Shown here piece after piece: positions 1 to 64,000 of a stretch of 64,000 bases of DNA; the stretch's first letter is position 1, and each line of letters opens with the position of its first letter. The stretch lies in the NCBI GenBank assembly GCA_029245345.1, contig JAQWPM010000002.1, positions 93,284 through 157,283 of the forward strand. The letters are read 5' to 3'. Under the pieces are notes generated by a model. It was not told the DNA's origin, did not search any database, and worked only from the letters and a program-made list of their open reading frames with translations. The DNA comes from Longimicrobiales bacterium. Lineage in GTDB: Bacteria > Gemmatimonadota > Gemmatimonadetes > Longimicrobiales > Gaopeijiaceae. The translations under genes and the position numbers were made by a program.

Positions 1-118
1 CGGTGCCTCGACGCCAAAGGCCATTAGGAACGCGCTGAAGGTTGCGTCGCGGGCTGTACGTTCGAACATGGTGGAGCACAGTGCGCGGGAACTCGCCGCG
101 TTCATCCAGGAGTCGTAA
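1..118 (+). CDS. plsX: Phosphate acyltransferase PlsX, C-terminal end only
   Basis: The frame starting at base 2 runs to a TAA stop at 116-118 and gives the last 38 residues of a protein whose tail (GASTPKAIRNALKVA...) fits the PlsX C-terminus, where the final helices follow a small-residue-rich turn. PlsX makes acyl-phosphate from acyl-ACP for phospholipid synthesis. The stop overlaps the fabH start (TAATG), and the plsX-fabH-fabD-fabG-acpP order is common in bacteria, which supports the call. The active-site region lies outside the window, so identity rests on the tail and on context. Confidence 0.75.
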   Translation, partial: GASTPKAIRNALKVASRAVRSNMVEHSARELAAFIQES

Positions 119-1113
119 TGAAGAAGCCCAACCCGATCGTCGAAATCGCCGCAACGGGTAGATACTTGCCCGACAACGTGGTGACGAACGACGATCTCGC
201 GCAGCGGATGGACACGTCCGACGAGTGGATCTTCTCTCGCACTGGAATTCGTGAGCGCCGGATCGCCCCTGACGATATGTGTGCGGCTGACATGGGGGCC
301 GGGGCGGCACGTCAGGCCATGGAGCGGTCCGGTGTTGAGCCGGGTGAGGTAGACATCCTCATTCTCTCGACGGCCACTCCAGATCGGTGGCTTCCGTCGA
401 CTGCTTGCGATGTTCAGGCGCTTCTGGGTTGCTCCAATGCGGTTGCTTTCGATTTGATGGCCGCCTGCTCCGGGTTCATCTACGGACTCAGCATGGCAGA
501 AGGCTTTCTCGCGGCCGGTCGAGGTGAAGTCGCGCTCGTGGTCTCTACCGAGAAGATGAGTGCGATCGTGGACTGGGAAGACCGGGCCACGTGCGTTCTC
601 TTCGGAGACGGAGCGGGTGCCGCGGTGGTCCGCCCGTCAAACGGGTCGGGCCGAGGGATTCTTTCCAGTCACCTCCAGTCGGACGGGAACCTGGGCAACT
701 TGTTGTACAGGCCCAGCGGGGGTGCAGTCCACCCGATGAGCCAGGAAGTTCTCGATGACAGGAGCTATCTGGTTCGTATGCAGGGCCGGGAGATCTTCAA
801 GAATGCAGTCCGGTCGATGGCAGAAGCCTGTGATATCGCGCTTCAGTCCGCTGGACTCACCGCGGAGGATGTCGACATCCTCGTGCCGCATCAGGCGAAC
901 ATCCGGATCATCGAAGCGACAGCGAAGTATGCCGGGATCCCATTGGAGAAGGTCTACGTGAATGTCGACAGGTATGGGAACATGAGCTCTGCGACTGTAC
1001 CGGTCGCGCTGGACGAAGTCGTGGAGAAAGGCCTCATCGGGCCTGGTTCCAACGTTCTCATCGTAGCCTTCGGCGCCGGCCTCACCTGGGGTGCGACGGT
1101 GCTCCGCTGGTAA
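118..1113 (+). CDS. fabH: Beta-ketoacyl-ACP synthase III (FabH)
   Basis: FabH starts fatty acid elongation by condensing acetyl-CoA (or another short acyl-CoA) with malonyl-ACP in the cytoplasm. The 331-residue protein has the normal family length. The full Cys-His-Asn triad is visible: Cys117 in AACSGF, His258 in VPHQAN and Asn288 in RYGNMS. The N-terminal TGRYLPDNVVTNDDLA and SRTGIRERRIA segments are typical. The ATG overlaps the plsX stop by one base, so the two are translationally coupled. fabD follows after 14 bases. Confidence 0.97.
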   Translation: MKKPNPIVEIAATGRYLPDNVVTNDDLAQRMDTSDEWIFSRTGIRERRIAPDDMCAADMGAGAARQAMERSGVEPGEVDILILSTATPDRWLPSTACDVQALLGCSNAVAFDLMAACSGFIYGLSMAEGFLAAGRGEVALVVSTEKMSAIVDWEDRATCVLFGDGAGAAVVRPSNGSGRGILSSHLQSDGNLGNLLYRPSGGAVHPMSQEVLDDRSYLVRMQGREIFKNAVRSMAEACDIALQSAGLTAEDVDILVPHQANIRIIEATAKYAGIPLEKVYVNVDRYGNMSSATVPVALDEVVEKGLIGPGSNVLIVAFGAGLTWGATVLRW

Positions 1114-1127
1114 CCCCCAAAACAGAT

Positions 1128-2045
1128 ATGTCACTTGCTCTGCTTTTCCCCGGCCAGGGGTCCCAGGTTATCGGTATGGCGCAGGCACTGGCTGCTTCCG
1201 AACCTGCGGCTGCGGCCGCCCTCTCCGCCGCTGACGACGTCTTGGGCTTTTCCTTATCGTCTCTGATGGCGAATGGCCCCGAAGACGACCTCAAGGCCAC
1301 CAAGAACGCTCAGCCTGCCATTCTCGCACATTCGGTCGCGGTGCTGCGTGTCGTGCAGGAGCGGCTCGGTCCCGTTTCTTTTGCCGCAGGTCACTCATTG
1401 GGTGAATTCAGCGCGCATGTCGCGGCGGGCACACTAACGTTCGAGGATGCCCTGGCCGCTGTGCGGCTGAGGGGAGAACTCATGTTCGACGCCGGACAGG
1501 CTCGCCCGGGAACCATGGCTGCGATTCTTGGCCTCGCCGACGCGGACGTCGAGGATGTCTGTGCCTCGGTGGACAGTGGGATTTGTGTCCCTGCCAACTT
1601 CAATTCCCGTGGTCAGGTCGTCATTAGTGGTGACCGAGCCGGAGTAGAGCAGGGGATGGCGCGAGCTAAGGAGGCCGGAGCCAAGAGGACGGTAGAACTC
1701 AACGTCTCTGGCGCGTTTCACTCGCCCCTGATGGAGCCAGCGGCGGCAGGGCTTCGTCAGAATTTGGATTCCATCGACTTCCAGGACCCGGCGTACCCAG
1801 TAGTATCCAACGTTACCGCTGCTCCGGTCACAGAAGGCGCCCAGGCGCGTGAGCTTCTGGTGGAACAGCTGACGTCGCCCGTCCGTTGGAGTGGATCCAT
1901 TCAAGCGATGGTTGACCACGGGGTCGATTCCTTCCTGGAACTTGGGCCCGGGGGTGTTCTGTGTGGACTCAATCGACGGAACGCGAAGGGCCTCCCATGT
2001 CGATCGTTGGGTGAGCCAACGGACCTCGAAAGTTGGTACACCTAA
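1128..2045 (+). CDS. fabD: Malonyl-CoA:ACP transacylase (FabD)
   Basis: FabD loads malonyl groups from CoA onto acyl carrier protein for the fatty acid synthase. The 305-residue length is typical. It has the N-terminal FPGQGSQ motif, the nucleophile Ser90 in GHSLGE and the partner His198 in GAFHSP, plus the late LGPGGVLCGL segment. It sits between fabH and fabG in the operon, about 14 and 25 bases away. Nothing is unusual about it. Confidence 0.97.
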   Translation: MSLALLFPGQGSQVIGMAQALAASEPAAAAALSAADDVLGFSLSSLMANGPEDDLKATKNAQPAILAHSVAVLRVVQERLGPVSFAAGHSLGEFSAHVAAGTLTFEDALAAVRLRGELMFDAGQARPGTMAAILGLADADVEDVCASVDSGICVPANFNSRGQVVISGDRAGVEQGMARAKEAGAKRTVELNVSGAFHSPLMEPAAAGLRQNLDSIDFQDPAYPVVSNVTAAPVTEGAQARELLVEQLTSPVRWSGSIQAMVDHGVDSFLELGPGGVLCGLNRRNAKGLPCRSLGEPTDLESWYT

Positions 2046-2070
2046 GCCTAGCGTCGCCTAAAAGAGAGAT

Positions 2071-2817
2071 ATGATCATGAGTCAGGAACTCGAAGGGAAA
2101 GTGGCGCTCGTCACCGGCGGATCTCGCGGTATTGGACTAGGCATCGCTCAGGCTCTTGCAGAAGCCGGCGCCAAGATCGCAGTAATCGGCCGGAACGGTG
2201 AGCGCGCTTCAGAAGCAGCCGCAGCCCTCTCGGGTGAGGGCCACATGGGATTCGCGTGCGACGTTGCGGACTCCGAGCAGGTTAAGGCGACCCTCTCGGC
2301 TGTAGAGGCCGAGGTTGGTCCCGTAGGTATCCTCGTGAACAATGCGGGGATCACGCGGGACAACATTCTTCTTCGAATGAAGGATGAGGAATTTGATGAT
2401 GTGATCGCTGCGAACCTCAAGGGTGCATTTAATTTCACGCGTGCCGTAACTCGCGGAATGATGAAACGTCGTGAGGGCGTGATCCTCAACATCACATCCG
2501 TAGTTGGGATCATCGGGAACGCCGGTCAGACGAACTATGCGGCGTCAAAAGCCGGAATGGTCGGAATGACCAAGAGTGTGGCCAAGGAATTGGCATCGCG
2601 GGGCGTGCGCTGTAACGCCCTCGCGCCGGGCTTTATCAGCACTGATATGACCGGTGACTTGACGGAATCACAGGTCGAGGCGCTCCAAGGACAGATCCCT
2701 CTGGGAAGACTTGGGGAAATCGACGATGTTGCGGGCGTTGCGAGGTTTCTCGTGGGGCCTGCAGCGCGCTACATTACCGGCCAGGTATTGGCGGTCGACG
2801 GCGGAATGGTCATGTAG
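2071..2817 (+). CDS. fabG: 3-oxoacyl-ACP reductase (FabG)
   Basis: FabG is the NADPH-dependent short-chain reductase that reduces 3-oxoacyl-ACP in fatty acid elongation. The nucleotide-binding TGGSRGIG lies at residues 15-22, NNAG at 90-93, and the catalytic Ser143, Tyr156 and Lys160 are all present. The end (ITGQVLAVDGGMVM) is classical FabG. The reading frame opens at 2071, but a second ATG at 2077 is equally possible; a purine-rich AAAAGAGAGAT stretch lies just before both. Placement between fabD and acpP fixes the role more firmly than the sequence alone would. Confidence 0.96.
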   Translation: MIMSQELEGKVALVTGGSRGIGLGIAQALAEAGAKIAVIGRNGERASEAAAALSGEGHMGFACDVADSEQVKATLSAVEAEVGPVGILVNNAGITRDNILLRMKDEEFDDVIAANLKGAFNFTRAVTRGMMKRREGVILNITSVVGIIGNAGQTNYAASKAGMVGMTKSVAKELASRGVRCNALAPGFISTDMTGDLTESQVEALQGQIPLGRLGEIDDVAGVARFLVGPAARYITGQVLAVDGGMVM

Positions 2818-2892
2818 TTCTCGTTTCGCCCGCACCGCCATTTTCACGATGACAAACACAAGCAGGCATTTCCAGAACCCCTAGGAGGAGCA

Positions 2893-3135
2893 ATGAGCGA
2901 GTCCATCGAGGCCCGTGTACGAGAAATTATCATCAACGAGTTGGGCGTTGAGCCTGAGAAAGTCACGGACGATGCGTCCTTCGTGGAAGATCTCGGAGCC
3001 GATTCTCTCGATACCGTTGAGTTGGTAATGGCGTTTGAAGAGGAATTTGGCCTCGACATCCCGGATGAGGATGCCGAGCAGATGCGTAGCGTTGGCGACG
3101 CGATCAAGTACCTGAAGGAGAACGGAGAGGGCTGA
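2893..3135 (+). CDS. acpP: Acyl carrier protein
   Basis: An 80-residue acidic protein that carries growing acyl chains on a phosphopantetheine arm. The attachment serine is Ser38 in [10 protein letters not shown], and the four-helix ACP pattern with acidic helix II is clear. A strong ribosome binding site (AGGAGG) lies a few bases before the ATG, consistent with the high expression usual for ACP. It lies between fabG and fabF. Confidence 0.98.
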
Positions 3136-3166
3136 GTCCTCGGACCATCTTCAGATCGGGAAGGGC

Positions 3167-4441
3167 GTGACCATGGGGAACGGAACAGGTGAGGTGCCGC
3201 GGCGGGTCGTTGTGACGGGTATGGGATTGGTTTCTCCCGTCGGGAAGGACCTGGAGTCCAGCTGGCAGAACATGTTGGACGGCAAGAGCGGTGGCGGGCC
3301 TGTTACCCAATGTGAGGTGACAGATGAGTGGGCCTGTCGTGTTGCCTGCGAGGTAAAGGGCTTCGACCCCCTCGACCACATGGACCGCCGGGATGCCAAA
3401 CGGCAGGACAGGGTCTCACAGTTTGGGATCGCAGCGTCTGGTGAAGCCTTGAAGTCCGCGGGCCTCGACGGGTTACCTGATGGCATGGATCCAAAACGTT
3501 TCGGTGTGATTTTCGGCACTGGAATCGGCGGAATCAAAACGTTCGAGGAACAGCACAAGAAGATGCTGGCGGGGGGGCCGAAACGGGTCAGCCCTTTCTT
3601 CATCCCGATGTTTATCCCCGACATCACCGCGGGCTTCATCAGCATACGGTGGAATCTGCAGGGTCCGAACTACGCCACCGTTTCCGCGTGTGCTTCTTCT
3701 GCACATGCGATCGGTGATGCGATGCGTCACATCAGGCACGGTGACGCGGACATGATGATCGCTGGAGGCTCCGAGGCGACCATCACGCCCATGACGTTCG
3801 CTGGGTTTTCGTCGCTCAAGGCGATGTCCACCAGAAACGACGACCCAGAGGGTGCTAGTCGGCCGTTCTCAGCGGATCGAGACGGCTTCGTAATGGGCGA
3901 AGGATCGGGCGCCGTCGTACTGGAGTCGCTCGAGCATGCCCAAGCGCGAGGTGCCGAGATCTTGGCAGAGATTGTCGGATATGGCCTATCGGCGGACGCC
4001 CATCACATCACCGCGCCGCCGCCGGATGGTTACGGTGCGCAGAACGCGATGCGCATGGCCATGGAGTATGCTGGTGCAAGGCCCGAGGACGTCGATTATG
4101 TGAACGCCCACGGGACGTCCACGATGGCCGACGCGGTCGAGACGTCAGCGATCAAATCGGTATTCGGAGATCACGCCTACAACCTTGTTGTAGGCTCGAC
4201 GAAGTCGATGACCGGGCATTTGCTCGGAGCTGCCGGAGCCTTGGAAGGCATTGTGTCCATGCAGGCGTGCCGGACCGGCAAGATCCCGCCAACGATCAAT
4301 TTTTCGGGACTGGATCCGGAGTGTGATCTCGAGTATGCGCACGGTGGCATGATGGAACGGGACGTGAAGCTCGCGCTCAGCAATTCGTTCGGCTTTGGTG
4401 GACACAACGCTTGCTTGGCGATCCAGCGGTGGGACGGCTGA
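3167..4441 (+). CDS. fabF: Beta-ketoacyl-ACP synthase II (FabF)
   Basis: FabF catalyses chain-elongating condensation of acyl-ACP with malonyl-ACP. Counting from a GTG at 3167 gives 424 residues, slightly longer than usual (about 410), so the ATG at 3173 is also possible. Cys175 in VSACASS is the nucleophile, with the histidines in NAHGTSTMAD and SMTGHLLGAAG. It ends the fab operon, and the ispF start follows only 13 bases after its stop. Confidence 0.97.
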   Translation: MTMGNGTGEVPRRVVVTGMGLVSPVGKDLESSWQNMLDGKSGGGPVTQCEVTDEWACRVACEVKGFDPLDHMDRRDAKRQDRVSQFGIAASGEALKSAGLDGLPDGMDPKRFGVIFGTGIGGIKTFEEQHKKMLAGGPKRVSPFFIPMFIPDITAGFISIRWNLQGPNYATVSACASSAHAIGDAMRHIRHGDADMMIAGGSEATITPMTFAGFSSLKAMSTRNDDPEGASRPFSADRDGFVMGEGSGAVVLESLEHAQARGAEILAEIVGYGLSADAHHITAPPPDGYGAQNAMRMAMEYAGARPEDVDYVNAHGTSTMADAVETSAIKSVFGDHAYNLVVGSTKSMTGHLLGAAGALEGIVSMQACRTGKIPPTINFSGLDPECDLEYAHGGMMERDVKLALSNSFGFGGHNACLAIQRWDG

Positions 4442-4454
4442 CCGGTCGACTGCC

Positions 4455-4979
4455 ATGAGAATCGGCACGGGCTATGACTCCCACCGTTTCCTCGAGGGCC
4501 GTGAGTTGGTTCTGGGAGGAGTGCATATCCCCGACCATGCTGGGCTGTCAGGGCATTCGGACGGTGACGCGGTGTGCCACGCGATAATCGACGCCATTCT
4601 AGGGGCGGCAGCCGCAGGGAACGTGGGCAGTCACTTCCCACCAAGCGACGACGAATGGAAGGACGCCGATTCCATGGACCTGCTCGCCCGGGCCATGCGA
4701 GTACTTGATGCGCGCGACTATCGGGTGGGGAATATCGACGTCACGGTAATCTGCGAGACCCCGAAGATCGGACCGCATATAGATGCGATGCGGATGAGCC
4801 TTGCCAAGGTTTTGCATGTGCCCTCGACGGCGATTTCGATCAAGGGTAAAACGAACGAGAAAATGGGGTGGATCGGCGCGGGTGAAGGCCTTGCCGTACA
4901 TGCAGTCGCGCTGATCAAGCCACAGTCGGGAGCGGCCGGTGGAGAAGCCGGCAGTGGTGGAGGGGCTTGGCCCCTATAG
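4455..4979 (+). CDS. ispF: 2-C-methyl-D-erythritol 2,4-cyclodiphosphate synthase (IspF)
   Basis: IspF closes the cyclic diphosphate in the MEP isoprenoid pathway. Metal ligands are visible in GYDSHRF near the N-terminus and in the SGHSDGD segment; the TNEKMGWIGAGEG segment is the family C-terminal signature. I chose the ATG at 4455 because the family begins exactly at MRIGTGYDSH; the upstream in-frame codon at 4395 lies inside fabF. At 174 residues it is about 15 longer than usual because of a Gly-rich tail ending in AWPL. Confidence 0.95.
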   Translation: MRIGTGYDSHRFLEGRELVLGGVHIPDHAGLSGHSDGDAVCHAIIDAILGAAAAGNVGSHFPPSDDEWKDADSMDLLARAMRVLDARDYRVGNIDVTVICETPKIGPHIDAMRMSLAKVLHVPSTAISIKGKTNEKMGWIGAGEGLAVHAVALIKPQSGAAGGEAGSGGGAWPL

Positions 4980-5020
4980 CAGGGCAACGGTAGCCCCTCT
5001 CACCCACATTGAGGGGGTGA

Positions 5021-5635
5021 ATGTTGGCTGACTTCTTTGTTTGGGTAGATCGTGTCCCGAACGGCCTCGTCTATCTCGTGCTGGGCTTGGGGGCGGCTGT
5101 CGAGAACGTGCTTCCCGCTGTCCCGGCTGACACCTTTGTTGCCTTTGGTGGATTTCTTTCGGCTGTAGGAGACCTGGATCGCCGATGGCTATTCTTGTCG
5201 ACATGGGTCCTGAACGTCGCTTCGGCGGTTGCGATGTACCGTGTCGGGTATCTGCACGGGCCGGCCTTCTTTCAGAACGGATGGGGCCGCCACGTGCTTC
5301 GGCCGCACCAGATGGATCGAATGCGGACGTTCTATGACCGATTCGGCACGCTGGCGATCTTCCTGACTCGATTTCTGCCGGGCCTCCGATCCATCGTTCC
5401 GGTGTTCGCCGGCGTCACACATCAGCCGCTTATTTTTGTCGTGATCCCCATCGCCCTGGCGTCGGCGATTTGGTACGGGGCTCTCATTTGGCTCGGGGCG
5501 CTAGCCGGCCAGAACCTAGACCGCCTGCGGATGCTCCTGGCGAATGTGAACGGAGTACTTCTAGCCGCCGCGGTCGTCGCCGTTGCCGTGGTCGGGGTGT
5601 CGTGGTGGCGCACCAGACACGCCGTCGATGAGTGA
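5021..5635 (+). CDS. DedA family (SNARE-associated type) membrane protein
   Basis: A 204-residue integral membrane protein with the DedA signature: the PAVPADTFVAFGG re-entrant segment, the YDRFGTLAIFLTRFLPGLRSIVP segment with its conserved FxTRF-x-PG-x-R pattern, and several hydrophobic helices. DedA proteins act in membrane homeostasis, and some flip undecaprenyl phosphate or phospholipids; the substrate here cannot be told. A GAGGGGG ribosome site precedes the ATG, and CCCCTC at 4994-4999 could pair with it, so the start may be partly masked in the mRNA. The gene overlaps the Xer gene by 8 bases. Confidence 0.88.
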   Translation: MLADFFVWVDRVPNGLVYLVLGLGAAVENVLPAVPADTFVAFGGFLSAVGDLDRRWLFLSTWVLNVASAVAMYRVGYLHGPAFFQNGWGRHVLRPHQMDRMRTFYDRFGTLAIFLTRFLPGLRSIVPVFAGVTHQPLIFVVIPIALASAIWYGALIWLGALAGQNLDRLRMLLANVNGVLLAAAVVAVAVVGVSWWRTRHAVDE

Positions 5636-6551
5636 GTCATCTGGGGCGCGCGAGGCTCTTCCTAGAGCCTTCCGCTTCGAGCAGTTCCAGGACTACCTGT
5701 CATTTGAGCGTGGCCTGTCGGCTCGCACCGTGTCGGCGTATGACCGGGACCTCACTCGTTGGGCTGAATTCATGGTGAGTCGTGCGATCCGGACCCCCGA
5801 AGCCGTCACTCCTGCGGATCTCAGAGAGTGGGTGTTCGATCGGCGCGAGGCGGGCCTCGCGCCGACCTCGATACGGAGGGCCCAGAGTGCGATCCGCACG
5901 TACTTCAGATTCCTCATCGCGGAAGGGGATCTCCAGGTGGATCCCACGGAGAGACTGGAGAGCCCCAAGGTAGGGAGGAAACTTCCCGACTTCCTGACGC
6001 GTGAGGAGGTGGAGCAGCTCTTAGACGCTCCTGACCCGACTAAGGCACTGTTTTGGCGTGACCGTGCCATTCTCGAGGTGCTGTATGCATCCGGCGTCCG
6101 CGTCACGGAGTTGGTCGAACTCCCGCTGTCCAGCCTCGACCGAGACGACGCCTTCGTGACCGTCTTCGGCAAGGGCTCCAAGGAGCGGCTCGTACCCCTC
6201 GGGGGGCCGGCTCAGCGAGCCCTCGAACGCTATCTCCGTGAGGTGCGCCCTTCGTTGGAGCAGGGGAACGGCGCAGGAAGAGTCTTCCTGAACGTGCGTG
6301 GACGTCCTCTTAGTCGCGAGTCCGTGTGGAAGCTGGTACGGGATAGCGCGGTCCGGGCAGGTATTACGAAGAAGGTCTCGCCGCACACCCTTCGCCACAC
6401 ATTCGCGACCCACTTGGTGGAAGGCGGTGCCGACCTAGTCGCGGTGCAAGAACTGTTGGGACACGTCGATATCTCGACGACCCAGATCTACACACATGTC
6501 GACCGTGAGTACCTGCGCGACGTACACCGGCGATTTCATCCCCGGAGTTAG
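5628..6551 (+). CDS. Tyrosine site-specific recombinase, XerC/XerD type
   Basis: Xer recombinases resolve chromosome dimers at dif. The 307-residue protein has an N-terminal SAM-like core-binding domain (about 15-105) and a catalytic domain with all six active residues: Arg158 (GVRVTE), Lys182 (GKGSKE), His253 and Arg256 (HTLRHTF), His279 (LLGHVD) and Tyr288 (TQIYTH). The ATG at 5628 overlaps the end of dedA by 8 bases; upstream in-frame sequence lies inside dedA. Context is housekeeping, so I read it as a chromosomal Xer rather than a phage integrase. XerC and XerD cannot be separated from sequence alone. Confidence 0.92.
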   Translation: MSESSGAREALPRAFRFEQFQDYLSFERGLSARTVSAYDRDLTRWAEFMVSRAIRTPEAVTPADLREWVFDRREAGLAPTSIRRAQSAIRTYFRFLIAEGDLQVDPTERLESPKVGRKLPDFLTREEVEQLLDAPDPTKALFWRDRAILEVLYASGVRVTELVELPLSSLDRDDAFVTVFGKGSKERLVPLGGPAQRALERYLREVRPSLEQGNGAGRVFLNVRGRPLSRESVWKLVRDSAVRAGITKKVSPHTLRHTFATHLVEGGADLVAVQELLGHVDISTTQIYTHVDREYLRDVHRRFHPRS

Positions 6552-6576
6552 CGAACGCGGGGCTCCGGCTGGCGGA

Positions 6577-8178
6577 CTACCGGCCGGTCGGACCTTCCTG
6601 ACCACGGCGGCGGGCTGACTCACCGTCCACGGCCTCGATCAGCCCCGCCTGGGACATGGTTGTCAGGATCAGACGTACGGCCTCGGTGAGCACGGGGTCC
6701 CGTTCCATACGGAAGTCTGCCTCGGCACCGATGTCCTCCATGCGTTGGGCCACATTGATGCGGCCGCGCCAGTTCAGATATTCCAGAATGGTCTCGTCGC
6801 CGAGGAGCTCTTCAGAAAGGCTAGCATCCCGAAGTAGCGTCACCAGTTCGTCGAACTCGGCGGCGTCCAAGCCTGGTTCTTGGTTGGTGTCACGCCGTGC
6901 GGCCGCTGCGTCGAAGCCGAGCTCAGCTAGGCGGAGACCAAGCGGAATCTGCTTTTCGTTGACTTCGGTAATCAGCTCACGCTCGATGATTTTGAGGGTA
7001 TCGTCCTCGATCTCGAGATCCGGGAAGATTCCTCCACCGTTCACAAGGGTCCGACCCGCTGCTGTTGTGACGCGAGGGAAGGTGTCTAAGTCTTCCTCCA
7101 TCGGGCGGCCCAGCGCATCCCGCGAGCGTTGGAGTGACCGACCGAGTGGGGTATGCCACGATCCAGTCGTGAAGCGGAGGCGGCGGTTCCCGGGAAGAGG
7201 CATCACGGTCTGAACTACGCCCTTCCCGAAGGAGCGTTCGCCAAGCACGATGGCTCGATCGTAGTCCTGTAGAGCGCCGGCCAAAATCTCTGCCCCAGAG
7301 GCGGTGAACCTGTCGACAAGGATCACCATGGGAAGGTCAGGCACGAGCTGCGGCCAGCGATCGTCGAAGGAATCGGTCGACATCTCACCCGGGGCGGACC
7401 CAGGAATGCGCTGCACCGTACTCGCCAGCGTGGAGCCAGGTTTTAGGAACAGGTCTGCCAACATTAGAGACTCATCGAGGAAGCCGCCCGGATTCCTACG
7501 GAGGTCGATGATGAGTCCGCTCGTACTTCCCAGCTCCTCCAGCGCTGCGTTCATTTCGCGGGCAGCGTTCCGGGCCACTCGATCGAGCACGACGTAGCCG
7601 ATTCCCGACTCTAGGACTCCGTAGTGCACCGCTGGCACGTGGACTTCGGCTCGGGTGATGTCTAGGGCGATCGGGTCGGGATAGCCCGCTCGCTTGACCT
7701 TAACGAGGACGTTCGACCCGACCGGACCTCGAATGGAATCGGCCGCCATGCCGGTGGTCCATCCCGATGCGTCGTGCTCGTTCACACCGACCAGGACATC
7801 ACCGACTAGAATGCCGACCTGCATCGCGGGTGTACTCCGGAACACAGCGGTGACTGTGACCTCATCGTTGAGGGGCGTAATCTGAAGCCCAATGCCCGAG
7901 TAGTTTCCGGTGGTTTCTTCTTCCCAAATTTCAGCTTCGACAGGCGTGAAGAGTTCTGCATACGGATCATTGAGCGCCGCGATCATCCCGTCGATCGCCG
8001 CTTCCCAGAGTGTCGAGTCGCTGAAGCCATCCATGTGCATGGTTGAGATGGCCTCAACCGCATCGGCAAGGGCATCGACCACGGGTACTCGTGGTGCCTC
8101 GGCCGCTTGGGTCTGCGCGTGCAGGCCTGGAGCGGCGAGGGCGAAAAGAAGGCTCAATGATGCGATGCGATGTGTCAT
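6577..8178 (-). CDS. Exported S41-family C-terminal processing protease
   Basis: A 533-residue periplasmic serine protease of the CtpA/Prc type. A signal peptide covers residues 1-21 (LALAAP-like core, AxA-Q cleavage), followed by a helical region, a PDZ domain (about 90-175) and the S41 catalytic domain. The Ser-Lys dyad is visible as Ser294 in FTASGAE and Lys319 in SFGKGVVQ. I chose the ATG at 8178 because it starts directly before the signal peptide; the open frame runs upstream without one. Convergent with the Xer gene (25-base gap) and divergent from nadE. C-terminal to the core is a helical tail of about 150 residues. Confidence 0.9.
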   Translation of the reverse strand: MTHRIASLSLLFALAAPGLHAQTQAAEAPRVPVVDALADAVEAISTMHMDGFSDSTLWEAAIDGMIAALNDPYAELFTPVEAEIWEEETTGNYSGIGLQITPLNDEVTVTAVFRSTPAMQVGILVGDVLVGVNEHDASGWTTGMAADSIRGPVGSNVLVKVKRAGYPDPIALDITRAEVHVPAVHYGVLESGIGYVVLDRVARNAAREMNAALEELGSTSGLIIDLRRNPGGFLDESLMLADLFLKPGSTLASTVQRIPGSAPGEMSTDSFDDRWPQLVPDLPMVILVDRFTASGAEILAGALQDYDRAIVLGERSFGKGVVQTVMPLPGNRRLRFTTGSWHTPLGRSLQRSRDALGRPMEEDLDTFPRVTTAAGRTLVNGGGIFPDLEIEDDTLKIIERELITEVNEKQIPLGLRLAELGFDAAAARRDTNQEPGLDAAEFDELVTLLRDASLSEELLGDETILEYLNWRGRINVAQRMEDIGAEADFRMERDPVLTEAVRLILTTMSQAGLIEAVDGESARRRGQEGPTGR

Positions 8179-8356
8179 GCGGGCGCCCCGGGCGTCAGCG
8201 AATGGTAGGTTCTGTATAACCCCCGCGTAGGAACCGGCGTTCCGATCCTTAACGCGGGTGTGATGCCGCACTGCAACTTGCGGACCGTAGGGATACCTTT
8301 GTTGCGTCTTGGCCGAAAGGCCCAGTGGCTCCAGAAACCGGACAGAACGACTGCTC

Positions 8357-10168
8357 ATGAGTTCAATCGAGGCCCGGCCACCCCTTCGCGTGGCGCTCGT
8401 TCAATTCAAGCCGACAAAGGGTGACGTCCCCGGCAACATCCGTGCGGTGCGTGACCTCGTGGCGTCGCAGGTAGATCACGCGGACCTGGTGGTGTTTCCA
8501 GAAGCCGCTCTCAGCGGGTACTTCCTGGAGGGCGGCGTAGCTGAGGCGGCCCTCTCTGTAGAGACGCTGGTCGAGATGCTCGGCGTGCCGCCTGCGGATG
8601 CGCCGGATCTGGCAGTCGGCTTCTACGAGCGGTGGCGCCGGCGCTTATACAACAGTGCGGCCTATCTCGAACCTTCTCCGGAAGGCTGGGTTGTTCGGCA
8701 CGTCCACCGAAAGATGTTCCCTCCGACATATGGGATTTTTGACGAGTCCCGTTTCGTGGAGCCAGGTACCGACGTGCGCGCCTTCGACACACGCTTCGGC
8801 CGTATGGGGGTGCTGATCTGTGAGGAGATGTGGCACTCGATGCCCCATACGATCCTCGCGATGGACGGGGCGGAGGTTCTCATTGTGGTGAGTGCTTCGC
8901 CCGCTCGTGACTTTCGCCCGGGGGCGGGAGGAAGGCCGGCGAATCTGGAGCGTTGGGAACAGCTAGCACCGGGTGCGGCGACCGAACACGGGATCTTCGT
9001 TGTCGTTGCCCAGTTAGTCGGGTCAGAGGGGGGGAAGCTGTTTCCTGGTGGATCGATCGCAGTGGGGCCTGACGGGCGCATTCTGGAGCGAGGTCCGTTG
9101 TTGGAGGAAGGGGTGACCATCGCCTCTTTGGAGGCGTCTGCGATTGATCGGGCCCGCGTCTCCGCGCCATTGCTCGCAGACCTCGAACAGATGCTCCCAC
9201 ATCTTCAGAGATCCCTTGAAGCGACCAGGTCCGGCTCGAAGTCGGATGACACGATTGAGGACGCCGATCCGGAGCCCAGCGAAGCCATGTCCGCTCCTGT
9301 GCTCGCGGGCCGCGGCGCCGTGATGACCGACGACCCGTCGTTATCCGATCGTGCGGCGCTCGAGCTCGATCTCGAACTCGTCGAACGAACTCTGATCGAG
9401 TTTGTTAGGGACGAAGTGCAGAGGCGTAGGTCCTTCGAGAAGGTTGTGGTCGGAGTCAGCGGAGGTGTCGACTCCGCCGTCTCACTCGCGTTGGCCTGTA
9501 GGGCGCTCGGACCCGAAAACGTATATGGCTTCCGGCTCCCTTATCGCGAGTCGAGTTCAGAGAGCCTCGAACACGCGAAGTTGGCTCTCGATGCGACTGG
9601 GGCACATTCGCAGACGATCGAGATCACTGACCCCATCGACCGGTACGTCGACGAATACGAGCCGGGCATCTCGCCTCTGAGGAAGGGCAACCTCATGGCG
9701 AGGACTCGAGCCGTGATCCTCTTCGATCAGTCAGCGAAACTGCGGGCCCTTCCGTTGGGGACCGGAAATAAGAGTGAGCGCCTCTTGGGCTACTTCACAT
9801 GGCACGCGGATGACTCACCCCCGATCAATCCCATCGGGGACCTCTTCAAGACTCAGGTCTGGGCGCTCGCGAGGCATTTGGGTGTACCCGACGTCATTAT
9901 CGAAAAGCCTGCCACCGCAGACCTCGTGAAGGGTGTCACCGATGAAGACGAGCTCGGCGTGTCGTACCACGATGCGGACCCGATCCTGCATGCGCTGGTG
10001 CGGGGGTACTCCGTGAAGGACCTCGAGAGGCTTGGCTTCCCGCCAGAGGCGATCGAGGTCGTCTGGCGGCGGTTGCAGAGCACCCACTGGAAACGAGAGT
10101 TGCCCACGGTCGCAGTTCTGTCGTCTTCGGCTATTGGGGAGTTTTACTTGCGGCCGGTGGACTACTAG
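8357..10168 (+). CDS. nadE: Glutamine-dependent NAD+ synthetase
   Basis: This enzyme makes NAD+ from nicotinate adenine dinucleotide, using ammonia released from glutamine. The N-terminal nitrilase-fold glutaminase has its catalytic triad Glu49 (VFPEAA), Lys119 (HRKMFP) and Cys155 (LICEEMW). The synthetase domain has the ATP-binding SGGVDS at 368-373 and the LPLGTGNKSE and KPATADL segments. A charged linker of about 50 residues (roughly 290-340) joins the domains. The ATG at 8357 is preferred over the upstream in-frame codon at 8309 because conserved sequence begins just after it. A 178-base divergent spacer separates it from the S41 protease. Confidence 0.93.
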   Translation: MSSIEARPPLRVALVQFKPTKGDVPGNIRAVRDLVASQVDHADLVVFPEAALSGYFLEGGVAEAALSVETLVEMLGVPPADAPDLAVGFYERWRRRLYNSAAYLEPSPEGWVVRHVHRKMFPPTYGIFDESRFVEPGTDVRAFDTRFGRMGVLICEEMWHSMPHTILAMDGAEVLIVVSASPARDFRPGAGGRPANLERWEQLAPGAATEHGIFVVVAQLVGSEGGKLFPGGSIAVGPDGRILERGPLLEEGVTIASLEASAIDRARVSAPLLADLEQMLPHLQRSLEATRSGSKSDDTIEDADPEPSEAMSAPVLAGRGAVMTDDPSLSDRAALELDLELVERTLIEFVRDEVQRRRSFEKVVVGVSGGVDSAVSLALACRALGPENVYGFRLPYRESSSESLEHAKLALDATGAHSQTIEITDPIDRYVDEYEPGISPLRKGNLMARTRAVILFDQSAKLRALPLGTGNKSERLLGYFTWHADDSPPINPIGDLFKTQVWALARHLGVPDVIIEKPATADLVKGVTDEDELGVSYHDADPILHALVRGYSVKDLERLGFPPEAIEVVWRRLQSTHWKRELPTVAVLSSSAIGEFYLRPVDY

Positions 10169-10203
10169 GCGTTGGCCCTTCCGGTCGCCTCCGCCAAACC
10201 CAA

Positions 10204-12240
10204 TCAGCTAATCGGCCGCGACTTCGGCTGGACCTTCACGGCCCACAGCCCAGAGTTCATGTCCGAGAAGAACACATGCCCCTTGTAGGGCTGTGGCCCC
10301 CAGACGGACGTTTGGTTGGCATAGTAGCCACCTGGGTCCTGAGGCTTGTAGACGGCTACCTCACGCCCTTGGGCCCCTAGGTCGCCCATGAGCTCGCCTG
10401 AGACGTCCACGACGCGTAGGCCGCCCTTGTAGTACGCCTGGTAGAGCATGTCGTCTTCCACCCAGGTGTTGTGGGTCCCGGCTTCTGCGACCTCGTAGCG
10501 GGCGACGTCCCGTGGGTTTTCGGGGTCAGTGAAGTCGATAATGTGGAGATACCCATCCATGCGACCCTGGACTCCGCCGGTCCCCGTCTTCGGATCGTAC
10601 GGCTGGTCGTCAGTGCCGCCACCGCCCCAGGCACGATCTCGTCCGCCGGAGATCTCATCGCCGAGGAAGAGGTAGAACTTCCCGGTGGTCTCCTGGAAGT
10701 AGGGGAAGGCCGCGTGGGTCGCCCCGACGGGGTACGGCACGCTTGTTACCAACACGGGGTTCTCGATCGAGCCACCCCATCGGCCATTCCCGACGTCGAC
10801 CACGATGACGCCGTTTTGCCACTCGGAGGAATAGGCGATCCCATCGTGCACCCACACGTCGTGGATCCGACTGTTGGGATGGTTGTACTCACTCACGAAC
10901 TTCGGGTCGTACGGGTCACGCACATCGATGATCACGTACTTGTCGCCATTGGCGAGCGCGAACAGGTAGTCGTCCGTCGCGAACATGTTGTGAACGCCGC
11001 CGGTCACTCCGTTGGTATCGAAGGTAGACGCGATGGTGGGGTGCGCCGGGTCCGCCATGTCCAGAATGACGACGCCGTTGCGGCGGTCGGATGCCCCCTC
11101 ACGCGAGAGCGCCGCGTAGCGGCCGTTCGGCGCGACCTTGACGTCGTTCACGGTTCGTGCATCGATCTGAATTGAATCCGTCTTCACGATGCTGGTCGGG
11201 CTCGTGACGTCCCAGAAGTACGCCCACCCATCCGCTGACCAGGTCCCCGTGACGGCATAGTCTCGGCCGTTCACGCCCTCGAAGACCCAGAGGTCGGAGG
11301 TGTGCTGGTCCTGAACCGCGCCTTGCCCTTGGAGCTCCACTTCCTGGACGGCGTCTCGGCCGTGAATGAGCACCGTTCTCCGCGCAGTGAGTGGGCCGGA
11401 CATTGCGAGCAGGGTGTACCGCCCAGGGACTTCGGCGACGAATGCGCCGTCTTCGATGATGGCGGCTGAGCCCGGCGCCTTGATCGAGTCGTCGGGGACG
11501 AACGTGTACGCCCAGGTGGTTGGAAGTCCATCCACCGCACCCGAAGGGCCTTCGCCCGCGGCTTCGAAGTGCAGCACGTCTCCAGTCCGGGCGGCATCGG
11601 CTCCTCCGTGGATCGCTAACTCCGTCGCGGGGAAGGCCGTGACGTCATAGGCGGCCGTGGCGTGCACGACTCCATCGACGGAAGCGGAGACCGTGATGGC
11701 GCCGGTTCCATGTGCGGTAACGCTACCCCAAGGGTCGACGGTGGCCACAGAGCTGTTCGAACTGGACCACTCCACGAGCAGGTCAGGGCGGGGTGTGCCA
11801 TCCGGGTGAAACGCAGTGGGTGCGTGCGTCAGCGTCGTACCCTCGAAGAGGCGCTCCCCAGAAGGGTGCAGATCCAGGCGATTGATTGCCGGCCAATTGA
11901 TGGTGACGGGAATGGTTAGCGGTGCGGGGCCGTCGCTGGCACCGGCAGGCATAACCGCCGTCGCGATGATCTCGAACTCTCCGGCGCGGAAGGCCTGCAG
12001 CATTCCGTTGCGGTACCGCAACACAGTCCGAGGCGCGGCAAAACGGACGGCCATCTTGACTGTTTCCCCAGCGGCGTCGACAACCCGCACAGAGATCGGC
12101 AACTCGGCTCCGACCTGCAGGGTCGCGTTCGCGGGCTCTGCAACCAACCGAAGCGGGCTGTTCTGAGCGGCGGCGGGCGTCGGCATCAACAGGTAGGCAC
12201 TCAACACGAGGGCCCCGGAGAGGTGTCTTGTGTACAGCAT
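10204..12240 (-). CDS. Exported LVIVD-repeat beta-propeller protein with Ig-like (BIG2-type) domains
   Basis: A 678-residue secreted protein. The signal peptide ends near PAAAQ (residue 26). The N-terminal half has bacterial Ig-like segments (WSSSNSSVATVDPWGSV is a typical BIG2 strand pair). The C-terminal half has repeated units such as GVVILDMADPAHP, YVIIDVRDPYDP and LHIIDFTDPENP, the LVIVD repeat that forms a propeller. Such proteins are surface or periplasmic with no assigned reaction. The ATG at 12240 matches the signal peptide. It is divergent from the M14 peptidase gene (about 150-base spacer), so the pair may share control. Confidence 0.8.
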   Translation of the reverse strand: MLYTRHLSGALVLSAYLLMPTPAAAQNSPLRLVAEPANATLQVGAELPISVRVVDAAGETVKMAVRFAAPRTVLRYRNGMLQAFRAGEFEIIATAVMPAGASDGPAPLTIPVTINWPAINRLDLHPSGERLFEGTTLTHAPTAFHPDGTPRPDLLVEWSSSNSSVATVDPWGSVTAHGTGAITVSASVDGVVHATAAYDVTAFPATELAIHGGADAARTGDVLHFEAAGEGPSGAVDGLPTTWAYTFVPDDSIKAPGSAAIIEDGAFVAEVPGRYTLLAMSGPLTARRTVLIHGRDAVQEVELQGQGAVQDQHTSDLWVFEGVNGRDYAVTGTWSADGWAYFWDVTSPTSIVKTDSIQIDARTVNDVKVAPNGRYAALSREGASDRRNGVVILDMADPAHPTIASTFDTNGVTGGVHNMFATDDYLFALANGDKYVIIDVRDPYDPKFVSEYNHPNSRIHDVWVHDGIAYSSEWQNGVIVVDVGNGRWGGSIENPVLVTSVPYPVGATHAAFPYFQETTGKFYLFLGDEISGGRDRAWGGGGTDDQPYDPKTGTGGVQGRMDGYLHIIDFTDPENPRDVARYEVAEAGTHNTWVEDDMLYQAYYKGGLRVVDVSGELMGDLGAQGREVAVYKPQDPGGYYANQTSVWGPQPYKGHVFFSDMNSGLWAVKVQPKSRPIS

Positions 12241-12404
12241 CAGTTGGGTACCCTGTGCAATTGGCGTTGGAGTCGTCGCGACGTGCCCACGAGAGACCCT
12301 GCGGCCTCCTAGTGTATCCCCCTTGGGTTGTTGACGCCCCACGGGACGGACAAGAGAATCAGTCATCTGAGATGGATGATCAACCATAAGTGAGTGATCA
12401 GCGT

Positions 12405-15110
12405 ATGCGTATTCGCGTTTTGCCCTCCCTAGGTCTTCTGCTGGCGGGGGCGGTCTTCACCGCGCCACTAGCGGCACAGGACCGCGTCACCACGCCCGAC
12501 GAACAGTTCGGACATGAGATCGGCGCCGACTACGAGCTCATTAATTACCAAGAGCTTCACGACTACTGGATCAAGCTGGCTAACGAGTCGGACCGGATGA
12601 TTTTGGACACCATCGGATTGACCGAAGAAGGCCGTCCGCATATCCAGGCGATCATCACGTCGCCGGAGAATCACGCGAACATCGACCGCTATCGTGAGAT
12701 CGCCCGCATGATGGCTAAGGCCGAGGGTGTGAGCGAAGCGCAGGCTCGTCAGCTCGCGATGGAAGGCAAGGCGGTCGTTTGGATTGACGGTGGGCTGCAC
12801 GCTACCGAGGTCTTGGGTGCCCAGCAGCTGACCGAGCTCGTATACCGGCTCAACGACAACACCGATGCCGAGACGACGCGGATCCTCGACGACGTGATCA
12901 TTCTCGCGACTCATGCGAACCCCGACGGTCACGCGCTCGTCGCCAACTGGTACATGCGCACTGAAGACCCGCTTCTACGGACGACGAGCGGTGTCCCGGT
13001 GCTGTACAACAAGTACGCTGGTCACGATAACAACCGCGATTTTTACATGGCTGCGCTGGCCGAGTCGCAGAACATGAACACATCGATGTACCGGACGTGG
13101 TATCCGCACATCGTGTACAACCATCACCAGACCGGCCCGCAGGGCACGGTGATGTTTGCGCCGCCGTTCCGTGACCCGCCCAACCATTATCTCGACCCGC
13201 TCATCATCACGGGGTTGGATCGTGTAGGCTCGGCGATGCACCAACGGTTCGTCCGCGAAGGGAAGGGCGGCACGACCATGCGGTCCGGCGCCTCATATTC
13301 CACGTGGTGGAATGGTGGCCTGCGCACGACGCCGTATTTCAAAAACATGATCGGGCTGCTCACGGAGACCATCGGTCATCCGACTCCAATGGAGATTCCG
13401 TTCATTCCGAGTCGCCAAATGCCCATGGGGGACATTCCGCTTCCCATCGAACCGGGGCCGTGGCACTTCCGTCAGTCGATCGAATACTCGCAGACGGCGA
13501 ACTGGGCTGTGATGGATTTCGCATCGCGCAACTCGGACCATCTCCTCATGAACATCTGGCAGATGGGTACGAACTCGATCCAGCGCGGGGACACGGATTC
13601 CTGGACGACGCTGCCGTTCGAGATCGATGCGGCCGCCGAGAGCATGGACCGCGGGACTAGAGCGGATTGGGAGCGCATTCTTCGTGATCCCACCGACCGT
13701 GATCCTCGCGGCTTCGTGATTCCGGCGGATCAGCGCGACTTCCTTACCGCCATGAAGTTCGTCAACACGCTCCTCTACAACGGGGTCGACGTACACCGGG
13801 CGACGGCGGACTTCATGGTCGGTGGAGAGAGCTATCCGGCGGGCTCCTACGTTGTGAAGGGCAACCAGGCCTTCCGACCACACGTCCTCGACATGTTCGA
13901 GAAGCAGCAGCACCCGAACGACTTTGCGTTCCCGGGTGCGCCTCCGACGGCTCCGTACGACAACACAGGCTGGACGCTCGCGTGGCAGATGGGCATCGAC
14001 TTCGATCGTGTCGTGGAAGGATTCGACGGACCGTTCGAGCTCGTCGACGACATTATCTCAGCGCCGCCGACTGGCATGATCGCTGGGGCTGCCGATGCCA
14101 GCGGTTACTTGGTCGATCACATCAATGATGCGTTCATTGCAGTGAACCGAGTGTTGGCGTCGGGTGGAACGGCGTATTGGTTCACGGACCCGGTAGGCTC
14201 ATACGACGAGGGAGCCTTCTATCTCGAGGCTGATCGCTCGGTCATTGAGGGGTTAGCGACAGAGAAGGGGCTCCGCTTTGAGGGTGTTCCTTCACGTCCT
14301 GCAGGAAACGCGATGGAACTCGAACCCGTGAAGATCGGCTTGTGGGATCGATACGGTGGCTCGATGCCGTCCGGTTGGACACGGATGATCCTCGAGGACT
14401 TCGAGTTCGACTTCGAGGTCCTGTACGCTCCCGACTTGGATCACGCAGACCTCTCGGAATACGACGTGCTCTTGTTCGAGGACGGCGCGATTCCGGCCGC
14501 GGGTGGCAGCGGTGGTGGCCGAGGCGGCCGAGGCGGCATTGCGCCGACGGATATCCCGGCGGAATTCGCCCGGCGGCAGGGTAGCGTGACGGTTGGGACG
14601 ACCGTCCCACGTATTCTCGACTATGTGCGTGAAGGCGGCGCGGCGATCGCGATCGGCTCTTCGGCTAGTCTCGCACAACACGCGGGCCTGCCGGTAACAA
14701 ACCACTTGGTGGAGAATGGCCAGCCACTGACACGGGAGCAGTACTTCACGCCGGGGTCGATTCTGGACATGAAGGTCGACCACACTAGCCCCCTCACACA
14801 CGGGTTCGGCGACAGGGTCAACGTGCTCTTCAGTCACAGCCCAACCTTCTCACTCACGGCGGGTGCCGAGGCACAGGGCGTTCGTCGGATCGGCTGGTAC
14901 GACACCGCGAGTCCGCTCAAGAGCGGCTGGTCGTGGGGTGAGCAGTATCTGGAGAACGGGGTCGGCGCGATCGAGGCCGACTACGGCCAGGGCAAGATGT
15001 TCATCTTCGGGCCGAAGATCACGTTCCGCGCTCAGCCGCATGGGACGTTTGGGTTCCTGTTCAATGGGATCTACTACGGGGCTGCGAAGGATAAGATCAT
15101 CTCGGACTGA
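12405..15110 (+). CDS. Exported M14-family zinc carboxypeptidase-like protein
   Basis: A protein of about 900 residues with a signal peptide (MRIRVLPSLGLLLAG..., cleavage after PLAA). The M14 fold follows: a zinc-binding HATE motif (His and Glu), a later YNHHQTG segment that can give the third ligand, and GLLTETIGHP with the likely catalytic glutamate. The C-terminal half holds an amidotransferase-like Rossmann region interrupted by a Gly/Arg-rich linker (GGSGGGRGGRGG). A GTG at 12390 is an alternative start 15 bases upstream; no clear ribosome site decides. A strong terminator follows 27 bases after the stop. The substrate is unknown. Confidence 0.85.
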   Translation: MRIRVLPSLGLLLAGAVFTAPLAAQDRVTTPDEQFGHEIGADYELINYQELHDYWIKLANESDRMILDTIGLTEEGRPHIQAIITSPENHANIDRYREIARMMAKAEGVSEAQARQLAMEGKAVVWIDGGLHATEVLGAQQLTELVYRLNDNTDAETTRILDDVIILATHANPDGHALVANWYMRTEDPLLRTTSGVPVLYNKYAGHDNNRDFYMAALAESQNMNTSMYRTWYPHIVYNHHQTGPQGTVMFAPPFRDPPNHYLDPLIITGLDRVGSAMHQRFVREGKGGTTMRSGASYSTWWNGGLRTTPYFKNMIGLLTETIGHPTPMEIPFIPSRQMPMGDIPLPIEPGPWHFRQSIEYSQTANWAVMDFASRNSDHLLMNIWQMGTNSIQRGDTDSWTTLPFEIDAAAESMDRGTRADWERILRDPTDRDPRGFVIPADQRDFLTAMKFVNTLLYNGVDVHRATADFMVGGESYPAGSYVVKGNQAFRPHVLDMFEKQQHPNDFAFPGAPPTAPYDNTGWTLAWQMGIDFDRVVEGFDGPFELVDDIISAPPTGMIAGAADASGYLVDHINDAFIAVNRVLASGGTAYWFTDPVGSYDEGAFYLEADRSVIEGLATEKGLRFEGVPSRPAGNAMELEPVKIGLWDRYGGSMPSGWTRMILEDFEFDFEVLYAPDLDHADLSEYDVLLFEDGAIPAAGGSGGGRGGRGGIAPTDIPAEFARRQGSVTVGTTVPRILDYVREGGAAIAIGSSASLAQHAGLPVTNHLVENGQPLTREQYFTPGSILDMKVDHTSPLTHGFGDRVNVLFSHSPTFSLTAGAEAQGVRRIGWYDTASPLKSGWSWGEQYLENGVGAIEADYGQGKMFIFGPKITFRAQPHGTFGFLFNGIYYGAAKDKIISD

Positions 15111-15137
15111 GTTCAGCGTTTTTCTTGAGCTTCTTGA

Positions 15138-15172
15138 GGGCGCCCGGCGAGAGCCGGGCGCCCTTCTGTTTT
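15138..15172 (+). terminator. Rho-independent terminator after the M14 peptidase gene
   Basis: A perfect 11-bp stem (GGGCGCCCGGC at 15138-15148 and GCCGGGCGCCC at 15153-15163) encloses a GAGA tetraloop and is followed by TTCTGTTTT. It begins 27 bases after the M14 stop codon. Confidence 0.92.
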
Positions 15173-15184
15173 CCGCTCAGTGGC

Positions 15185-15505
15185 ATGTTCTTCACGCTCG
15201 GAGAATGGGGCGTGCTCGATGTTGCGGAGGTGCAAGCGATCCCCGCCACGCTGTGTGGAGCAGCACTTTACAACGTGAGCAACGCGTTGGGCGCTGCGGC
15301 GCTCGCGCATGCGTTGGGCTTCCCGGACGATGTGATCCGTGCGGGGCTCACAGTCCTTGGTGCCTCTCCTGAGAGCAGCCCCGGCTGAGGCAATCTCTTC
15401 GCTCTCGACGGTGTGCACGTCTTGGTGGACTTCGTCCACAACCCGCACGGGTTTGAGGCTGTGGCCGGGATGGTCGAGCGTTTCGCGCCCAAGCGACTGG
15501 CCCTG
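15185..15505 (+). pseudogene. Remnant of a cyanophycin-synthetase-like Mur ligase
   Basis: The frame through 15185 encodes a stretch matching the C-terminal Mur-ligase part of CphA-type enzymes: IPATLCGAALYNVSNALGAA, then an LGFPDD...IRAGL segment, then SPG followed by a TGA at 15386-15388 where the family has the arginine of PGR (CGA to TGA explains it). Directly after the stop, the same frame continues with NLFALDG, VLVDFVHNPHGFEAV and MVERFAPKRLAL, again family-like (DYAHNPHG). No N-terminal ATP-grasp part and no ATP-binding Mur motif precede it, and a terminator lies just upstream. I read it as a truncated, dead gene. Confidence 0.78.
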
Positions 15506-15551
15506 ATGGAGGACTCTGGGGCTTCGAGAACTACTGCGGCTTCACTCGATG

Positions 15552-16307
15552 CTACGTCGCCTGGTCCACCGGTCTGACGAGCACTTCCGACACACTGACG
15601 TGATCCGGCGCGGTTACCGCATAGAGCACCGCATGTGCGATGTCCTCCGGCTGAAGCGGTCGCTTGCCCTCCCAGCCCTTCGCCCAACCCTCGCGCATCG
15701 CCTCATTGGCCACGGTGTCGAGCAGCTCGGTACTCACGAAGCCCGGCTGGATGTCCGTCACACGTATGCCGTGCTTCGCGCCCAATTCGAGGTGTAGGCC
15801 CCAGGAAAGAGCTCGCACAGCAAACTTCGTAGCAGCGTAGACGGATCCCCCGGGGAAGGGTCGACGGCCCGCCACTGAGCCGATGTTCACGATGTGCCCA
15901 CCACTCTGTTCGATCATTGTTGGCAGCACAGCAGCGATGCCGTGCAGGACCCCGTTGATGTTCACATCGACCATGTGTTTCCAGTCATCGATGCGACCTT
16001 CTGCCATCGGCGAGACCGGCATGATCCCGGCGTTGTTCACGACAATGTCGATGCGGCCGAACTCATCCGTCGTGGCCTTGACGAGAGCTTCGACGTCTTC
16101 TTGGCGGGCGACGTCGGTCTGGACAACCAGGGCTTTGCCGCCACTCTCTGCGATCGCAACAGCCGTGGCCTCCATGCGGGCGAGCCTCCGTGCGGCGAGC
16201 ACGACGCACGCACCTTTGCCGGCGAGAGCGATCGCGATTGCCTCTCCGATCCCCGCGGACGCGCCAGTGACGATGGCGACCTTGCCATTGAGTGGGCCGT
16301 CTGACAT
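15552..16307 (-). CDS. Short-chain dehydrogenase/reductase
   Basis: A 251-residue classical SDR oxidoreductase. The cofactor motif TGASAGIG is at 14-21, the ARR segment after strand 2 suggests preference for NADP(H), NNAG is at 91-94, and the catalytic Ser144, Tyr157 and Lys161 are present. The IQPGFVSTEL and PEDIAHAVLYAV segments place it near the YdfG/serine-dehydrogenase-like SDRs. Its ATG overlaps the stop of the upstream M20 peptidase (TGATG), so the two are coupled. The substrate is not predictable. Confidence 0.9.
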   Translation of the reverse strand: MSDGPLNGKVAIVTGASAGIGEAIAIALAGKGACVVLAARRLARMEATAVAIAESGGKALVVQTDVARQEDVEALVKATTDEFGRIDIVVNNAGIMPVSPMAEGRIDDWKHMVDVNINGVLHGIAAVLPTMIEQSGGHIVNIGSVAGRRPFPGGSVYAATKFAVRALSWGLHLELGAKHGIRVTDIQPGFVSTELLDTVANEAMREGWAKGWEGKRPLQPEDIAHAVLYAVTAPDHVSVSEVLVRPVDQAT

Positions 16308-17641
16308 CAGCTAACGATCATCGCGCCGGCTTGCGCGAGCGTAATGAGTAGGGCCCGTTTGATCCCCAGGGGGCCATCCAGGTTGATGAACCATTCGCCC
16401 GGCGAGTGAGCTCCACTCGCCATGCCCCCCCCGCCGATCGTGATCGATGGGATGCCTTTCGAGATCGGAATGTTCGAGTCTGTGGAACTGCGTCCAAGCG
16501 TCGGCTCGACACCCAAGAATTCCGTCGCCGCGACCGCTCGTAGGACAAAAGGGTCGTCTGCTGCGATCTCACCCGAGGGACGATTCCCGATCAGCTCCAG
16601 TTCGAGAGTCAGCTCGTCGCCTTCCCGGCGCTGCGCGTTGGCCTCATCCACCGCACGCTCCATAGCGCGCTGAAAGATCTCGTCGATGCGGTCCAGGCTC
16701 TCCGGACTCTCGGAGCGCATGTCGACTTCCATCCAGGCTTCGAAGGGAATCGAGTTCACCGAGGTGCCGCCCCCTAGCCGGCCAACGTTGTAGCTCGTCC
16801 GGGCTCCCGAGCGCGTGATTGCGTCCGCCGAGAGGTCGAAGTAGTCGATCGCCCGACCGAGCGCGTGGGCAGGATTGGCCAGTCCAAAAGCACCCCAAGA
16901 GTGTCCCCCGGGACCTCTGACCGTGACTCGGTAGCGGTACGAGCCCAGACCCTGGTGTGTAATGCTGGTGTGTCCCGTCCCGTCGATCGAAATGAAAGCG
17001 TCGATCTTTGGGCCATCGTCACGGAAGAGGTATTTCACGCCACGGAGATCGCCGACGCCCTCCTCACCGACGGTCGCCACGAACAACAGATCTGCCTGCG
17101 TTTGGATGTCGGACTCGTTTAGGGCACGGAGCACAGCGAGCATCGCTGCGAGGCCCCTCGTATCGTCTCCGATTCCTGGCGCAAACAAGGTGTCTCCCCG
17201 CTGCCGAACGGTCACGTCCGTACCTTCGGGGAAGACGGTATCGAGGTGGCCTGTGATGGCCACGACGTAGTCAGAGTCTGCGCCACGTCGCAGGCCGAGC
17301 ACGTTGCCCTCAGCATCCACCCACGTCGAATCGACTCCGAGGTCCTGCAACTTCCGTAAGAAGCGTTGTCCGCGAGCTTCTTCGCCGAATGGCGGCGCAG
17401 GGATCTCAGTGAGTTCCAGCAGGTCGGCCATCGTTCTGGCGTCCCGCTCGTCGATGTTCTCGAGGGCGGCTGCGACCTTCGGGTTTTGAGCGAGCGTTGC
17501 GATTTCTGCTGCGTACGTATCGGCCTGGGCCTCAACGACCGAGGGAATCAGCGTTGCCGCGGCTAGAACCGAGAATACGCTTCTCACGAGGACTGACTTG
17601 GTCACGCTATTGCTCCGTTTACTATCGGTCGATCGATCCAT
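16307..17641 (-). CDS. Exported M20-family metallopeptidase
   Basis: A 444-residue peptidase of the M20/M28 di-zinc fold with a signal peptide (about 1-38, ending VVEA-QA). Metal and catalytic residues are visible: His132 and Asp134 in GHLDTVFPEG, the bridging Asp in GIGDDTRG near 160, and the Glu pair 193-194 in VGEEGVGD. The dimerisation domain follows (GPGGHSWGAFG). The frame stays open far upstream, but the ATG at 17641 begins the signal peptide. Its stop overlaps the SDR start. Probably a periplasmic di/tripeptidase. Confidence 0.88.
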   Translation of the reverse strand: MDRSTDSKRSNSVTKSVLVRSVFSVLAAATLIPSVVEAQADTYAAEIATLAQNPKVAAALENIDERDARTMADLLELTEIPAPPFGEEARGQRFLRKLQDLGVDSTWVDAEGNVLGLRRGADSDYVVAITGHLDTVFPEGTDVTVRQRGDTLFAPGIGDDTRGLAAMLAVLRALNESDIQTQADLLFVATVGEEGVGDLRGVKYLFRDDGPKIDAFISIDGTGHTSITHQGLGSYRYRVTVRGPGGHSWGAFGLANPAHALGRAIDYFDLSADAITRSGARTSYNVGRLGGGTSVNSIPFEAWMEVDMRSESPESLDRIDEIFQRAMERAVDEANAQRREGDELTLELELIGNRPSGEIAADDPFVLRAVAATEFLGVEPTLGRSSTDSNIPISKGIPSITIGGGGMASGAHSPGEWFINLDGPLGIKRALLITLAQAGAMIVS

Positions 17642-17894
17642 TGTTTGCCGTTCTAGGGTGCAATCAAGATAAGCAGAATCGGCGCATGGGCCTCGTTCCA
17701 CACCGGGAAGTTGCACAACCTGCAGAAATCGGGCCAGGAAAGGAAATGGAAACGGTTGATCTTGGTACTGCTTCTGCCGAACATTCGGCTCACATTTGCC
17801 GCACCCCAGTCTCTTTTCGAGGACGGGGCCACACTGGAGCCACCTCCTGACGGTGAACCGCCCAGCTTCTGGAGCTCTCCCGCTCCCAGGATTC

Positions 17895-18668
17895 ATGATT
17901 GACTGGCTTGCAGGCGTGGGTCGGGTGTCCAGAGTGACATTCGAACATGCCGGTGGGCTGGGGCTACTTTCGTGGCAGATCATCCGGGCCACGGTGCGTC
18001 TCAAGGTCTCCATGCGGTCGATCTTGAATCAGATGTACATCATGGGGGTCCAGAGTCTGCCTATCGTGCTCGTTACGGGGTCCCTCGCGGGCATCGTGAC
18101 CAGCCAGCAGGGCGGCTACCAGATGACGAGCGCCATGCCCGCGTACGTGTTGGGCAGCCTTGTGGTAGAGACGGTTGTTCTGGAAATGGGCCCGGTGCTC
18201 ACGGCCATTGTCCTCGTCGGCCGGATCGGGGCTCGTATCACCGCGGAACTGGGCACTATGGTCGTGTCCGAACAGATCGACGCCTTCAAGTCGTTGGGTC
18301 GTGATCCTGTCGCGATCCTTGCTGCTCCCAGGGTGATTGCGGGAATTCTCGTGCTGCCGCTGCTCGTTGGGATCGCTGATATGATTGGCATTTTAGCCGG
18401 TGTCGGCGCCGCGTACTTGGACGTGGGTCTGGGAGTCGAGTCGTTCTTCTACGGAGCGAGGCTCTTCTGGCATAGCTGGGATCTTCTGTACTCGCTCACG
18501 AAGGCTCTTGTCTTCGGTCTGGCGATCCCGCTGATCTCCGTCCACATGGGACTGAAGACCAAGGGTGGAGCCGAGGGCGTTGGGATCACGACGACCCAGG
18601 CCGTCATGTTCATGACGCTGACCATCTTGATTCTCGACGCGCTGTTCCCGCCGCTCATGCTGAACTGA
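17895..18668 (+). CDS. mlaE: MlaE-type ABC transporter permease
   Basis: The inner-membrane permease of an MCE (Mla-like) lipid transporter, 257 residues. It has the MlaE signature segments QGGYQMTSAM, EMGPVLTAIVLVGRIGARITAELGTM (in part) and the EQIDAFKSLGRDP coupling motif, with about five hydrophobic helices. The ATG at 17895 matches the family start. mlaF follows 13 bases later. It probably moves phospholipid between membranes with MlaF and MlaD; no mlaA, mlaB or mlaC homologue is visible nearby. Confidence 0.92.
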   Translation: MIDWLAGVGRVSRVTFEHAGGLGLLSWQIIRATVRLKVSMRSILNQMYIMGVQSLPIVLVTGSLAGIVTSQQGGYQMTSAMPAYVLGSLVVETVVLEMGPVLTAIVLVGRIGARITAELGTMVVSEQIDAFKSLGRDPVAILAAPRVIAGILVLPLLVGIADMIGILAGVGAAYLDVGLGVESFFYGARLFWHSWDLLYSLTKALVFGLAIPLISVHMGLKTKGGAEGVGITTTQAVMFMTLTILILDALFPPLMLN

Positions 18669-18681
18669 TGGGGGCCGACTC

Positions 18682-19449
18682 GTGATCGAATACAAGAACA
18701 TCCACAAAGCGTTTGATCTTCCCGTGCTCAGCGGCGTGTCGATGCGCGTAGAGTCAGGCGAGATGTTCGCACTCTTCGGTCCGTCCGGTACCGGAAAGAG
18801 CGTGCTGCTGAAGACCACCATCGGGCTCGTCATCCCCGACAAGGGCGACGTCGAGGTCGACGGGCTGTCGGGCTACAGGGACGGGGCGAAGGCGCTGCAG
18901 ACGATCCGAGAAAAGGTCGGGTACGTCTTTCAGAATGCGGCGCTCTTCGACTCGCTGAACGTGCTCGACAACGTGTGCATGGGGATCCCGGAGGACGAAC
19001 TGGCTCAGCTGCCTCGGGCCGAGGCTGCGTCACGCGCATGGGAAGCGCTGGAACTCGTGAACCTCGAGCCACGAGAGATCCTCTCGAAGATTCCGTCCGA
19101 ACTTTCTGGCGGCATGAAGAAGAGAGTCGGAATTGCGCGGGCGATCATTGGTCGCCCAGAAGTGCTCCTCTGGGATGAGCCCACGACCGGGCTTGATCCC
19201 ATCAATACCGCTGCCGTCGAGAGACTTATCCAGCGGCTATCGAAGGATCTCGAAGTGACCTCACTTCTCGTCACGCACGACGTAGAAGGGGGCTTGTTGA
19301 TTTGTGACCGGGTCGCCCTGCTTGACGGCGGTACCCTTCGTTTTTGCGGAAGCCCCGCCGACTTCAGGGCGAGTCCTGACCCGGTCGTGCAGGCTTTCGT
19401 TGACCGTGAGGCTGCAGAAGCTGCTCTCGATATTGGTGTGCTAACATGA
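18682..19449 (+). CDS. mlaF: MlaF-type ABC transporter ATP-binding protein
   Basis: The 255-residue ATPase of the MCE lipid transporter. Walker A GPSGTGKS is at 33-40, the signature is LSGGMKKR, and Walker B is VLLWDEPTTG, with the switch histidine in LLVTHD. It starts with GTG at 18682 and its stop overlaps the mlaD start (ATGA), so the genes are coupled. The MKKR variant of the signature is the usual form in Mla-type ATPases. Confidence 0.94.
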   Translation: MIEYKNIHKAFDLPVLSGVSMRVESGEMFALFGPSGTGKSVLLKTTIGLVIPDKGDVEVDGLSGYRDGAKALQTIREKVGYVFQNAALFDSLNVLDNVCMGIPEDELAQLPRAEAASRAWEALELVNLEPREILSKIPSELSGGMKKRVGIARAIIGRPEVLLWDEPTTGLDPINTAAVERLIQRLSKDLEVTSLLVTHDVEGGLLICDRVALLDGGTLRFCGSPADFRASPDPVVQAFVDREAAEAALDIGVLT

Positions 19450-20405
19450 CTGATGCGACTCCGAACGGCGGCCGCGGCGCGCCGACAAACCAAGACCTCG
19501 ACGACCATGTGCCGAACGTACGGCGTGGTCGTGAAGCCCGACTTGGCGTCTTCGTCATTGGGGGATTGCTCTCGTTCGTGATCGTCCTCTTCATGTTGAC
19601 GAGCCCCGCGTCCCTCCGTGGCCGCTACATGATCAACACGATCGTCAACGACGCGGGCGGTGTACGACGAGGTGACCCGATCCAGATGCGCGGAGTCAAC
19701 ATCGGCCGAGTGAATCACTTTGAGATGCTTCAGGACGGAAACGTTTCCATGCGGCTCGAAATCGAGGGTGAGTGGTTGATTCCCACGGGGTCGAATAGCA
19801 AGCTCGCCGCCGCCGGTATGTTCGGCGGTCGCACGGTAGAGGTGATCCCGACTTTCGCGGAGACCTTCCATGCCCCCGGAGACACGATCCCGGGTGAGGG
19901 GGGAGGAGCCGGCGGTATTCTCGGCTCGATGGACGAGCTGAGCGGTCAGGCCGGTACCGTCTTGACCCAGATCGAGACCCTCCTCAGCGAACAGACCATC
20001 GGATCGGTGCAGGGAAGCGCACGTGAGCTCGAGACTCTGCTCTCAAGCATGTCAGAGGTCATCAACGAACAGAGAGGCGAACTCTCAGGCCTGACTGCCA
20101 CGCTTCGCCGCTCGGCCGAAGGCCTGGAGGACGCGGCCGCAGCCGGCCCGGACGTAGCCAGAGCCATCGCCCGCGCCGACTCCATCATGACCACACTCAA
20201 CCAAACCAGCGTCTCCCTAGACGTAACAATCGCCTCCCTCCGTTCGATCTTAGACAAGGTCGATCGCGGAGAAGGTACCCTCGGCAAACTCGTCCATGAC
20301 ACGTCGCTGTACGACAACATGAACGCGTCAGCGGTGACCCTCGCTGACCTGCTCGCGGACCTAAGGGAAAACCCGAACAAGTACATCAGTCTGAGCATCT
20401 TCTAG
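19446..20405 (+). CDS. mlaD: MlaD/MCE-domain substrate-binding protein
   Basis: A 319-residue protein anchored by one N-terminal helix (about 33-52) with an MCE domain (about 60-135: VNDAGGVRRGDPIQMRGVNIG is in part diagnostic). A long helical region rich in Leu/Ser/Glu follows (160-260), the kind that forms the tube or needle of MCE assemblies, ending with GEGTLGKLVHD. It binds lipid in the periplasm for the MlaEF pump. A bidirectional terminator follows the stop. Confidence 0.92.
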   Translation: MTDATPNGGRGAPTNQDLDDHVPNVRRGREARLGVFVIGGLLSFVIVLFMLTSPASLRGRYMINTIVNDAGGVRRGDPIQMRGVNIGRVNHFEMLQDGNVSMRLEIEGEWLIPTGSNSKLAAAGMFGGRTVEVIPTFAETFHAPGDTIPGEGGGAGGILGSMDELSGQAGTVLTQIETLLSEQTIGSVQGSARELETLLSSMSEVINEQRGELSGLTATLRRSAEGLEDAAAAGPDVARAIARADSIMTTLNQTSVSLDVTIASLRSILDKVDRGEGTLGKLVHDTSLYDNMNASAVTLADLLADLRENPNKYISLSIF

Positions 20406-20427
20406 CGCCGCACGAGCGCCCCAAACG

Positions 20428-20471
20428 CAAGAGAGCCCCGAGCCGCAACATCGCGGCCCGGGGCTCTCTTG
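20428..20471. terminator. Bidirectional hairpin terminator between convergent genes
   Basis: A 13-bp perfect stem (CAAGAGAGCCCCG at 20428-20440 with its complement at 20459-20471) extends inward by five more pairs across one mismatch. It ends in TT/AA-rich flanks on both sides and lies between mlaD (plus) and the surface protein gene (minus), so it can stop both transcripts. Confidence 0.88.
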
Positions 20472-20486
20472 TTAATTGGAGGTTTT

Positions 20487-23400
20487 CTACCAGCCCGGAG
20501 CCATGTTGAATCCCCAGTGCCACCCCTTGTCCGGCCGCTGCCAGGGGTAGGCGTAGTACGCTTCGAGGATCATGAAGCCGAGCACATTGAAGCGGGCTCC
20601 GACTCCTGTCGAGAACACCGGCACCCGCTTCGCAGGGTCGCGGCTCCACTCGAGGGTTGCCGGGTTATCTGCGTCCCATGCCATCCCCGCATCGGCGAAG
20701 GCGACCAGCTCGGTCGGCAAGAACGGGAAGTTGATGATCCCGTACTGCTCGACGCCTAAGAAGGGAATTCTGAATTCGAAATTGGCGACTGCGATTTGTT
20801 GGCCGAGCAGGCGATCGAAAGCCCCGCACCTACTGTTACCGCCGGTGGGTACGCCGCACTCCTCACTGCTGAAGCTGTCGAACGAGTAGCCTCGAATGAA
20901 CGTCTCATAACCCAAGAACAGGGGGTTGAGCAGCCCAAAGCCGTCCGACTGGTTCTCAGTCGATGTCAGCCCGTACCGGCCGTAGTGCATACCACGGGCG
21001 CCGATAGTGAGGTTCTTCGTCGGGCTGTAGTAGCGCCTCCAGTCGGCGATGATCGTCGTGAAGTCCACGGTGCCCGAGGTCTGCTCGACCTCGAAGCGGT
21101 ATCGGCCGCCGCGAACAGGTGAGACGAAGCCCATGGAGGCGTTGTCTCCGACCAGGGCGGCAGATGCCTGCACCATGTTTAGAGGATCCGGCGAGCAAAA
21201 TCGATCCCCGGGGTTGTTGCACAGATCGTTCTGGCCCTGACGGTCGAAGTCGACGATGCGCCCGAAGGCATCTGAGAAATACTTGTCGAGCTCGATGTCG
21301 TAGCTGTACCGCGTCATCCCGAGAGAGACTTCGAACCTCTGATTCCCAGATAACGGATAGGACACCTGGCCCGACGTCGATGATATGAAAATGCGGTACC
21401 GCACGAGGCCGGTGTACTGGCGCACCGCAGGATTTCCTTGAGCATCTAAAATCGGCTCTCCCGCTTCATCGAGCCTCGGATCAAACCCGAAGTCGTAGAA
21501 TCCCATCTGGTAAGGGATGCGTCCCGCACTGAGCGCCCAGTTCCACCGGTTGGCCATATTTGCATAAAAGAGCTGGCCGCCGATGTCCTTGAACGTGCCC
21601 TGAGCCTGAACGGCAACACCAAGGATTTTGTCACCGAGCATGTCGCTGAAATAGGCCGACGCTCCGCCGGAGGCGTAGTTGCCGTAGCTATCTGTCCCGA
21701 CGCCTAGCGAGGGCTGGCCGACGAAGTCCAACGACATCTCCGATTCGTATTCTTCGGCGTCTTCCGCGTCATACGTGGAGGAGGGCAGGAGGCCCGTCTC
21801 GGCGTCGGCTAGGTAGGTGGCGATCCGACTGAACCGATCAGGATTCGCGGGCGGGAGCTTCCGACCCAACTGGTCTCTCGCGTTCGCGACGATATCAACG
21901 ACGGGAGCCGATCCGTCGATTGCTTTCGAGTAGATGTGGAACTCGAGTTCGTCGAAGACGGTGTAGGCGAGCTGCCCAGACGGTGAGATCGACATCGCCG
22001 GGGACATATACGTGTGGCCGCTCACACCGGTCGCGACGTTCGTGATGCGGCGGACGTCGCCGTTATCAAAACTCAGTTCATAGACGTCGGAGACGCCGTC
22101 TTGGTCGGAGATGAAGTAGAGACTCTCACCACCGGCACCGTAGACCGGATTGATGTGCTTCACGTTCCCGAAGACCGGCAGAATTCGGACCTGGCCCGTG
22201 GCGACTTCCAGTAGTGCAAGCTGAAAGGCGCTGTACGTCAGCCGCTCGAAGCTGGTCTCGGGCCCACGATCACTCGTGAACGCGATCGTCGTTCCGTCCG
22301 GAGACCACGTGGGCTGCAGGTCCGCGAACTTGTCGTTCGTGAGCTGGATCATCTCGTCGGACTCAAGGTCGTACATGAAGATGTCGCTGATGCCGCCGAC
22401 AGAGCCGGAGAACGCCAGATACCGGCCGTCCGGTGACCATGCTGGATTCGACACTGCTCCGATTTGATCGAAGGCGATCCGACGTTGTACCTGACCGTTG
22501 TCGGTGTTCGTGATCACGATCTGGTTGTCGCCCTCGGCCGAGACTACATAGGCGAACTGTCGAGAGTCGGGCGACCAAGTGCCTGACGAATCGATGTAAC
22601 GAAGAGCCTCAATGTGCGGGTCCGAACTCGCGCTGGAGAGCTTTCGAATGACCCGGCCCGTCGCGACTTCCGCCATATACAGATCGACCGAGAAGAGGTC
22701 CTTCTCGGATAGGAAGGCGACGTAGCGGCCATCGGGGCTAATTGACGGGGAAATATTGGTGGTACCCGAACCGGTACTCGGCGCGAGAATCAAGTTGCCG
22801 TCATCCGCGGGAGCGTTCCGCCCCTCCATGATCGGCAGGTATTCCTCGGCGACCTTTTCCGTCCAGCGAACGGATAGTGTGTCAGTTGAGAGGCCCAACA
22901 CCTGTTCGATCGCGCCCTCGAAGCCAACACGGAGGGACCGGCGATAGATCTGAATGACCGCGTCGTCCCCGTACGTTCCGCCGATGTAGGCCCACAAGGC
23001 CTGACCGAACCGGTAGGGGAAGAAGCGCGACTCTCGGGTCATCTGGCGGATTGTCGGGAGCTCGTCCCGCCGAATAGCGTCTCGGATCCACATGGCCGTG
23101 AGTGGGTCGTCTCGACCCACCGAGAGGTATTCTGCCATGCCTTCGATCAACCAGAGCGGCAGCGACATGAGGCCTTGAATGCCTCCGCCACGACGCGACT
23201 GAGCGATGTTGTACTGGAAGGCGTGGACGAGTTCATGGCCCAAAACGTGATCGGTATCCCAGTAGGATCCGGTCATGGGCATGATCACTCGATTCTTCAG
23301 CGACTCCGTAACACCACCCGTCCCCTCGCCGATCGAACCGGAGAGCGTATTGGTCTGCTGGAAATCGGGGTGGTCGGCGTAGAAGATGACAGGCTTCGAC

Positions 23401-23681
23401 TGTTCGAACTCGTGTTGAAACGACCGAGCGAGTCGCTCATACCACCGCTCACCCATGCGGGCCGCGTCGAGCACCGCCTCTTCTTCGATGTCGTAGTAGT
23501 GGTAGTCGAAGTGCTCCGTCTTCAAGACTTTGAAGTCGAAATCATCGAATTGGACTTTGTTTCGTCCGAAGTACTGAGCACTTCCCGGTTGGGGCAGAGC
23601 GCCAACGACCACCAGTGCCAGCGTGGCGCCGAGTATCGCCCGAGACACATTCCCCGCGAGCTTCGTCAAGTCCATCGTCAT
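20487..23681 (-). CDS. Surface fusion: gluzincin-like peptidase, TolB-type propeller and outer-membrane beta-barrel
   Basis: A protein of about 1064 residues in three parts. After a signal peptide (ends PGSA-QYF), residues about 60-200 hold a peptidase-MA-like zinc site: HELVH at about 149-153 and IEGMAEYLS with the third ligand glutamate some 27 residues later. The middle (about 290-580) has TolB/PD40 propeller repeats such as SPDGRYVAFLSE and SPDGRYLAFSG. The C-terminal 400 residues are beta-barrel-like (alternating aromatic strands, ends MAPGW), as in BamA/TamA-type surface proteins. ATGs at 23684, 23681 and 23675 compete; AAGG at about 23686-23689 fits 23681 best. Convergent with mlaD. 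Function unknown. Confidence 0.82.
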   Translation of the reverse strand: MTMDLTKLAGNVSRAILGATLALVVVGALPQPGSAQYFGRNKVQFDDFDFKVLKTEHFDYHYYDIEEEAVLDAARMGERWYERLARSFQHEFEQSKPVIFYADHPDFQQTNTLSGSIGEGTGGVTESLKNRVIMPMTGSYWDTDHVLGHELVHAFQYNIAQSRRGGGIQGLMSLPLWLIEGMAEYLSVGRDDPLTAMWIRDAIRRDELPTIRQMTRESRFFPYRFGQALWAYIGGTYGDDAVIQIYRRSLRVGFEGAIEQVLGLSTDTLSVRWTEKVAEEYLPIMEGRNAPADDGNLILAPSTGSGTTNISPSISPDGRYVAFLSEKDLFSVDLYMAEVATGRVIRKLSSASSDPHIEALRYIDSSGTWSPDSRQFAYVVSAEGDNQIVITNTDNGQVQRRIAFDQIGAVSNPAWSPDGRYLAFSGSVGGISDIFMYDLESDEMIQLTNDKFADLQPTWSPDGTTIAFTSDRGPETSFERLTYSAFQLALLEVATGQVRILPVFGNVKHINPVYGAGGESLYFISDQDGVSDVYELSFDNGDVRRITNVATGVSGHTYMSPAMSISPSGQLAYTVFDELEFHIYSKAIDGSAPVVDIVANARDQLGRKLPPANPDRFSRIATYLADAETGLLPSSTYDAEDAEEYESEMSLDFVGQPSLGVGTDSYGNYASGGASAYFSDMLGDKILGVAVQAQGTFKDIGGQLFYANMANRWNWALSAGRIPYQMGFYDFGFDPRLDEAGEPILDAQGNPAVRQYTGLVRYRIFISSTSGQVSYPLSGNQRFEVSLGMTRYSYDIELDKYFSDAFGRIVDFDRQGQNDLCNNPGDRFCSPDPLNMVQASAALVGDNASMGFVSPVRGGRYRFEVEQTSGTVDFTTIIADWRRYYSPTKNLTIGARGMHYGRYGLTSTENQSDGFGLLNPLFLGYETFIRGYSFDSFSSEECGVPTGGNSRCGAFDRLLGQQIAVANFEFRIPFLGVEQYGIINFPFLPTELVAFADAGMAWDADNPATLEWSRDPAKRVPVFSTGVGARFNVLGFMILEAYYAYPWQRPDKGWHWGFNMAPGW

Positions 23682-23945
23682 CATCGCCTTGTATAGAATT
23701 GCCACCACCCGATCACTTAGACGATCGGCGTCGGCCGAATCACACATGTAGAGTTTCGAACCCACCAGTCCATTACTTAAGCCTTCGTCCGTAAACCCTC
23801 AGAGTACCCCGGCCGTTCCACTCTCGTTGACCTGCAGGGGGAACCTGATCCAGATTCTCCCCACTTCCGGAGTGGTATGCAAGCAGGCACCGTGCCTTAC
23901 TTTGTAATCCCTACCGGTTAGACCCTCTTGTTTAGGTACGCTGTC

Positions 23946-25169
23946 ATGAACAAAGCCCTTTCTTTTACGGCCATCATATGTGCCCTAGCGTCCTGCGCGG
24001 ATGTGTCGCGGGCCATGCCGGAGGACGCCGGTGTAGAGTTCCCATCGCCCGCTGGTGATGGCAGCGGCGAGCCATTTCTGTCCGCGTCAGAGGACGGGGT
24101 GTTCATGAGTTGGCTGGAGCCAACCAGTGAAGGGTCGAACGCGCTGATGTTCGCCCAACTCGTGGGAGACGACTGGAGTGAGCCTTCTGTGGTCGCCGAG
24201 AGCGATGGCTTCTTTGTGAATTGGGCCGACTTCCCCTCCGTGACCCCGGACTCCGAAGGCACCCTGTGGGCGCATTGGCTGCAGAGAGGGGAAGCGGGCG
24301 GTTATGACTATGGGGTCCGCATCGTGAACTCACGAGATGGCGGCGAAACGTGGTCTGCGCCTTGGACGCCGCACGAAGACGGTACGCCCACGGAACACGG
24401 GTTTGTGAGCGCGATCGCAATGGACGGTTCGATCGGATTCTCTTGGCTCGACGGTCGCCAGTCCGTGGAAGGTCCGGACGGAAGCCTAGCGACCAAGGAA
24501 ATGACTGTGCGTTGGCGCACGGCGAATGCCGACGGCACCCGGGGCCCAGAGACGCTCCTCGACGCGCGGGTCTGCGATTGCTGCCAGACGAGCGCAGCGC
24601 TGACACCCTCGGGCCCCATCGTCGTCTACCGTGACCGAAGCGAAGACGAGATCCGGGACATTTACGTGACGAGGAACATCGATGGGGCGTGGACCGATGG
24701 AATGCCGGTCCACTCGGATGGTTGGAACATCGCCGGTTGTCCAGTGAATGGTCCCGCAGCGACCATGGCAGGTTCGGATCTAGCGGTCGCTTGGTTTACC
24801 GCCGCTGACGATGTCCCACATGTGAAGGTCGCGTTCTCCGATGATGATGGGGCGACCTTTGGGGAGCCGTTCGTGGTCGATGACGGAAATCCGGCCGGGA
24901 GAGTACACGTCCTGGGCAGGCCTGACGGGAGCCTGTTCGTAACGTGGTTGGAGCGGACCGGGGGAGAGGCCGCGGAAGTCCGACTCCGTCGGTACGATCG
25001 AAACGGTGCGCAGGGAGATCCCGTCGTCGTGTCGAACTCGACGTCTGCCCGAGCCAGCGGTTTCCCGAGAATGGCCGAAGCACCCGATGGTAGCCTAGTG
25101 GTCGCATGGACAGACGCGTCTGCCGAGACACCAATGGTTCGACTCACGCGACTGGTCTTGGAGCATTAG
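23946..25169 (+). CDS. BNR/sialidase-like propeller lipoprotein with conserved Cys cluster
   Basis: A 407-residue predicted lipoprotein (lipobox ALASC, Cys17). Propeller repeats include NSRDGGETWSAP and FSDDDGATFGEP (Asp-box type). Between them sit a CDCC cluster (Cys210, 212, 213, CDCCQT) and a second Cys265 in CPVNGPA, which look like a metal or redox site rather than the active site of a sialidase; the arginine triad of sialidases is not evident. The thioredoxin-like gene begins 3 bases after the stop, suggesting the cysteines are its substrate. The ATG at 23946 is preferred over an upstream TTG at 23928. Confidence 0.75.
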   Translation: MNKALSFTAIICALASCADVSRAMPEDAGVEFPSPAGDGSGEPFLSASEDGVFMSWLEPTSEGSNALMFAQLVGDDWSEPSVVAESDGFFVNWADFPSVTPDSEGTLWAHWLQRGEAGGYDYGVRIVNSRDGGETWSAPWTPHEDGTPTEHGFVSAIAMDGSIGFSWLDGRQSVEGPDGSLATKEMTVRWRTANADGTRGPETLLDARVCDCCQTSAALTPSGPIVVYRDRSEDEIRDIYVTRNIDGAWTDGMPVHSDGWNIAGCPVNGPAATMAGSDLAVAWFTAADDVPHVKVAFSDDDGATFGEPFVVDDGNPAGRVHVLGRPDGSLFVTWLERTGGEAAEVRLRRYDRNGAQGDPVVVSNSTSARASGFPRMAEAPDGSLVVAWTDASAETPMVRLTRLVLEH

Positions 25170-25172
25170 ACG

Positions 25173-25685
25173 ATGATGGGGCTGAAGAGGATCATGATGG
25201 TCGGTGCTGTGCTCGCGACTGCGGCGTGCGCCGCGTCCGAGATGCCGGCAATGCCTCAGATGGGGAACCTGGCGCCGGCGTATGCTGCGACGACGCTCGC
25301 CGGCGAGGCAGTCTCGCTCGAGTCTCTGCGGGGCGAGGTGGTGCTGCTGAACTTCTGGGCCACGTGGTGTGGACCGTGTCGGTTCGAGACTCCTTTTCTC
25401 CAGGAACTGTTCGAGGAATACGACGAACGGGGATTCGAGATCGTCGGTGTGTCGATGGACACGGGGGACGCCGCGGACCAGGTGGCGATGTTCGTAGAGG
25501 AGTACGGTGTGTCGTACACCATCCTCCACGATTCGCAGATGCGCGGCATGGAGGTTTACCAGATCCTGGGACTGCCTGCGACGTTCTTGTTGGATCGGGA
25601 AGGCACGCTGGTTTGGATGAAGTATGGCCCGGTGAGTGAGACGGACACCGCCTTCTTTCAGGCCATTGAGGACGCTCTGAATTGA
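25173..25685 (+). CDS. TlpA/ResA-type thioredoxin-fold lipoprotein
   Basis: A 170-residue periplasmic thiol-disulfide protein. The lipobox is TAAC (Cys19), and the active site is WCGPC (Cys65 and Cys68) after LLNFWAT, with the cis-proline in GLPATFLLDREG. It may reduce or mature cysteine-containing envelope proteins; the neighbouring CDCC-bearing lipoprotein is an obvious candidate partner. The next gene starts with TTG inside its stop codon (TTGA). Confidence 0.9.
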   Translation: MMGLKRIMMVGAVLATAACAASEMPAMPQMGNLAPAYAATTLAGEAVSLESLRGEVVLLNFWATWCGPCRFETPFLQELFEEYDERGFEIVGVSMDTGDAADQVAMFVEEYGVSYTILHDSQMRGMEVYQILGLPATFLLDREGTLVWMKYGPVSETDTAFFQAIEDALN

Positions 25686-26779
25686 GTCTGATAGATCCAG
25701 AGCGCATCGAAACTCCGGTAGGGTATGTAGACCTTCAGAGGGTCCGGGCAAACGCTGCTCGGGCGGCTGAATACGCGGCGGGGCACGGCTTGGGGTGGCG
25801 TCCGCACGTCAAGACGCACAAGTCACTTCAGATTGCCGGGATCCAGCTAGAATCAGGCGCTCGAGGCCTAACGGTCGCTACACTGCGAGAAGCCGAAGTG
25901 ATGTCCACGCTCACCGACGACATACTTCTCGCCTACCCGCCGGTCGGAGACGAGAAACTTCGCCGGCTCGTTCAGCTCAGTCCATCTCTCGATCTCAAGG
26001 TGGCCCTCGACTCTGAGGAGGTTCTGCGAGGTCTCGCGTCGGCCGCAGCTGCAGCCGGCCGAACTGTGGGCGTTCTGGTCGAGCGTGACGTGGGCATGGG
26101 TAGAGTGGGACTTCAGTCCTCAACGCAGGTTCTCGAAGTCGCCCGTCTCGCATCTGAACTGGACGGGGTCGAATTTCGAGGCATCATGTTCTATCCGGGC
26201 CAGATCCGCATGACTGAGGCGGACCAGGGTGTGCCCATCGCAGAGGTATCTGCGCTTCTCTCTGAGACGGTCCGGGCTCTCGAAGAAGGGGGCTTGTCGC
26301 CGGAGATCGTGAGCGGCGGCTCAACGCCGACATTGTATCGAAGCCACGACATGCCCCACCTCACCGAGGTTCGATCCGGGTCGTGCATCTACTATGATCG
26401 CGAAGGACTCGACATTGGGTGTGCCGGCCCAGACGACATTGCTTACACCGTGTTGGCTACGGTGGTGAGCACCGCGGTCGCCGGGCACGCAGTCGTTGAT
26501 GCCGGTTCCAAGGCACTGGCGAAAGAAGGCCGGGTCGGTGACGGCTACGGCCAACTCTTGGATCGGCCCGAGGTTCGGGTAGCAGGTCTATCAGAAGAGC
26601 ACGGTGTTCTGGATCTCTCACGGACAGATTGGGTCCCGAGTGTGGGAGACAGGGTCCGGATTGTTCCCAACCACGTATGCGTTTCGGTGAACCTGCAGGA
26701 CGCGTTACTCGCGGTTGACGGTAATACCTACTCGATGCTCACACTTGAGGGCCGCGGACGCGGGCGCTGGGAGGGGTGA
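25682..26779 (+). CDS. D-threonine aldolase / D-serine dehydratase-like PLP enzyme
   Basis: A 365-residue fold-type III PLP enzyme of the alanine-racemase-like DSD1/D-threonine aldolase family. The PLP lysine lies in RPHVKTHKS, the family hallmark, and the C-terminal PNHVCVSVNL holds the His-x-Cys metal site. It would cleave or dehydrate a D-beta-hydroxy amino acid; which one cannot be told. The TTG start at 25682 overlaps the previous stop, and its own stop overlaps the GTG of hldA, so it sits in a tightly coupled unit with no obvious metabolic link. Confidence 0.85.
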   Translation: MSLIDPERIETPVGYVDLQRVRANAARAAEYAAGHGLGWRPHVKTHKSLQIAGIQLESGARGLTVATLREAEVMSTLTDDILLAYPPVGDEKLRRLVQLSPSLDLKVALDSEEVLRGLASAAAAAGRTVGVLVERDVGMGRVGLQSSTQVLEVARLASELDGVEFRGIMFYPGQIRMTEADQGVPIAEVSALLSETVRALEEGGLSPEIVSGGSTPTLYRSHDMPHLTEVRSGSCIYYDREGLDIGCAGPDDIAYTVLATVVSTAVAGHAVVDAGSKALAKEGRVGDGYGQLLDRPEVRVAGLSEEHGVLDLSRTDWVPSVGDRVRIVPNHVCVSVNLQDALLAVDGNTYSMLTLEGRGRGRWEG

Positions 26780-27759
26780 GTCCGGACCGCTTAGAGGCGC
26801 TCCTTTCGGCCGCCCCCGACATCGAGGTCCTAGTCGTAGGCGACCTGATGCTGGATCGCTACGTATCGGGCCACGTGAATCGGGTCTCTCCGGAGGCGCC
26901 GGTTCCCGTTGTCCGGGTGGATACGTCCGAGTCGGCCGTCGGGGGAGCCGGCAATGTCGCGGCTAACATCACCGCGCTCGGTGCACGCTGCAGCGTCGTC
27001 GGCTGTGTGGGTGAAGATCCCGCTGCTGATCTTCTCGGTGGGGCGCTAACGGCTCTTCAGGTAGGTGTGGACGGCGTAGTCCGGGACGGTGACCGGCCGA
27101 CCACCGAAAAGACTCGTATCCTCGCAGGTCAGCATCAGATCGTCCGCTTTGATGTCGAATCGCACGACGACGTCAGCGCGGAAGTCGCGTCAGAATTGGT
27201 TCTCAGAATCACCGATTTGGCGCGGGGCGTTAATGCGATCGTGGTCGAGGACTACAACAAGGGAGTTCTCGTTCCAGCTGTGATCGAGTCGGTGCGGCAG
27301 GTCGCGGCGGTGCGCGGTATTCCCTGGATCGTCGACCCCAAGCGTAGAAATTTCTTTCGATTTCAGGGGGCGACGGTGCTCAAGCCGAACGCTCATGAAC
27401 TCCAAGACGCGCTCGGAGAATTCATTCATCCGGATGACCCAGCATGGATGGAGGACGTCCGAAGCCGGCTGGAATGCCAGAACCTCCTTCTCACCATGGG
27501 GGAGCGGGGCATGGCCCTCCAGACGGCGGAGGGGGAGTCCTTACGAGTCCCAGCGGTCGCGCGAGGCGTGTATGACGTCTCTGGAGCAGGGGACACGGTT
27601 ACCGCTCTGACTGCCCTCGTCCTCGCCTTCGGCGGTTCTATTGAGGAAGCGGCGTGCCTCGCCAACCACGCAGCAGCGATCGAGGTAGGAAAGCCGGGCG
27701 TTGCTACGGTCTCGCCCAACGAATTGCGGAGCCAGCTTGCGGCCCGCGCCATCACCTAA
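26776..27759 (+). CDS. hldA: D-glycero-beta-D-manno-heptose-7-phosphate kinase (HldA / RfaE domain I)
   Basis: A PfkB-type sugar kinase of 327 residues that phosphorylates heptose-7-phosphate at C1 on the way to ADP-heptose for the LPS core. The substrate segment VGDLMLDRYVSG...RVSPEAPVPV is specific to RfaE, and the catalytic Asp273 is in SGAGDT. In many bacteria this domain is fused to the adenylyltransferase (HldE); here it stands alone, and the partner is encoded at 54584-55075. GTG start within the stop of the previous gene. Confidence 0.92.
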   Translation: MSPDRLEALLSAAPDIEVLVVGDLMLDRYVSGHVNRVSPEAPVPVVRVDTSESAVGGAGNVAANITALGARCSVVGCVGEDPAADLLGGALTALQVGVDGVVRDGDRPTTEKTRILAGQHQIVRFDVESHDDVSAEVASELVLRITDLARGVNAIVVEDYNKGVLVPAVIESVRQVAAVRGIPWIVDPKRRNFFRFQGATVLKPNAHELQDALGEFIHPDDPAWMEDVRSRLECQNLLLTMGERGMALQTAEGESLRVPAVARGVYDVSGAGDTVTALTALVLAFGGSIEEAACLANHAAAIEVGKPGVATVSPNELRSQLAARAIT

Positions 27760-27792
27760 ATCTGATTCATCCCACGTATCACGGAGCCATTA

Positions 27793-28182
27793 ATGCCGGA
27801 ACTCAAGCGAGTCCATACTGAGCACGCCCCCGCCGCCATCGGTCCATATTCCCAGGCGATCGTCTCTGACGGATGGGTTTTCTGTTCCGGTCAGATCCCG
27901 CTGGACCCGGAGACCGGAGAGCAGAACACTGGGTCTGTCGCAGATCAGACCGACTTGTGCCTCAGGAATCTTGAGCATGTACTCAAGGCCGCCGGTGCTT
28001 CCATCAATAGCGTCGTAAAAACGACGGTATTTCTCTCCGACATGAACACTTTTGCGGAGATGAACGAGGTCTACGCAAAACACTTTGGCGACCATCGCCC
28101 GGCGCGGGCCGCGGTGCAGGCCGCAGCCCTGCCCAAATTCTGCGATGTAGAGATCGAGTGCGTCGCTCGCGTGGAGGACTGA
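27793..28182 (+). CDS. ridA: RidA family reactive imine deaminase
   Basis: A 129-residue RidA/YjgF protein that hydrolyses reactive enamine/imine intermediates made by PLP enzymes. Typical segments are APAAIGPYSQAI, VFCSGQIPLDP and the C-terminal Arg-containing ARAAVQAAALP followed by VEIECVARV. A PLP enzyme gene lies two genes upstream, which fits the role, though linkage is loose. A 33-base gap separates it from hldA. Confidence 0.94.
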   Translation: MPELKRVHTEHAPAAIGPYSQAIVSDGWVFCSGQIPLDPETGEQNTGSVADQTDLCLRNLEHVLKAAGASINSVVKTTVFLSDMNTFAEMNEVYAKHFGDHRPARAAVQAAALPKFCDVEIECVARVED

Positions 28183-28351
28183 CGCCGTAACCACGCCCTG
28201 AAGGCCCCAAAGTCGATTGGACGATTTTGTGCCTCAAAGCGTTGCTCCTTCGCCGATGTCAGCCTACTGTTATGTGAACATATGCGTCACGGGGCTGTTA
28301 CGTCCGTGGTGTTTTGTGTTTGGTAGGAGAAAGAAGTAACACTGCACCCTG

Positions 28352-28429
28352 AGGAGCGTGGACGCGCTCCTGTTGTACATAGAATAGAAGTAAGGGTGAT
28401 TCGCTAAGTCCCAACCTCAAGAAGGGAGG
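28352..28429 (+). promoter_or_regulatory. Leader of the SusC gene: inverted repeat, possible -10 box, ribosome site
   Basis: In the 255-base gap before the SusC gene there is a perfect 7-bp inverted repeat (AGGAGCG at 28352-28358, CGCTCCT at 28365-28371), a -10-like TAGAAT at 28380-28385 with a weak TGGACG at 28359-28364, and a strong GGGAGG ribosome site at 28424-28429. The -35/-10 spacing (15) is short, so the promoter call is tentative; the repeat could be an operator. Confidence 0.35.
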
Positions 28430-28437
28430 ACAAACTA

Positions 28438-31400
28438 ATGACGCGTCCAACGTCAGCACGCCTTACCTTCGGTGTAGCGCTCGCGGTTGCAGCGCTCGTC
28501 GGATGGTCACCAGCTCCGGTAGCTGCCCAAACAACGGGTACGCTTGTCGGAGTGGTGAAAGATGCTGCTTCGCAGCGTCCGCTCGAGGCGGTCCAGGTAT
28601 ACATCGGGGGCACCGGAATTGGTGCCCTCACGAATGCCGCAGGCCGCTTTTTGCTTCTCAATGTGCCAGCCGGCGAGCATGCGCTTGCAGCTGACCTCGT
28701 AGGGTATCGCTCAGGTGCTTTGACGGTCACGGTGACCGCTGGGCAGTCTTCGGTAGCCGATTTTGGTCTAAGCCAGACCGCCATCACGCTCAACGAGATC
28801 GTCGTTACAGGTGCTGGAGTGGCTACCGAGAAGCGTAAGCTCGGTAACACGATTGCCACGATCGACGCTTCCGCCCTGGATAACGCTCCGATCGCGAACT
28901 TCAGTCAGATGATCGCGGGTCGTGAGCCTGGTGTAGTGTCGCTTCCTTCGTCCGGTTATACCGGTGAGGGTGCGCGTATCCGCATCCGTGGTTCCGCGTC
29001 GCTCTCGCAGCTCAACGAGCCGATCATCTATGTGGACGGTATCCGCGTGGATCGCTCGGCGGTGCAGTCGTTCAACGGACAGGGTTCGCCCTCCCGTCTG
29101 GACGACATTCCGCCCGAGTCGATCGAGCGGGTCGAGATCCTAAAGGGTGCTGCTGCTGCCACGTTGTACGGCACGGAAGCATCTAACGGCGTGATCCAGA
29201 TCTTCACGAAGCGTGGCCGCGCAGGTGCGCCTCGCTTCACGGCTCAGGCCGACTGGTCGAACATCGTCGCACCGACGAACCGCATCCTCCCTGTTGCTGA
29301 CTTTGCAGAGAGCGCGGCAGACCAGGCGCGGATTGCCGCGCGTTGGGGTCGTAACGTTCAGCTCTTCGAGCCGTTCCAGGAAGACATCATTCCTGACATG
29401 CTCGGCGCCGGTTTTGGCCAGATCTACTCGGCCTCCGTGTCGGGTGGTTCGAATGCCTTCCAGTACTTCGTGTCGGGTCGCCTGACGGATGAAGATGGTC
29501 CGTTCGACGCTGCGAAGAACTTCCCGGTCGTGGAAGGTATTGAGCCGGAGACGGATTCGAATCGTCGAGCCTCGGTCACCTCGAACTTCACGATCATCCC
29601 GAACAGCAAAATCCGGATCGGCGTCTCGACGCTCTTCTCGGACATGGAGCACCACACGCCGGACAACTCGAACAACATTTACGGTGTGTTCTCCTCGCAG
29701 CTCATGACGCAGTTGCGCCTCGCGACCCCCGACAATTACTACGGTAACCCGGCGTTTGCGACGGGTCGTGAGAACATGTACCAGCTGAACTTCGTGAACT
29801 CGCAGCACTTTGCGGGCTCGACGAACATTGGCTTCACGCCGACCGACAACTTCCGTCTCGACGGAACGTTCGGTATCGACTTCACGTCGGATGATGCTGT
29901 CTCGTTCCGTCCGTACGCGTGGAACGTCGATGGCTTCAGTGGCTCTACACCGGATGGTAGCCGGACCGTGCGGGAGAATCGTAGCCGCGAGATCACAACG
30001 GACCTGAAGGGTTCTCACACCTTCCAAACCAACATGTGGGAGAACACGCTTCTCTTCGGGGGACAGGGCTTCATCCGTCAGCGCCAGAGCGCTGGTGGTG
30101 GTGGCCGCGACTTCCCGGGCCCCGGCCTGGAGACGTTGTCCGCTCTCGCGTCGGAGAGTTCCAGTGAGAGCTGGCTCCGTGTGACGCAGATTGGTGGTTA
30201 CCTGCAGGATCAGCTTGGTTGGGACGACTGGGTATTCTTGACCGTCGGTGGACGTTGGGATGCCAACTCCGCGTTCGGTGAAGACTTTGAGACGGCCTTC
30301 TACCCGAAGGTTTCCGTCTCAATCGTTCCCAGCCAGGGACTGGATTGGACGAGCGAGACCGTCTCGACGTTCCGTATCCGTTCCGCGCTGGGTAAGTCCG
30401 GCCTCCAGCCGGGCGCCTTTGATAAGTTCACCACGTTTTCGCCGCAGCCGTCGGCTGAGGGTCCTGGCGTTCGTCCCAGCAACTTGGGTAACTCCGCCCT
30501 GAGGCCTGAGGTTTCGACAGAGTGGGAAGTGGGTGCCGAGATCGGCCTCTTTAACGACAAGTGGTCGGTCGACATGACGTACTGGAACCGCAAGGTGACA
30601 GACGCTCTCGTAGCCCGTCAGTTCCCGGTAACGGGTGGGTTCACGTCGACGCAGCTGGATAACATTGGTGAGATGCAGGCTTCGGGCGTCGAGATCAGCC
30701 TGCGTGGTGCGCTGATCCAGAGTGAGAGCCTGTCCCTCAACGTGTTTGCGAACACGGCGTACCTGCAGGAAACGATCACCAGCATGGGTGGAGCACCGGC
30801 TCTTAAGACCGGTGGTTCGTACCCGCGCTACCGCAACTACCTCGTCGAAGGTTCCACACCAGGTGCGTTCTTCGGTGCCAAGATTGCGGACGTGGCGATT
30901 CCGTTGAACCTCGATGGTTCCTGCACGGAGCCGTCGCTGGCCCAGGCGCTCGCGTACTTTGCGGGCCCGGTCAACCCGAGCAGTTTCAAGCCGCTCGCGA
31001 TCGGTAACGACGGATCCAACAACACGTTCGGTGATCCGAACGGTCAGTTCGCTTCAAATAACTGCGGAGAGGGCCTGCTCGAGTCGTATCTCGGCAAGCC
31101 GTCGCCTTCTTGGGCTGGTTCTGCCGGCTTCAACATGTCCTTCGCAGGCAACTTCGAATTAAGCACCTTGTTCGAGTACAAGTTTGGTCACCAGGTGCAG
31201 GATCTGTCGGGTATGTTCCGTCGGTCAAACTCCGTGATCGGCCGCAACACGCCGCGCTCGGCTGAGCTCGAGTCGATCATGAAGAACCCGGCATCGTCCG
31301 CGCAGGCCCGTCTCGACGCGGCTGTTTCGTGGGCTCGTGAAGTTGAAGGTCTGTCGCCGATGTCAGGCATGAACGGCGTCTTCGATGCCAGCTGGATCCA

Positions 31401-31656
31401 GTTGCGTGAGGTGTCGCTCACGTACCGGGTACCGGCCGACATCGTTTCGGGCTGGGGACTGTCCACCGCCACCGTCAACCTCGGTGCGCGGAACTTGAAG
31501 ATGTTCATGCTTGGTGATTACACGGGCATGGATCCCGAGGGCAACGTCCTCGGCCGCTGCAACGGCGGACTCAACTGTAACTTCCTCGATTCGACCGAAG
31601 GGTGGGGGATCCCGATCCCACGTCGGCTGACACTTTCCACTCGCGTCACGTTCTAA
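28438..31656 (+). CDS. SusC/RagA-type TonB-dependent receptor
   Basis: A 1072-residue outer-membrane receptor that imports oligomers or peptides with its SusD partner. A signal peptide (cleavage near PVAA-Q, residue 30) is followed by a carboxypeptidase-regulatory-like domain (about 32-115), a conserved LNEIVVTG stretch, the plug (about 120-250, with YVDGIRVDRS and LKGAAAATLYGTEASNGVI in part) and a 22-strand-type barrel ending VTF. The ribosome site is strong and the codon choice regular, suggesting high expression. susD follows 12 bases later. The cargo is unknown; no glycoside hydrolase lies adjacent. Confidence 0.93.
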   Translation: MTRPTSARLTFGVALAVAALVGWSPAPVAAQTTGTLVGVVKDAASQRPLEAVQVYIGGTGIGALTNAAGRFLLLNVPAGEHALAADLVGYRSGALTVTVTAGQSSVADFGLSQTAITLNEIVVTGAGVATEKRKLGNTIATIDASALDNAPIANFSQMIAGREPGVVSLPSSGYTGEGARIRIRGSASLSQLNEPIIYVDGIRVDRSAVQSFNGQGSPSRLDDIPPESIERVEILKGAAAATLYGTEASNGVIQIFTKRGRAGAPRFTAQADWSNIVAPTNRILPVADFAESAADQARIAARWGRNVQLFEPFQEDIIPDMLGAGFGQIYSASVSGGSNAFQYFVSGRLTDEDGPFDAAKNFPVVEGIEPETDSNRRASVTSNFTIIPNSKIRIGVSTLFSDMEHHTPDNSNNIYGVFSSQLMTQLRLATPDNYYGNPAFATGRENMYQLNFVNSQHFAGSTNIGFTPTDNFRLDGTFGIDFTSDDAVSFRPYAWNVDGFSGSTPDGSRTVRENRSREITTDLKGSHTFQTNMWENTLLFGGQGFIRQRQSAGGGGRDFPGPGLETLSALASESSSESWLRVTQIGGYLQDQLGWDDWVFLTVGGRWDANSAFGEDFETAFYPKVSVSIVPSQGLDWTSETVSTFRIRSALGKSGLQPGAFDKFTTFSPQPSAEGPGVRPSNLGNSALRPEVSTEWEVGAEIGLFNDKWSVDMTYWNRKVTDALVARQFPVTGGFTSTQLDNIGEMQASGVEISLRGALIQSESLSLNVFANTAYLQETITSMGGAPALKTGGSYPRYRNYLVEGSTPGAFFGAKIADVAIPLNLDGSCTEPSLAQALAYFAGPVNPSSFKPLAIGNDGSNNTFGDPNGQFASNNCGEGLLESYLGKPSPSWAGSAGFNMSFAGNFELSTLFEYKFGHQVQDLSGMFRRSNSVIGRNTPRSAELESIMKNPASSAQARLDAAVSWAREVEGLSPMSGMNGVFDASWIQLREVSLTYRVPADIVSGWGLSTATVNLGARNLKMFMLGDYTGMDPEGNVLGRCNGGLNCNFLDSTEGWGIPIPRRLTLSTRVTF

Positions 31657-31668
31657 GGGGGACGACTA

Positions 31669-33003
31669 ATGATTAAGCAATTGAAAGCTCCCGCGGTGAT
31701 GCTTGCAGCGACCGTGGCCCTCACCGGCTGTGATCTGCTGGACGTCAGCAATCCCAACAACCTGGTGGAGGCTTCGATTCGTAACGAAGCCGCAGCATCT
31801 GCCGTGGTGAACGGGTCACTGGCTTTAGTATCATCGTCGATTTCCCAGTCCTGGCAGCCGTACCTCGTCGCATCTGACGAGTTGTACTGGATCGGCTCAC
31901 GCGATGCGTGGGGCTCGCTGGACCAGGGATTTGTAGACGATCCTCTCAATGAGTTCATCGACGGTCCGTTCCCAGCTTTGGGGCAGGCCCGGTGGATGAG
32001 TGACGAGGCTGTTGAGATTCTCGCCGGGCATGTCGCGGAGAGCCCGAGTACGGCCATGACTTACGATTTGGCCCGTGCCAACTTGTACTCCGGCATTCAG
32101 TACATGTTGATCGGTGAGACGCAGGAGGATTTTGCGTTCTCCGACAAGACCGAAGACGGGCCGCCGGTTGGCCCGGCCAACATGTTCCAGGTTCTCGACG
32201 GTGCGATCTCGCGCCTGGACGCTGCGGTGTCCGGTGCGAATGCCGTCGGTGACGCTGACCTCGCTATGAGGGCGATGGCGATACGTGCGCGCGCGCATCA
32301 GTCGCGTGCGATCTGGGACGCCATCAACCCGTCGCCTTCGGGCAACGGACTCGTCAACGCGGCAGCTGCCGCGGCTGACGCTAACGCAGTGATTGCCGCT
32401 GCGGGTGGCGCGACGGCTGACTGGACGTACAACCTTACGTACTCCAGCGGCACGGTCAGCAACTCGATGGCGAGCTGGGTGAACGACCGGAAAGAGAACC
32501 AGATCGATCTTTCGATCGTGACGGTTAATGCCGCGAACGACATCAACGGCATCGCTCTCATGGATCCGATCGACAACGTCGCGGATCCTGCGGTGATCAG
32601 GATTCTCAACCAGTGGAAGGGTGGAAACTATCTGTCAAAGGGTGGCGTTTATGAGCCCATGACGGTGTCCTCCACTCGGTTGATGCATCTGATTTTGGCT
32701 GAAAATGCGCTCGCCGGCGGCAACAACGCTGGATTCACAGAGCACATCAACCACATCCGTTCCATGGACGGGTCGACCTTGTTCAGCGGCCAGATCTCGA
32801 ACATGGATATGCTGAAGCACACGCGTCGTGTGAACGTCATGCTCCAGGGGCTCCGGCTCGGGGACATGTACCGCTTCGGTATCCAAGCGTCGGATTGGTC
32901 TAACTTGGCTGTTACATCGTCCGGTCCGGGCGAGATGCTTCCGATCTCAATCATCGAGATTCGGGCCAACTGCCACCTGAACGGCCTCGGCTGCGGTGGT
33001 TGA
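31669..33003 (+). CDS. SusD/RagB-type nutrient-binding lipoprotein
   Basis: A 444-residue lipoprotein (lipobox LTGC) that starts DLLDVSNPNN, the usual SusD opening after the acylated cysteine. It is helix-rich with TPR-like segments. It caps the SusC barrel at the cell surface. A hairpin terminator lies just after the stop, which isolates the SusCD pair from the next genes. Confidence 0.88.
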   Translation: MIKQLKAPAVMLAATVALTGCDLLDVSNPNNLVEASIRNEAAASAVVNGSLALVSSSISQSWQPYLVASDELYWIGSRDAWGSLDQGFVDDPLNEFIDGPFPALGQARWMSDEAVEILAGHVAESPSTAMTYDLARANLYSGIQYMLIGETQEDFAFSDKTEDGPPVGPANMFQVLDGAISRLDAAVSGANAVGDADLAMRAMAIRARAHQSRAIWDAINPSPSGNGLVNAAAAAADANAVIAAAGGATADWTYNLTYSSGTVSNSMASWVNDRKENQIDLSIVTVNAANDINGIALMDPIDNVADPAVIRILNQWKGGNYLSKGGVYEPMTVSSTRLMHLILAENALAGGNNAGFTEHINHIRSMDGSTLFSGQISNMDMLKHTRRVNVMLQGLRLGDMYRFGIQASDWSNLAVTSSGPGEMLPISIIEIRANCHLNGLGCGG

Positions 33004-33029
33004 TCCCCGCTAAGGGGTAGAGAAAGGCG

Positions 33030-33070
33030 GGCGCATCCGTACCTTGTGTGCGGGTGCGCCTCGTCTTTTT
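33030..33070 (+). terminator. Rho-independent terminator after the SusCD pair
   Basis: GGCGCATCCG at 33030-33039 pairs with CGGGTGCGCC at 33051-33060 (ten pairs, one G-T), followed by TCGTCTTTTT. Confidence 0.85.
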
Positions 33071-33094
33071 CAGTCACTGACCTGCAGATATCAG

Positions 33095-33535
33095 ATGATG
33101 AAACACAAAGCTCTCGTCGCGCTCGGTTTCGTGGCGCTCGTTGTGGCCTTCGGATGCGGAGCGTTCGAAGATCCCACCCCGAATCACATTTTTTTCCAAG
33201 TGGATGGGGAAACCGGAACCGAGGTGAATGTCATCTACTCCACGCAGTTCGTTGCTGGAGTGGATGAGTACGCCGTAACTGGCGTGACGGTCTTCGTTTC
33301 GGACACCGTCCGACACACACTGCCTATCGATACGGTGTTCAACATCGCGATCGACCGGCAGTGGTTGGTGCTGATTTTGCCTCCGGAGGAGGGGGCATAC
33401 GAGCTCAACGTCCGTGTGGATGTCGATAACAGGAGCCTGGTCTCCGAGTCGGGCGGCGTCTTCGCCGGCACCCCATGGTCGTTCGTCTACATGTTCAACC
33501 GTCAACTCACCCGCATTATCGAGGTCGAGATTTAA
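33095..33535 (+). CDS. Small predicted lipoprotein of unknown function
   Basis: A 146-residue protein starting MMKHKALVALGF with a lipobox-like VAFGC, followed by about 120 residues of beta-rich sequence (IFFQVDGETGTEVNVIYST, VTVFVSDTVRHT). I recognise no family. The ATG at 33095 starts the signal sequence; the frame is open 51 bases upstream into the terminator. Its stop overlaps the next start (TAATG), so the two small lipoproteins are coupled and probably act together at the envelope. Confidence 0.7.
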   Translation: MMKHKALVALGFVALVVAFGCGAFEDPTPNHIFFQVDGETGTEVNVIYSTQFVAGVDEYAVTGVTVFVSDTVRHTLPIDTVFNIAIDRQWLVLILPPEEGAYELNVRVDVDNRSLVSESGGVFAGTPWSFVYMFNRQLTRIIEVEI

Positions 33536-34032
33536 TGTCGACTTCCACCTTGATGGTTCTAACGGCAGCAATCGTCCTCGCGGGTTGCTATACCTACACA
33601 CCGGTTGAAACTCCCGAGCCGGGAACGGTGGCTCGGGTCACCGTGCCGCTTCAATCTGCGGTCGCTGATCGCAACGCTGCGGCGCAGACGGTCCTGGTCG
33701 AGGGAGTCGTCCTCGAAGCGGGGGATACCATCGTCTTGGCCTCGACCACGCGTCGCGACTTGACCGCGTTCAGCCGGATGATCCAGTTCGACACCTTCCG
33801 TGTGGCACGGGACGGCGCGGTCTCTGTGGAGTTGCGTGAGTCCTCCCCGGGCAAGAGCATCGCACTAGGCCTCGTCATCACCAGCGCGGCCGTTTCACTC
33901 GCGATTTCGGCTCTCGCGATCGACGATGGTAAGGCGGGTGACGATAGTGTCGGGGACGGGACGATGCCGGAGGGTGCGGTCGTCATCAGTTCCTCGCTTG
34001 TGGGCTTGGTCTGGAAGCTGATCGGACGCTGA
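33535..34032 (+). CDS. Small predicted lipoprotein of unknown function
   Basis: A 165-residue protein with a lipobox VLAGC near residue 18, a beta-rich middle (VEGVVLEAGDTIVLASTTRRD, in part) and a hydrophobic segment (about 105-125, GLVITSAAVSLAISALAI). The middle resembles short OB/SH3-like beta domains, but I cannot name a family. Coupled to the upstream lipoprotein by TAATG overlap. Confidence 0.68.
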   Translation: MSTSTLMVLTAAIVLAGCYTYTPVETPEPGTVARVTVPLQSAVADRNAAAQTVLVEGVVLEAGDTIVLASTTRRDLTAFSRMIQFDTFRVARDGAVSVELRESSPGKSIALGLVITSAAVSLAISALAIDDGKAGDDSVGDGTMPEGAVVISSSLVGLVWKLIGR

Positions 34033-34171
34033 CGGGAGGTTCACCGCCGGCTATTGGTCTCCTTGGGTTGTTATGGCCCGCTTGTCTTGCTTCCTTTTGT
34101 CAGCTGTTCTACGCTGACGTTCCCGGACCGACGCCCCCCCCTCGAACACCCACAAATCAGGCATCAAAACG

Positions 34172-37100
34172 ATGAGCAGATACGTTCGGCTCCTCGCGCG
34201 CACAGTGCTCGGCCTTGCGGTCGTGCTCCCGACTTGGATCGTGCCCGCGGACGCACAGGAATTCCCAGAAGAGATCTACGACGGCCTTCGGTGGACAAAC
34301 GTCGGCATCGCTCGCGGTGGACGTTCCACAGCTGTGGCGGGTAGCGATGCTCGCCCCATGGAGTACTACTTCGGCGCGACCGGTGGTGGACTTTGGAAGA
34401 CCACGGACGGTGGAAACAACTGGCGTGCCGTCACAGACGGGCAGATCACGAGTTCGTCTGTTGGTGCGGTAGCCGTCTGTGAGTCGGACCCCGATGTCGT
34501 ATATATCGGCACGGGTGAGACGCAGATTCGTGGAAACATCCAGCAGGGTGATGGCGCGTACAAGTCGACCGATGCAGGTCGCACGTGGACGCATATCGGT
34601 CTTCGCGAAACGCAGAACATCGCGCGAATTCGGATCCATCCGGACAACTGCGACGTCGCTTGGGTTGCAGGTTGGGGCGTTCACTCCGCGGACAATCCGG
34701 AGCGCGGGGTGTTCAAGACCAGCGACGGTGGTGAGTCGTGGGACCACACGCTGTTCAAGAGCGAGAAGGCCGGGGCGAACGACCTAGTCGTCGATCCCAA
34801 CAACCCCGATGTCCTGTACGCGGGGATTTGGGAAGCTTGGCGCAAGAGCTGGGGGATGAGCTCAGGCGGTATGGATTCCGGAATCTGGAAGTCCACCGAC
34901 GGCGGCGACAACTGGACTGACATCACTGCGAATGTTGGGCTCGGCGACGCGCCGATCGGCAAGATTGGCCTCGCCGTTTCAGGTGCGAATTCTGATCGCG
35001 TGTGGGCGATCATCGAGCACAAGGAAGCCGGTGGTGTCTACCGTTCCGACGACGGTGGTGAATCGTGGGAGTACATGAACGACGAGCGGAAGCTCAGGCA
35101 GCGTGCCTTCTACTACAGCCGCATCTATGCGGACCCTCAGGACGAAGACGTCGTATATGCCGTGAACACCGGCTTCTACAAGTCGGAAGATGGCGGAGCG
35201 ACCTTCCCCCGTTCGATCAGCGTGCCGCACGGAGACAACCACGACGTGTGGATTGCTCCGTCGGATACGGACCGGATGATCAACGCCAACGATGGTGGCG
35301 GAAACGTCTCCTTTAATGGTGGACAGAGTTGGACGGACCAGCAGTTCATGACATCGCAGTTCTATCGGGTCACCACCACGAACCACGAGCCCTACTACAT
35401 CTGCGGTGCCCAGCAGGACAACTCGACGGCATGTATGCCGTCGAGTGGGTGGAACCACCTTTCCGCGGCCGGTGGCCGTGGGGGCGGTGGCCATTTCTTC
35501 GCGGTCGGCGGTGGTGAGAGTGGATACATCGCGTCTGATCCGGATGACCCCGATGTCTACTACGCGGGTTCGTACGGTGGTGCGCTCTCCCGGTTCGACT
35601 ACCGAACCGGCATCACCCGGGCCATCAACGTTTGGCCTGACAACCCCATGGGTCAGTCCGCGGAAGACATCACGGAGCGCGTCCAGTGGACCTTCCCGAT
35701 CGTCTTCGACAATCACGACTCCGGGATCGTGTACACGGCGACGCAGAAGGTCTGGCGGTCCTCTACGGACGGTCAAAGCTGGGATGCCATTAGTGGTGAC
35801 CTGACCCGTGCGGATCCGATGACCATTGGGCCGTCGGGTGGACCGATCACGCTGGATCAGACCGGTGTAGAGACGTACGCGACCGTCTTCGCGATCGCTC
35901 CGTCACACCATGATCAGAACGTGATCTGGGCAGGCTCGGATGATGGGTACGTTTCCGTGACCCGGAACGCCCAGAGCGACGCTCCGACGTGGGAGAACGT
36001 CACTCCGCCGGACGCCCCGGACTTCGTTCGTATAAACACGATCGAGGCGTCGCCGCACACACCGGGCAAGGCTTATGTGTCTGGTATTCGGTACTTGGTG
36101 GATAACGACAGGAGCCCGTATGTCTGGAAGACCGAGGACTACGGACAGAACTGGACCAAGATCACGAACGGGATCCCGGACGACGACTTCGTGCGCGCGA
36201 CTCGGGAAGACATCGTACGGCCCGGAATGCTGTATGCGGGGACCGAGAGGACTGTATACGTCTCATGGAACGACGGAGAGAACTGGCAGCCTTTGAGCCA
36301 GAACCTTCCCGTCGTGCAGGTCTCGGACCTCGTGGTCGAGGACAACGACCTCGTGATCGGGACACACGGACGGTCGTTCTGGGTGATGCGGGACATCGGA
36401 ATTCTTCGCCAGATGACACCTGAGGTCGTCACCTCCGACTGGTGGCTCTTCGATCCGAAGGACCCGGTGCGCGGTTTCGACAACGCCACCACCGTTCAGT
36501 ACTACCTGCCGGAAGCAGCGGATGAGATCACCGTAGAAATCATGGATTCCGACGGTGACATCATCTTCACATCAACCGCCGGTGGCGACGATGACGAGCC
36601 GGTGGAAGCGGCGGCAGGTGGTCGTGGGGGTGGCCGCGGTGGCTTCTCCGGGACCATTCGACCTTCTCGTTCAGCCGGTTCGAAAACGTTCCGGTGGAAC
36701 CAGCGGCTTCCTAGCTGGACCGACTTCGAAGGTCGCATCTTCTGGGCGGCTGGCCCTGTGGGCCCGGCCGTAGTCCCGGGTCAGTATCAGGTCAACATGA
36801 CGGTGGACGGCGAAACCCAGAGCCGAGAGTTCGAGATCAAGATGAACCCGCGGGTGCTCGCCGAAGGTGTCACTGTGGCGGATCTCCAGGCGCGACATGA
36901 TCTCGCCATCATGATTCGGGATCGTGTGACGCAGGCCAATGAGGCGGTTCTGCAAATGCGCTCGATCAAGACACAGATTGACGATCGTACCGAAGAGAAC
37001 GACAACGCAGAACTGGCCTCGTTGGCAGGTACGGTTGCTGAGCGATTGACGAGCGTTGAGGGTGAGATCTACCAGATCCAGAATCGCTCGGGTCAGGATC

Positions 37101-37336
37101 CGCTCAACTATCCGATCAAGCTGAACAACAAAATCGCCGCACTTCTGAACCACGTTGAGGGTGCGGAGAATCGTCCGACGGATCAGTCCGTTGAAGTGTT
37201 CGACACACTTTCGGACTTGTTGGACGTAGAGATCGGGCAAATGACACTTGTCATTCAGCAGGACTTGGCCCGACTCAACGCGTTGTTGCGGGAGCTGGGT
37301 ATGGAGCCGATCGACGCGAGCAAGCTGATCGCGTAG
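34172..37336 (+). CDS. Exported BNR/VPS10-like beta-propeller protein
   Basis: A 1054-residue secreted protein (signal peptide ends PADA-Q). The N-terminal 650 residues hold many Asp-box/BNR units (LWKTTDGGNNWRAV, AYKSTDAGRTWTHI, VFKTSDGGESWDHT, IWKSTDGGDNWTDI), as in sortilin-type ten-blade propellers often annotated as glycosyl hydrolases without proof. A fibronectin-like segment and a helical C-terminus (about 900-1050) follow. Gly/Arg-rich loops occur (GGRGGGG, GGRGGGRGGF). It has its own terminator. I see no catalytic residues that would establish an enzyme. Confidence 0.82.
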   Translation: MSRYVRLLARTVLGLAVVLPTWIVPADAQEFPEEIYDGLRWTNVGIARGGRSTAVAGSDARPMEYYFGATGGGLWKTTDGGNNWRAVTDGQITSSSVGAVAVCESDPDVVYIGTGETQIRGNIQQGDGAYKSTDAGRTWTHIGLRETQNIARIRIHPDNCDVAWVAGWGVHSADNPERGVFKTSDGGESWDHTLFKSEKAGANDLVVDPNNPDVLYAGIWEAWRKSWGMSSGGMDSGIWKSTDGGDNWTDITANVGLGDAPIGKIGLAVSGANSDRVWAIIEHKEAGGVYRSDDGGESWEYMNDERKLRQRAFYYSRIYADPQDEDVVYAVNTGFYKSEDGGATFPRSISVPHGDNHDVWIAPSDTDRMINANDGGGNVSFNGGQSWTDQQFMTSQFYRVTTTNHEPYYICGAQQDNSTACMPSSGWNHLSAAGGRGGGGHFFAVGGGESGYIASDPDDPDVYYAGSYGGALSRFDYRTGITRAINVWPDNPMGQSAEDITERVQWTFPIVFDNHDSGIVYTATQKVWRSSTDGQSWDAISGDLTRADPMTIGPSGGPITLDQTGVETYATVFAIAPSHHDQNVIWAGSDDGYVSVTRNAQSDAPTWENVTPPDAPDFVRINTIEASPHTPGKAYVSGIRYLVDNDRSPYVWKTEDYGQNWTKITNGIPDDDFVRATREDIVRPGMLYAGTERTVYVSWNDGENWQPLSQNLPVVQVSDLVVEDNDLVIGTHGRSFWVMRDIGILRQMTPEVVTSDWWLFDPKDPVRGFDNATTVQYYLPEAADEITVEIMDSDGDIIFTSTAGGDDDEPVEAAAGGRGGGRGGFSGTIRPSRSAGSKTFRWNQRLPSWTDFEGRIFWAAGPVGPAVVPGQYQVNMTVDGETQSREFEIKMNPRVLAEGVTVADLQARHDLAIMIRDRVTQANEAVLQMRSIKTQIDDRTEENDNAELASLAGTVAERLTSVEGEIYQIQNRSGQDPLNYPIKLNNKIAALLNHVEGAENRPTDQSVEVFDTLSDLLDVEIGQMTLVIQQDLARLNALLRELGMEPIDASKLIA

Positions 37337-37356
37337 TCCGACCCGACGGCAACGAC

Positions 37357-37390
37357 GAGGGGGCGGCGCTGTGTGCGTCGCCCCCTCTTT
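37357..37390 (+). terminator. Rho-independent terminator after the large propeller gene
   Basis: GAGGGGGCGGCG at 37357-37368 pairs with CGTCGCCCCCTC at 37376-37387 (one G-T pair) around a 7-base loop, followed by a short T tract. Confidence 0.82.
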
Positions 37391-37439
37391 GTCGTCCTAT
37401 GGTTACGGTTGCCGGAATGAGGAGTGGATGGCACCGTAA

Positions 37440-37877
37440 ATGAATCTGAACCGAGACACTTCCTTGCGGGGTTGTATGCAGCGGAGCTTTACCACCACCG
37501 GACGTTTGACCTTTCGGGGCGCCGTTCTGATTGTGCTTGCGGTCTTGAGCGGGTGTGGTTCCCGCTCGAGTGAAGATCCGTTCAATGGACAACGCTCAGC
37601 TCCCTCCCAGATTCGAATCAACGTCGACAACCAGAATTTCAACGATGTTCGGCTCTTTTCGCTCACGACCCGAGGCAGAATGCTGCTCGGTCAGGTTGGC
37701 GGGAATGCTCAGCGGACCTTCCAGGTCGATTGGAGAGGACTCGACGAGATCCGAGTACGGATGGAGTTTCTAGCCGGCGCTGATTATGAGACCAACAGGG
37801 TGGATGTCTCGCCCGGGGAGCAGATCTACCTGATGATCCCAAGTGAGCCGCGCAACGCCTACTTGAGGCGTCGCTAG
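37440..37877 (+). CDS. Small predicted lipoprotein of unknown function
   Basis: A protein of up to 145 residues with a membrane segment and lipobox (VLAVLSGC), then about 100 residues of compact beta-type sequence. An ATG at 37476 would give a more usual signal peptide and may be the true start. The stop is back to back with the stop of the aldehyde dehydrogenase gene on the other strand. No family recognised. Confidence 0.65.
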   Translation: MNLNRDTSLRGCMQRSFTTTGRLTFRGAVLIVLAVLSGCGSRSSEDPFNGQRSAPSQIRINVDNQNFNDVRLFSLTTRGRMLLGQVGGNAQRTFQVDWRGLDEIRVRMEFLAGADYETNRVDVSPGEQIYLMIPSEPRNAYLRRR

Positions 37878-40265
37878 CTACGCTCCATAGGGAACCCAGA
37901 TGTTCTTCACCTGGGTCGCCTCACGCAGAAATTCCTCTCCGTAGCCTTGGTGCGCGTCGAACCAGTCCCGGGCGCGTCCGTAGCTCACCCAGGTCCGTTT
38001 CAAGTTGCCGGTGGAAGCGGCCTCGACGGTCTTGGAGTCTTCTTGGCTGCCGAAGTGCCACATGCAGTCGACCGTGTCGTGAGCGGCGAGCGTCGGGAGG
38101 GTCTCCGCGTGTGGACCTGTCACGATGTTGATCACTCCGGCGGGGACGTCGGATGTGTCCATGACCTGATACAGGTCCGTCGCGACCAACGACGCCCGTT
38201 CCGACGGCAGCACGACGACAGAGTTCCCAACGGCGATGGCTGGAGCGATCCCCGAGATCAACCCGAGCAAGGGACGCTCAGCAGGGGCCGTGATCCCTAT
38301 GACGCCCATCGGCTCTTTCATGGCCAGCGTCACGTTCCGGAGCGGCGTGTGGTGCACGCGTCCTTCCCATTTGTCTGCCCAAGCGGCGTACACGAAGAGC
38401 CGCTCGATGGATGCATCGAATTCGGCTGACGCATCGTCGGTGTCCCCGGAGAACGCTGCGAGTCCGTCGATGAACTCGGCGCGGCGCACTTGGAGGTTCT
38501 CGGCGAAGTAGTACAGCACTTGAGCTCGGTTGTGGGCGGTGCGACTCGCCCAGCCCGCCTGCGCTTCGCTCGCGGCTTCCACAGCGTTCCGGACGTCCTT
38601 CCTGTTCCCCCGTCCGACCTCTCCTAGGAAGGACCCGTCATGCCCGTATACCGCGACGCTGGAGTCTCCGTCGGGCCGGCTCTGTTTCCCTCCCACGTAC
38701 AGCTTCGCGGTGCGATCGACAGGAGGTATTCCCTCGACCGCCGCGGCGGGGCTCCCGTCTGTCGGGGGCAGGCTCTGCAACTCCGGCGCGTCGCGCTCCC
38801 AGGTCGGCATCATGTACTCATGGAGCCCTTCCTCACCGCCTTCCCGCCCGTAGCCGCTCTCTCGGTATCCACCGAATCCGGCAGCCGCGTCGAAGAGGTT
38901 CGTGCAATTCACCCACACGGTGCCCGCTTTGATCTTCGGGGCCACATCGAGAGCAAGATTGATATTCTCGGACCACAGGGAGGCCGCGAGGCCGTACCGC
39001 GTGTCATTGGCCAGTTCAACGGCCTCGGCGGGCGTTCGGAACGTCATCAGGACTGCAACGGGGCCGAAGACCTCGATCTGAGCGAGCGTGCTCGAAGGGG
39101 CCACATTGGTGCACAGCGTCGGTGGGTAGAACCAGCCTTCGCGGGGTGGGCTCCAAGACGGCTGCCACACCTGGGCGCCCTCGGAGCGCCCCTGTTCGAC
39201 GAGACTCTCGATTCGCGCCAGTTGGACAGGGGCTACGATGGCCCCCATGTCGACGGCCTTGTCGAGCGGGTTCCCCATACGAAGCGTCTCCATGCGCGCC
39301 CTCAGCTTGCGCTCCAACTCCGCGGCGACGCCTTCTTGGATCAGGATACGGGAGCCCGCACAGCAGACTTGGCCCTGATTGAACCAGATCGCGTCGACTA
39401 CACCTTCGACCACTGAGTCCAGATCCGCGTCCTCGAACACCAAGAACGGCGACTTGCCGCCGAGTTCGAGAGAGAGCCGTTTTCCGCTGCCAGCGGTGGC
39501 TTCTCGAATGATGCGCCCCACATCCGTCGAGCCCGTGAACGCGATTTTGTCCACATCGTCGTGGGCCACGATGGCTGCACCGGTCGCGCCATCTCCAGTG
39601 ATGATGTTCACCACTCCCCTTGGAAGACCGACTTCCTCACACAGCTGCGCGAAGAGCAGGGCAGACAGCGGAGTGAATTCGGCCGGCTTGAGAACGAGTG
39701 TGTTACCCATCGCTAGGGCCGGAGCGATCTTCCAGGCCATCATCAGCAGCGGGAAGTTCCAAGGAATGATCTGTCCGATCACCCCCACCGGTTCTGAGTT
39801 TGGGAACTCGTCCGGCATGAGTTGAGCCCACCCAGCATGGTGGTAAAAATGCCGGGCTACGAGCGGAATATCGAGGTCGCGGGATTCACGGATCGGCTTC
39901 CCGTTGTCCATGGTTTCGAGGACGGCGAATAGCCGGGCATGCTTCTGGATGCGTCGAGCGATTGCGTGCAGGTACCGAGCGCGCCCATGGGGGCCGAGCG
40001 CCCACCAACCCGCCTGCGCAGCCCGTGCCGCTGCCACAGCTTCGGCGACCAGAGCGTCGCTGGCTTGTCCCACTCTGGCGATGGTCTCACGCGTTGCCGG
40101 ATTGGCCACGTCGAATGAGGGTCCCGCCGACGCGTCCGTCCATTCCCCTTTTATGAAGTGACCGAAGGCTCGCCCGTGGTCGTCCAGCCACGTGTTCGCT
40201 TGACCGATTGCTTCCGGGGCTGGGCCGTACTCCAGCGAATCGAAGACCTCTGCGACCTTGCTCAT
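37878..40265 (-). CDS. Two-domain aldehyde dehydrogenase of ALDH16 type
   Basis: A 795-residue NAD(P)-dependent aldehyde dehydrogenase made of one full ALDH domain (about 30-495) and a second, truncated ALDH-like domain (about 510-795). The first domain is intact: Asn169 (PWNF), Glu267 (LELGGKSP) and Cys301 (NQGQVCCAGSR). The second keeps the Rossmann half (GVIGITAPAERP, VNIVTGPHA) but ends without a cysteine motif. This layout and length match the ALDH16 family. Its ATG overlaps the stop of deoC, whose product releases acetaldehyde and glyceraldehyde-3-phosphate, so it may oxidise acetaldehyde from deoxyribose breakdown (inference). Confidence 0.9.
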   Translation of the reverse strand: MSKVAEVFDSLEYGPAPEAIGQANTWLDDHGRAFGHFIKGEWTDASAGPSFDVANPATRETIARVGQASDALVAEAVAAARAAQAGWWALGPHGRARYLHAIARRIQKHARLFAVLETMDNGKPIRESRDLDIPLVARHFYHHAGWAQLMPDEFPNSEPVGVIGQIIPWNFPLLMMAWKIAPALAMGNTLVLKPAEFTPLSALLFAQLCEEVGLPRGVVNIITGDGATGAAIVAHDDVDKIAFTGSTDVGRIIREATAGSGKRLSLELGGKSPFLVFEDADLDSVVEGVVDAIWFNQGQVCCAGSRILIQEGVAAELERKLRARMETLRMGNPLDKAVDMGAIVAPVQLARIESLVEQGRSEGAQVWQPSWSPPREGWFYPPTLCTNVAPSSTLAQIEVFGPVAVLMTFRTPAEAVELANDTRYGLAASLWSENINLALDVAPKIKAGTVWVNCTNLFDAAAGFGGYRESGYGREGGEEGLHEYMMPTWERDAPELQSLPPTDGSPAAAVEGIPPVDRTAKLYVGGKQSRPDGDSSVAVYGHDGSFLGEVGRGNRKDVRNAVEAASEAQAGWASRTAHNRAQVLYYFAENLQVRRAEFIDGLAAFSGDTDDASAEFDASIERLFVYAAWADKWEGRVHHTPLRNVTLAMKEPMGVIGITAPAERPLLGLISGIAPAIAVGNSVVVLPSERASLVATDLYQVMDTSDVPAGVINIVTGPHAETLPTLAAHDTVDCMWHFGSQEDSKTVEAASTGNLKRTWVSYGRARDWFDAHQGYGEEFLREATQVKNIWVPYGA

Positions 40266-41218
40266 GCCAGGGGGTGCCGGTTGTGGGCGGAGTAGCGCCC
40301 GGTCACGTGGTGCTCGAGTTGACGTTCGATATCGCCGAGGAGCGACGATGCGCCGAAACGGAACAGTTCAGGCTGCATCCACCCGGTGCCGAGCTCCTCT
40401 TTCATCAGGAGGAGCCAGAGGAGGGCCTCCTTCGCGGTTCGGATTCCACCAGCAGGCTTGAATCCGACCGCATACCCGGTCCGCTCAGCATAAGCACGCA
40501 CCGTGCGGGCCATCGTGAGTCCTACCGGGAGCGTCGCGTTCACACGTTCCTTGCCTGTGGACGTCTTTACGAAGTCAGCGCCGGCCATCATACACACCAG
40601 ACTCGCTTTGGCGACGTTTCGAAGCATCGCGAGTTCGCCGGTCGCGAGGATCGTCTTGATATGTGCATCGCCGCACGCTTCGCGGCAGGACCGCACTTCG
40701 TCATACAACGCCTGCCAGTTCCCGGTCAGGACGTGCCCCCGAGTCACGACGATATCGATCTCCCTGGCCCCAGCCGCCACAGATGCTTTGATCTCGGCGA
40801 TGCGTTGTGGGATGGGACTCAGTCCATGTGGAAATCCGGTCGACACAGCCGCGACCCGGATTCCGGATCCCGCAAGCGCTGAGACGGCTGCGGGTACCAT
40901 TTGATGGTAGACGCAGACAGCTCCGACCCTAATCGCGTCGGAGGGCATTCCCATCGCCTCCAAGAGATCCCGGCGGACAGGCTGACGAGCTTTGGCGCAC
41001 AGGCGACGGACTCTTTCCTCCGTGTCATCACCCGCGAGGGTAGTCAGATCCATCAGGGTAATGGCCTTGAGGAGCCAAGCCGCCTGCCACTCCTTCTTGA
41101 CACTGCGACGTGTGCCGAGCGTAGCGGCGCGACGTTCGACCGCACTACGATTCACCCGGAGGGTGCTCACCCAGTCCATGTCGAGGCGCGCGCCCGGATT
41201 GCGGGCGCCCTCGTGCAT
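40262..41218 (-). CDS. deoC: Deoxyribose-phosphate aldolase, animal-type
   Basis: Cleaves 2-deoxyribose-5-phosphate to acetaldehyde and glyceraldehyde-3-phosphate in nucleoside salvage. With the ATG at 41218 the protein has 318 residues, and the Schiff-base Lys218 (FVKTSTGKE), Asp155 (EIDIVV) and Lys254 (GFKPAGG) fall at the numbers I recall for human DERA; sequence such as VKKEWQAAWLLKA and HVTGRY is also shared with the animal enzyme. An ATG at 41296 would add 26 residues without family support. Coupled (ATGA) to the downstream aldehyde dehydrogenase. Confidence 0.93.
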   Translation of the reverse strand: MHEGARNPGARLDMDWVSTLRVNRSAVERRAATLGTRRSVKKEWQAAWLLKAITLMDLTTLAGDDTEERVRRLCAKARQPVRRDLLEAMGMPSDAIRVGAVCVYHQMVPAAVSALAGSGIRVAAVSTGFPHGLSPIPQRIAEIKASVAAGAREIDIVVTRGHVLTGNWQALYDEVRSCREACGDAHIKTILATGELAMLRNVAKASLVCMMAGADFVKTSTGKERVNATLPVGLTMARTVRAYAERTGYAVGFKPAGGIRTAKEALLWLLLMKEELGTGWMQPELFRFGASSLLGDIERQLEHHVTGRYSAHNRHPLA

Positions 41219-41360
41219 ATCGACTGGGCGCAGCGTACCCCCTTGTGAAGCGTACGTCGCTGAGCGATCACGCGTGGATGATTCTGAGGTCTTCACGAGT
41301 CTTGATGCAGGGTTTTCTGAGGCTTCAAAGGTACCTCGGCGTGTTTCCCGATGACAGCCG

Positions 41361-42803
41361 ATGTCCTTTCCCTATTCGACTGTGAGGGGTCATGTTGGGG
41401 CCAGGGAGCGGCGCGACCCATCGGAGGCGGTTTTGTTAACACGGATTATCACGAAGTTCGTCGGCTGGGTCGTGTCCGTATTTTACGATGTGGAACGGAC
41501 CGGACCCGTTATGCCGGAGGGTCCCGTGCTCATCGCCGGGAATCACCCGAACGCGCTTGTGGATCCCCTCGTGATCTTCCGGACGGGTGGGCGTCCTGCG
41601 CGTACATTGGCGAAGGCGGCTCTCTTCGAGCAGTGGCTGGTCGGTGCGATGCTGCGCGGCCTGGGTGGCCTTCCGGTTTATCGACGTAAGGACTTTCCGG
41701 GCCAGGCGCACCTGAACGACACCACGTTCGATGCTGCGATCGGTGCACTCCACAACGGTGAGGCCGTGCAGATCTACCCTGAGGGACAGAGTCATTCTGA
41801 GCCGTCTCTGACTCCAATCCGGACTGGCGCAGCACGTATTGCTTTGCTCGCTGAGGAGCGACGTGATTGGAAGCTCGGCCTACACGTCCAGCCCGTTGGT
41901 CTGACGTACACACGGAAACACCTCTTTAGGGGCAGGGTCGTTGCGATGTTCGGGGAGTCGTTTCCCGTGGGGGAGTACCGTGATGCGTACGTGGAGGACG
42001 AGAGGGCGACGGTGCGCGCGCTCACGGATCGAATCAGAGCAGGGCTCGAGGCCGTGACGTTGAATTTCGATCACCCAGAAGACCGCGATCTCGTCGAAGC
42101 TGCCGAGCGGCTGTATGCGAGGGAGAAGAAGTTCGCCCGCTTTAGAGAGCGGGACAGCATGACAGAGCGGATGCCTCGGCTTCGCCGTTTCGCCGACGGT
42201 ATCCGGTGGCTCCGAGCGACGGATCCTGTGCGCTTCCGTGCATTACGGGCCCGGGTCCGTCGTTATCTAAGGCTGCTGACGTTGTTCGGCGCGAGTGAAG
42301 GTGACATTCCTCCGACCTATCGCATGGGGGTGGTGCTCGTGTATGCGCTTCGTCAGGCCTTGCTGCTGGGCTTCGTACTCCCCGTTGCGCTCGTGGGGAT
42401 GTTCGCCTGGTTGCCTCCCTTCGTTGCCACGCGCTACCTCGCGCCACGTTTTCGACCGGCGATCGACCAAGTCGCCACGTACAAGATTGCGATCGGCATC
42501 TTGGCTTTTCCGTTGTGGTGGGGGATGGTGACCGCGGGTGTCTGGCTCGGGTGGGGCCTGACCGCGGCTGGTATTCTGACCGTCGGCATGCCGACCGTTG
42601 GTCTCGCTGCGATCACATGGAGAGATCGCCAGACTCAGGTCCGCGAAGATCTGCGAGCCTTCCGTAGGGCGGTTCGAAGCCCGCGTGGACGCGACCGCTT
42701 GTCTGAGTTGAGGCGTGACGTGGCGGAGGAACTTGACGAACTGGCACAGGCGTGGAATGCGGATCGTCTCGCTGCCGCCGCTTCGCAGGGTGCTTCGGAC
42801 TAG
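41361..42803 (+). CDS. Long PlsC-like glycerolipid acyltransferase
   Basis: A protein of up to 480 residues. The N-terminal part is an acyltransferase domain with the catalytic NHPNALVD (NHx4D) and the PEGQSHSEP motif, so it should acylate glycerol-3-phosphate or lysophosphatidate at the membrane. The C-terminal half has about three membrane helices and a charged tail, making it about twice as long as ordinary PlsC. An in-frame TTG at 41433 with GGAGG five bases before it is a better-supported start than the ATG at 41361 and would begin MLTRIITKFVG. Confidence 0.85.
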   Translation: MSFPYSTVRGHVGARERRDPSEAVLLTRIITKFVGWVVSVFYDVERTGPVMPEGPVLIAGNHPNALVDPLVIFRTGGRPARTLAKAALFEQWLVGAMLRGLGGLPVYRRKDFPGQAHLNDTTFDAAIGALHNGEAVQIYPEGQSHSEPSLTPIRTGAARIALLAEERRDWKLGLHVQPVGLTYTRKHLFRGRVVAMFGESFPVGEYRDAYVEDERATVRALTDRIRAGLEAVTLNFDHPEDRDLVEAAERLYAREKKFARFRERDSMTERMPRLRRFADGIRWLRATDPVRFRALRARVRRYLRLLTLFGASEGDIPPTYRMGVVLVYALRQALLLGFVLPVALVGMFAWLPPFVATRYLAPRFRPAIDQVATYKIAIGILAFPLWWGMVTAGVWLGWGLTAAGILTVGMPTVGLAAITWRDRQTQVREDLRAFRRAVRSPRGRDRLSELRRDVAEELDELAQAWNADRLAAAASQGASD

Positions 42804-42830
42804 GAAACCAGGGGCCCCGATCGGGGATTC

Positions 42831-43106
42831 ACCCACAAGGAGCGCAGGTGCCTCGCGCTGCGATTCGTTTGGGTGATGAGGGAGAAGCCACTGCTCGCAG
42901 ATATGGCCGACGCTTACTCTGGCGATGACGTAGTGGCTCTGGGGTTGAACGAGGACCTGCCACCCGACGATGCTCTCGCCTTTCTGGACGAAATCGGAGG
43001 GGTGGGTTATCCGCTCGCTGCGGGACTGGATCGACTGCGCGACAGCTACGGATATCGCGGACTGCCATACAGAGTGGTGATTGGACAGGACGGGATGGTC
43101 ATCTAG
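42831..43106 (+). pseudogene. Degenerate thioredoxin-fold (TlpA-like) fragment
   Basis: The frame encodes KPLLADMADAYSGDDVVALG, a GVGYPLAA segment, then YGYRGLPYRVVIGQDGMVI, the order and spacing of the second half of a TlpA/redoxin domain (cis-Pro in GLP, then the DG turn). The CxxC active site is missing: upstream the frame reads LALRFVWVMREKPLL, where FWAxWCxxC-REKPLL would be expected. The C-terminal helix is also absent. A GTG/ATG at 42873-42878 could still start a 77-residue product, but I read it as a remnant. A 12-base palindrome (CCCCGATCGGGG, 42815-42826) precedes it. Confidence 0.55.
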
Positions 43107-43269
43107 GCGAGGTAGGGCTTCGGGACGTCTGTCGAACCGATCCAGACTGCCGTAGATGGCGCTTTGAGCGACGGTCCGTAACGAGCTCGGGCTCTTGGCG
43201 ATCTGCACGCGTCGCCCTATCGTCCGGCCCCGCGAAGCTGTCCTCAGACAGCGTGAAGGACGCGGCTAA

Positions 43270-43363
43270 GGGGGCGGAGGGAGACTGGTGTCTTCGGCGG
43301 TCTTCAAAACCGTGCAGCCCGGCTAGAACCCGGGTAGGTGGGTTCGATTCCCACACGTTCCCG
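43270..43363 (+). tRNA. selC: tRNA-Sec (anticodon TCA)
   Basis: A 94-nt selenocysteine tRNA. The anticodon loop CTTCAAA (anticodon 43304-43306) sits on a 5-bp stem. The D arm has six pairs (GGAGAC/GTCTTC) around a 4-base loop TGGT, and there is a long variable arm (CCCGG/CCGGG). The T arm is GTGGG-TTCGATT-CCCAC. The acceptor pairs GGGGGCGG with ACGTTCCC (7 of 8, two G-T), with discriminator G; CCA is not encoded. The long acceptor+T stack, six-pair D stem and large variable arm identify tRNA-Sec. The bases from 43107 to 43269 before it hold nothing else I can recognise. Confidence 0.88.
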
Positions 43364-43408
43364 TCAAACGACGGTGGATAGAGCCTATGGCCGCTTGGCC
43401 CCGCGCCT

Positions 43409-44014
43409 CTAGTTCCCGACCGGGATCTTGAATCCCACGTCCATCCGGCCGTTTCCGACCGGACTCGCCTCGAACTCGATCGGGGCCGGGAAGTCCTTTA
43501 GGTGCGACGAGACGTACGCATCTGCACCGCTCAAAAAGAGCAAGAAGATTCCCAAAGCAGCCCAGTCCTCCTGCTGCTGCAGACGAGACTCGGTCAGTGC
43601 GGTCAGGTCCTCGAGCGTCGGGTCAGCATCGAGGACTTCTTGAATGGCATCCACTTCGACGATGCCTTGGTCGGCCAGCTCGGCGCGTATCACTGACTCC
43701 CGGAAGTCGGCGCGATTGCGAGCTTCGCTGATGCGCCTGCGCGTCCGCAGAATCCCGTAGCCACTCGTGGCCTCAAGAACGAAGTAGAACCCGGCCCTGG
43801 TACGCGCCCCAATGGAGGCGTGCCCCCAGCCAGGAACCAAGACTGCACGGAGGAAGGCGCCGGTTGGACTGACACCCACACGCACAGCAGCCGAGTCTGG
43901 GGCCGCGGGGGAATCCATGTTCTGGGCGGAGACCTCGGCCACGCTCAATAGCGCGATCGCCAAGGCGCACAGGGTCACTGAGCCCAGTCGATGGATTGGC
44001 AGTCTCGCGATCAC
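43409..44014 (-). CDS. Exported DUF5683-like protein
   Basis: A 201-residue protein with a signal peptide (cleavage near VSAQ, residue 28) and the segment FLRAVLVPGWGHASIGARTR followed by hydrophobic helices (GFYFVLEATSGYG, ALGIFLLFLSGADAYVSSHL in part), the pattern of DUF5683. These occur in diderm bacteria with unknown function. The GTG at 44014 overlaps the stop of the LpxH-type gene (GTGA), so it is translated with it. Confidence 0.72.
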   Translation of the reverse strand: MIARLPIHRLGSVTLCALAIALLSVAEVSAQNMDSPAAPDSAAVRVGVSPTGAFLRAVLVPGWGHASIGARTRAGFYFVLEATSGYGILRTRRRISEARNRADFRESVIRAELADQGIVEVDAIQEVLDADPTLEDLTALTESRLQQQEDWAALGIFLLFLSGADAYVSSHLKDFPAPIEFEASPVGNGRMDVGFKIPVGN

Positions 44015-44769
44015 TTGATGGTTCCGTCCCACTCTTCGAGTCGAGGCTCTTGGCCTTCGCGAAGTACGATGTAACTCCGGTGATACACCCAGTCCCCCGA
44101 GTTCATATACCACCGACCTTCGGCGACAGGCACAAGCTCGGGCAGGTGCGTATGACCCAGCAATACCAGATCAAGTTCCGACCGGCGGCCCATTTCACCA
44201 ACGGCCCATTCTCGTAGTGCTGCCGCCCGGCTCAGTTCCATCGGGCCGGGTGCGGTCCAACGGTGCTCCGTCTCAGAGACCCCTCGAGCCACTAGGTCGC
44301 CCACGACCGGGGGCAACGAGGCGAAGGCCCAGCGCGTGAGGCGGCCGTGAAGCACCAACTTGAGCATCCGATAGCCGAGATCACCCTTACCGAGCCCGTC
44401 CCCATGGGCGACCAAGGTGTTTAAGCCCGCAAGCCTCTGGACGATCGGCGCCTGATTGTATTCCAGCCCGATTTCGTCCCGGAGATAACGTCCTCCCCAC
44501 CAGTCGTGATTGCCCCCCATGAGAGTGATGCGCACACCGTCGTTAACGATCGACTTCAGCAGTGCGAGGGGTTCGTCGTGCCCCGCGGTGTGCCCCCAGA
44601 TGTACTCGAACCAGAAGTCGAAGAGATCACCGTTCAGGACGATGTGAGACGTGACTTCGCTGGCCTGCTTGAGCCAGGACAGGAAGGCGCCTTGTTGCTC
44701 GGCCGAGATGGAGCCGAGATGGACGTCGGAGGCGACGAGGACGGTCTTGTCGGGGTCGGTGAAGTTCAC
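44011..44769 (-). CDS. lpxH: UDP-2,3-diacylglucosamine diphosphatase-like metallophosphoesterase
   Basis: A 252-residue calcineurin-type phosphoesterase with all metal motifs: ASDVHLGS, NGDLFDFWFEY, GGNHDWW, VAHGDGLG and LLGHTH. The LFDFWFEY segment and overall length are typical of LpxH-like enzymes, which hydrolyse UDP-diacylglucosamine to lipid X in lipid A synthesis. A broader UDP-2,3-diacylglucosamine hydrolase-like role remains possible. It is divergent from the lipoprotein gene at 44844 and leads an overlapping pair with the DUF5683-like gene. Confidence 0.85.
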   Translation of the reverse strand: MNFTDPDKTVLVASDVHLGSISAEQQGAFLSWLKQASEVTSHIVLNGDLFDFWFEYIWGHTAGHDEPLALLKSIVNDGVRITLMGGNHDWWGGRYLRDEIGLEYNQAPIVQRLAGLNTLVAHGDGLGKGDLGYRMLKLVLHGRLTRWAFASLPPVVGDLVARGVSETEHRWTAPGPMELSRAAALREWAVGEMGRRSELDLVLLGHTHLPELVPVAEGRWYMNSGDWVYHRSYIVLREGQEPRLEEWDGTIK

Positions 44770-44843
44770 CCGCGAAAGATCAACGAACAGCGGCGGCCCG
44801 GAAGGGGTAGGAGTGCCTGGATCGCCCGACTACCTTTGGCCCA

Positions 44844-45560
44844 ATGCTCATGTTCGACACACACAAACGCCGTCAGAGAGCGCTGCTCTCGCTCGCCGCG
44901 ACGCTCGCCATGAGCAGTTGTGCGTCCCGCCGTGTCGTGGTGGTAGCTCCAGCCATGGACGCGGAGCAGCGTGCGCTGGCGCTCGAGGACCACACGAGTC
45001 TTGAATACCCCCTCCGCATCGTCTTCGATTGGGAACTCAACGAGCAGGGTGTCCGAGTCTTCGGGCGGGGTGTCGCCCGAATCGAGCCCCCGTACAAGGC
45101 CCGGCTCGACCTGTTCTTGGGTAGCGGTGAAACGGTTCTTCAGGCGGCGCTAGTCAATGGGAAGATGATCCTACCTCCCGGTATGCCCGATGACATCCTT
45201 CCTCCGTTAGATCTCATGTGGGGTGTGCTTGGTGTTTTCCGCCCGGAGTATGGGATCGAGCTTCTTGGAGGGGACGAACTCGACGGAGGAATGACTCGGC
45301 TCAGATACCGCTACACGGATGGAACCGAGCTTCACTATGGGGTCCAGGACGGAGTCCTCAAGCGTCTCGACCTGATTGATCGCGGAGACGTCGTTCAGTG
45401 GGTCGAGGTCGATCTCGAGGAGAATGGCCGATACCCAGTTCAGGCCACCTATCGTAATTTGGCCGAGTTCCGTGAATTGAAGCTCACGCGCGAGAGCCTC
45501 ACTCGAGTTGAGCCCTTCGCGCCTGACACCTGGGATCCTATTGGCAGGTTGGAGTTCTGA
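44844..45560 (+). CDS. Predicted lipoprotein, LolB/DUF4292-like fold
   Basis: A 238-residue protein with a lipobox near residue 26 (AMSSC). The rest is beta-rich with the pattern of lipoprotein-binding folds (RIVFDWELNEQGVRVFGRG, then YKARLDLFLGSGETVLQAAL in part), resembling LolB/LppX/DUF4292 proteins that carry lipids or lipoproteins. lptE starts 4 bases after the stop, so an outer-membrane assembly role is plausible. The next in-frame ATG at 44850 is also possible as the start. Confidence 0.7.
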   Translation: MLMFDTHKRRQRALLSLAATLAMSSCASRRVVVVAPAMDAEQRALALEDHTSLEYPLRIVFDWELNEQGVRVFGRGVARIEPPYKARLDLFLGSGETVLQAALVNGKMILPPGMPDDILPPLDLMWGVLGVFRPEYGIELLGGDELDGGMTRLRYRYTDGTELHYGVQDGVLKRLDLIDRGDVVQWVEVDLEENGRYPVQATYRNLAEFRELKLTRESLTRVEPFAPDTWDPIGRLEF

Positions 45561-45564
45561 ACCG

Positions 45565-46077
45565 ATGAAAATGCGAACCAGCCGATTTGTCGTCTTTGCG
45601 CTGCTTCTCGCAACGACGAGCTGCGCCTACTCCTTCCGCGCTGGCTCGTTTCCGCCGGCGCATGTGAAGACGATCGCCGTGCAGCCGTTCGACAACGAGA
45701 CCAATCGGTTCGAGTTGGCCGGTGAGGTCTACGACGAACTACTGCGTAACCTGCCCCGGGCGCTTGGGGTGCGGACGGCCGGAGGCGACGTTGCGGATGC
45801 CATCGTGCGCGGCTCCATCACACGATACGACGTCGTGGCACCGAACTATCGGGCCGCGGCCGAAGGCCAGGCTGCCCAGGTTTTGCAGCGTCAGGTGAAC
45901 ATCACGGTGGCCGTGGAGATCGTGGATCTCGTCGAAAATATCATCCTCTGGGAATCCCGCAGCGTCATCGCTCAAGGGCAGTTTCTGGAAGCTTCAGAGA
46001 CCGAAGAGGTGGGCCGAGCTGAGGCCATCGAATTGCTCATTCAGAAGATTGTAGACGGCGCCCAGTCGAACTGGTAG
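45565..46077 (+). CDS. lptE: LPS assembly lipoprotein LptE
   Basis: A 170-residue lipoprotein (lipobox ATTSC, then AYSFRAGSFPPAHVKTIAV) with the LptE pattern: a basic/aromatic start, IAVQPFDNET, and a C-terminal helix. LptE plugs the LptD barrel that inserts LPS in the outer leaflet. It follows the LolB-like gene by 4 bases and precedes the Mrp operon by 3 bases, so the antiporter genes may be read from the same promoter. Confidence 0.85.
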   Translation: MKMRTSRFVVFALLLATTSCAYSFRAGSFPPAHVKTIAVQPFDNETNRFELAGEVYDELLRNLPRALGVRTAGGDVADAIVRGSITRYDVVAPNYRAAAEGQAAQVLQRQVNITVAVEIVDLVENIILWESRSVIAQGQFLEASETEEVGRAEAIELLIQKIVDGAQSNW

Positions 46078-46080
46078 GTT

Positions 46081-46626
46081 TTGCCGTCGTTTCCTCCGGG
46101 TAGGCCCTCCAAGCTCTCTCCGAACTCCCACCTCAGCCTAGGTGTAACGTTGCTCCGAGCCTTCGGACTAGGTGCAATCCTCTTCGGCTTTTGGCTTGCT
46201 CTTTCGGGCCACTACACGCCCCTGCTCAATAGCTTGGGGGCGGGATCATCCGTGCTCGTGGTTTACCTCGCGGTGCGCATGGACGTCGTGGATCATGAGG
46301 GTGTGCCGTTGCAAGTCGGTGGACGCTTCTGGATGTACGTCCCGTGGCTCATGTGGGAGATCGTGATCGCGAACATTGCGGTCGCAAAGGTCATCCTGGA
46401 TCCCCGATTGCCGATCAGCCCGCGTATGGTCGTCTTCCATGGTTCTCAGAAGAGCGACCTCGGGAAGTTCATCTACGCCAATTCGATCACGCTGACGCCG
46501 GGAACGATCACTACTGGGGTCGAAGGCCAAGAATTCCAAATCCATGCCCTGAGCTCGGCCGATTTGGAGTCCGAAGACGAAGAAAAAGAGATGGATCGTC
46601 GGTGCAGGCACGTGGAGGGTGGATGA
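46081..46626 (+). CDS. mrpE: Na+/H+ antiporter subunit E (MrpE/MnhE)
   Basis: A 181-residue membrane subunit of an Mrp-type cation/proton antiporter. It has two to three N-terminal helices and the family segment IVIANIAVAKVILDPRLPISP, then GKFIYANSITLTPGT, which is diagnostic. Translation would start at TTG 46081, 3 bases after lptE; the true start could be slightly downstream. It heads the mrp cluster and overlaps mrpF (ATGA). Confidence 0.88.
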   Translation: MPSFPPGRPSKLSPNSHLSLGVTLLRAFGLGAILFGFWLALSGHYTPLLNSLGAGSSVLVVYLAVRMDVVDHEGVPLQVGGRFWMYVPWLMWEIVIANIAVAKVILDPRLPISPRMVVFHGSQKSDLGKFIYANSITLTPGTITTGVEGQEFQIHALSSADLESEDEEKEMDRRCRHVEGG

Positions 46627-46910
46627 TGTTTGTTGCCGCCACGGCAGGCATTCTGATCAGCATGACGCTGGCGTTGGTGCGCGCGCTGCTAGGCCCGACG
46701 GTTTATGACCGCGTAATGGCGGTGAACACGTTCGGTACCAAGACGGTGCTTCTGATCGCGGTACTCGGGTTTCTCGCGGAGCGGCCTGAGTTCTTGGACG
46801 TCGCGCTGGCATACGCACTCATCAACTTCATCGGCACCATCGCTGTTCTGAAGTTCTTCGAGTTCGGTGATCTGGGGCTCACGCGACGTGCAGAGCAGGA
46901 GGGCGACTGA
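46623..46910 (+). CDS. mrpF: Na+/H+ antiporter subunit F (MrpF/MnhF)
   Basis: A 95-residue protein with three membrane helices. The segment LLGPTVYDRVMAVNTFGTKTV is in part the family hallmark (GPTxxDRVxAxN). ATGs at 46623 and 46626 both overlap the mrpE stop. Ends overlapping mrpG (TGATG). Confidence 0.92.
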   Translation: MMFVAATAGILISMTLALVRALLGPTVYDRVMAVNTFGTKTVLLIAVLGFLAERPEFLDVALAYALINFIGTIAVLKFFEFGDLGLTRRAEQEGD

Positions 46911-47257
46911 TGGATATGGCCTTCAACGTTGCCAGCTGGGTCTCCATCGGGGGTGGGCTCTTCTTCATGATCGTGGGGACGATCGGCATCTTGCGTTTGC
47001 CTGACGTGTTTACCCGCCTGCACGCTGCAGGGATGACTGACACGATGGGTGCCGGCCTTCTCATTCTCGGAATGTCACTCCAGACGATTCTGAGCATGAT
47101 CCACGGGGAGACGAGCTATTGGATGGTGCTGGTGCGCCTCGTGCTCATCTACGCGTTCCTGATGTTCACGAGCCCCATCGCGACCCATGCCCTCGCGCGG
47201 GCTGCGATTGCAACTGGCGTAGAGCCTTTGATCGTGGCGGAGGGCGACGAAGAATGA
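46910..47257 (+). CDS. mrpG: Na+/H+ antiporter subunit G (MrpG/MnhG)
   Basis: A 115-residue three-helix subunit with the typical GTIGILRLPDVFTRLHAAG motif. It helps form the antiporter core with B, C, E and F. Start and stop overlap both neighbours. Confidence 0.93.
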   Translation: MDMAFNVASWVSIGGGLFFMIVGTIGILRLPDVFTRLHAAGMTDTMGAGLLILGMSLQTILSMIHGETSYWMVLVRLVLIYAFLMFTSPIATHALARAAIATGVEPLIVAEGDEE

Positions 47258-47934
47258 TCGAAATCGTCGACATCGTTCTCCTCATCCTACTCGCCACGAC
47301 TGGTGTTGCCGTAGCTCGACAGCGAAACCTGTTCGCAGCAGTGATGTTGGCCGGTATCTACAGCCTGCTTTCCGCCGGATTGTTCATGGTGATGGATGCC
47401 GTGGATGTAGCGTTTACCGAAGCGGCCGTGGGTGCGGGTATCTCGACCGTACTCCTTCTGGGCACGCTCGCTCTTGTTGGACACGAGGAGCAGAAGCCCA
47501 AGCACACGCCGATTCTACCGCTCTTCGTGGTGCTGGTGACCGGTGCGATCCTCGTCTACGGGACGTCCGAGCTGCCACCTTTCGGCGCAGCCGACAATCC
47601 GGCCCATCTGCACGTGGCACCTCATTACATCGAGGAGTCCGAGCACGAGGTGGGGCACATTCCGAACGTTGTCACGTCGGTCCTCGCCTCTTACCGAAGC
47701 TACGACACGATGGGCGAAACCGCGGTGATCTTCACCGCGATGGTAGGGGTCTTGCTTCTCCTCTCGCGTGGGCCGCTCCCTCGGCGCGTGTTCCACGAGG
47801 GGCGATGGATGACGCTGAGGCCCGGCACCAAAAGGGAAGACCTAGAGTCTGATTCGGACAGTGAAGGGGACGACCCTTCGGGCGACGTTTCCGGCGCTCC
47901 TGGGACTTCCGCCGAGGAGGACGGAGATGGATGA
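47254..47934 (+). CDS. Stand-alone MbhD/MbhE-type subunit (C-terminal module of MrpA)
   Basis: A 226-residue membrane protein with a DUF4040/MbhD-like first half (RQRNLFAAVMLAGIYSLLSA, then VAFTEAAVGAGISTVLLLG) and an MbhE-like second half (NVVTSVLASYRSYDTMGETAVI in part). In standard Mrp complexes these two modules are the C-terminus of the giant MrpA; here they form a separate gene, which means MrpA is split. An acidic tail of about 40 residues follows. ATGA overlap with mrpG and 8-base overlap with mrpB. Confidence 0.85.
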   Translation: MIEIVDIVLLILLATTGVAVARQRNLFAAVMLAGIYSLLSAGLFMVMDAVDVAFTEAAVGAGISTVLLLGTLALVGHEEQKPKHTPILPLFVVLVTGAILVYGTSELPPFGAADNPAHLHVAPHYIEESEHEVGHIPNVVTSVLASYRSYDTMGETAVIFTAMVGVLLLLSRGPLPRRVFHEGRWMTLRPGTKREDLESDSDSEGDDPSGDVSGAPGTSAEEDGDG

Positions 47935-48352
47935 CCGATTAATCCTTCGCGTTGGGGCCAAGATCCTGATTCCGTTTATTCTTCTGTTTGCCCTGTACGT
48001 CCAGTTCCATGGGGACTACGGCCCGGGAGGCGGATTCCAGGCTGGAGTCATCTTCGCCGCGGCGTTTGTCCTTTACGCGTTGGTCTACGGGCTCGGAAAT
48101 GCAGTGAAGGTTCTGCCGCCGCACGCCGTCTACGTGTGCGGGGCATCCGGTGTTCTTCTCTACATCTCGGTCGGTCTCGTAGGCTTGTTCAAGGGCGGGA
48201 ACTACCTGGACTACAATGTGTTGGCGCATGACCCGCTTCATGGGCAGCACTGGGGCATTCTTTTGGTCGAGCTTGGCGTTCTCATCACGGTGTTCGGCGT
48301 GATGGTCGCGCTCTTCTACGCCTTCGCTGGTCGCCGGAGAATCGATCCTTGA
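47927..48352 (+). CDS. mrpB: Na+/H+ antiporter subunit B (MrpB/MnhB)
   Basis: A 141-residue four-helix subunit with the hallmark LYVQFHGDYGPGGGFQAGVI (HGHxxPGGGFQGG-like). The ATG at 47927 overlaps the previous gene by 8 bases. The next gene starts with a TTG inside its stop (TTGA). Confidence 0.93.
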   Translation: MDDRLILRVGAKILIPFILLFALYVQFHGDYGPGGGFQAGVIFAAAFVLYALVYGLGNAVKVLPPHAVYVCGASGVLLYISVGLVGLFKGGNYLDYNVLAHDPLHGQHWGILLVELGVLITVFGVMVALFYAFAGRRRIDP

Positions 48353-48702
48353 GGGCGCTCGGACTGTTCAACTACTGGGCCGTGATCGTCCTGATGATGG
48401 TGGGCTTCTACACGCTCATCGCGCGGGGCAACCTGGTGAAGAAGCTCATCGGACTGAATCTGTTTCAGACGTCCGTCATCATGATGTACGTCTCGTTCGG
48501 AAAGGTGACGGGAGGGACTGCGCCGATCCTGCTCGAGCATGGTGAGGACGCGGTGTATTCCAACCCGATACCACATGTGCTCATGCTGACGGCGATCGTG
48601 GTCGGTGTGGCGACTCTGGCATTGGGGCTGAGCCTCGTTGTCCGGATCAAAGAAGCGTACGGGACCATTGAAGAAGACGAGATCCGGGATAGCAGCCTGT
48701 GA
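48349..48702 (+). CDS. mrpC: Na+/H+ antiporter subunit C (MrpC/MnhC, NuoK-like)
   Basis: A 117-residue three-helix subunit homologous to NuoK of complex I. It shows the family pattern LVKKLIGLNLFQTSVIMMYV and PIPHVLMLTAIVVGVATLAL. TTG start at 48349 in the mrpB stop; the mrpD GTG overlaps its own stop. Confidence 0.92.
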   Translation: MRALGLFNYWAVIVLMMVGFYTLIARGNLVKKLIGLNLFQTSVIMMYVSFGKVTGGTAPILLEHGEDAVYSNPIPHVLMLTAIVVGVATLALGLSLVVRIKEAYGTIEEDEIRDSSL

Positions 48703-50174
48703 GCCAGCATCTCCCCGCATTGCTCGTCGTAATCCCGCTGCTCCTGGCGCCGATCGCGGCGTTGGTGAACCGTTGGAAGGCCGCATGGGTGATCGCGGTC
48801 GGGGCCGCGTTTTGGGCGCTCTACGCTTCGGTCTCGCTTGTCAGGATCGTGTTGGATCAAGGAGCGCTCAACTACGAAATGGGTGGCTGGGCTGCACCGT
48901 ACGGCATCGAATACCGTGTCGACCTGGCCAGCGCATTCGTCGCGCTTATCGTGTCGGTCATTGCCGCTGTCACGATCTTGTACGCACGGACCAGCGTTCA
49001 ACGCGAAGTAAGCGAGGACCGCGGAGCGCTTTTCTACTCTGCCTTCATCCTGTGTATGACAGGGCTCCTCGGCATCGCGGTGACTGGCGACGTCTTCAAC
49101 GTCTTCGTCTTCCTCGAGGTGTCGTCCTTGTCGGCCTATGCGCTCATCGCGATGGGGCAGGATCGAAGGGCGCTCACGGCGTCGTTCCAGTACCTGATCA
49201 TGGGCAGCTTGGGTGCCACGTTCATTGTGATTGGTATCGGTCTGTTGTACGTGATGACCGGGACGCTCAACATGGCGGACCTGGCGGAGCGCATTCCCGA
49301 GGTCGCGAGCAATCGCACGATTCCGGTGGCGTTCACCTTCCTGACGGTGGGCATCACGCTGAAGCTGGCGTTGTTTCCGCTGCACTTGTGGCTGCCAAAC
49401 GCGTACACGTACGCCCCCTCGGCCGTTACGGCGTTCATCGCCTCGACCATGACCAAGGTCGCCGTCTATCTGCTGCTGAGGTTCTTCTTCACGATCTTCG
49501 GCGCGGACTTCTCGTTCGGTCAGATGCACCTCGAGATGGTCTTGATGCCACTCGCGGTCGTCGCGATTCTGACGATGTCACTTGTTGCGATCTACCAAGA
49601 CAACGTGAAGCGGCTCCTAGCCTACTCGTCGGTGGCCCAGATCGGGTACATGGTGCTCGGCATCAGTTTTGCGTCGGTACTCGGTGTGACTGCAGGGCTT
49701 ATTCACCTGTTCAACCACGCGCTCATGAAGGGCGCGCTGTTCATGGCGATGGGCTGCATCATGTACAGCATCGGCTCTGTCCGCATCGACAAGATGGCTG
49801 GTCTCGGCAAGAAAATGCCGTGGACGATGGCCGCCTTCGTGGGAGGTGGACTCAGCCTCATCGGCGTGCCGTTCACCGTGGGCTTCATCAGCAAATGGTA
49901 CCTGGTGCAAGCCGCGTTGGAGCAAGGCATGTGGCCGATCGCCGCGGTGGTGATGGTCGGCTCGCTGATGGCTGTGGTCTACGTCTGGAAGGTTGTCGAA
50001 GTCGCATACTTCCAGACGGCGGATCCGGACCACGACATCAAAGAGGCACCGCTCAGTCTGCTGATCCCGACCTGGGCGCTTGTCGCCGCCAGCTTCTACT
50101 TCGGCATCGACGCGACGACCACGTCTGACATTGCGACGAAGGCTGCGGAAGCGCTGCTGGGGGTAATGCCATGA
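48699..50174 (+). CDS. mrpD: Antiporter subunit MrpD-like (proton-pumping type)
   Basis: A 491-residue protein with about 14 membrane helices, of the NuoL/M/N-MrpA/D family. Conserved helix-7/8 segments are seen: LFPLHLWLPNAYTYAPSAVTA, LAYSSVAQIGYMVLG and HALMKGALFMAMG, which carry the channel Lys/His residues. First of three antiporter-like subunits in this operon. GTG start at 48699. Confidence 0.92.
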   Translation: MSQHLPALLVVIPLLLAPIAALVNRWKAAWVIAVGAAFWALYASVSLVRIVLDQGALNYEMGGWAAPYGIEYRVDLASAFVALIVSVIAAVTILYARTSVQREVSEDRGALFYSAFILCMTGLLGIAVTGDVFNVFVFLEVSSLSAYALIAMGQDRRALTASFQYLIMGSLGATFIVIGIGLLYVMTGTLNMADLAERIPEVASNRTIPVAFTFLTVGITLKLALFPLHLWLPNAYTYAPSAVTAFIASTMTKVAVYLLLRFFFTIFGADFSFGQMHLEMVLMPLAVVAILTMSLVAIYQDNVKRLLAYSSVAQIGYMVLGISFASVLGVTAGLIHLFNHALMKGALFMAMGCIMYSIGSVRIDKMAGLGKKMPWTMAAFVGGGLSLIGVPFTVGFISKWYLVQAALEQGMWPIAAVVMVGSLMAVVYVWKVVEVAYFQTADPDHDIKEAPLSLLIPTWALVAASFYFGIDATTTSDIATKAAEALLGVMP

Positions 50175-51646
50175 GCGGCGGAACATTGATCGCGATTGCG
50201 ATGCTCCTCCCAGTCGTGGGTGGGTTCATCGTCCTGATGCTGGGCAAACACCCGAACGCTCGTGAGACAGTGACGCTTCTCACGGGTGGTCTCACGTTCT
50301 GGCACGTCTATCAGCTGCTTCCCATGGTGCAGGCTGGCGAGCGGCCGCGACTCGATCTCTTCGAAGTCGTTCCGGGTGTTCAGATCGCGTTCGAGGTCGA
50401 GCCGCTTGGAATGCTCTTCGCGCTGGTTGCCGCATTCCTTTGGCCGATCACGTCGCTTTATGCGATCGGGTACATGCGAGGCCACCACGAGGAGAATCAA
50501 AGTCGGTTCTTCTTTTTCTTCGCCGTGGCCATTGCCGGAGCTTTGGGCGTCGCCTTTAGTGCGAATCTCTTCACACTCTTCGCGTTCTATGAGGTACTGA
50601 CGCTCTGCACCTTCCCTTTGGTGACACATCACCAGACGGAGGAGGCGAAGAAGGCAGGCCGGATCTATCTTGGCATCTTGCTGACCACATCCGTGGGCTT
50701 CCAGCTGCTTGCCATCATCTGGACGTGGCAGCTCGCGGGAACGGTGGACTTCACGGACGGTGGAATCCTGGCAGGTACCGCTGGAACGGGGGTGCTGAGC
50801 GCCATCTTGGTGCTGTTTGTCTTTGGTGTCGGTAAGGCCGCGGTGATGCCGTTCCACAGGTGGCTCCCGGCTGCCATGGTGGCGCCTACGCCTGTTTCCG
50901 CATTGCTTCACGCCGTCGCAGTCGTGAAGGCCGGTGTCTTCACGGTGCTCAAGGTCTCGGTGTACGTCTTCGGCATCGATCTGCTCGGGACGCTCGCGGC
51001 CACACCGTGGCTCGCTTGGGTCGCTGCCATGACGATCATCCTCGGGTCGCTCGTCGCGTTCACGAAGGACAATCTCAAGGCGCGACTCGCCTACTCGACC
51101 ATCAGTCAGCTCTCCTATATCGTGCTCGGCGCGCTGCTGGCGAACGAGTGGGGCATCATCGGTGGGGGGATGCACATCGCGATGCATGCGTTCGGGAAGA
51201 TCACGCTCTTCTTTGCTGCGGGGGCTGTCATGGTCGCGGCGCACGAGAAAAAGATCAGCCGTATGCATGGGCTCGGGCGCACGATGCCGATCACCTTTGG
51301 AGCGTTCTTCGTCGGGTCGCTTTCCATTATTGGTCTGCCCCCGGCTGGCGGAAGCTGGAGCAAGTGGTTCCTCGCCATGGGTACGCTCGAGGCCGGGCAG
51401 GTCGGCCTGCTCATGGTCCTCATGCTCAGCTCACTTCTCGGTTTGTACTATCTGCTTGAGGTGCCCGTGAAGGCGTTCTTCTTCAAGCCGCTGGAGGACG
51501 CCCACCATCGTGAGGGCATTCACGAGGCTCCCACGGCGAGCCTGATCGCCATCATCATCACGGCGATCATGACGGTAGGACTCTTCGTAAGACCAGACTT
51601 GGCGTTCAATCTGATGGCGATGGTGATTCCGGGAGGCGTGCAATGA
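50171..51646 (+). CDS. Second MrpD-like antiporter subunit
   Basis: A 491-residue multi-helix protein of the same family, with MPFHRWLPAAMVAPTPVSALL and LAYSTISQLSYIVLGALLANE segments. It is clearly a paralogue of the preceding gene, not a copy. In Mbh/Mrp-like complexes two or three such subunits pump in parallel. ATGA overlap at both ends. Which is true MrpD and which is part of a split MrpA needs a tree. Confidence 0.9.
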   Translation: MSGGTLIAIAMLLPVVGGFIVLMLGKHPNARETVTLLTGGLTFWHVYQLLPMVQAGERPRLDLFEVVPGVQIAFEVEPLGMLFALVAAFLWPITSLYAIGYMRGHHEENQSRFFFFFAVAIAGALGVAFSANLFTLFAFYEVLTLCTFPLVTHHQTEEAKKAGRIYLGILLTTSVGFQLLAIIWTWQLAGTVDFTDGGILAGTAGTGVLSAILVLFVFGVGKAAVMPFHRWLPAAMVAPTPVSALLHAVAVVKAGVFTVLKVSVYVFGIDLLGTLAATPWLAWVAAMTIILGSLVAFTKDNLKARLAYSTISQLSYIVLGALLANEWGIIGGGMHIAMHAFGKITLFFAAGAVMVAAHEKKISRMHGLGRTMPITFGAFFVGSLSIIGLPPAGGSWSKWFLAMGTLEAGQVGLLMVLMLSSLLGLYYLLEVPVKAFFFKPLEDAHHREGIHEAPTASLIAIIITAIMTVGLFVRPDLAFNLMAMVIPGGVQ

Positions 51647-51951
51647 GCCACGACGACCACGGGTCGCTCAAAGAGCCGATCGGGTGGATGGATAAGCCTG
51701 ACTTGGTGAAGCGTCTCTTCACGGTCTTGTATGTGCTCGCCGGGATCTTGCTCGTCGCCGAGTTCGTTTTGGGTCGCGAGAACGCTCACCCCCACCCATG
51801 GGAGGGCATGCCGCTCTTCTACGCGGTCTACGGGTTCGCATCGTTCTGGTTCTTGGTGCTGCTCGCCCGGCCCATGCGGAAGCTGCTGATCCGCTCAGAG
51901 GACTACTACGAAGGCGGCGGACGCTACGAGGAGGACTCAGATGCTGAATAA
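51643..51951 (+). CDS. Small two-helix membrane protein inside the mrp operon
   Basis: A 102-residue protein with two membrane helices (about 25-42 and 55-75), a His-rich N-terminus and an acidic tail. I recognise no family. It is embedded between two antiporter subunits with overlaps on both sides (4 and 11 bases), so it is most likely an accessory subunit of the complex. Confidence 0.72.
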   Translation: MSHDDHGSLKEPIGWMDKPDLVKRLFTVLYVLAGILLVAEFVLGRENAHPHPWEGMPLFYAVYGFASFWFLVLLARPMRKLLIRSEDYYEGGGRYEEDSDAE

Positions 51952-53704
51952 CCTCCCACCGTTCGTACTGTTCTTCGTCGGGGCTTTGCTCGTCGCGTTC
52001 ACCAAAGGGTCTGTCAGGAAGGCCCTGGTGCTCGCCATCCCGCTCATTGGGGGCCTCAACCTGTGGTTTGGCGTAGAGCCGGGTGTGCACCTCCAGTTCG
52101 AGCTCATGGGGTACACGCTCACCCCGTTCAGAGCGGACAAGCTGAGCCTGCTGTTCGGGTATCTGTTCCACCTCGCGGCGTTCCTCGGCTTCATTTATGC
52201 CCTCCACCTTGGAGACGGGACGCCGGACGGTTCCGTCGCAGACGAGGTGGGCGAAACCGACATTGTCGGGAATAAGAGCGCCGGACTGCAGCACGTCTCG
52301 GCGATGCTGTATGCCGGATCCGCGATTGGTGCGGTATTCGCCGGCGATCTGATCACGCTCTTCATTTTCTGGGAACTCCTGGCGATCACGTCGGCATTCC
52401 TGATCTGGGCGCGTGATTCAGACCGTTCGTTCGCCACTGGATTCCGATACCTGATCATCCATGTGGTGTCGGGTGTCATGCTGCTCTCCGCAGCGTTAAT
52501 GATTGCGCACTCGACGGGGTCGATTGCCTTTGAGCACATCGATCTCGAGAGTGCGGGCGCCGCGGGATGGGTCCTGCTCTTGGCGTTCGGAATCAAGGCC
52601 GGCTTCCCGTTGGCCCACAACTGGATCACCGAGGCGTACCCTGAGAGCACGCCGACCGGAACCGTGTTCCTTAGTGCCTTCACGACGAAGGTGGCGGTCT
52701 ACGCACTCGCTCGGAGTTTCGCGGGCGCGGACGTGTTGGTGATCGTAGGGACAGCGATGACGTTCTTCCCGATCTTCTATGCGGTCCTGGAGAACGACCT
52801 GCGGCGGGTGCTCGGCTACTCCATGGTCAACCAGATCGGCTTCATGATTGCCGGTATTGGGATCGGCACGGCGTTGGCCGTGAACGGAGCCGTCGCGCAC
52901 GCCTTTGCGGATGTCATCTTCAAGGGCCTGCTCTTCATGTCGATGGGTGCCGTGCTGACGATGACGGGTCGCTCGAAGGGGACCGACTTGGGTGGTCTCT
53001 ACAAGACGATGCCCATCACGGCCACGTTATGCATCTTCGGTGCCGCCGCGATCTCGGCGTTCCCTCTGTTCAGCGCCTTCGTTACGAAGTCCATGATCAT
53101 GGTGGCTGCGATCGAGGAGCATCACTACATCGTTTGGTTGTTTATGCTCTTCGCGTCCGCGGGTGTACTCGAGCATGCGGGCATCAAGATCCCGTACTTC
53201 GCTTTCTTCGCGCACGACTCGGGTATTCGCACGAAAGAGCCGCCGAAGAACATGCTCATCGCCATGTCCATCGGGGCCGTGTTGTGTGTGCTGATCGGCA
53301 TGTTCCCGATGCAGTTCTACACGCTGCTGCCATATGAGATGGACTACCATCCCTACGACACCACACATGTGCTTGTGCAGCTCCAGCTGCTGTGTTTTGG
53401 TGCGATTGGATTCGTGATGCTCATGAAGACGGGCATCTATCCGGACGAAAAACGTGCCGTGCACATCGACGGGGAAGTGCTTTACAGGAAACTGGGCCCG
53501 TGGCTGGTGCGTTCAATTGGTGGCGCCGTCGCGCGAGTCGACACGTACGTGCGGGCGTCGGTGATGGAGTTCGTTGGGTCGGTCCTGCGGTCGGCAAATC
53601 GTTGGCACGGAAGTGAAGGTCCGTTGGCGCGGTCGTGGCCTACCGGCAGCATGGTCTTGTGGGTGGCGATCCTTCTGGCCGCTTACCTGGTCTTCTACCT
53701 CTGA
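51941..53704 (+). CDS. Third antiporter-like subunit (MrpA N-terminal/NuoL type)
   Basis: A 587-residue multi-helix protein with AGFPLAHNWITEAYPESTPTG (in part), LGYSMVNQIGFMIAGIGIG and HAFADVIFKGLLFMSMGAVL segments, the antiporter-like core. It is longer than the two before it and may be the N-terminal part of the split MrpA, though the MbhD/MbhE module is encoded five genes upstream. It ends the mrp cluster; the HemC-like gene follows after 31 bases. Confidence 0.88.
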   Translation: MLNNLPPFVLFFVGALLVAFTKGSVRKALVLAIPLIGGLNLWFGVEPGVHLQFELMGYTLTPFRADKLSLLFGYLFHLAAFLGFIYALHLGDGTPDGSVADEVGETDIVGNKSAGLQHVSAMLYAGSAIGAVFAGDLITLFIFWELLAITSAFLIWARDSDRSFATGFRYLIIHVVSGVMLLSAALMIAHSTGSIAFEHIDLESAGAAGWVLLLAFGIKAGFPLAHNWITEAYPESTPTGTVFLSAFTTKVAVYALARSFAGADVLVIVGTAMTFFPIFYAVLENDLRRVLGYSMVNQIGFMIAGIGIGTALAVNGAVAHAFADVIFKGLLFMSMGAVLTMTGRSKGTDLGGLYKTMPITATLCIFGAAAISAFPLFSAFVTKSMIMVAAIEEHHYIVWLFMLFASAGVLEHAGIKIPYFAFFAHDSGIRTKEPPKNMLIAMSIGAVLCVLIGMFPMQFYTLLPYEMDYHPYDTTHVLVQLQLLCFGAIGFVMLMKTGIYPDEKRAVHIDGEVLYRKLGPWLVRSIGGAVARVDTYVRASVMEFVGSVLRSANRWHGSEGPLARSWPTGSMVLWVAILLAAYLVFYL

Positions 53705-53735
53705 TCGCTCTCGCCACGGCGGGGCAGGTATCGAT

Positions 53736-54587
53736 GTGACGTACCGGCTGGCGACGACTCCCGACACGATCACTCAGGCCCATTGGGTCCGAGATCGTCT
53801 CGCCGAGGCTGGGACACAGGTTCACGTCTCGCTCGTGGCCAACGGTTCCGGAGATCCGCTGGATGCTTTCGGGCGTGGCGACGCACACCTGGCACTTGTG
53901 GCCGGCACCCGGCTGCGCTTCCGGAAACGCGAAGGACTCCCGATTCTGGCTGTGCTCATACGAGTGGAGCCGCGCGACATGCTCGTCACGCCGGATGGCG
54001 CACCTACTTCGCTTCGGACCCTTGCCCCAGGGGTGAAAGTCGGAGTCTCGGGCGGACGTCGAAGGGCCTTTCTACGTGCGCACAGACCTGACTTGGTTGC
54101 GGTTTCACTCACGAATGGGACGAGCCCCGCAGTGGTCCTCGAGTCTGGACTCGCCGACGCGGCCATCCTGGGCGTCGCGGAAGCTCGCCAAGCAGGTTTG
54201 GGTGCGCTTGGTGCGGAGGTGCTCGATCCCAAGGCATGGCTTCCCGCTCCAGGGCAGGGGGCGTTGGCGTTGATCGGTGGGCACGACCTCGCGAAGCTCC
54301 CAGGTCTGGACGCGGTCGATCACGAGACCAGTCGAATCGCGCTTGAAACCGAACTCGCGCTTGTGGATGCGTTGTCTGTGCCTGCGGGGTCCGCGCTGGG
54401 CGCTCTCGCTCAGCCGACGGGTCGCTGGATCCGCCTGTGGGCGGCCGCGGCGAGTGAGGACGGCTCGGCGATGACTCGGTCCGATCTGACCGGTGTGTTG
54501 GATGACCCCAAGGGCCTGGCCGAGGCTGTGGCCCATCAGATGATTGAGCGCGGGCTCACTACGGTACTTTCTGGATCGGTCTCGTGA
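53736..54587 (+). CDS. HemC-like (porphobilinogen deaminase fold) pseudoenzyme
   Basis: A 283-residue protein that aligns with hydroxymethylbilane synthase over its length: VEPRDMLV (EREDPRDAF), [20 protein letters not shown] (GTSSLRRQCQLAERRPDL), [27 protein letters not shown] (LPAVGQGAV) and a C-terminal DGSAMTR. The key residues are lost: the cofactor cysteine loop GGCQVPIG reads VPAGSALG here, the catalytic HSMKD reads HLALV, and SLRGN reads SLTNG. It should not make hydroxymethylbilane by the known route. A GTG at 53736 with GGGGCAGG before it is the best start. Its stop overlaps hldC. Confidence 0.72.
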
Positions 54588-55075
54588 GCAACGTGGGGCT
54601 AGCCGACAAAGTCCTGTCGCGTTCCGAGTTGTTGGAGCGCTATAGGCGGCCTCGGGCGAACACGCTCGTCTTCACGAACGGCTGCTTCGATCTCATGCAC
54701 CCGGGACACGTACACTACTTGGCAGCGGCTCGGGCGTTGGGTGACGCGCTTGTTGTCGCGGTTAATACCGACGATTCGGTTCGCCGACTTGGGAAAGGAG
54801 TGGGGCGCCCGCTCGTTCCGGAAGGGGATCGTGCTCTCGTGCTCGCGGCGCTGTCGTCTGTAGATGCAGTGTGTCTCTTTGCCGAGGACACTCCCCGCGA
54901 GCTTCTGTCAGGACTTCTGCCAGATGTGTTGGTAAAGGGGGGCGACTACGCTCCCCATTTGGTCGTCGGCCGTGATGAGGTTGAAGCGGCTGGTGGCCGT
55001 GTGGAACTGATCCCGTTCGTCGAGGGCTACTCGACAACGGAACTCGTACATCGAATTCAAGGCACTCAATCGTGA
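54584..55075 (+). CDS. hldC: D-glycero-beta-D-manno-heptose 1-phosphate adenylyltransferase (HldC / RfaE domain II)
   Basis: A 163-residue cytidylyltransferase-fold enzyme that adenylates heptose-1-phosphate to ADP-heptose precursor for the LPS core. Motifs: [16 protein letters not shown] (HxGH at 39-42), [15 protein letters not shown] and DVLVKGGDY, then a terminal YSTTELV. It completes the pathway of HldA encoded at 26776-27759. GTG start at 54584 overlaps the HemC-like gene, and the rph GTG overlaps its stop. Confidence 0.93.
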
Positions 55076-55791
55076 CTACTCGCAGTGAAGGGCGGCGTCC
55101 GGACGATCCGCGATCCATCTCCATCGAGACCGGAGTCGCCCCGTATGCAGAGGGCTCGTGCATCATCGCGACCGGCCAGACCCGCGTTCTGTGCACGGCT
55201 TCGGTCGTCGAGGGCGTTCCGTCGTGGCGTGAGCGGAGCGGGGACGGTTGGGTGACGGCGGAGTACGCGATGCTTCCCCGAGCGACCCACACGCGGTCTA
55301 GACGTGAACGCAACGGGCCCAAGGGGCGTACGCAGGAGATTCAGCGGCTCATTGGCCGGTCCTTAAGGTCCGTGACGGACATGAAAGGCATGGGGCAGAA
55401 CACGGTCACCGTCGACTGCGACGTCCTCCAGGCAGATGGTGGAACGCGAACTGCGTCCATCACCGGAGCTTGCGTGGCGTTGGCTCTGGCCGGTGAATGG
55501 ATGCTAAACGAAGGAATCGCGGTGCGAAGCCCACTCCGAGAGCGTGTGGCGGCGGTCAGCGTCGGCATCGTGGACGGGGTCCCTTGTCTTGATCTCGACT
55601 ATCCCGAAGACTCGAGTGCTCAGGTAGACATGAACGTGGTCGGCACCGAAGGCGGCGGTCTCGTCGAGGTTCAGGGAACAGCCGAGGGTGACCCGTTCTC
55701 ACGGGCAGAACTCGACGCCCTGATCGACCTGGCCACGTCAGGGCTGGAGCGCCTTTTCGCGGCTCAGAGCAGGGCGCTGAAGGGAGACTGA
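55072..55791 (+). CDS. rph: Ribonuclease PH
   Basis: A 239-residue phosphorolytic 3' exoribonuclease that trims tRNA precursors. Diagnostic segments are [17 protein letters not shown], the basic [32 protein letters not shown] and the [15 protein letters not shown] region. GTG start at 55072 overlapping hldC; rdgB begins one base after its stop. The rph-rdgB pair is common in bacteria. Confidence 0.96.
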
Positions 55792-55792
55792 G

Positions 55793-56416
55793 GTGGAGTT
55801 GCTCGTCTCCACCCGAAGCCAAGACAAGATGGTCGAGATACGCCGCATCTTAGGCGATGTGGCGGGGCTCAAAGTCATCGATCTGGATTCGGCCGGCATT
55901 CCTGAGAGTGACGACGAAGAAGGCATCGAGATCTACGACACCTTCGAGGAGAATGCTCGAGCCAAGGCTGAGTACTTCTACGCGAAGGTGGGCATCCCGA
56001 CTGTTGCGGATGACAGTGGTCTGGAAGTAGACGCGTTGGGCGGAGCTCCGGGTGTACGCTCGAAGCGCTTCGCGCCTGATCGTGGCCTGAAGGGCAAGGC
56101 GCTAGATGGGGCGAACAACGATCATCTCGTGGAACGCCTGGGTGACTTAGAGCCGGCGAAACGCACAGGTCGGTATGTGTGCGCAGCTGTCTTGGTCGGG
56201 TTGGACCAAGACCCGATCACGATTCGCGGCGAGGCTGAGGGACTCATACTGAGTGAACCCCAAGGTCATGGCGGCTTCGGCTACGATCCGTATTTCTTCG
56301 ATGCCGGCCTCGGGTGTAGCTTTGCGGAGTTGACTGCGAGGGACAAGAACGAACGGAGTCACCGCGGAAAGGCGTTCCGCGAACTGGCCCAACGTCTTGG
56401 TAAGAGAGAAGGCTAG
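55793..56416 (+). CDS. rdgB: XTP/dITP diphosphatase (RdgB/HAM1)
   Basis: A 207-residue house-cleaning pyrophosphatase that removes deaminated purine nucleotides. Motifs: STRSQDKMVEIRRIL, ENARAKAEYFY, VADDSGLEVDALGGAPGV and GFGYDPYFF. GTG start at 55793. The DUF971 gene begins 1 base after its stop. Confidence 0.95.
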   Translation: MELLVSTRSQDKMVEIRRILGDVAGLKVIDLDSAGIPESDDEEGIEIYDTFEENARAKAEYFYAKVGIPTVADDSGLEVDALGGAPGVRSKRFAPDRGLKGKALDGANNDHLVERLGDLEPAKRTGRYVCAAVLVGLDQDPITIRGEAEGLILSEPQGHGGFGYDPYFFDAGLGCSFAELTARDKNERSHRGKAFRELAQRLGKREG

Positions 56417-56417
56417 C

Positions 56418-56738
56418 ATGCTCCAGCCCCACTTCGATCCGCTCGAGATCGGTCCGAGTGATGACGGATCCCAACTCCGCATCTCGTGGAAAGACGGAGT
56501 TGTCTCTCACTTTGTGCCGCCGGCCCTCCGGCGCTTGTGCCCCTGCGCGGGATGTGTCGACGAAATGACTGGGATTCGCACCCTGCTACCAGAGCACATC
56601 GACGACAGCGTGTATCCGACCGCGATCCATTACGTGGGTCGGTATGCGATTCAACTCGTGTGGAGTGACAGTCACTCGACCGGTATCTACACCTTCGAGT
56701 ATCTGCGCGGGCTCTGGGACACCGAGACGGGCGCGTAG
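56418..56738 (+). CDS. DUF971 domain protein
   Basis: A 106-residue protein with the DUF971 (gamma-butyrobetaine hydroxylase N-terminal-like) pattern: LRISWKDGVVSHFVPPALRR, CPCAGCVDE and IQLVWSDSHSTGIYTFEYLR. The cysteines (C-x-C-x-x-C) can bind metal; the domain often accompanies Fe-S cluster carriers of the ApbC/Mrp type, none of which is adjacent here. The ATG at 56418 is preferred to an upstream TTG inside rdgB. Confidence 0.85.
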   Translation: MLQPHFDPLEIGPSDDGSQLRISWKDGVVSHFVPPALRRLCPCAGCVDEMTGIRTLLPEHIDDSVYPTAIHYVGRYAIQLVWSDSHSTGIYTFEYLRGLWDTETGA

Positions 56739-56776
56739 CCAACGGCGACTTCGAGTTCCGCGCACGCTGAAGGTCG

Positions 56777-57760
56777 TCAGTTCGGAGTCGGTCGCCCGTT
56801 GCCTCGCGACCGTTCCGACGGTAGCGCAGGTACCATGGTCGCGCCCCGACCGGGACCCCGAACCTCGAAGTTCTTGAACTGGGTGGCAGACTCGCCGCTT
56901 CCCTCGTCCGTGATCTCGATCGTGATGCGATACGTGCCCTTCTGGATGCGGGCGTCTACGGTTCTGAATTCCGCTTGTGCGGCGCCGTCCTCAGCCTCAG
57001 AAGTTGCGGAGAAACTGGCGTCTACCACGCCGTCCGCACCGACCACCAAGGAGCCACCCTCATCCACCGGCGCGATCGCGACTCGAGTCGTGTAGATCGA
57101 TCCTGCGGGAAGGTTGTAGATCTCGTAGAACAACTCAAATGAGCTCCCCGGGAACTGACTGGTGGGCAACAACGCGAGCGTCACGTCGTCCCGCGTCCAT
57201 CCCGCTCGCGGGTTGGGCTGCCCCATGGCCACGTCGGAAATCATGAGGTGAGTCCCGGAATAATCGGGGATGACGTATTCGGTCGAGTAGAGCTGGCCGG
57301 TCCCGGGACGTGCCGCGTCAGACATGGTCACGCGTTGGACCGTTCCATTGGAGGGCAGCGTCTGGACCTCTACGTGGGTGTAGAGCAGGTGGTCCCCGGA
57401 CAGCTGCTGGGGCACGCTGACGTATACGGAGTCGTCGGTACGTGTCACGGTGTGGCGTGCTGTGTCCGCGAGGACGAGCGCCACATCGAACCGGTACCGA
57501 GCCTGTCGTTCGTGCCACTCGCGGCCGAGCCGCCTGACTGGGACCGCGAAGGCGGCGACCACGGTCGTATTGCCTTCGTCGCCCCGGAACGAATACAGGT
57601 CGTAGAAGAAGGGAAGGGGGCGAGGGAGCGGTGCGACGCTGTCCGAGATAGCCGCAATAATCCCATCGTGCGCGATGTGATTCGCCACGTCACGTGGGGT
57701 GTGTTCCTCGATTGCCGCAGTAGCGGTTATGGCGAACAATAGGAGAAGTAGTCTTCTCAT
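56777..57760 (-). CDS. Uncharacterised exported protein, possibly GWxTD-related
   Basis: A 327-residue protein with a short signal peptide (MRRLLLLLFAITATAA). The rest is beta-rich and resembles the C-terminal beta-sandwich parts of proteins annotated GWxTD, but the GWxTD motif itself is not visible, so the family is only suggested. It ends in a Pro/Arg-rich tail. It is convergent with the DUF971 gene and divergent from the GcvT-like gene (about 156-base spacer). Confidence 0.62.
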   Translation of the reverse strand: MRRLLLLLFAITATAAIEEHTPRDVANHIAHDGIIAAISDSVAPLPRPLPFFYDLYSFRGDEGNTTVVAAFAVPVRRLGREWHERQARYRFDVALVLADTARHTVTRTDDSVYVSVPQQLSGDHLLYTHVEVQTLPSNGTVQRVTMSDAARPGTGQLYSTEYVIPDYSGTHLMISDVAMGQPNPRAGWTRDDVTLALLPTSQFPGSSFELFYEIYNLPAGSIYTTRVAIAPVDEGGSLVVGADGVVDASFSATSEAEDGAAQAEFRTVDARIQKGTYRITIEITDEGSGESATQFKNFEVRGPGRGATMVPALPSERSRGNGRPTPN

Positions 57761-57916
57761 CGTCTCGTGATCATCGTTCTGGAGTTGAGCTCTGCTACTG
57801 AGTTAACCCGAAATCCTCGCGCCGCGTTCCGGCGCACCTATTATGTCCGACGTTCCAAGGCAACAATAGTGCACAGAGTTGCGCCGCACCGCACTGCACA
57901 CCACACGAGATCTTAC

Positions 57917-59155
57917 ATGCCTCGCATGACCCCGTTTCAGCCCCGCCTGGAACCGCTGAACCACACAGGCGTCTGGAAGCACTGGTCCGGATACTTGGTC
58001 GCCCCACAGTACCAGTATTCCTTGAACGCTGAGTACTACTCCGTGCGCAACGCCGTGTCGGTGTTAGATACGTCACCGCTGTTCAAGTACCGGTTCGCCG
58101 GCGCAGATGCTGGCGCGCTGCTCGGACGGGCGATGGCGCGCGACATCGGCGGCTGTGGGGTCGGGAGAGCACAGTACACGTGTTGGTGTGACACCCGTGG
58201 ATACGTCCTGCAAGACGGTGTGGTTATGCAGGTGGCCGCGGGCGAGTACTGGCTTACCGCAGCTGAACCCTCGCTCCGACACTTCCGAAACATCGGCCGC
58301 GAAATGGGGCTCGCCGACGTCAGCGTTGAAGACGTTTCGAATGACTTCGGGATTCTCGCGGTTCAGGGGCCCGAGGCGCATCACGTCATCAGCCAACTCA
58401 CCGACGCAGCTGATCCACTCAAGTACTTCGGAGTCGCCCAGGCGACGATCGCGGGGTGCCCGGTAACGGTGTCTCGCACCGGCTACACCGGTGACCTGGG
58501 GTACGAATTGTGGATTCCCTCTGCGGACGCGTTGACGGTCTGGGACGCGCTGATGGTGGCGGGCAAGGGACACAACATCACGCCCATCGGGACGACGGCG
58601 CTCAAGATGGTTCGAGTGGAGGCGGGACTGCTCCTGATGGGTGCTGACTTCCACACCTCCAGGTTTGCGTGGGTCGATGCCGAACGTGAGACGCCTCACG
58701 AGTTGGGGTGGGGGTGGATGTTCAGCAAGCTGGCCCAGGACGACCGCGACTTCATTGGTCGTTCGGCTATCGAAGCCGAGATCGCTGGCGGCACCAGCCG
58801 GTGGAAAACCGTCGGTTTGGGGGTCGATTGGCACGACTACGAACGCGTCTACACCGCGGCCGGAATCGTCCCTCCACGGCACGAGCTCTACTCCGAATCG
58901 ACCATGAGCATCTACCGGCGGGGAGGGAAGGAGTGGGACTACGCCGGATATGCCAGCAGCTTTTTGTCGTCGTCGCTGCTGAGAAAGCCGATCGCGCTCG
59001 CCAAGCTTCCCCTGGATCTGTGCACCGCAGGGTCCGAGGTCGATCTCGAGGTCTCGGTGATCCGCCAGCCGAAGAACGTTCTCGCTCGAGTCGAACGCAT
59101 GCCGTTCTTTAATCCGTCGAGGAAGACTGCGCTGATGAGTGAGGGAGGCGTCTGA
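57917..59155 (+). CDS. GcvT-like aminomethyltransferase family protein
   Basis: A 412-residue folate-binding protein of the GcvT/DmdA fold. Family segments are NAVSVLDTSPLFKYRFAG, GRAQYTCWCDTRGYVLQDG, DFGILAVQGPEA and RTGYTGDLGYELW. The DD of the glycine-cleavage T-protein reads QD here. Such proteins transfer one-carbon groups from N- or S-methyl substrates to tetrahydrofolate; the substrate cannot be named. The ATG at 57917 (or 57926) follows a poorly conserved open stretch. Its stop overlaps the next ATG (TGATG), so it is co-made with a flavin oxidoreductase. Confidence 0.82.
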   Translation: MPRMTPFQPRLEPLNHTGVWKHWSGYLVAPQYQYSLNAEYYSVRNAVSVLDTSPLFKYRFAGADAGALLGRAMARDIGGCGVGRAQYTCWCDTRGYVLQDGVVMQVAAGEYWLTAAEPSLRHFRNIGREMGLADVSVEDVSNDFGILAVQGPEAHHVISQLTDAADPLKYFGVAQATIAGCPVTVSRTGYTGDLGYELWIPSADALTVWDALMVAGKGHNITPIGTTALKMVRVEAGLLLMGADFHTSRFAWVDAERETPHELGWGWMFSKLAQDDRDFIGRSAIEAEIAGGTSRWKTVGLGVDWHDYERVYTAAGIVPPRHELYSESTMSIYRRGGKEWDYAGYASSFLSSSLLRKPIALAKLPLDLCTAGSEVDLEVSVIRQPKNVLARVERMPFFNPSRKTALMSEGGV

Positions 59156-60744
59156 TGCCGAACGCAGAGCGTTATGACGCGATCGTCATCGGTGGTGGCC
59201 ACAACGGACTGGTCAATGCGGGATATCTCGCTCGAGCTGGCCTGAATACGCTGGTTCTCGAGCGTCGGCACCTCGTAGGGGGAGCCGCGATTACCGAAGA
59301 GCTGATTCCGGGCTTCAAGTTCACCACGTTCTCGTATGCCATCAGCCTGATGCGCCCGGAGATCGTCCAGGACTTGGAACTCGTGAAGCACGGCATGATG
59401 GTGCTGCCGCTTATCAACACGTTCCAGCCGGGCCTGGACGGAGAGTATCTCTTCCTGGGCGCTGACTCGGATGCGAACTACCACGAGATCGCGCGGATCT
59501 CGATCGAGGACGCAGAGGCGTCTCGCGACCTCGATCATCTGATCGCTCGTCTGGCCAGGGCTCTAAAGCCATGGATGGATCGTATCCCGCCCAACAGCCG
59601 CAGTTCGGATCCCGCGGACATCGCCCAGCTCGCCGAGCTTCGCGACTACATGGACGGACTCGACCCCGAGGTGCGGGGCTTGATGCAGAAATTCTACGAC
59701 TGCAGCGCTGCGGAAATCTTGGACGAGTACTTCGAGAACGACCTTGTGAAGTCCCTATATGCGTCGAGTGGGATCATCGGCAGCAAGTGTGGGCCGCGGG
59801 ACAAAGAATCCGGCCTTGTCTGGCTCTTCCACAAGATGGGCGACTACGACGGTGAGCCGGGTCACTGGGGCTTCCACAAGGGCGGCAACGGCGGCTTCAC
59901 GCAGGTCTTGGCGCGGGCCCTAGAGGCCTTTGGTGGGAGCATTCGGACCCATGCAGGAGTGGAGCGTGTGTTGCACGAGGACGGGCGCGCCGTTGGCGTT
60001 TCTTTAGCGGACGGATCTACGATCGAAGCGGATCTCGTGGTGAGTGCTCTTGATCCCCGGCAGACGTTCACTCGATTGGTCGATCCAGCGGATCTTCCTG
60101 AAGACCTCGTGCAGCACGTATCGGACTACAAGTTCCAGGGCACCGCGGCCAAGGTGAATTTTGCCCTCTCAGGAGTCCCCGAATTTCCGGGGCTCGAGGG
60201 CCGGGAGGATCTGTTCATGGGCTTCACCAACCTGGGCCCGTCCATCGATTACCTGGAAGAAGCGTTTGCCGACTGTAAGGCCGGACGGTTCAGCCGGCGG
60301 CCTTTTCTGGATTGCTGCGTTCAGTCCACACTGGACCCCGACATGAGCCCTCCGGGAAAACACATCATGTCGTGTTTTGTCATGTACGCACCCTATCACT
60401 TGGCGGAGAGCGATTGGGACAGCGAGAGAGAAAACTTGGGTGACACCGTGCAGCAGACAATCGAGGAGTTCTTTCCGGGATTCAGCGATTTGATCTTGCA
60501 CCGCGAAATCGTCACTCCACTCGACATCGAGAAGATTGTCGGCCTGAGCGAAGGCAACATCTTCGCGGGCGAACTCTTTGAATCTCAGCTGTTCTTGAAT
60601 CGGCCGGCACCGGGTTGGAATCAGTACAGGACGCCGATTGCGGGGTACTACCAATGTGGCTCGGGGACGCATCCGGGTGGGTGTGTCACGGGTGGGCCCG
60701 GGAAGCTGGCTGCGGAGCAGATCCTGGGGGATCGATCCCGATGA
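59155..60744 (+). CDS. FAD-dependent oxidoreductase, phytoene-desaturase / PYROXD2-like
   Basis: A 529-residue flavoprotein. The dinucleotide motif is VIGGGHNGLVNAGYLARAG at the N-terminus, followed by VLERRHLVGGAAITEE, and the C-terminal motif is YYQCGSGTHPGGCVTGGPGK, which is typical of the PYROXD2/carotenoid-desaturase-like branch rather than CrtI itself. No carotenoid genes are near. Coupled to the GcvT-like gene, it may oxidise an N-methyl or similar group whose C1 unit the partner passes to folate (inference). Confidence 0.85.
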   Translation: MPNAERYDAIVIGGGHNGLVNAGYLARAGLNTLVLERRHLVGGAAITEELIPGFKFTTFSYAISLMRPEIVQDLELVKHGMMVLPLINTFQPGLDGEYLFLGADSDANYHEIARISIEDAEASRDLDHLIARLARALKPWMDRIPPNSRSSDPADIAQLAELRDYMDGLDPEVRGLMQKFYDCSAAEILDEYFENDLVKSLYASSGIIGSKCGPRDKESGLVWLFHKMGDYDGEPGHWGFHKGGNGGFTQVLARALEAFGGSIRTHAGVERVLHEDGRAVGVSLADGSTIEADLVVSALDPRQTFTRLVDPADLPEDLVQHVSDYKFQGTAAKVNFALSGVPEFPGLEGREDLFMGFTNLGPSIDYLEEAFADCKAGRFSRRPFLDCCVQSTLDPDMSPPGKHIMSCFVMYAPYHLAESDWDSERENLGDTVQQTIEEFFPGFSDLILHREIVTPLDIEKIVGLSEGNIFAGELFESQLFLNRPAPGWNQYRTPIAGYYQCGSGTHPGGCVTGGPGKLAAEQILGDRSR

Positions 60745-60781
60745 AGAACGAACACATTGCCTTTGTCGGAGCCTTGGGTGA

Positions 60782-61018
60782 ATGCCTCAGCGCGCTCCGT
60801 TCGACCCGGAGCATGTCACTCATCTCTTCCAGAGTTCGCTGGATGAGATCAGGGCCCGAGGACCCGCCGAAGTGGTCATCGGCGGTCGAAGCTTCAACGT
60901 GACTCGGGAGTTCCTGGAGGATCTGACCGAACAGAAGGAGGCGGTCCACTGCTCAGCGTCCGGGCGTAGCGTGACCGAACCCCGGCTGCCGGGCCAGTCA
61001 GGGCTCCTTCGTCCCTAA
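60782..61018 (+). CDS. Small hypothetical protein
   Basis: A 78-residue frame (ATG 60782) with a helix-forming first half (PEHVTHLFQSSLDEIRARG) and a sheet-helix second part. No family recognised. A second overlapping frame starts at 60741 (ATGA overlap with the oxidoreductase, 54 residues), but its composition is less protein-like. The 3' end overlaps the tiny gene on the other strand by about 20 bases. Weak ribosome site. Confidence 0.35.
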   Translation: MPQRAPFDPEHVTHLFQSSLDEIRARGPAEVVIGGRSFNVTREFLEDLTEQKEAVHCSASGRSVTEPRLPGQSGLLRP

Positions 61019-61102
61019 GTCGTTCATGACAACAAGGTAGGCGCCCGCGAGAAAGAGAAAGGTCACGCCGCACCCGATCGCGAAGAGTGTAATCTCAGGC
61101 AT
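60998..61102 (-). CDS. 34-residue single-helix membrane protein
   Basis: A very short gene reading MPEITLFAIGCGVTFLFLAG and ending NDLGTKEP, a single membrane helix with short polar ends. Its ATG (61102-61100) lies inside the end of the upstream gene, overlapping it by 8 bases, which is strong evidence for coupled translation. Function unknown. Confidence 0.6.
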   Translation of the reverse strand: MPEITLFAIGCGVTFLFLAGAYLVVMNDLGTKEP

Positions 61103-61280
61103 CTTGGCCCCCAGCCAGCAGTAGGGCTCCTGCCGAACAGATGGACGGGACCCAGATACCCACGAAGAGTCCCTGCTCCGTTTCTCCGGTGAACCACAAG
61201 GTCACGGAAAGGATGAGGGAGATGAATGCGGCGGTTAGGAACAGAGCCTTGGCTCTGCGGAGTCTAGATTGATTCGTCAT
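61095..61280 (-). CDS. 61-residue two-helix membrane protein
   Basis: A small protein with a basic N-terminus (NQSRLRRAK), a helix (about 12-30), a polar loop FTGETEQGLFVGIWVPSI and a second helix. The GLFVGxWVPSI pattern looks familiar from small conserved membrane proteins of Gram-negative bacteria, but I cannot name a family. Forms a two-gene unit with the 34-residue protein. Confidence 0.68.
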   Translation of the reverse strand: MTNQSRLRRAKALFLTAAFISLILSVTLWFTGETEQGLFVGIWVPSICSAGALLLAGGQDA

Positions 61281-61495
61281 TGTACACCAGTTGAATAGGT
61301 ATATTACACGAATAGCTTAACAAGAACTGTACACAGAGGGCAACGGCTCTCCGCGGGTATGCGGCCGGTAGCATGGACGGGGGGCTCCGCGTCTTCCAGG
61401 CGGAGACGGATGAACCAAAGCACTCCCGCTCTGTATTGGGCTAATTTGATCCTCCCTCTATTCCTTCGTAGATCCGGAACCGCCGAGAGTACCTG
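61281..61495. promoter_or_regulatory. AT-rich divergent intergenic region
   Basis: This 215-base gap separates the small membrane pair (minus) from the ArgE/DapE-type peptidase (plus). It contains a low-GC stretch (61283-61330, including GGTATATTACACG) that stands out from the rest of the window and may hold promoters for both directions. No clear -35/-10 pair can be assigned. Confidence 0.3.
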
Positions 61496-62797
61496 ATGAA
61501 CACACCGGACTCCGTGCCCGCCCCTGTTGTCGACCGAATCCTCAAGGCCGTCGATTCTGTTACGGACGAGGTGGTGGACTTCACCTCCGAACTCGTCCGA
61601 ATCCCCACGGTCAATCCGCCCGGTGACGTGTACGAGGACTGTGCCCGGGCCATTGGCGCGCGACTGGATCAGTTCGGTTTCGAGGTGGAATACCACACCG
61701 CTGAGGAACGCCCGGAACACACCAAGGAGCACCCCCGGGTCAACGTGGTGGGCACGCTCCACGGGAGCCGTCCGAACCCGTTGGTCCATCTCAACGGGCA
61801 CTTCGACGTGGTCCCCGTCGGGGATGGCTGGACCGTGGACCCCTTTGGGGGCGAGGTGAAGGACGGGCGTATCTACGGAAGGGGCGTGGCCGACATGAAG
61901 GCCGGCATCGCGGCAGCGGTCTACGCGGTGGAAGCCATCCGCCGAGCAGGGGTTCGCCTCCTGGGCACGGTGGAGGTCTCGGGCACCGTGGACGAGGAAA
62001 GCGGCGGTTGGGCCGGTATGGCCCACCTGGCCAAGAAGGGCCGACTGGCCAAGGGCCGCACCGACGCGGTGATCATCCCCGAGCCTCTGAACGTGGACCG
62101 CATCTGCATCGGCCATCGCGGTGTGTATTGGTTCGAGATCGAAGCTATGGGCCACATCGGACATGGGAGTATGCCCTTCCTCGGGACCAGCGCCATCGAG
62201 CACATGGGTGCGGTCATCGACACCATGCGCAGGGAGCTCCTTCCCACCTTCGCCCAACGCACCACGGCAGCGCCGGTGGTTCCCCCTGGGGCCCGCCAGG
62301 CCACCCTGAACATCAATGCGTTGCACGGCGGGCAGCCCCTGGGTGACATCCAGTCTCCCTGTGTGGCGGACCGCTGCACCGCCGTCTTCGATCGGCGGTT
62401 TCTTATTGAGGAAGGGTTCGAGGACGTCCGGGGCGAAATCGTCTCGCTCCTGGATGGCATCAAGGACGAGATCCCCGAGTTCAAGTGGAACCTGAAGGAC
62501 CTCATGGTGGTGCATCCCACGCGCACGCCCGACGACGCTTCGGTGGTCAAAGCGCTGGGCACTGCCATCTCCCGTGTATTGGGTCGGGATGCCACGCTGG
62601 TGGCCAGCCCGGGCACCTACGACCACAAGCACGTGGCCCGCATCGCAGGTGTGGAGAACTGCGTGGCCTACGGCCCCGGCATCCTGGAGTTGGCGCACCA
62701 GCCAGACGAGTGGTGCTCCATCGAGGACTTAGTGAACGCTACCCGGGTGCTGGCTATGGCCATCGTGGACCTGGTGGGCGTGGAAAACGTGGGCTGA
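61496..62797 (+). CDS. ArgE/DapE-type M20 deacylase/peptidase
   Basis: A 433-residue di-zinc amidohydrolase of the acetylornithine deacetylase/succinyl-diaminopimelate desuccinylase group. Metal and catalytic residues: His102 and Asp104 in NGHFDVVP, Asp133 in GVADMKAG, the Glu pair 167-168 in TVDEESGG, and a late His in ELAHQPDEW. No signal peptide, unlike the M20 gene at 16307. Codons are strongly biased to GCC, CTG, GGC, AAG, much more so than in the neighbours, suggesting recent acquisition. ATG at 61496. ArgE and DapE cannot be told apart here. Confidence 0.87.
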   Translation: MNTPDSVPAPVVDRILKAVDSVTDEVVDFTSELVRIPTVNPPGDVYEDCARAIGARLDQFGFEVEYHTAEERPEHTKEHPRVNVVGTLHGSRPNPLVHLNGHFDVVPVGDGWTVDPFGGEVKDGRIYGRGVADMKAGIAAAVYAVEAIRRAGVRLLGTVEVSGTVDEESGGWAGMAHLAKKGRLAKGRTDAVIIPEPLNVDRICIGHRGVYWFEIEAMGHIGHGSMPFLGTSAIEHMGAVIDTMRRELLPTFAQRTTAAPVVPPGARQATLNINALHGGQPLGDIQSPCVADRCTAVFDRRFLIEEGFEDVRGEIVSLLDGIKDEIPEFKWNLKDLMVVHPTRTPDDASVVKALGTAISRVLGRDATLVASPGTYDHKHVARIAGVENCVAYGPGILELAHQPDEWCSIEDLVNATRVLAMAIVDLVGVENVG

Positions 62798-63514
62798 CGC
62801 CCCACGCCCTAGATGTGGTGCCTCCGTCGGTTTTCCAATTACGCTGTCGTGCGACTCTAGGGCGGAGTATTGTTTTTTGGTCTGATCTGGTCTGGCCTCG
62901 CCTCAGAATCGCAACGCGGATCGCAAGGTCCGTTGGCCCACCGCAGCTGCTGAGTCAGGCGTCTGACGTGCTGTGGGGTGAGTCGGCGGCATGGTCGCTT
63001 TGTTGAACTGTGAACTGGACCCGACCTGCCGGAGCCCATTGAAGTTCCCCCAGTGGGGCTGTCCTGGCGCACCAACCCTAGCCCGCTACTCGGATCGCAA
63101 GGCCTCAGAGCCCGTGCCAAGGAGCTGCCAGCGTTCAGGAACGGTCCTACAGGGGAGGAGCGGTGGGCTCCTTTGAGTATTCCCGCGGAGTATTAGATTC
63201 TGGCACGCTTTGGTAAGATGGCTGGCGGTAGTGAGTCGGTAACGCATTGCAGTAAAACAACTTCGGGGCGTGACGCAGTCCGGTAGCGCACCTGCTTTGG
63301 GGGCGACTTTATGGTGTCGGTGGGTGTCGACGCAGTTCTTGGCACAGTTTGGATCGTCGGACTCGCGCCGTCCTGAGCGGAGCCGCATCTCGTCCGCGTG
63401 AACTCTCCCGACCCCATCACCCGTCTCGACGCGGCGCCACGACGGAGGCCATTAAGTTGACCACGGCCCCATCCTCCCAATGGATGGAGTCGCCGACATC
63501 CAACTGAGATTGAC
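62798..63514. other. Gene-poor 717-base stretch with a tRNA-Pro fragment
   Basis: No convincing coding frame is seen on either strand. An 8-bp inverted repeat (GGGCGTGG at 62776-62783, CCACGCCC at 62802-62809) spans the end of the preceding gene but lacks a T tract. The words GCGGAGTATT (about 62862 and 63184) and CGGATCGCAAGG (about 62918 and 63091) each occur twice. The only recognisable element is the 5' half of a tRNA gene at 63264-63304. The stretch looks like decayed or junction DNA. Confidence 0.6.
63264..63304 (+). pseudogene. 5' half of a tRNA-Pro gene (anticodon TGG)
   Basis: CGGGGCG (acceptor 5' strand), then a D arm ACGC-AGTCCGGTA-GCGC, then CCTGC-TTTGGGG, the start of the anticodon arm of tRNA-Pro(TGG). 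After the loop the sequence continues GCGACTTTATGG, so the anticodon stem, T arm and acceptor 3' strand are missing. It is a broken copy, as left at one edge of an element integrated in a tRNA gene. Confidence 0.7.
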
Positions 63515-64000
63515 ATGGCCCTCCCCTCGACTGTGCACACCATCGAAGTCTCCCTCAGCCACATGGACCGTGGAGTGTACGAGCAGGTGAGCCTCAAGGC
63601 AGCCCGCCATCCCTCGGAGACCGAGGAGTATTTTCTGACGCGGCTACTCGCCTACTGCCTCGAATTCGTTGAGGGGATCACGTTCTCCAAGGGCGGCGTC
63701 TCAGATCCCGACGATCCGCCGCTCATGATCAAGGATCTCACCGGAGCGTGGAAGAGTTGGGTCGAGATCGGAGCCCCCAATGCTGCGCGCCTCCACCAGG
63801 CGAGCAAGGCGAGTCCGCGCGTTGCGCTATACACACATAAGGAGCCACGAATCTTGATGCGTAGCTACGAGGGCCAGCGCATACACAAGGCGGAGGAAGT
63901 CGAGATCTACGCGATCGACCGGGACTTCTTGGCCTCTCTCGTCGACAGTCTCGACCGCCGCATTGAGTGGGCGCTCTCGGTGACCGACAGCCAGTTGTTC
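63515..64000 (+). CDS. yaeQ: YaeQ family protein, 3' end beyond the window
   Basis: From the ATG at 63515 the frame stays open to the window edge (162 codons). It matches YaeQ: LKAARHPSETEEYFLTRLLA (SLTLARHPSETQERMMLRLL in E. coli), an acidic D-D-PP segment, WVEIGAPNAARLHQASK (WIELGLPDERRIKKA) and VALYTH. YaeQ has a PD-(D/E)XK nuclease-like fold and was linked to RfaH suppression; its role is unsettled. The family has about 180 residues, so roughly 20 are missing. Confidence 0.88.
   Translation, partial: MALPSTVHTIEVSLSHMDRGVYEQVSLKAARHPSETEEYFLTRLLAYCLEFVEGITFSKGGVSDPDDPPLMIKDLTGAWKSWVEIGAPNAARLHQASKASPRVALYTHKEPRILMRSYEGQRIHKAEEVEIYAIDRDFLASLVDSLDRRIEWALSVTDSQLF

Follow-up and report, generated by a model that had tools for sequence, protein, structure and literature searches.

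A selenocysteine tRNA gene with a conserved G.A layer in the acceptor/T stack in a Longimicrobiales bacterium

Results

The tRNA-Sec gene and its surroundings

The window, that is, the whole stretch of 64,000 nucleotides analysed here, was searched with ARAGORN and with cmscan. The sole tRNA called by ARAGORN in the whole window was a tRNA-SeC with the anticodon TCA at 43270-43363 on the forward strand, and the single Rfam match at the gathering threshold (47) within the 64 kb was to RF01852, which scored 65.1 bits (E 5.4e-11) over positions 43270-43362. Both programs thus bore out the original prediction, which had placed a tRNA-Sec gene with a TCA anticodon at this position. The gene is divided as follows.

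43270..43363, + strand: tRNA-Sec (selC) gene, G73 included, CCA not encoded (ARAGORN, Rfam)
43270..43276, + strand: 5' strand of the acceptor stem, pairs 1-7 (standard pairs in 25/25 distinct same-family tRNAs)
43277..43277, + strand: G of the conserved G.A eighth layer (G.A in 46/54 distinct tRNAs)
43280..43295, + strand: D arm, 6-bp stem and 4-base loop (all pairs kept; 5/6 changed on both sides)
43297..43313, + strand: anticodon arm (5/5 pairs kept; 2 changed on both sides)
43304..43306, + strand: TCA (UCA) anticodon (ARAGORN)
43317..43335, + strand: long variable arm, 6 bp (folding, same-family alignment)
43338..43354, + strand: T arm, 5-bp stem (parsed homologues, same-family alignment)
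43355..43355, + strand: A of the conserved G.A eighth layer (parsed homologues, same-family alignment)
43356..43362, + strand: 3' strand of the acceptor stem (parsed homologues, same-family alignment)

The D stem had six pairs and a four-base loop, TGGT, and the variable arm, the anticodon stem and the T stem had six, five and five pairs, respectively; the six-pair D stem, four-base loop and long variable arm had been predicted, and were found as stated with RF01852 and by folding. The acceptor stem consisted of seven standard pairs, two G-U among them, and an eighth layer, G.A, in exact agreement with the predicted count of one mismatch and two G-T pairs. The acceptor/T stack accordingly had 13 layers, namely 12 standard pairs and one conserved G.A. 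When the tRNA strand was folded alone, the cloverleaf was recovered (7-bp acceptor, 6-bp D, 5-bp anticodon, 6-bp variable and 5-bp T stems), with a fold energy mildly better than that of shuffled sequences (z -1.66; 16 of 200 shuffles equalled it). Because this energy beats the shuffles only mildly, the case for tRNA-Sec rests on the covariance model and the homologues. The discriminator base was G73. CCA was not encoded, positions 43364-43366 being TCA, and the genome showed one match to PF01743 (the CCA-adding/poly(A) polymerase family; 111.7 bits).

Directly upstream of the tRNA-Sec gene, the stretch 42849-43178 appeared thioredoxin/TlpA-like by eye. It was rejected as a decayed selenoprotein, as it had two in-frame TAGs and no CxxC region, and no family in Pfam matched it at E <= 0.1. 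Beyond the window, within a small set of loci, the best it gave were two weak tblastn matches to intact CxxC proteins (L054, E 8e-4; L053, E 0.005), and it is possibly a gene remnant. Genes for Mrp/Mbh-type antiporter subunits (MrpF/PhaF, MbhD/E and a proton antiporter domain) were observed at 46344-50174. The original prediction had seen no selenoprotein in the window; this held in one coding-score scan (codon score, 30 open codons on each side), in which no convincing selenoprotein was found among the best 25 of 334 TGAs. By eye, a single case resembled protein: the TGA at 15386 (15095-15500), in a fragment that we take to be a Mur-ligase/cyanophycin-synthetase-like C-terminus. This fragment is flanked by genes for a peptidase M14 and a short-chain dehydrogenase, and the TGA was rejected as a selenoprotein site because the fragment is apparently a decayed one between two other genes.

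Selenocysteine machinery in the host genome

The genome of the host, a Gemmatimonadota bacterium, (3.79 Mb in 30 contigs) was estimated to be 98.03% complete with 3.74% contamination. Searches with curated equivalog models detected SelA on C21 (549.1 bits; cut-off 267.9), SelB on C19 (335.3 bits; cut-off 242.25) and SelD on C24 (382.6 bits; cut-off 125). Hence selA, selB and selD, whose presence had been expected from the tRNA gene and whose absence would have spoken against it, were all found above the curated cut-offs, on three other contigs and not clustered with the tRNA-Sec gene. A genome of the same genus also contained both a tRNA-Sec and a SelD with TGA.

SelD as a selenoprotein candidate

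The selD gene contained one in-frame TGA, in MANEPRDQRPKIRLSQLSHGAG[U]ACKLG (core motif HGAG[U]ACKLG), at the position that we take, by E. coli SelD, to be the catalytic Cys/Sec site. Among 31 SelD loci (its own and the 30 best-scoring from relatives), this position was TGA in 26 and Cys in four, and the motif was unmatched in the remaining one. The 26 TGA-SelDs had in common a 7-bp hairpin 3' of the TGA (columns 30-46). Each of its seven pairs was kept in 24 to 26 of the 26 sequences, one pair was swapped on both sides in nine, and the apex was GCAGGU in 25, the exception being L102. RNAalifold predicted a further 4-bp hairpin closer to the TGA; covariation was slight (term -0.42), with one of the 11 predicted pairs changed on both sides. 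Of 200 shuffles of the stretch from the host genome, 196 folded less well than the stretch itself (z -2.62).

The same stretch folded weakly in three Cys-SelDs (L088-L090; -4.5 to -5.2 kcal/mol), compared with -10.9 to -11.7 kcal/mol in three TGA-SelDs. A fourth Cys-SelD (L109) retained a shorter, slightly weaker hairpin (-9.5 kcal/mol), and coding constraint may therefore be a partial cause of the hairpin conservation. Given the TGA in its catalytic site and the conservation of a SECIS-like hairpin 3' of it, SelD is a well-supported candidate target of selenocysteine insertion.

Other selenoprotein candidates

The genome was also expected to contain selenoproteins, and three Pfam searches yielded five more genes of known selenoprotein families, in each of which a single TGA falls within the domain match.

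C24:34266-34667: AhpC/TSA, peroxiredoxin-like; YRGHW[U]PYC, UxxC
C21:480574-480972: AhpC/TSA, peroxiredoxin-like; TRG[U]T, TxxU
C18:40326-41594: molybdopterin oxidoreductase, formate dehydrogenase alpha; TIGR01591
C5: AhpD-like protein; CFY[U]
C12: AhpD-like protein; CFY[U]

The formate dehydrogenase alpha scored 713.2 bits with TIGR01591 (cut-off 666.25), and the TGA was inside the match. Both AhpD-like proteins were above the cut-off of TIGR01926 and below that of NF041238, the model of the CFYUT selenoprotein, and both peroxiredoxin-like proteins passed the Pfam AhpC-TSA cut-off and no NCBIfam cut-off. Hairpins were foldable 3' of all five TGAs, in folding of the single sequences. SelD included, the genome thus holds at least six selenoprotein candidates (SelD, formate dehydrogenase alpha, two AhpC/TSA and two AhpD-like proteins), in line with the expectation that in-frame TGAs, here interrupting redox genes, may be misread as stops. 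The check proposed with that expectation, a search for redox genes with an in-frame TGA and a SECIS, gave a conserved hairpin for SelD and, for the other five, hairpins foldable from the single sequence. Selenoproteins with matching motifs or domains (SelD, FdhA, Prx TxxU, Prx-like UxxC and AhpD-like CxxU) are listed in a section of PMC2398784, and organisms with six or more selenoproteins are termed 'selenoprotein-rich' in an excerpt of PMC5029168.

Conservation of the tRNA and of the G.A layer

The non-standard eighth layer, together with two G-U pairs and the lack of an encoded CCA, could be read as signs of a tRNA-Sec copy that is decaying or non-functional. In the first 71 tRNA-Sec genes parsed, however, layer 8 was G.A in 61, G.G in three, U-A in three, U.C in two, C-G in one and C.A in one. 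After further Gemmatimonadota-related loci had been added and duplicates collapsed (L122-L124, for which ARAGORN gave no tRNA letters, were left out), G.A was present in 46 of 54 distinct tRNA-Sec and layers 1-7 were free of mismatches in all 54. A same-family alignment was then made of 26 sequences, i.e. the window tRNA and 25 loci chosen for equal length, of which 25 were distinct. In these 25, all 725 cells of the 29 pairs outside the G.A layer were standard pairs and nine pairs were changed on both sides, and the G.A layer was a standard pair in none. When the pairing partners were slid by one column, pairing fell from 96.7% to 57.9% or 48.1%. None of 500 shuffles was as good on four measures, and two of 500 on the fifth; the significance is overstated because the sequences are related.

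Since G.A recurs in relatives in which the other stem pairs are kept, the acceptor mismatch is a conserved trait and not decay, and on this comparison of sequences G.A at layer 8 is a trait of the lineage; the failure of the acceptor stem that would have told against the prediction was not seen. The G.A layer probably stacks as a non-Watson-Crick pair, keeping the helix 13 layers long. The three differences between the window tRNA-Sec and its same-genus homologue all kept standard pairing, the host genome had no match other than the window gene among those listed (down to approximately 50 bits), and SelA, SelB and SelD are encoded in the same genome. A decaying or non-functional copy is accordingly very improbable.

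In all four distinct tRNA-Sec whose layer 8 was U-A or U.C, layer 9 was G.U, which was found there in none of the 49 with another layer-8 mismatch; in the remaining one of the 54, layers 8 and 9 were C-G and G-C. This pattern, which comes from few lineages, is no more than suggestive. Two short loci (L058, the second tRNA-Sec of G089, and L080 of G062) carried a second tRNA-Sec type, in which layer 8 was U.C and layer 9 was G.U, and showed no acyltransferase, DUF5683-like or metallophosphoesterase match; this type was possibly acquired separately. A second tRNA-Sec-like gene was also observed in G074 (L057:3203-3297; 60.4 bits), approximately 4.8 kb from the normal copy. Its anticodon loop reads as five bases, and ARAGORN called it tRNA-Leu.

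For comparison, a viral and plasmid group of 26 distinct tRNA-Sec was taken from the matches listed (22 from viral contigs and four from plasmid records, L253-L256). G.A was a minority here, in four of the 26 among the matches listed, at least one viral row (L234) being out of register owing to the start chosen by ARAGORN. Outside Gemmatimonadota it was found on a Pusillibacter faecalis plasmid (Clostridia; L256) and on the viral contigs L176 and L230, i.e., among the matches listed, in three of the 25 distinct tRNAs that came from viral contigs or from non-Gemmatimonadota plasmids. The layer is therefore neither unique to Gemmatimonadota nor common outside them. A literature search for tRNA-Sec with a G.A eighth layer found no description of one.

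Distribution and gene neighbourhood

Among 196 related genomes, the host included, 125 had both a strong tRNA-Sec and SelD, 10 the tRNA only, 15 SelD only and 46 neither. A strong tRNA-Sec was one of 55.8 bits or more and SelD was counted over its cut-off; many of the genomes are incomplete, so that single absences are weak. At Rfam's 47 bits, 157 of the 196 genomes matched RF01852. The higher threshold was used because four of five re-checked matches of 47-51 bits were tRNA-Ser or tRNA-Leu; the fifth lay at a contig end and had no ARAGORN call. Judged from these sequence matches, the selenocysteine trait looks widespread and patchy among the related genomes.

Conservation of the neighbourhood is partial. 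At 35 same-family tRNA-Sec loci, the neighbours were a DUF5683-like gene (30), a metallophosphoesterase gene (27) and an acyltransferase gene (14), and four loci had none of the three; the loci are 3.4-12 kb long, some come from one genome, and misses may reflect truncation.

Three genomes of the same class (G177, G179 and G187, the last a single contig) had a strong SelA and a SelD with TGA at the catalytic position. A divergent tRNA-Sec was sought in them and none was found: RF01852 matches did not exceed 42 bits, and the six that were retrieved (L305-L307, L310-L312) were ordinary tRNAs (Ser, Leu, Arg). Missing sequence or a very divergent tRNA-Sec is a possible reason for the gap. G183, of the same family, had a normal tRNA-Sec, and a tyrosine integrase-like frame (by eye; part of it reads X) at L320:2432-3538 ended on the base immediately preceding it, suggesting an element integrated at selC.

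In nine of the 11 genomes of genus g12 (G012, G045, G062, G074, G080, G086, G095, G098 and G101) and in G016, a tRNA-Sec was accompanied by a SelD match without TGA, which in nine of these 10 genomes was inside an open frame of more than 800 aa. Those of G074 and G016 (L308, L309) were pyridine nucleotide-disulfide oxidoreductase/SelD fusions, which passed the NCBIfam selD and Nterm_to_SelD cut-offs and missed that of 'fusion_not_SelD'. This fusion type is described in a section of PMC2398784.

Discussion

The intact, covarying structure, together with the SelA, SelB and SelD that the genome encodes and with the SelD target, suggests a functional tRNA-Sec, and we regard the feature as almost certainly a functional selC gene encoding a bacterial tRNA-Sec. 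Against this stand the non-standard eighth layer, the replacement of the E. coli identity pairs, the lack of an encoded CCA, and the fact that selA, selB and selD do not share a contig with the tRNA, in an assembly for which some contamination is estimated. A tRNA-Sec-like tRNA with another job, either an allo-tRNA (8/4 or 9/3, with a T stem of four or three pairs and a 12-bp acceptor domain) or a selC*-type tRNA-Cys (U73), both described in part of PMC7609411, would have the long variable arm and the long acceptor stem in common with this gene, but with a T stem of five pairs, G73 and the anticodon UCA, in a genome that has selA, selB and a SelD with TGA, such a tRNA is the least probable reading of all.

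The standard bacterial selenocysteine pathway is known from other species. By analogy with it, we infer that the functional tRNA-Sec is expressed, charged and used in decoding: CCA would be added after transcription, SerRS would charge the tRNA with serine, SelA would convert the product to Sec-tRNA-Sec using selenophosphate from SelD, and SelB would carry it to UGA codons followed by a SECIS hairpin.

The gene is an ordinary, intact-looking tRNA-Sec gene, and its one unusual trait, the G.A layer, is common to most of the relatives compared. This layer may serve discrimination between SelB and EF-Tu. A tentative and rather doubtful proposal is that the Gemmatimonadota studied here, and one Clostridia plasmid or more, have an acceptor/T junction remodelled about an invariant G.A, which would be a lineage-specific signal by which SelB, having adapted to it, binds the tRNA and EF-Tu rejects it. 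As the G.A layer occupies the position of one E. coli SelB/EF-Tu determinant, it offers a testable natural variant of the way in which a cell distinguishes tRNA-Sec from ordinary tRNAs. For annotation, TGA is not simply a stop in this genome, and the six genes found would be shortened by standard annotation. The tRNA-Sec itself is of a known type, and the small conserved structural variant, its sole point of interest, is worth a footnote.

Compared with the 8/5 tRNA-Sec of the E. coli selC type, the window tRNA is alike in the UCA anticodon, the 6-bp D stem with a 4-base loop, the long variable arm, G73 and the 13-layer stack, and unlike it in that CCA is not encoded. The two also differ at layers 8, 9 and 10, which are G.A, G-C and U-A here and C7-G66, G49.U65 and C50-G64 in E. 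coli. The latter are given in an excerpt of PMC9976931 as the pairs for E. coli SelB identity and EF-Tu rejection, and pairs of this type are thus absent from the window tRNA. With the 7/5 tRNA-Sec (Cloacimonetes type and others), as described in part of PMC5330540, it has in common the seven standard acceptor pairs and five T-stem pairs. In that type, according to the same part, seven residues lie between the T stem and G73, whereas eight do here; the window tRNA has one extra residue per strand, and these face each other as G.A. The tRNA-Sec of Gemmatirosa kalamazoonensis (plasmid NZ_CP007130.1, L253), from a different order, Gemmatimonadales, differs in that CCA is encoded, but is 77.9% identical and has the same G.A eighth layer.
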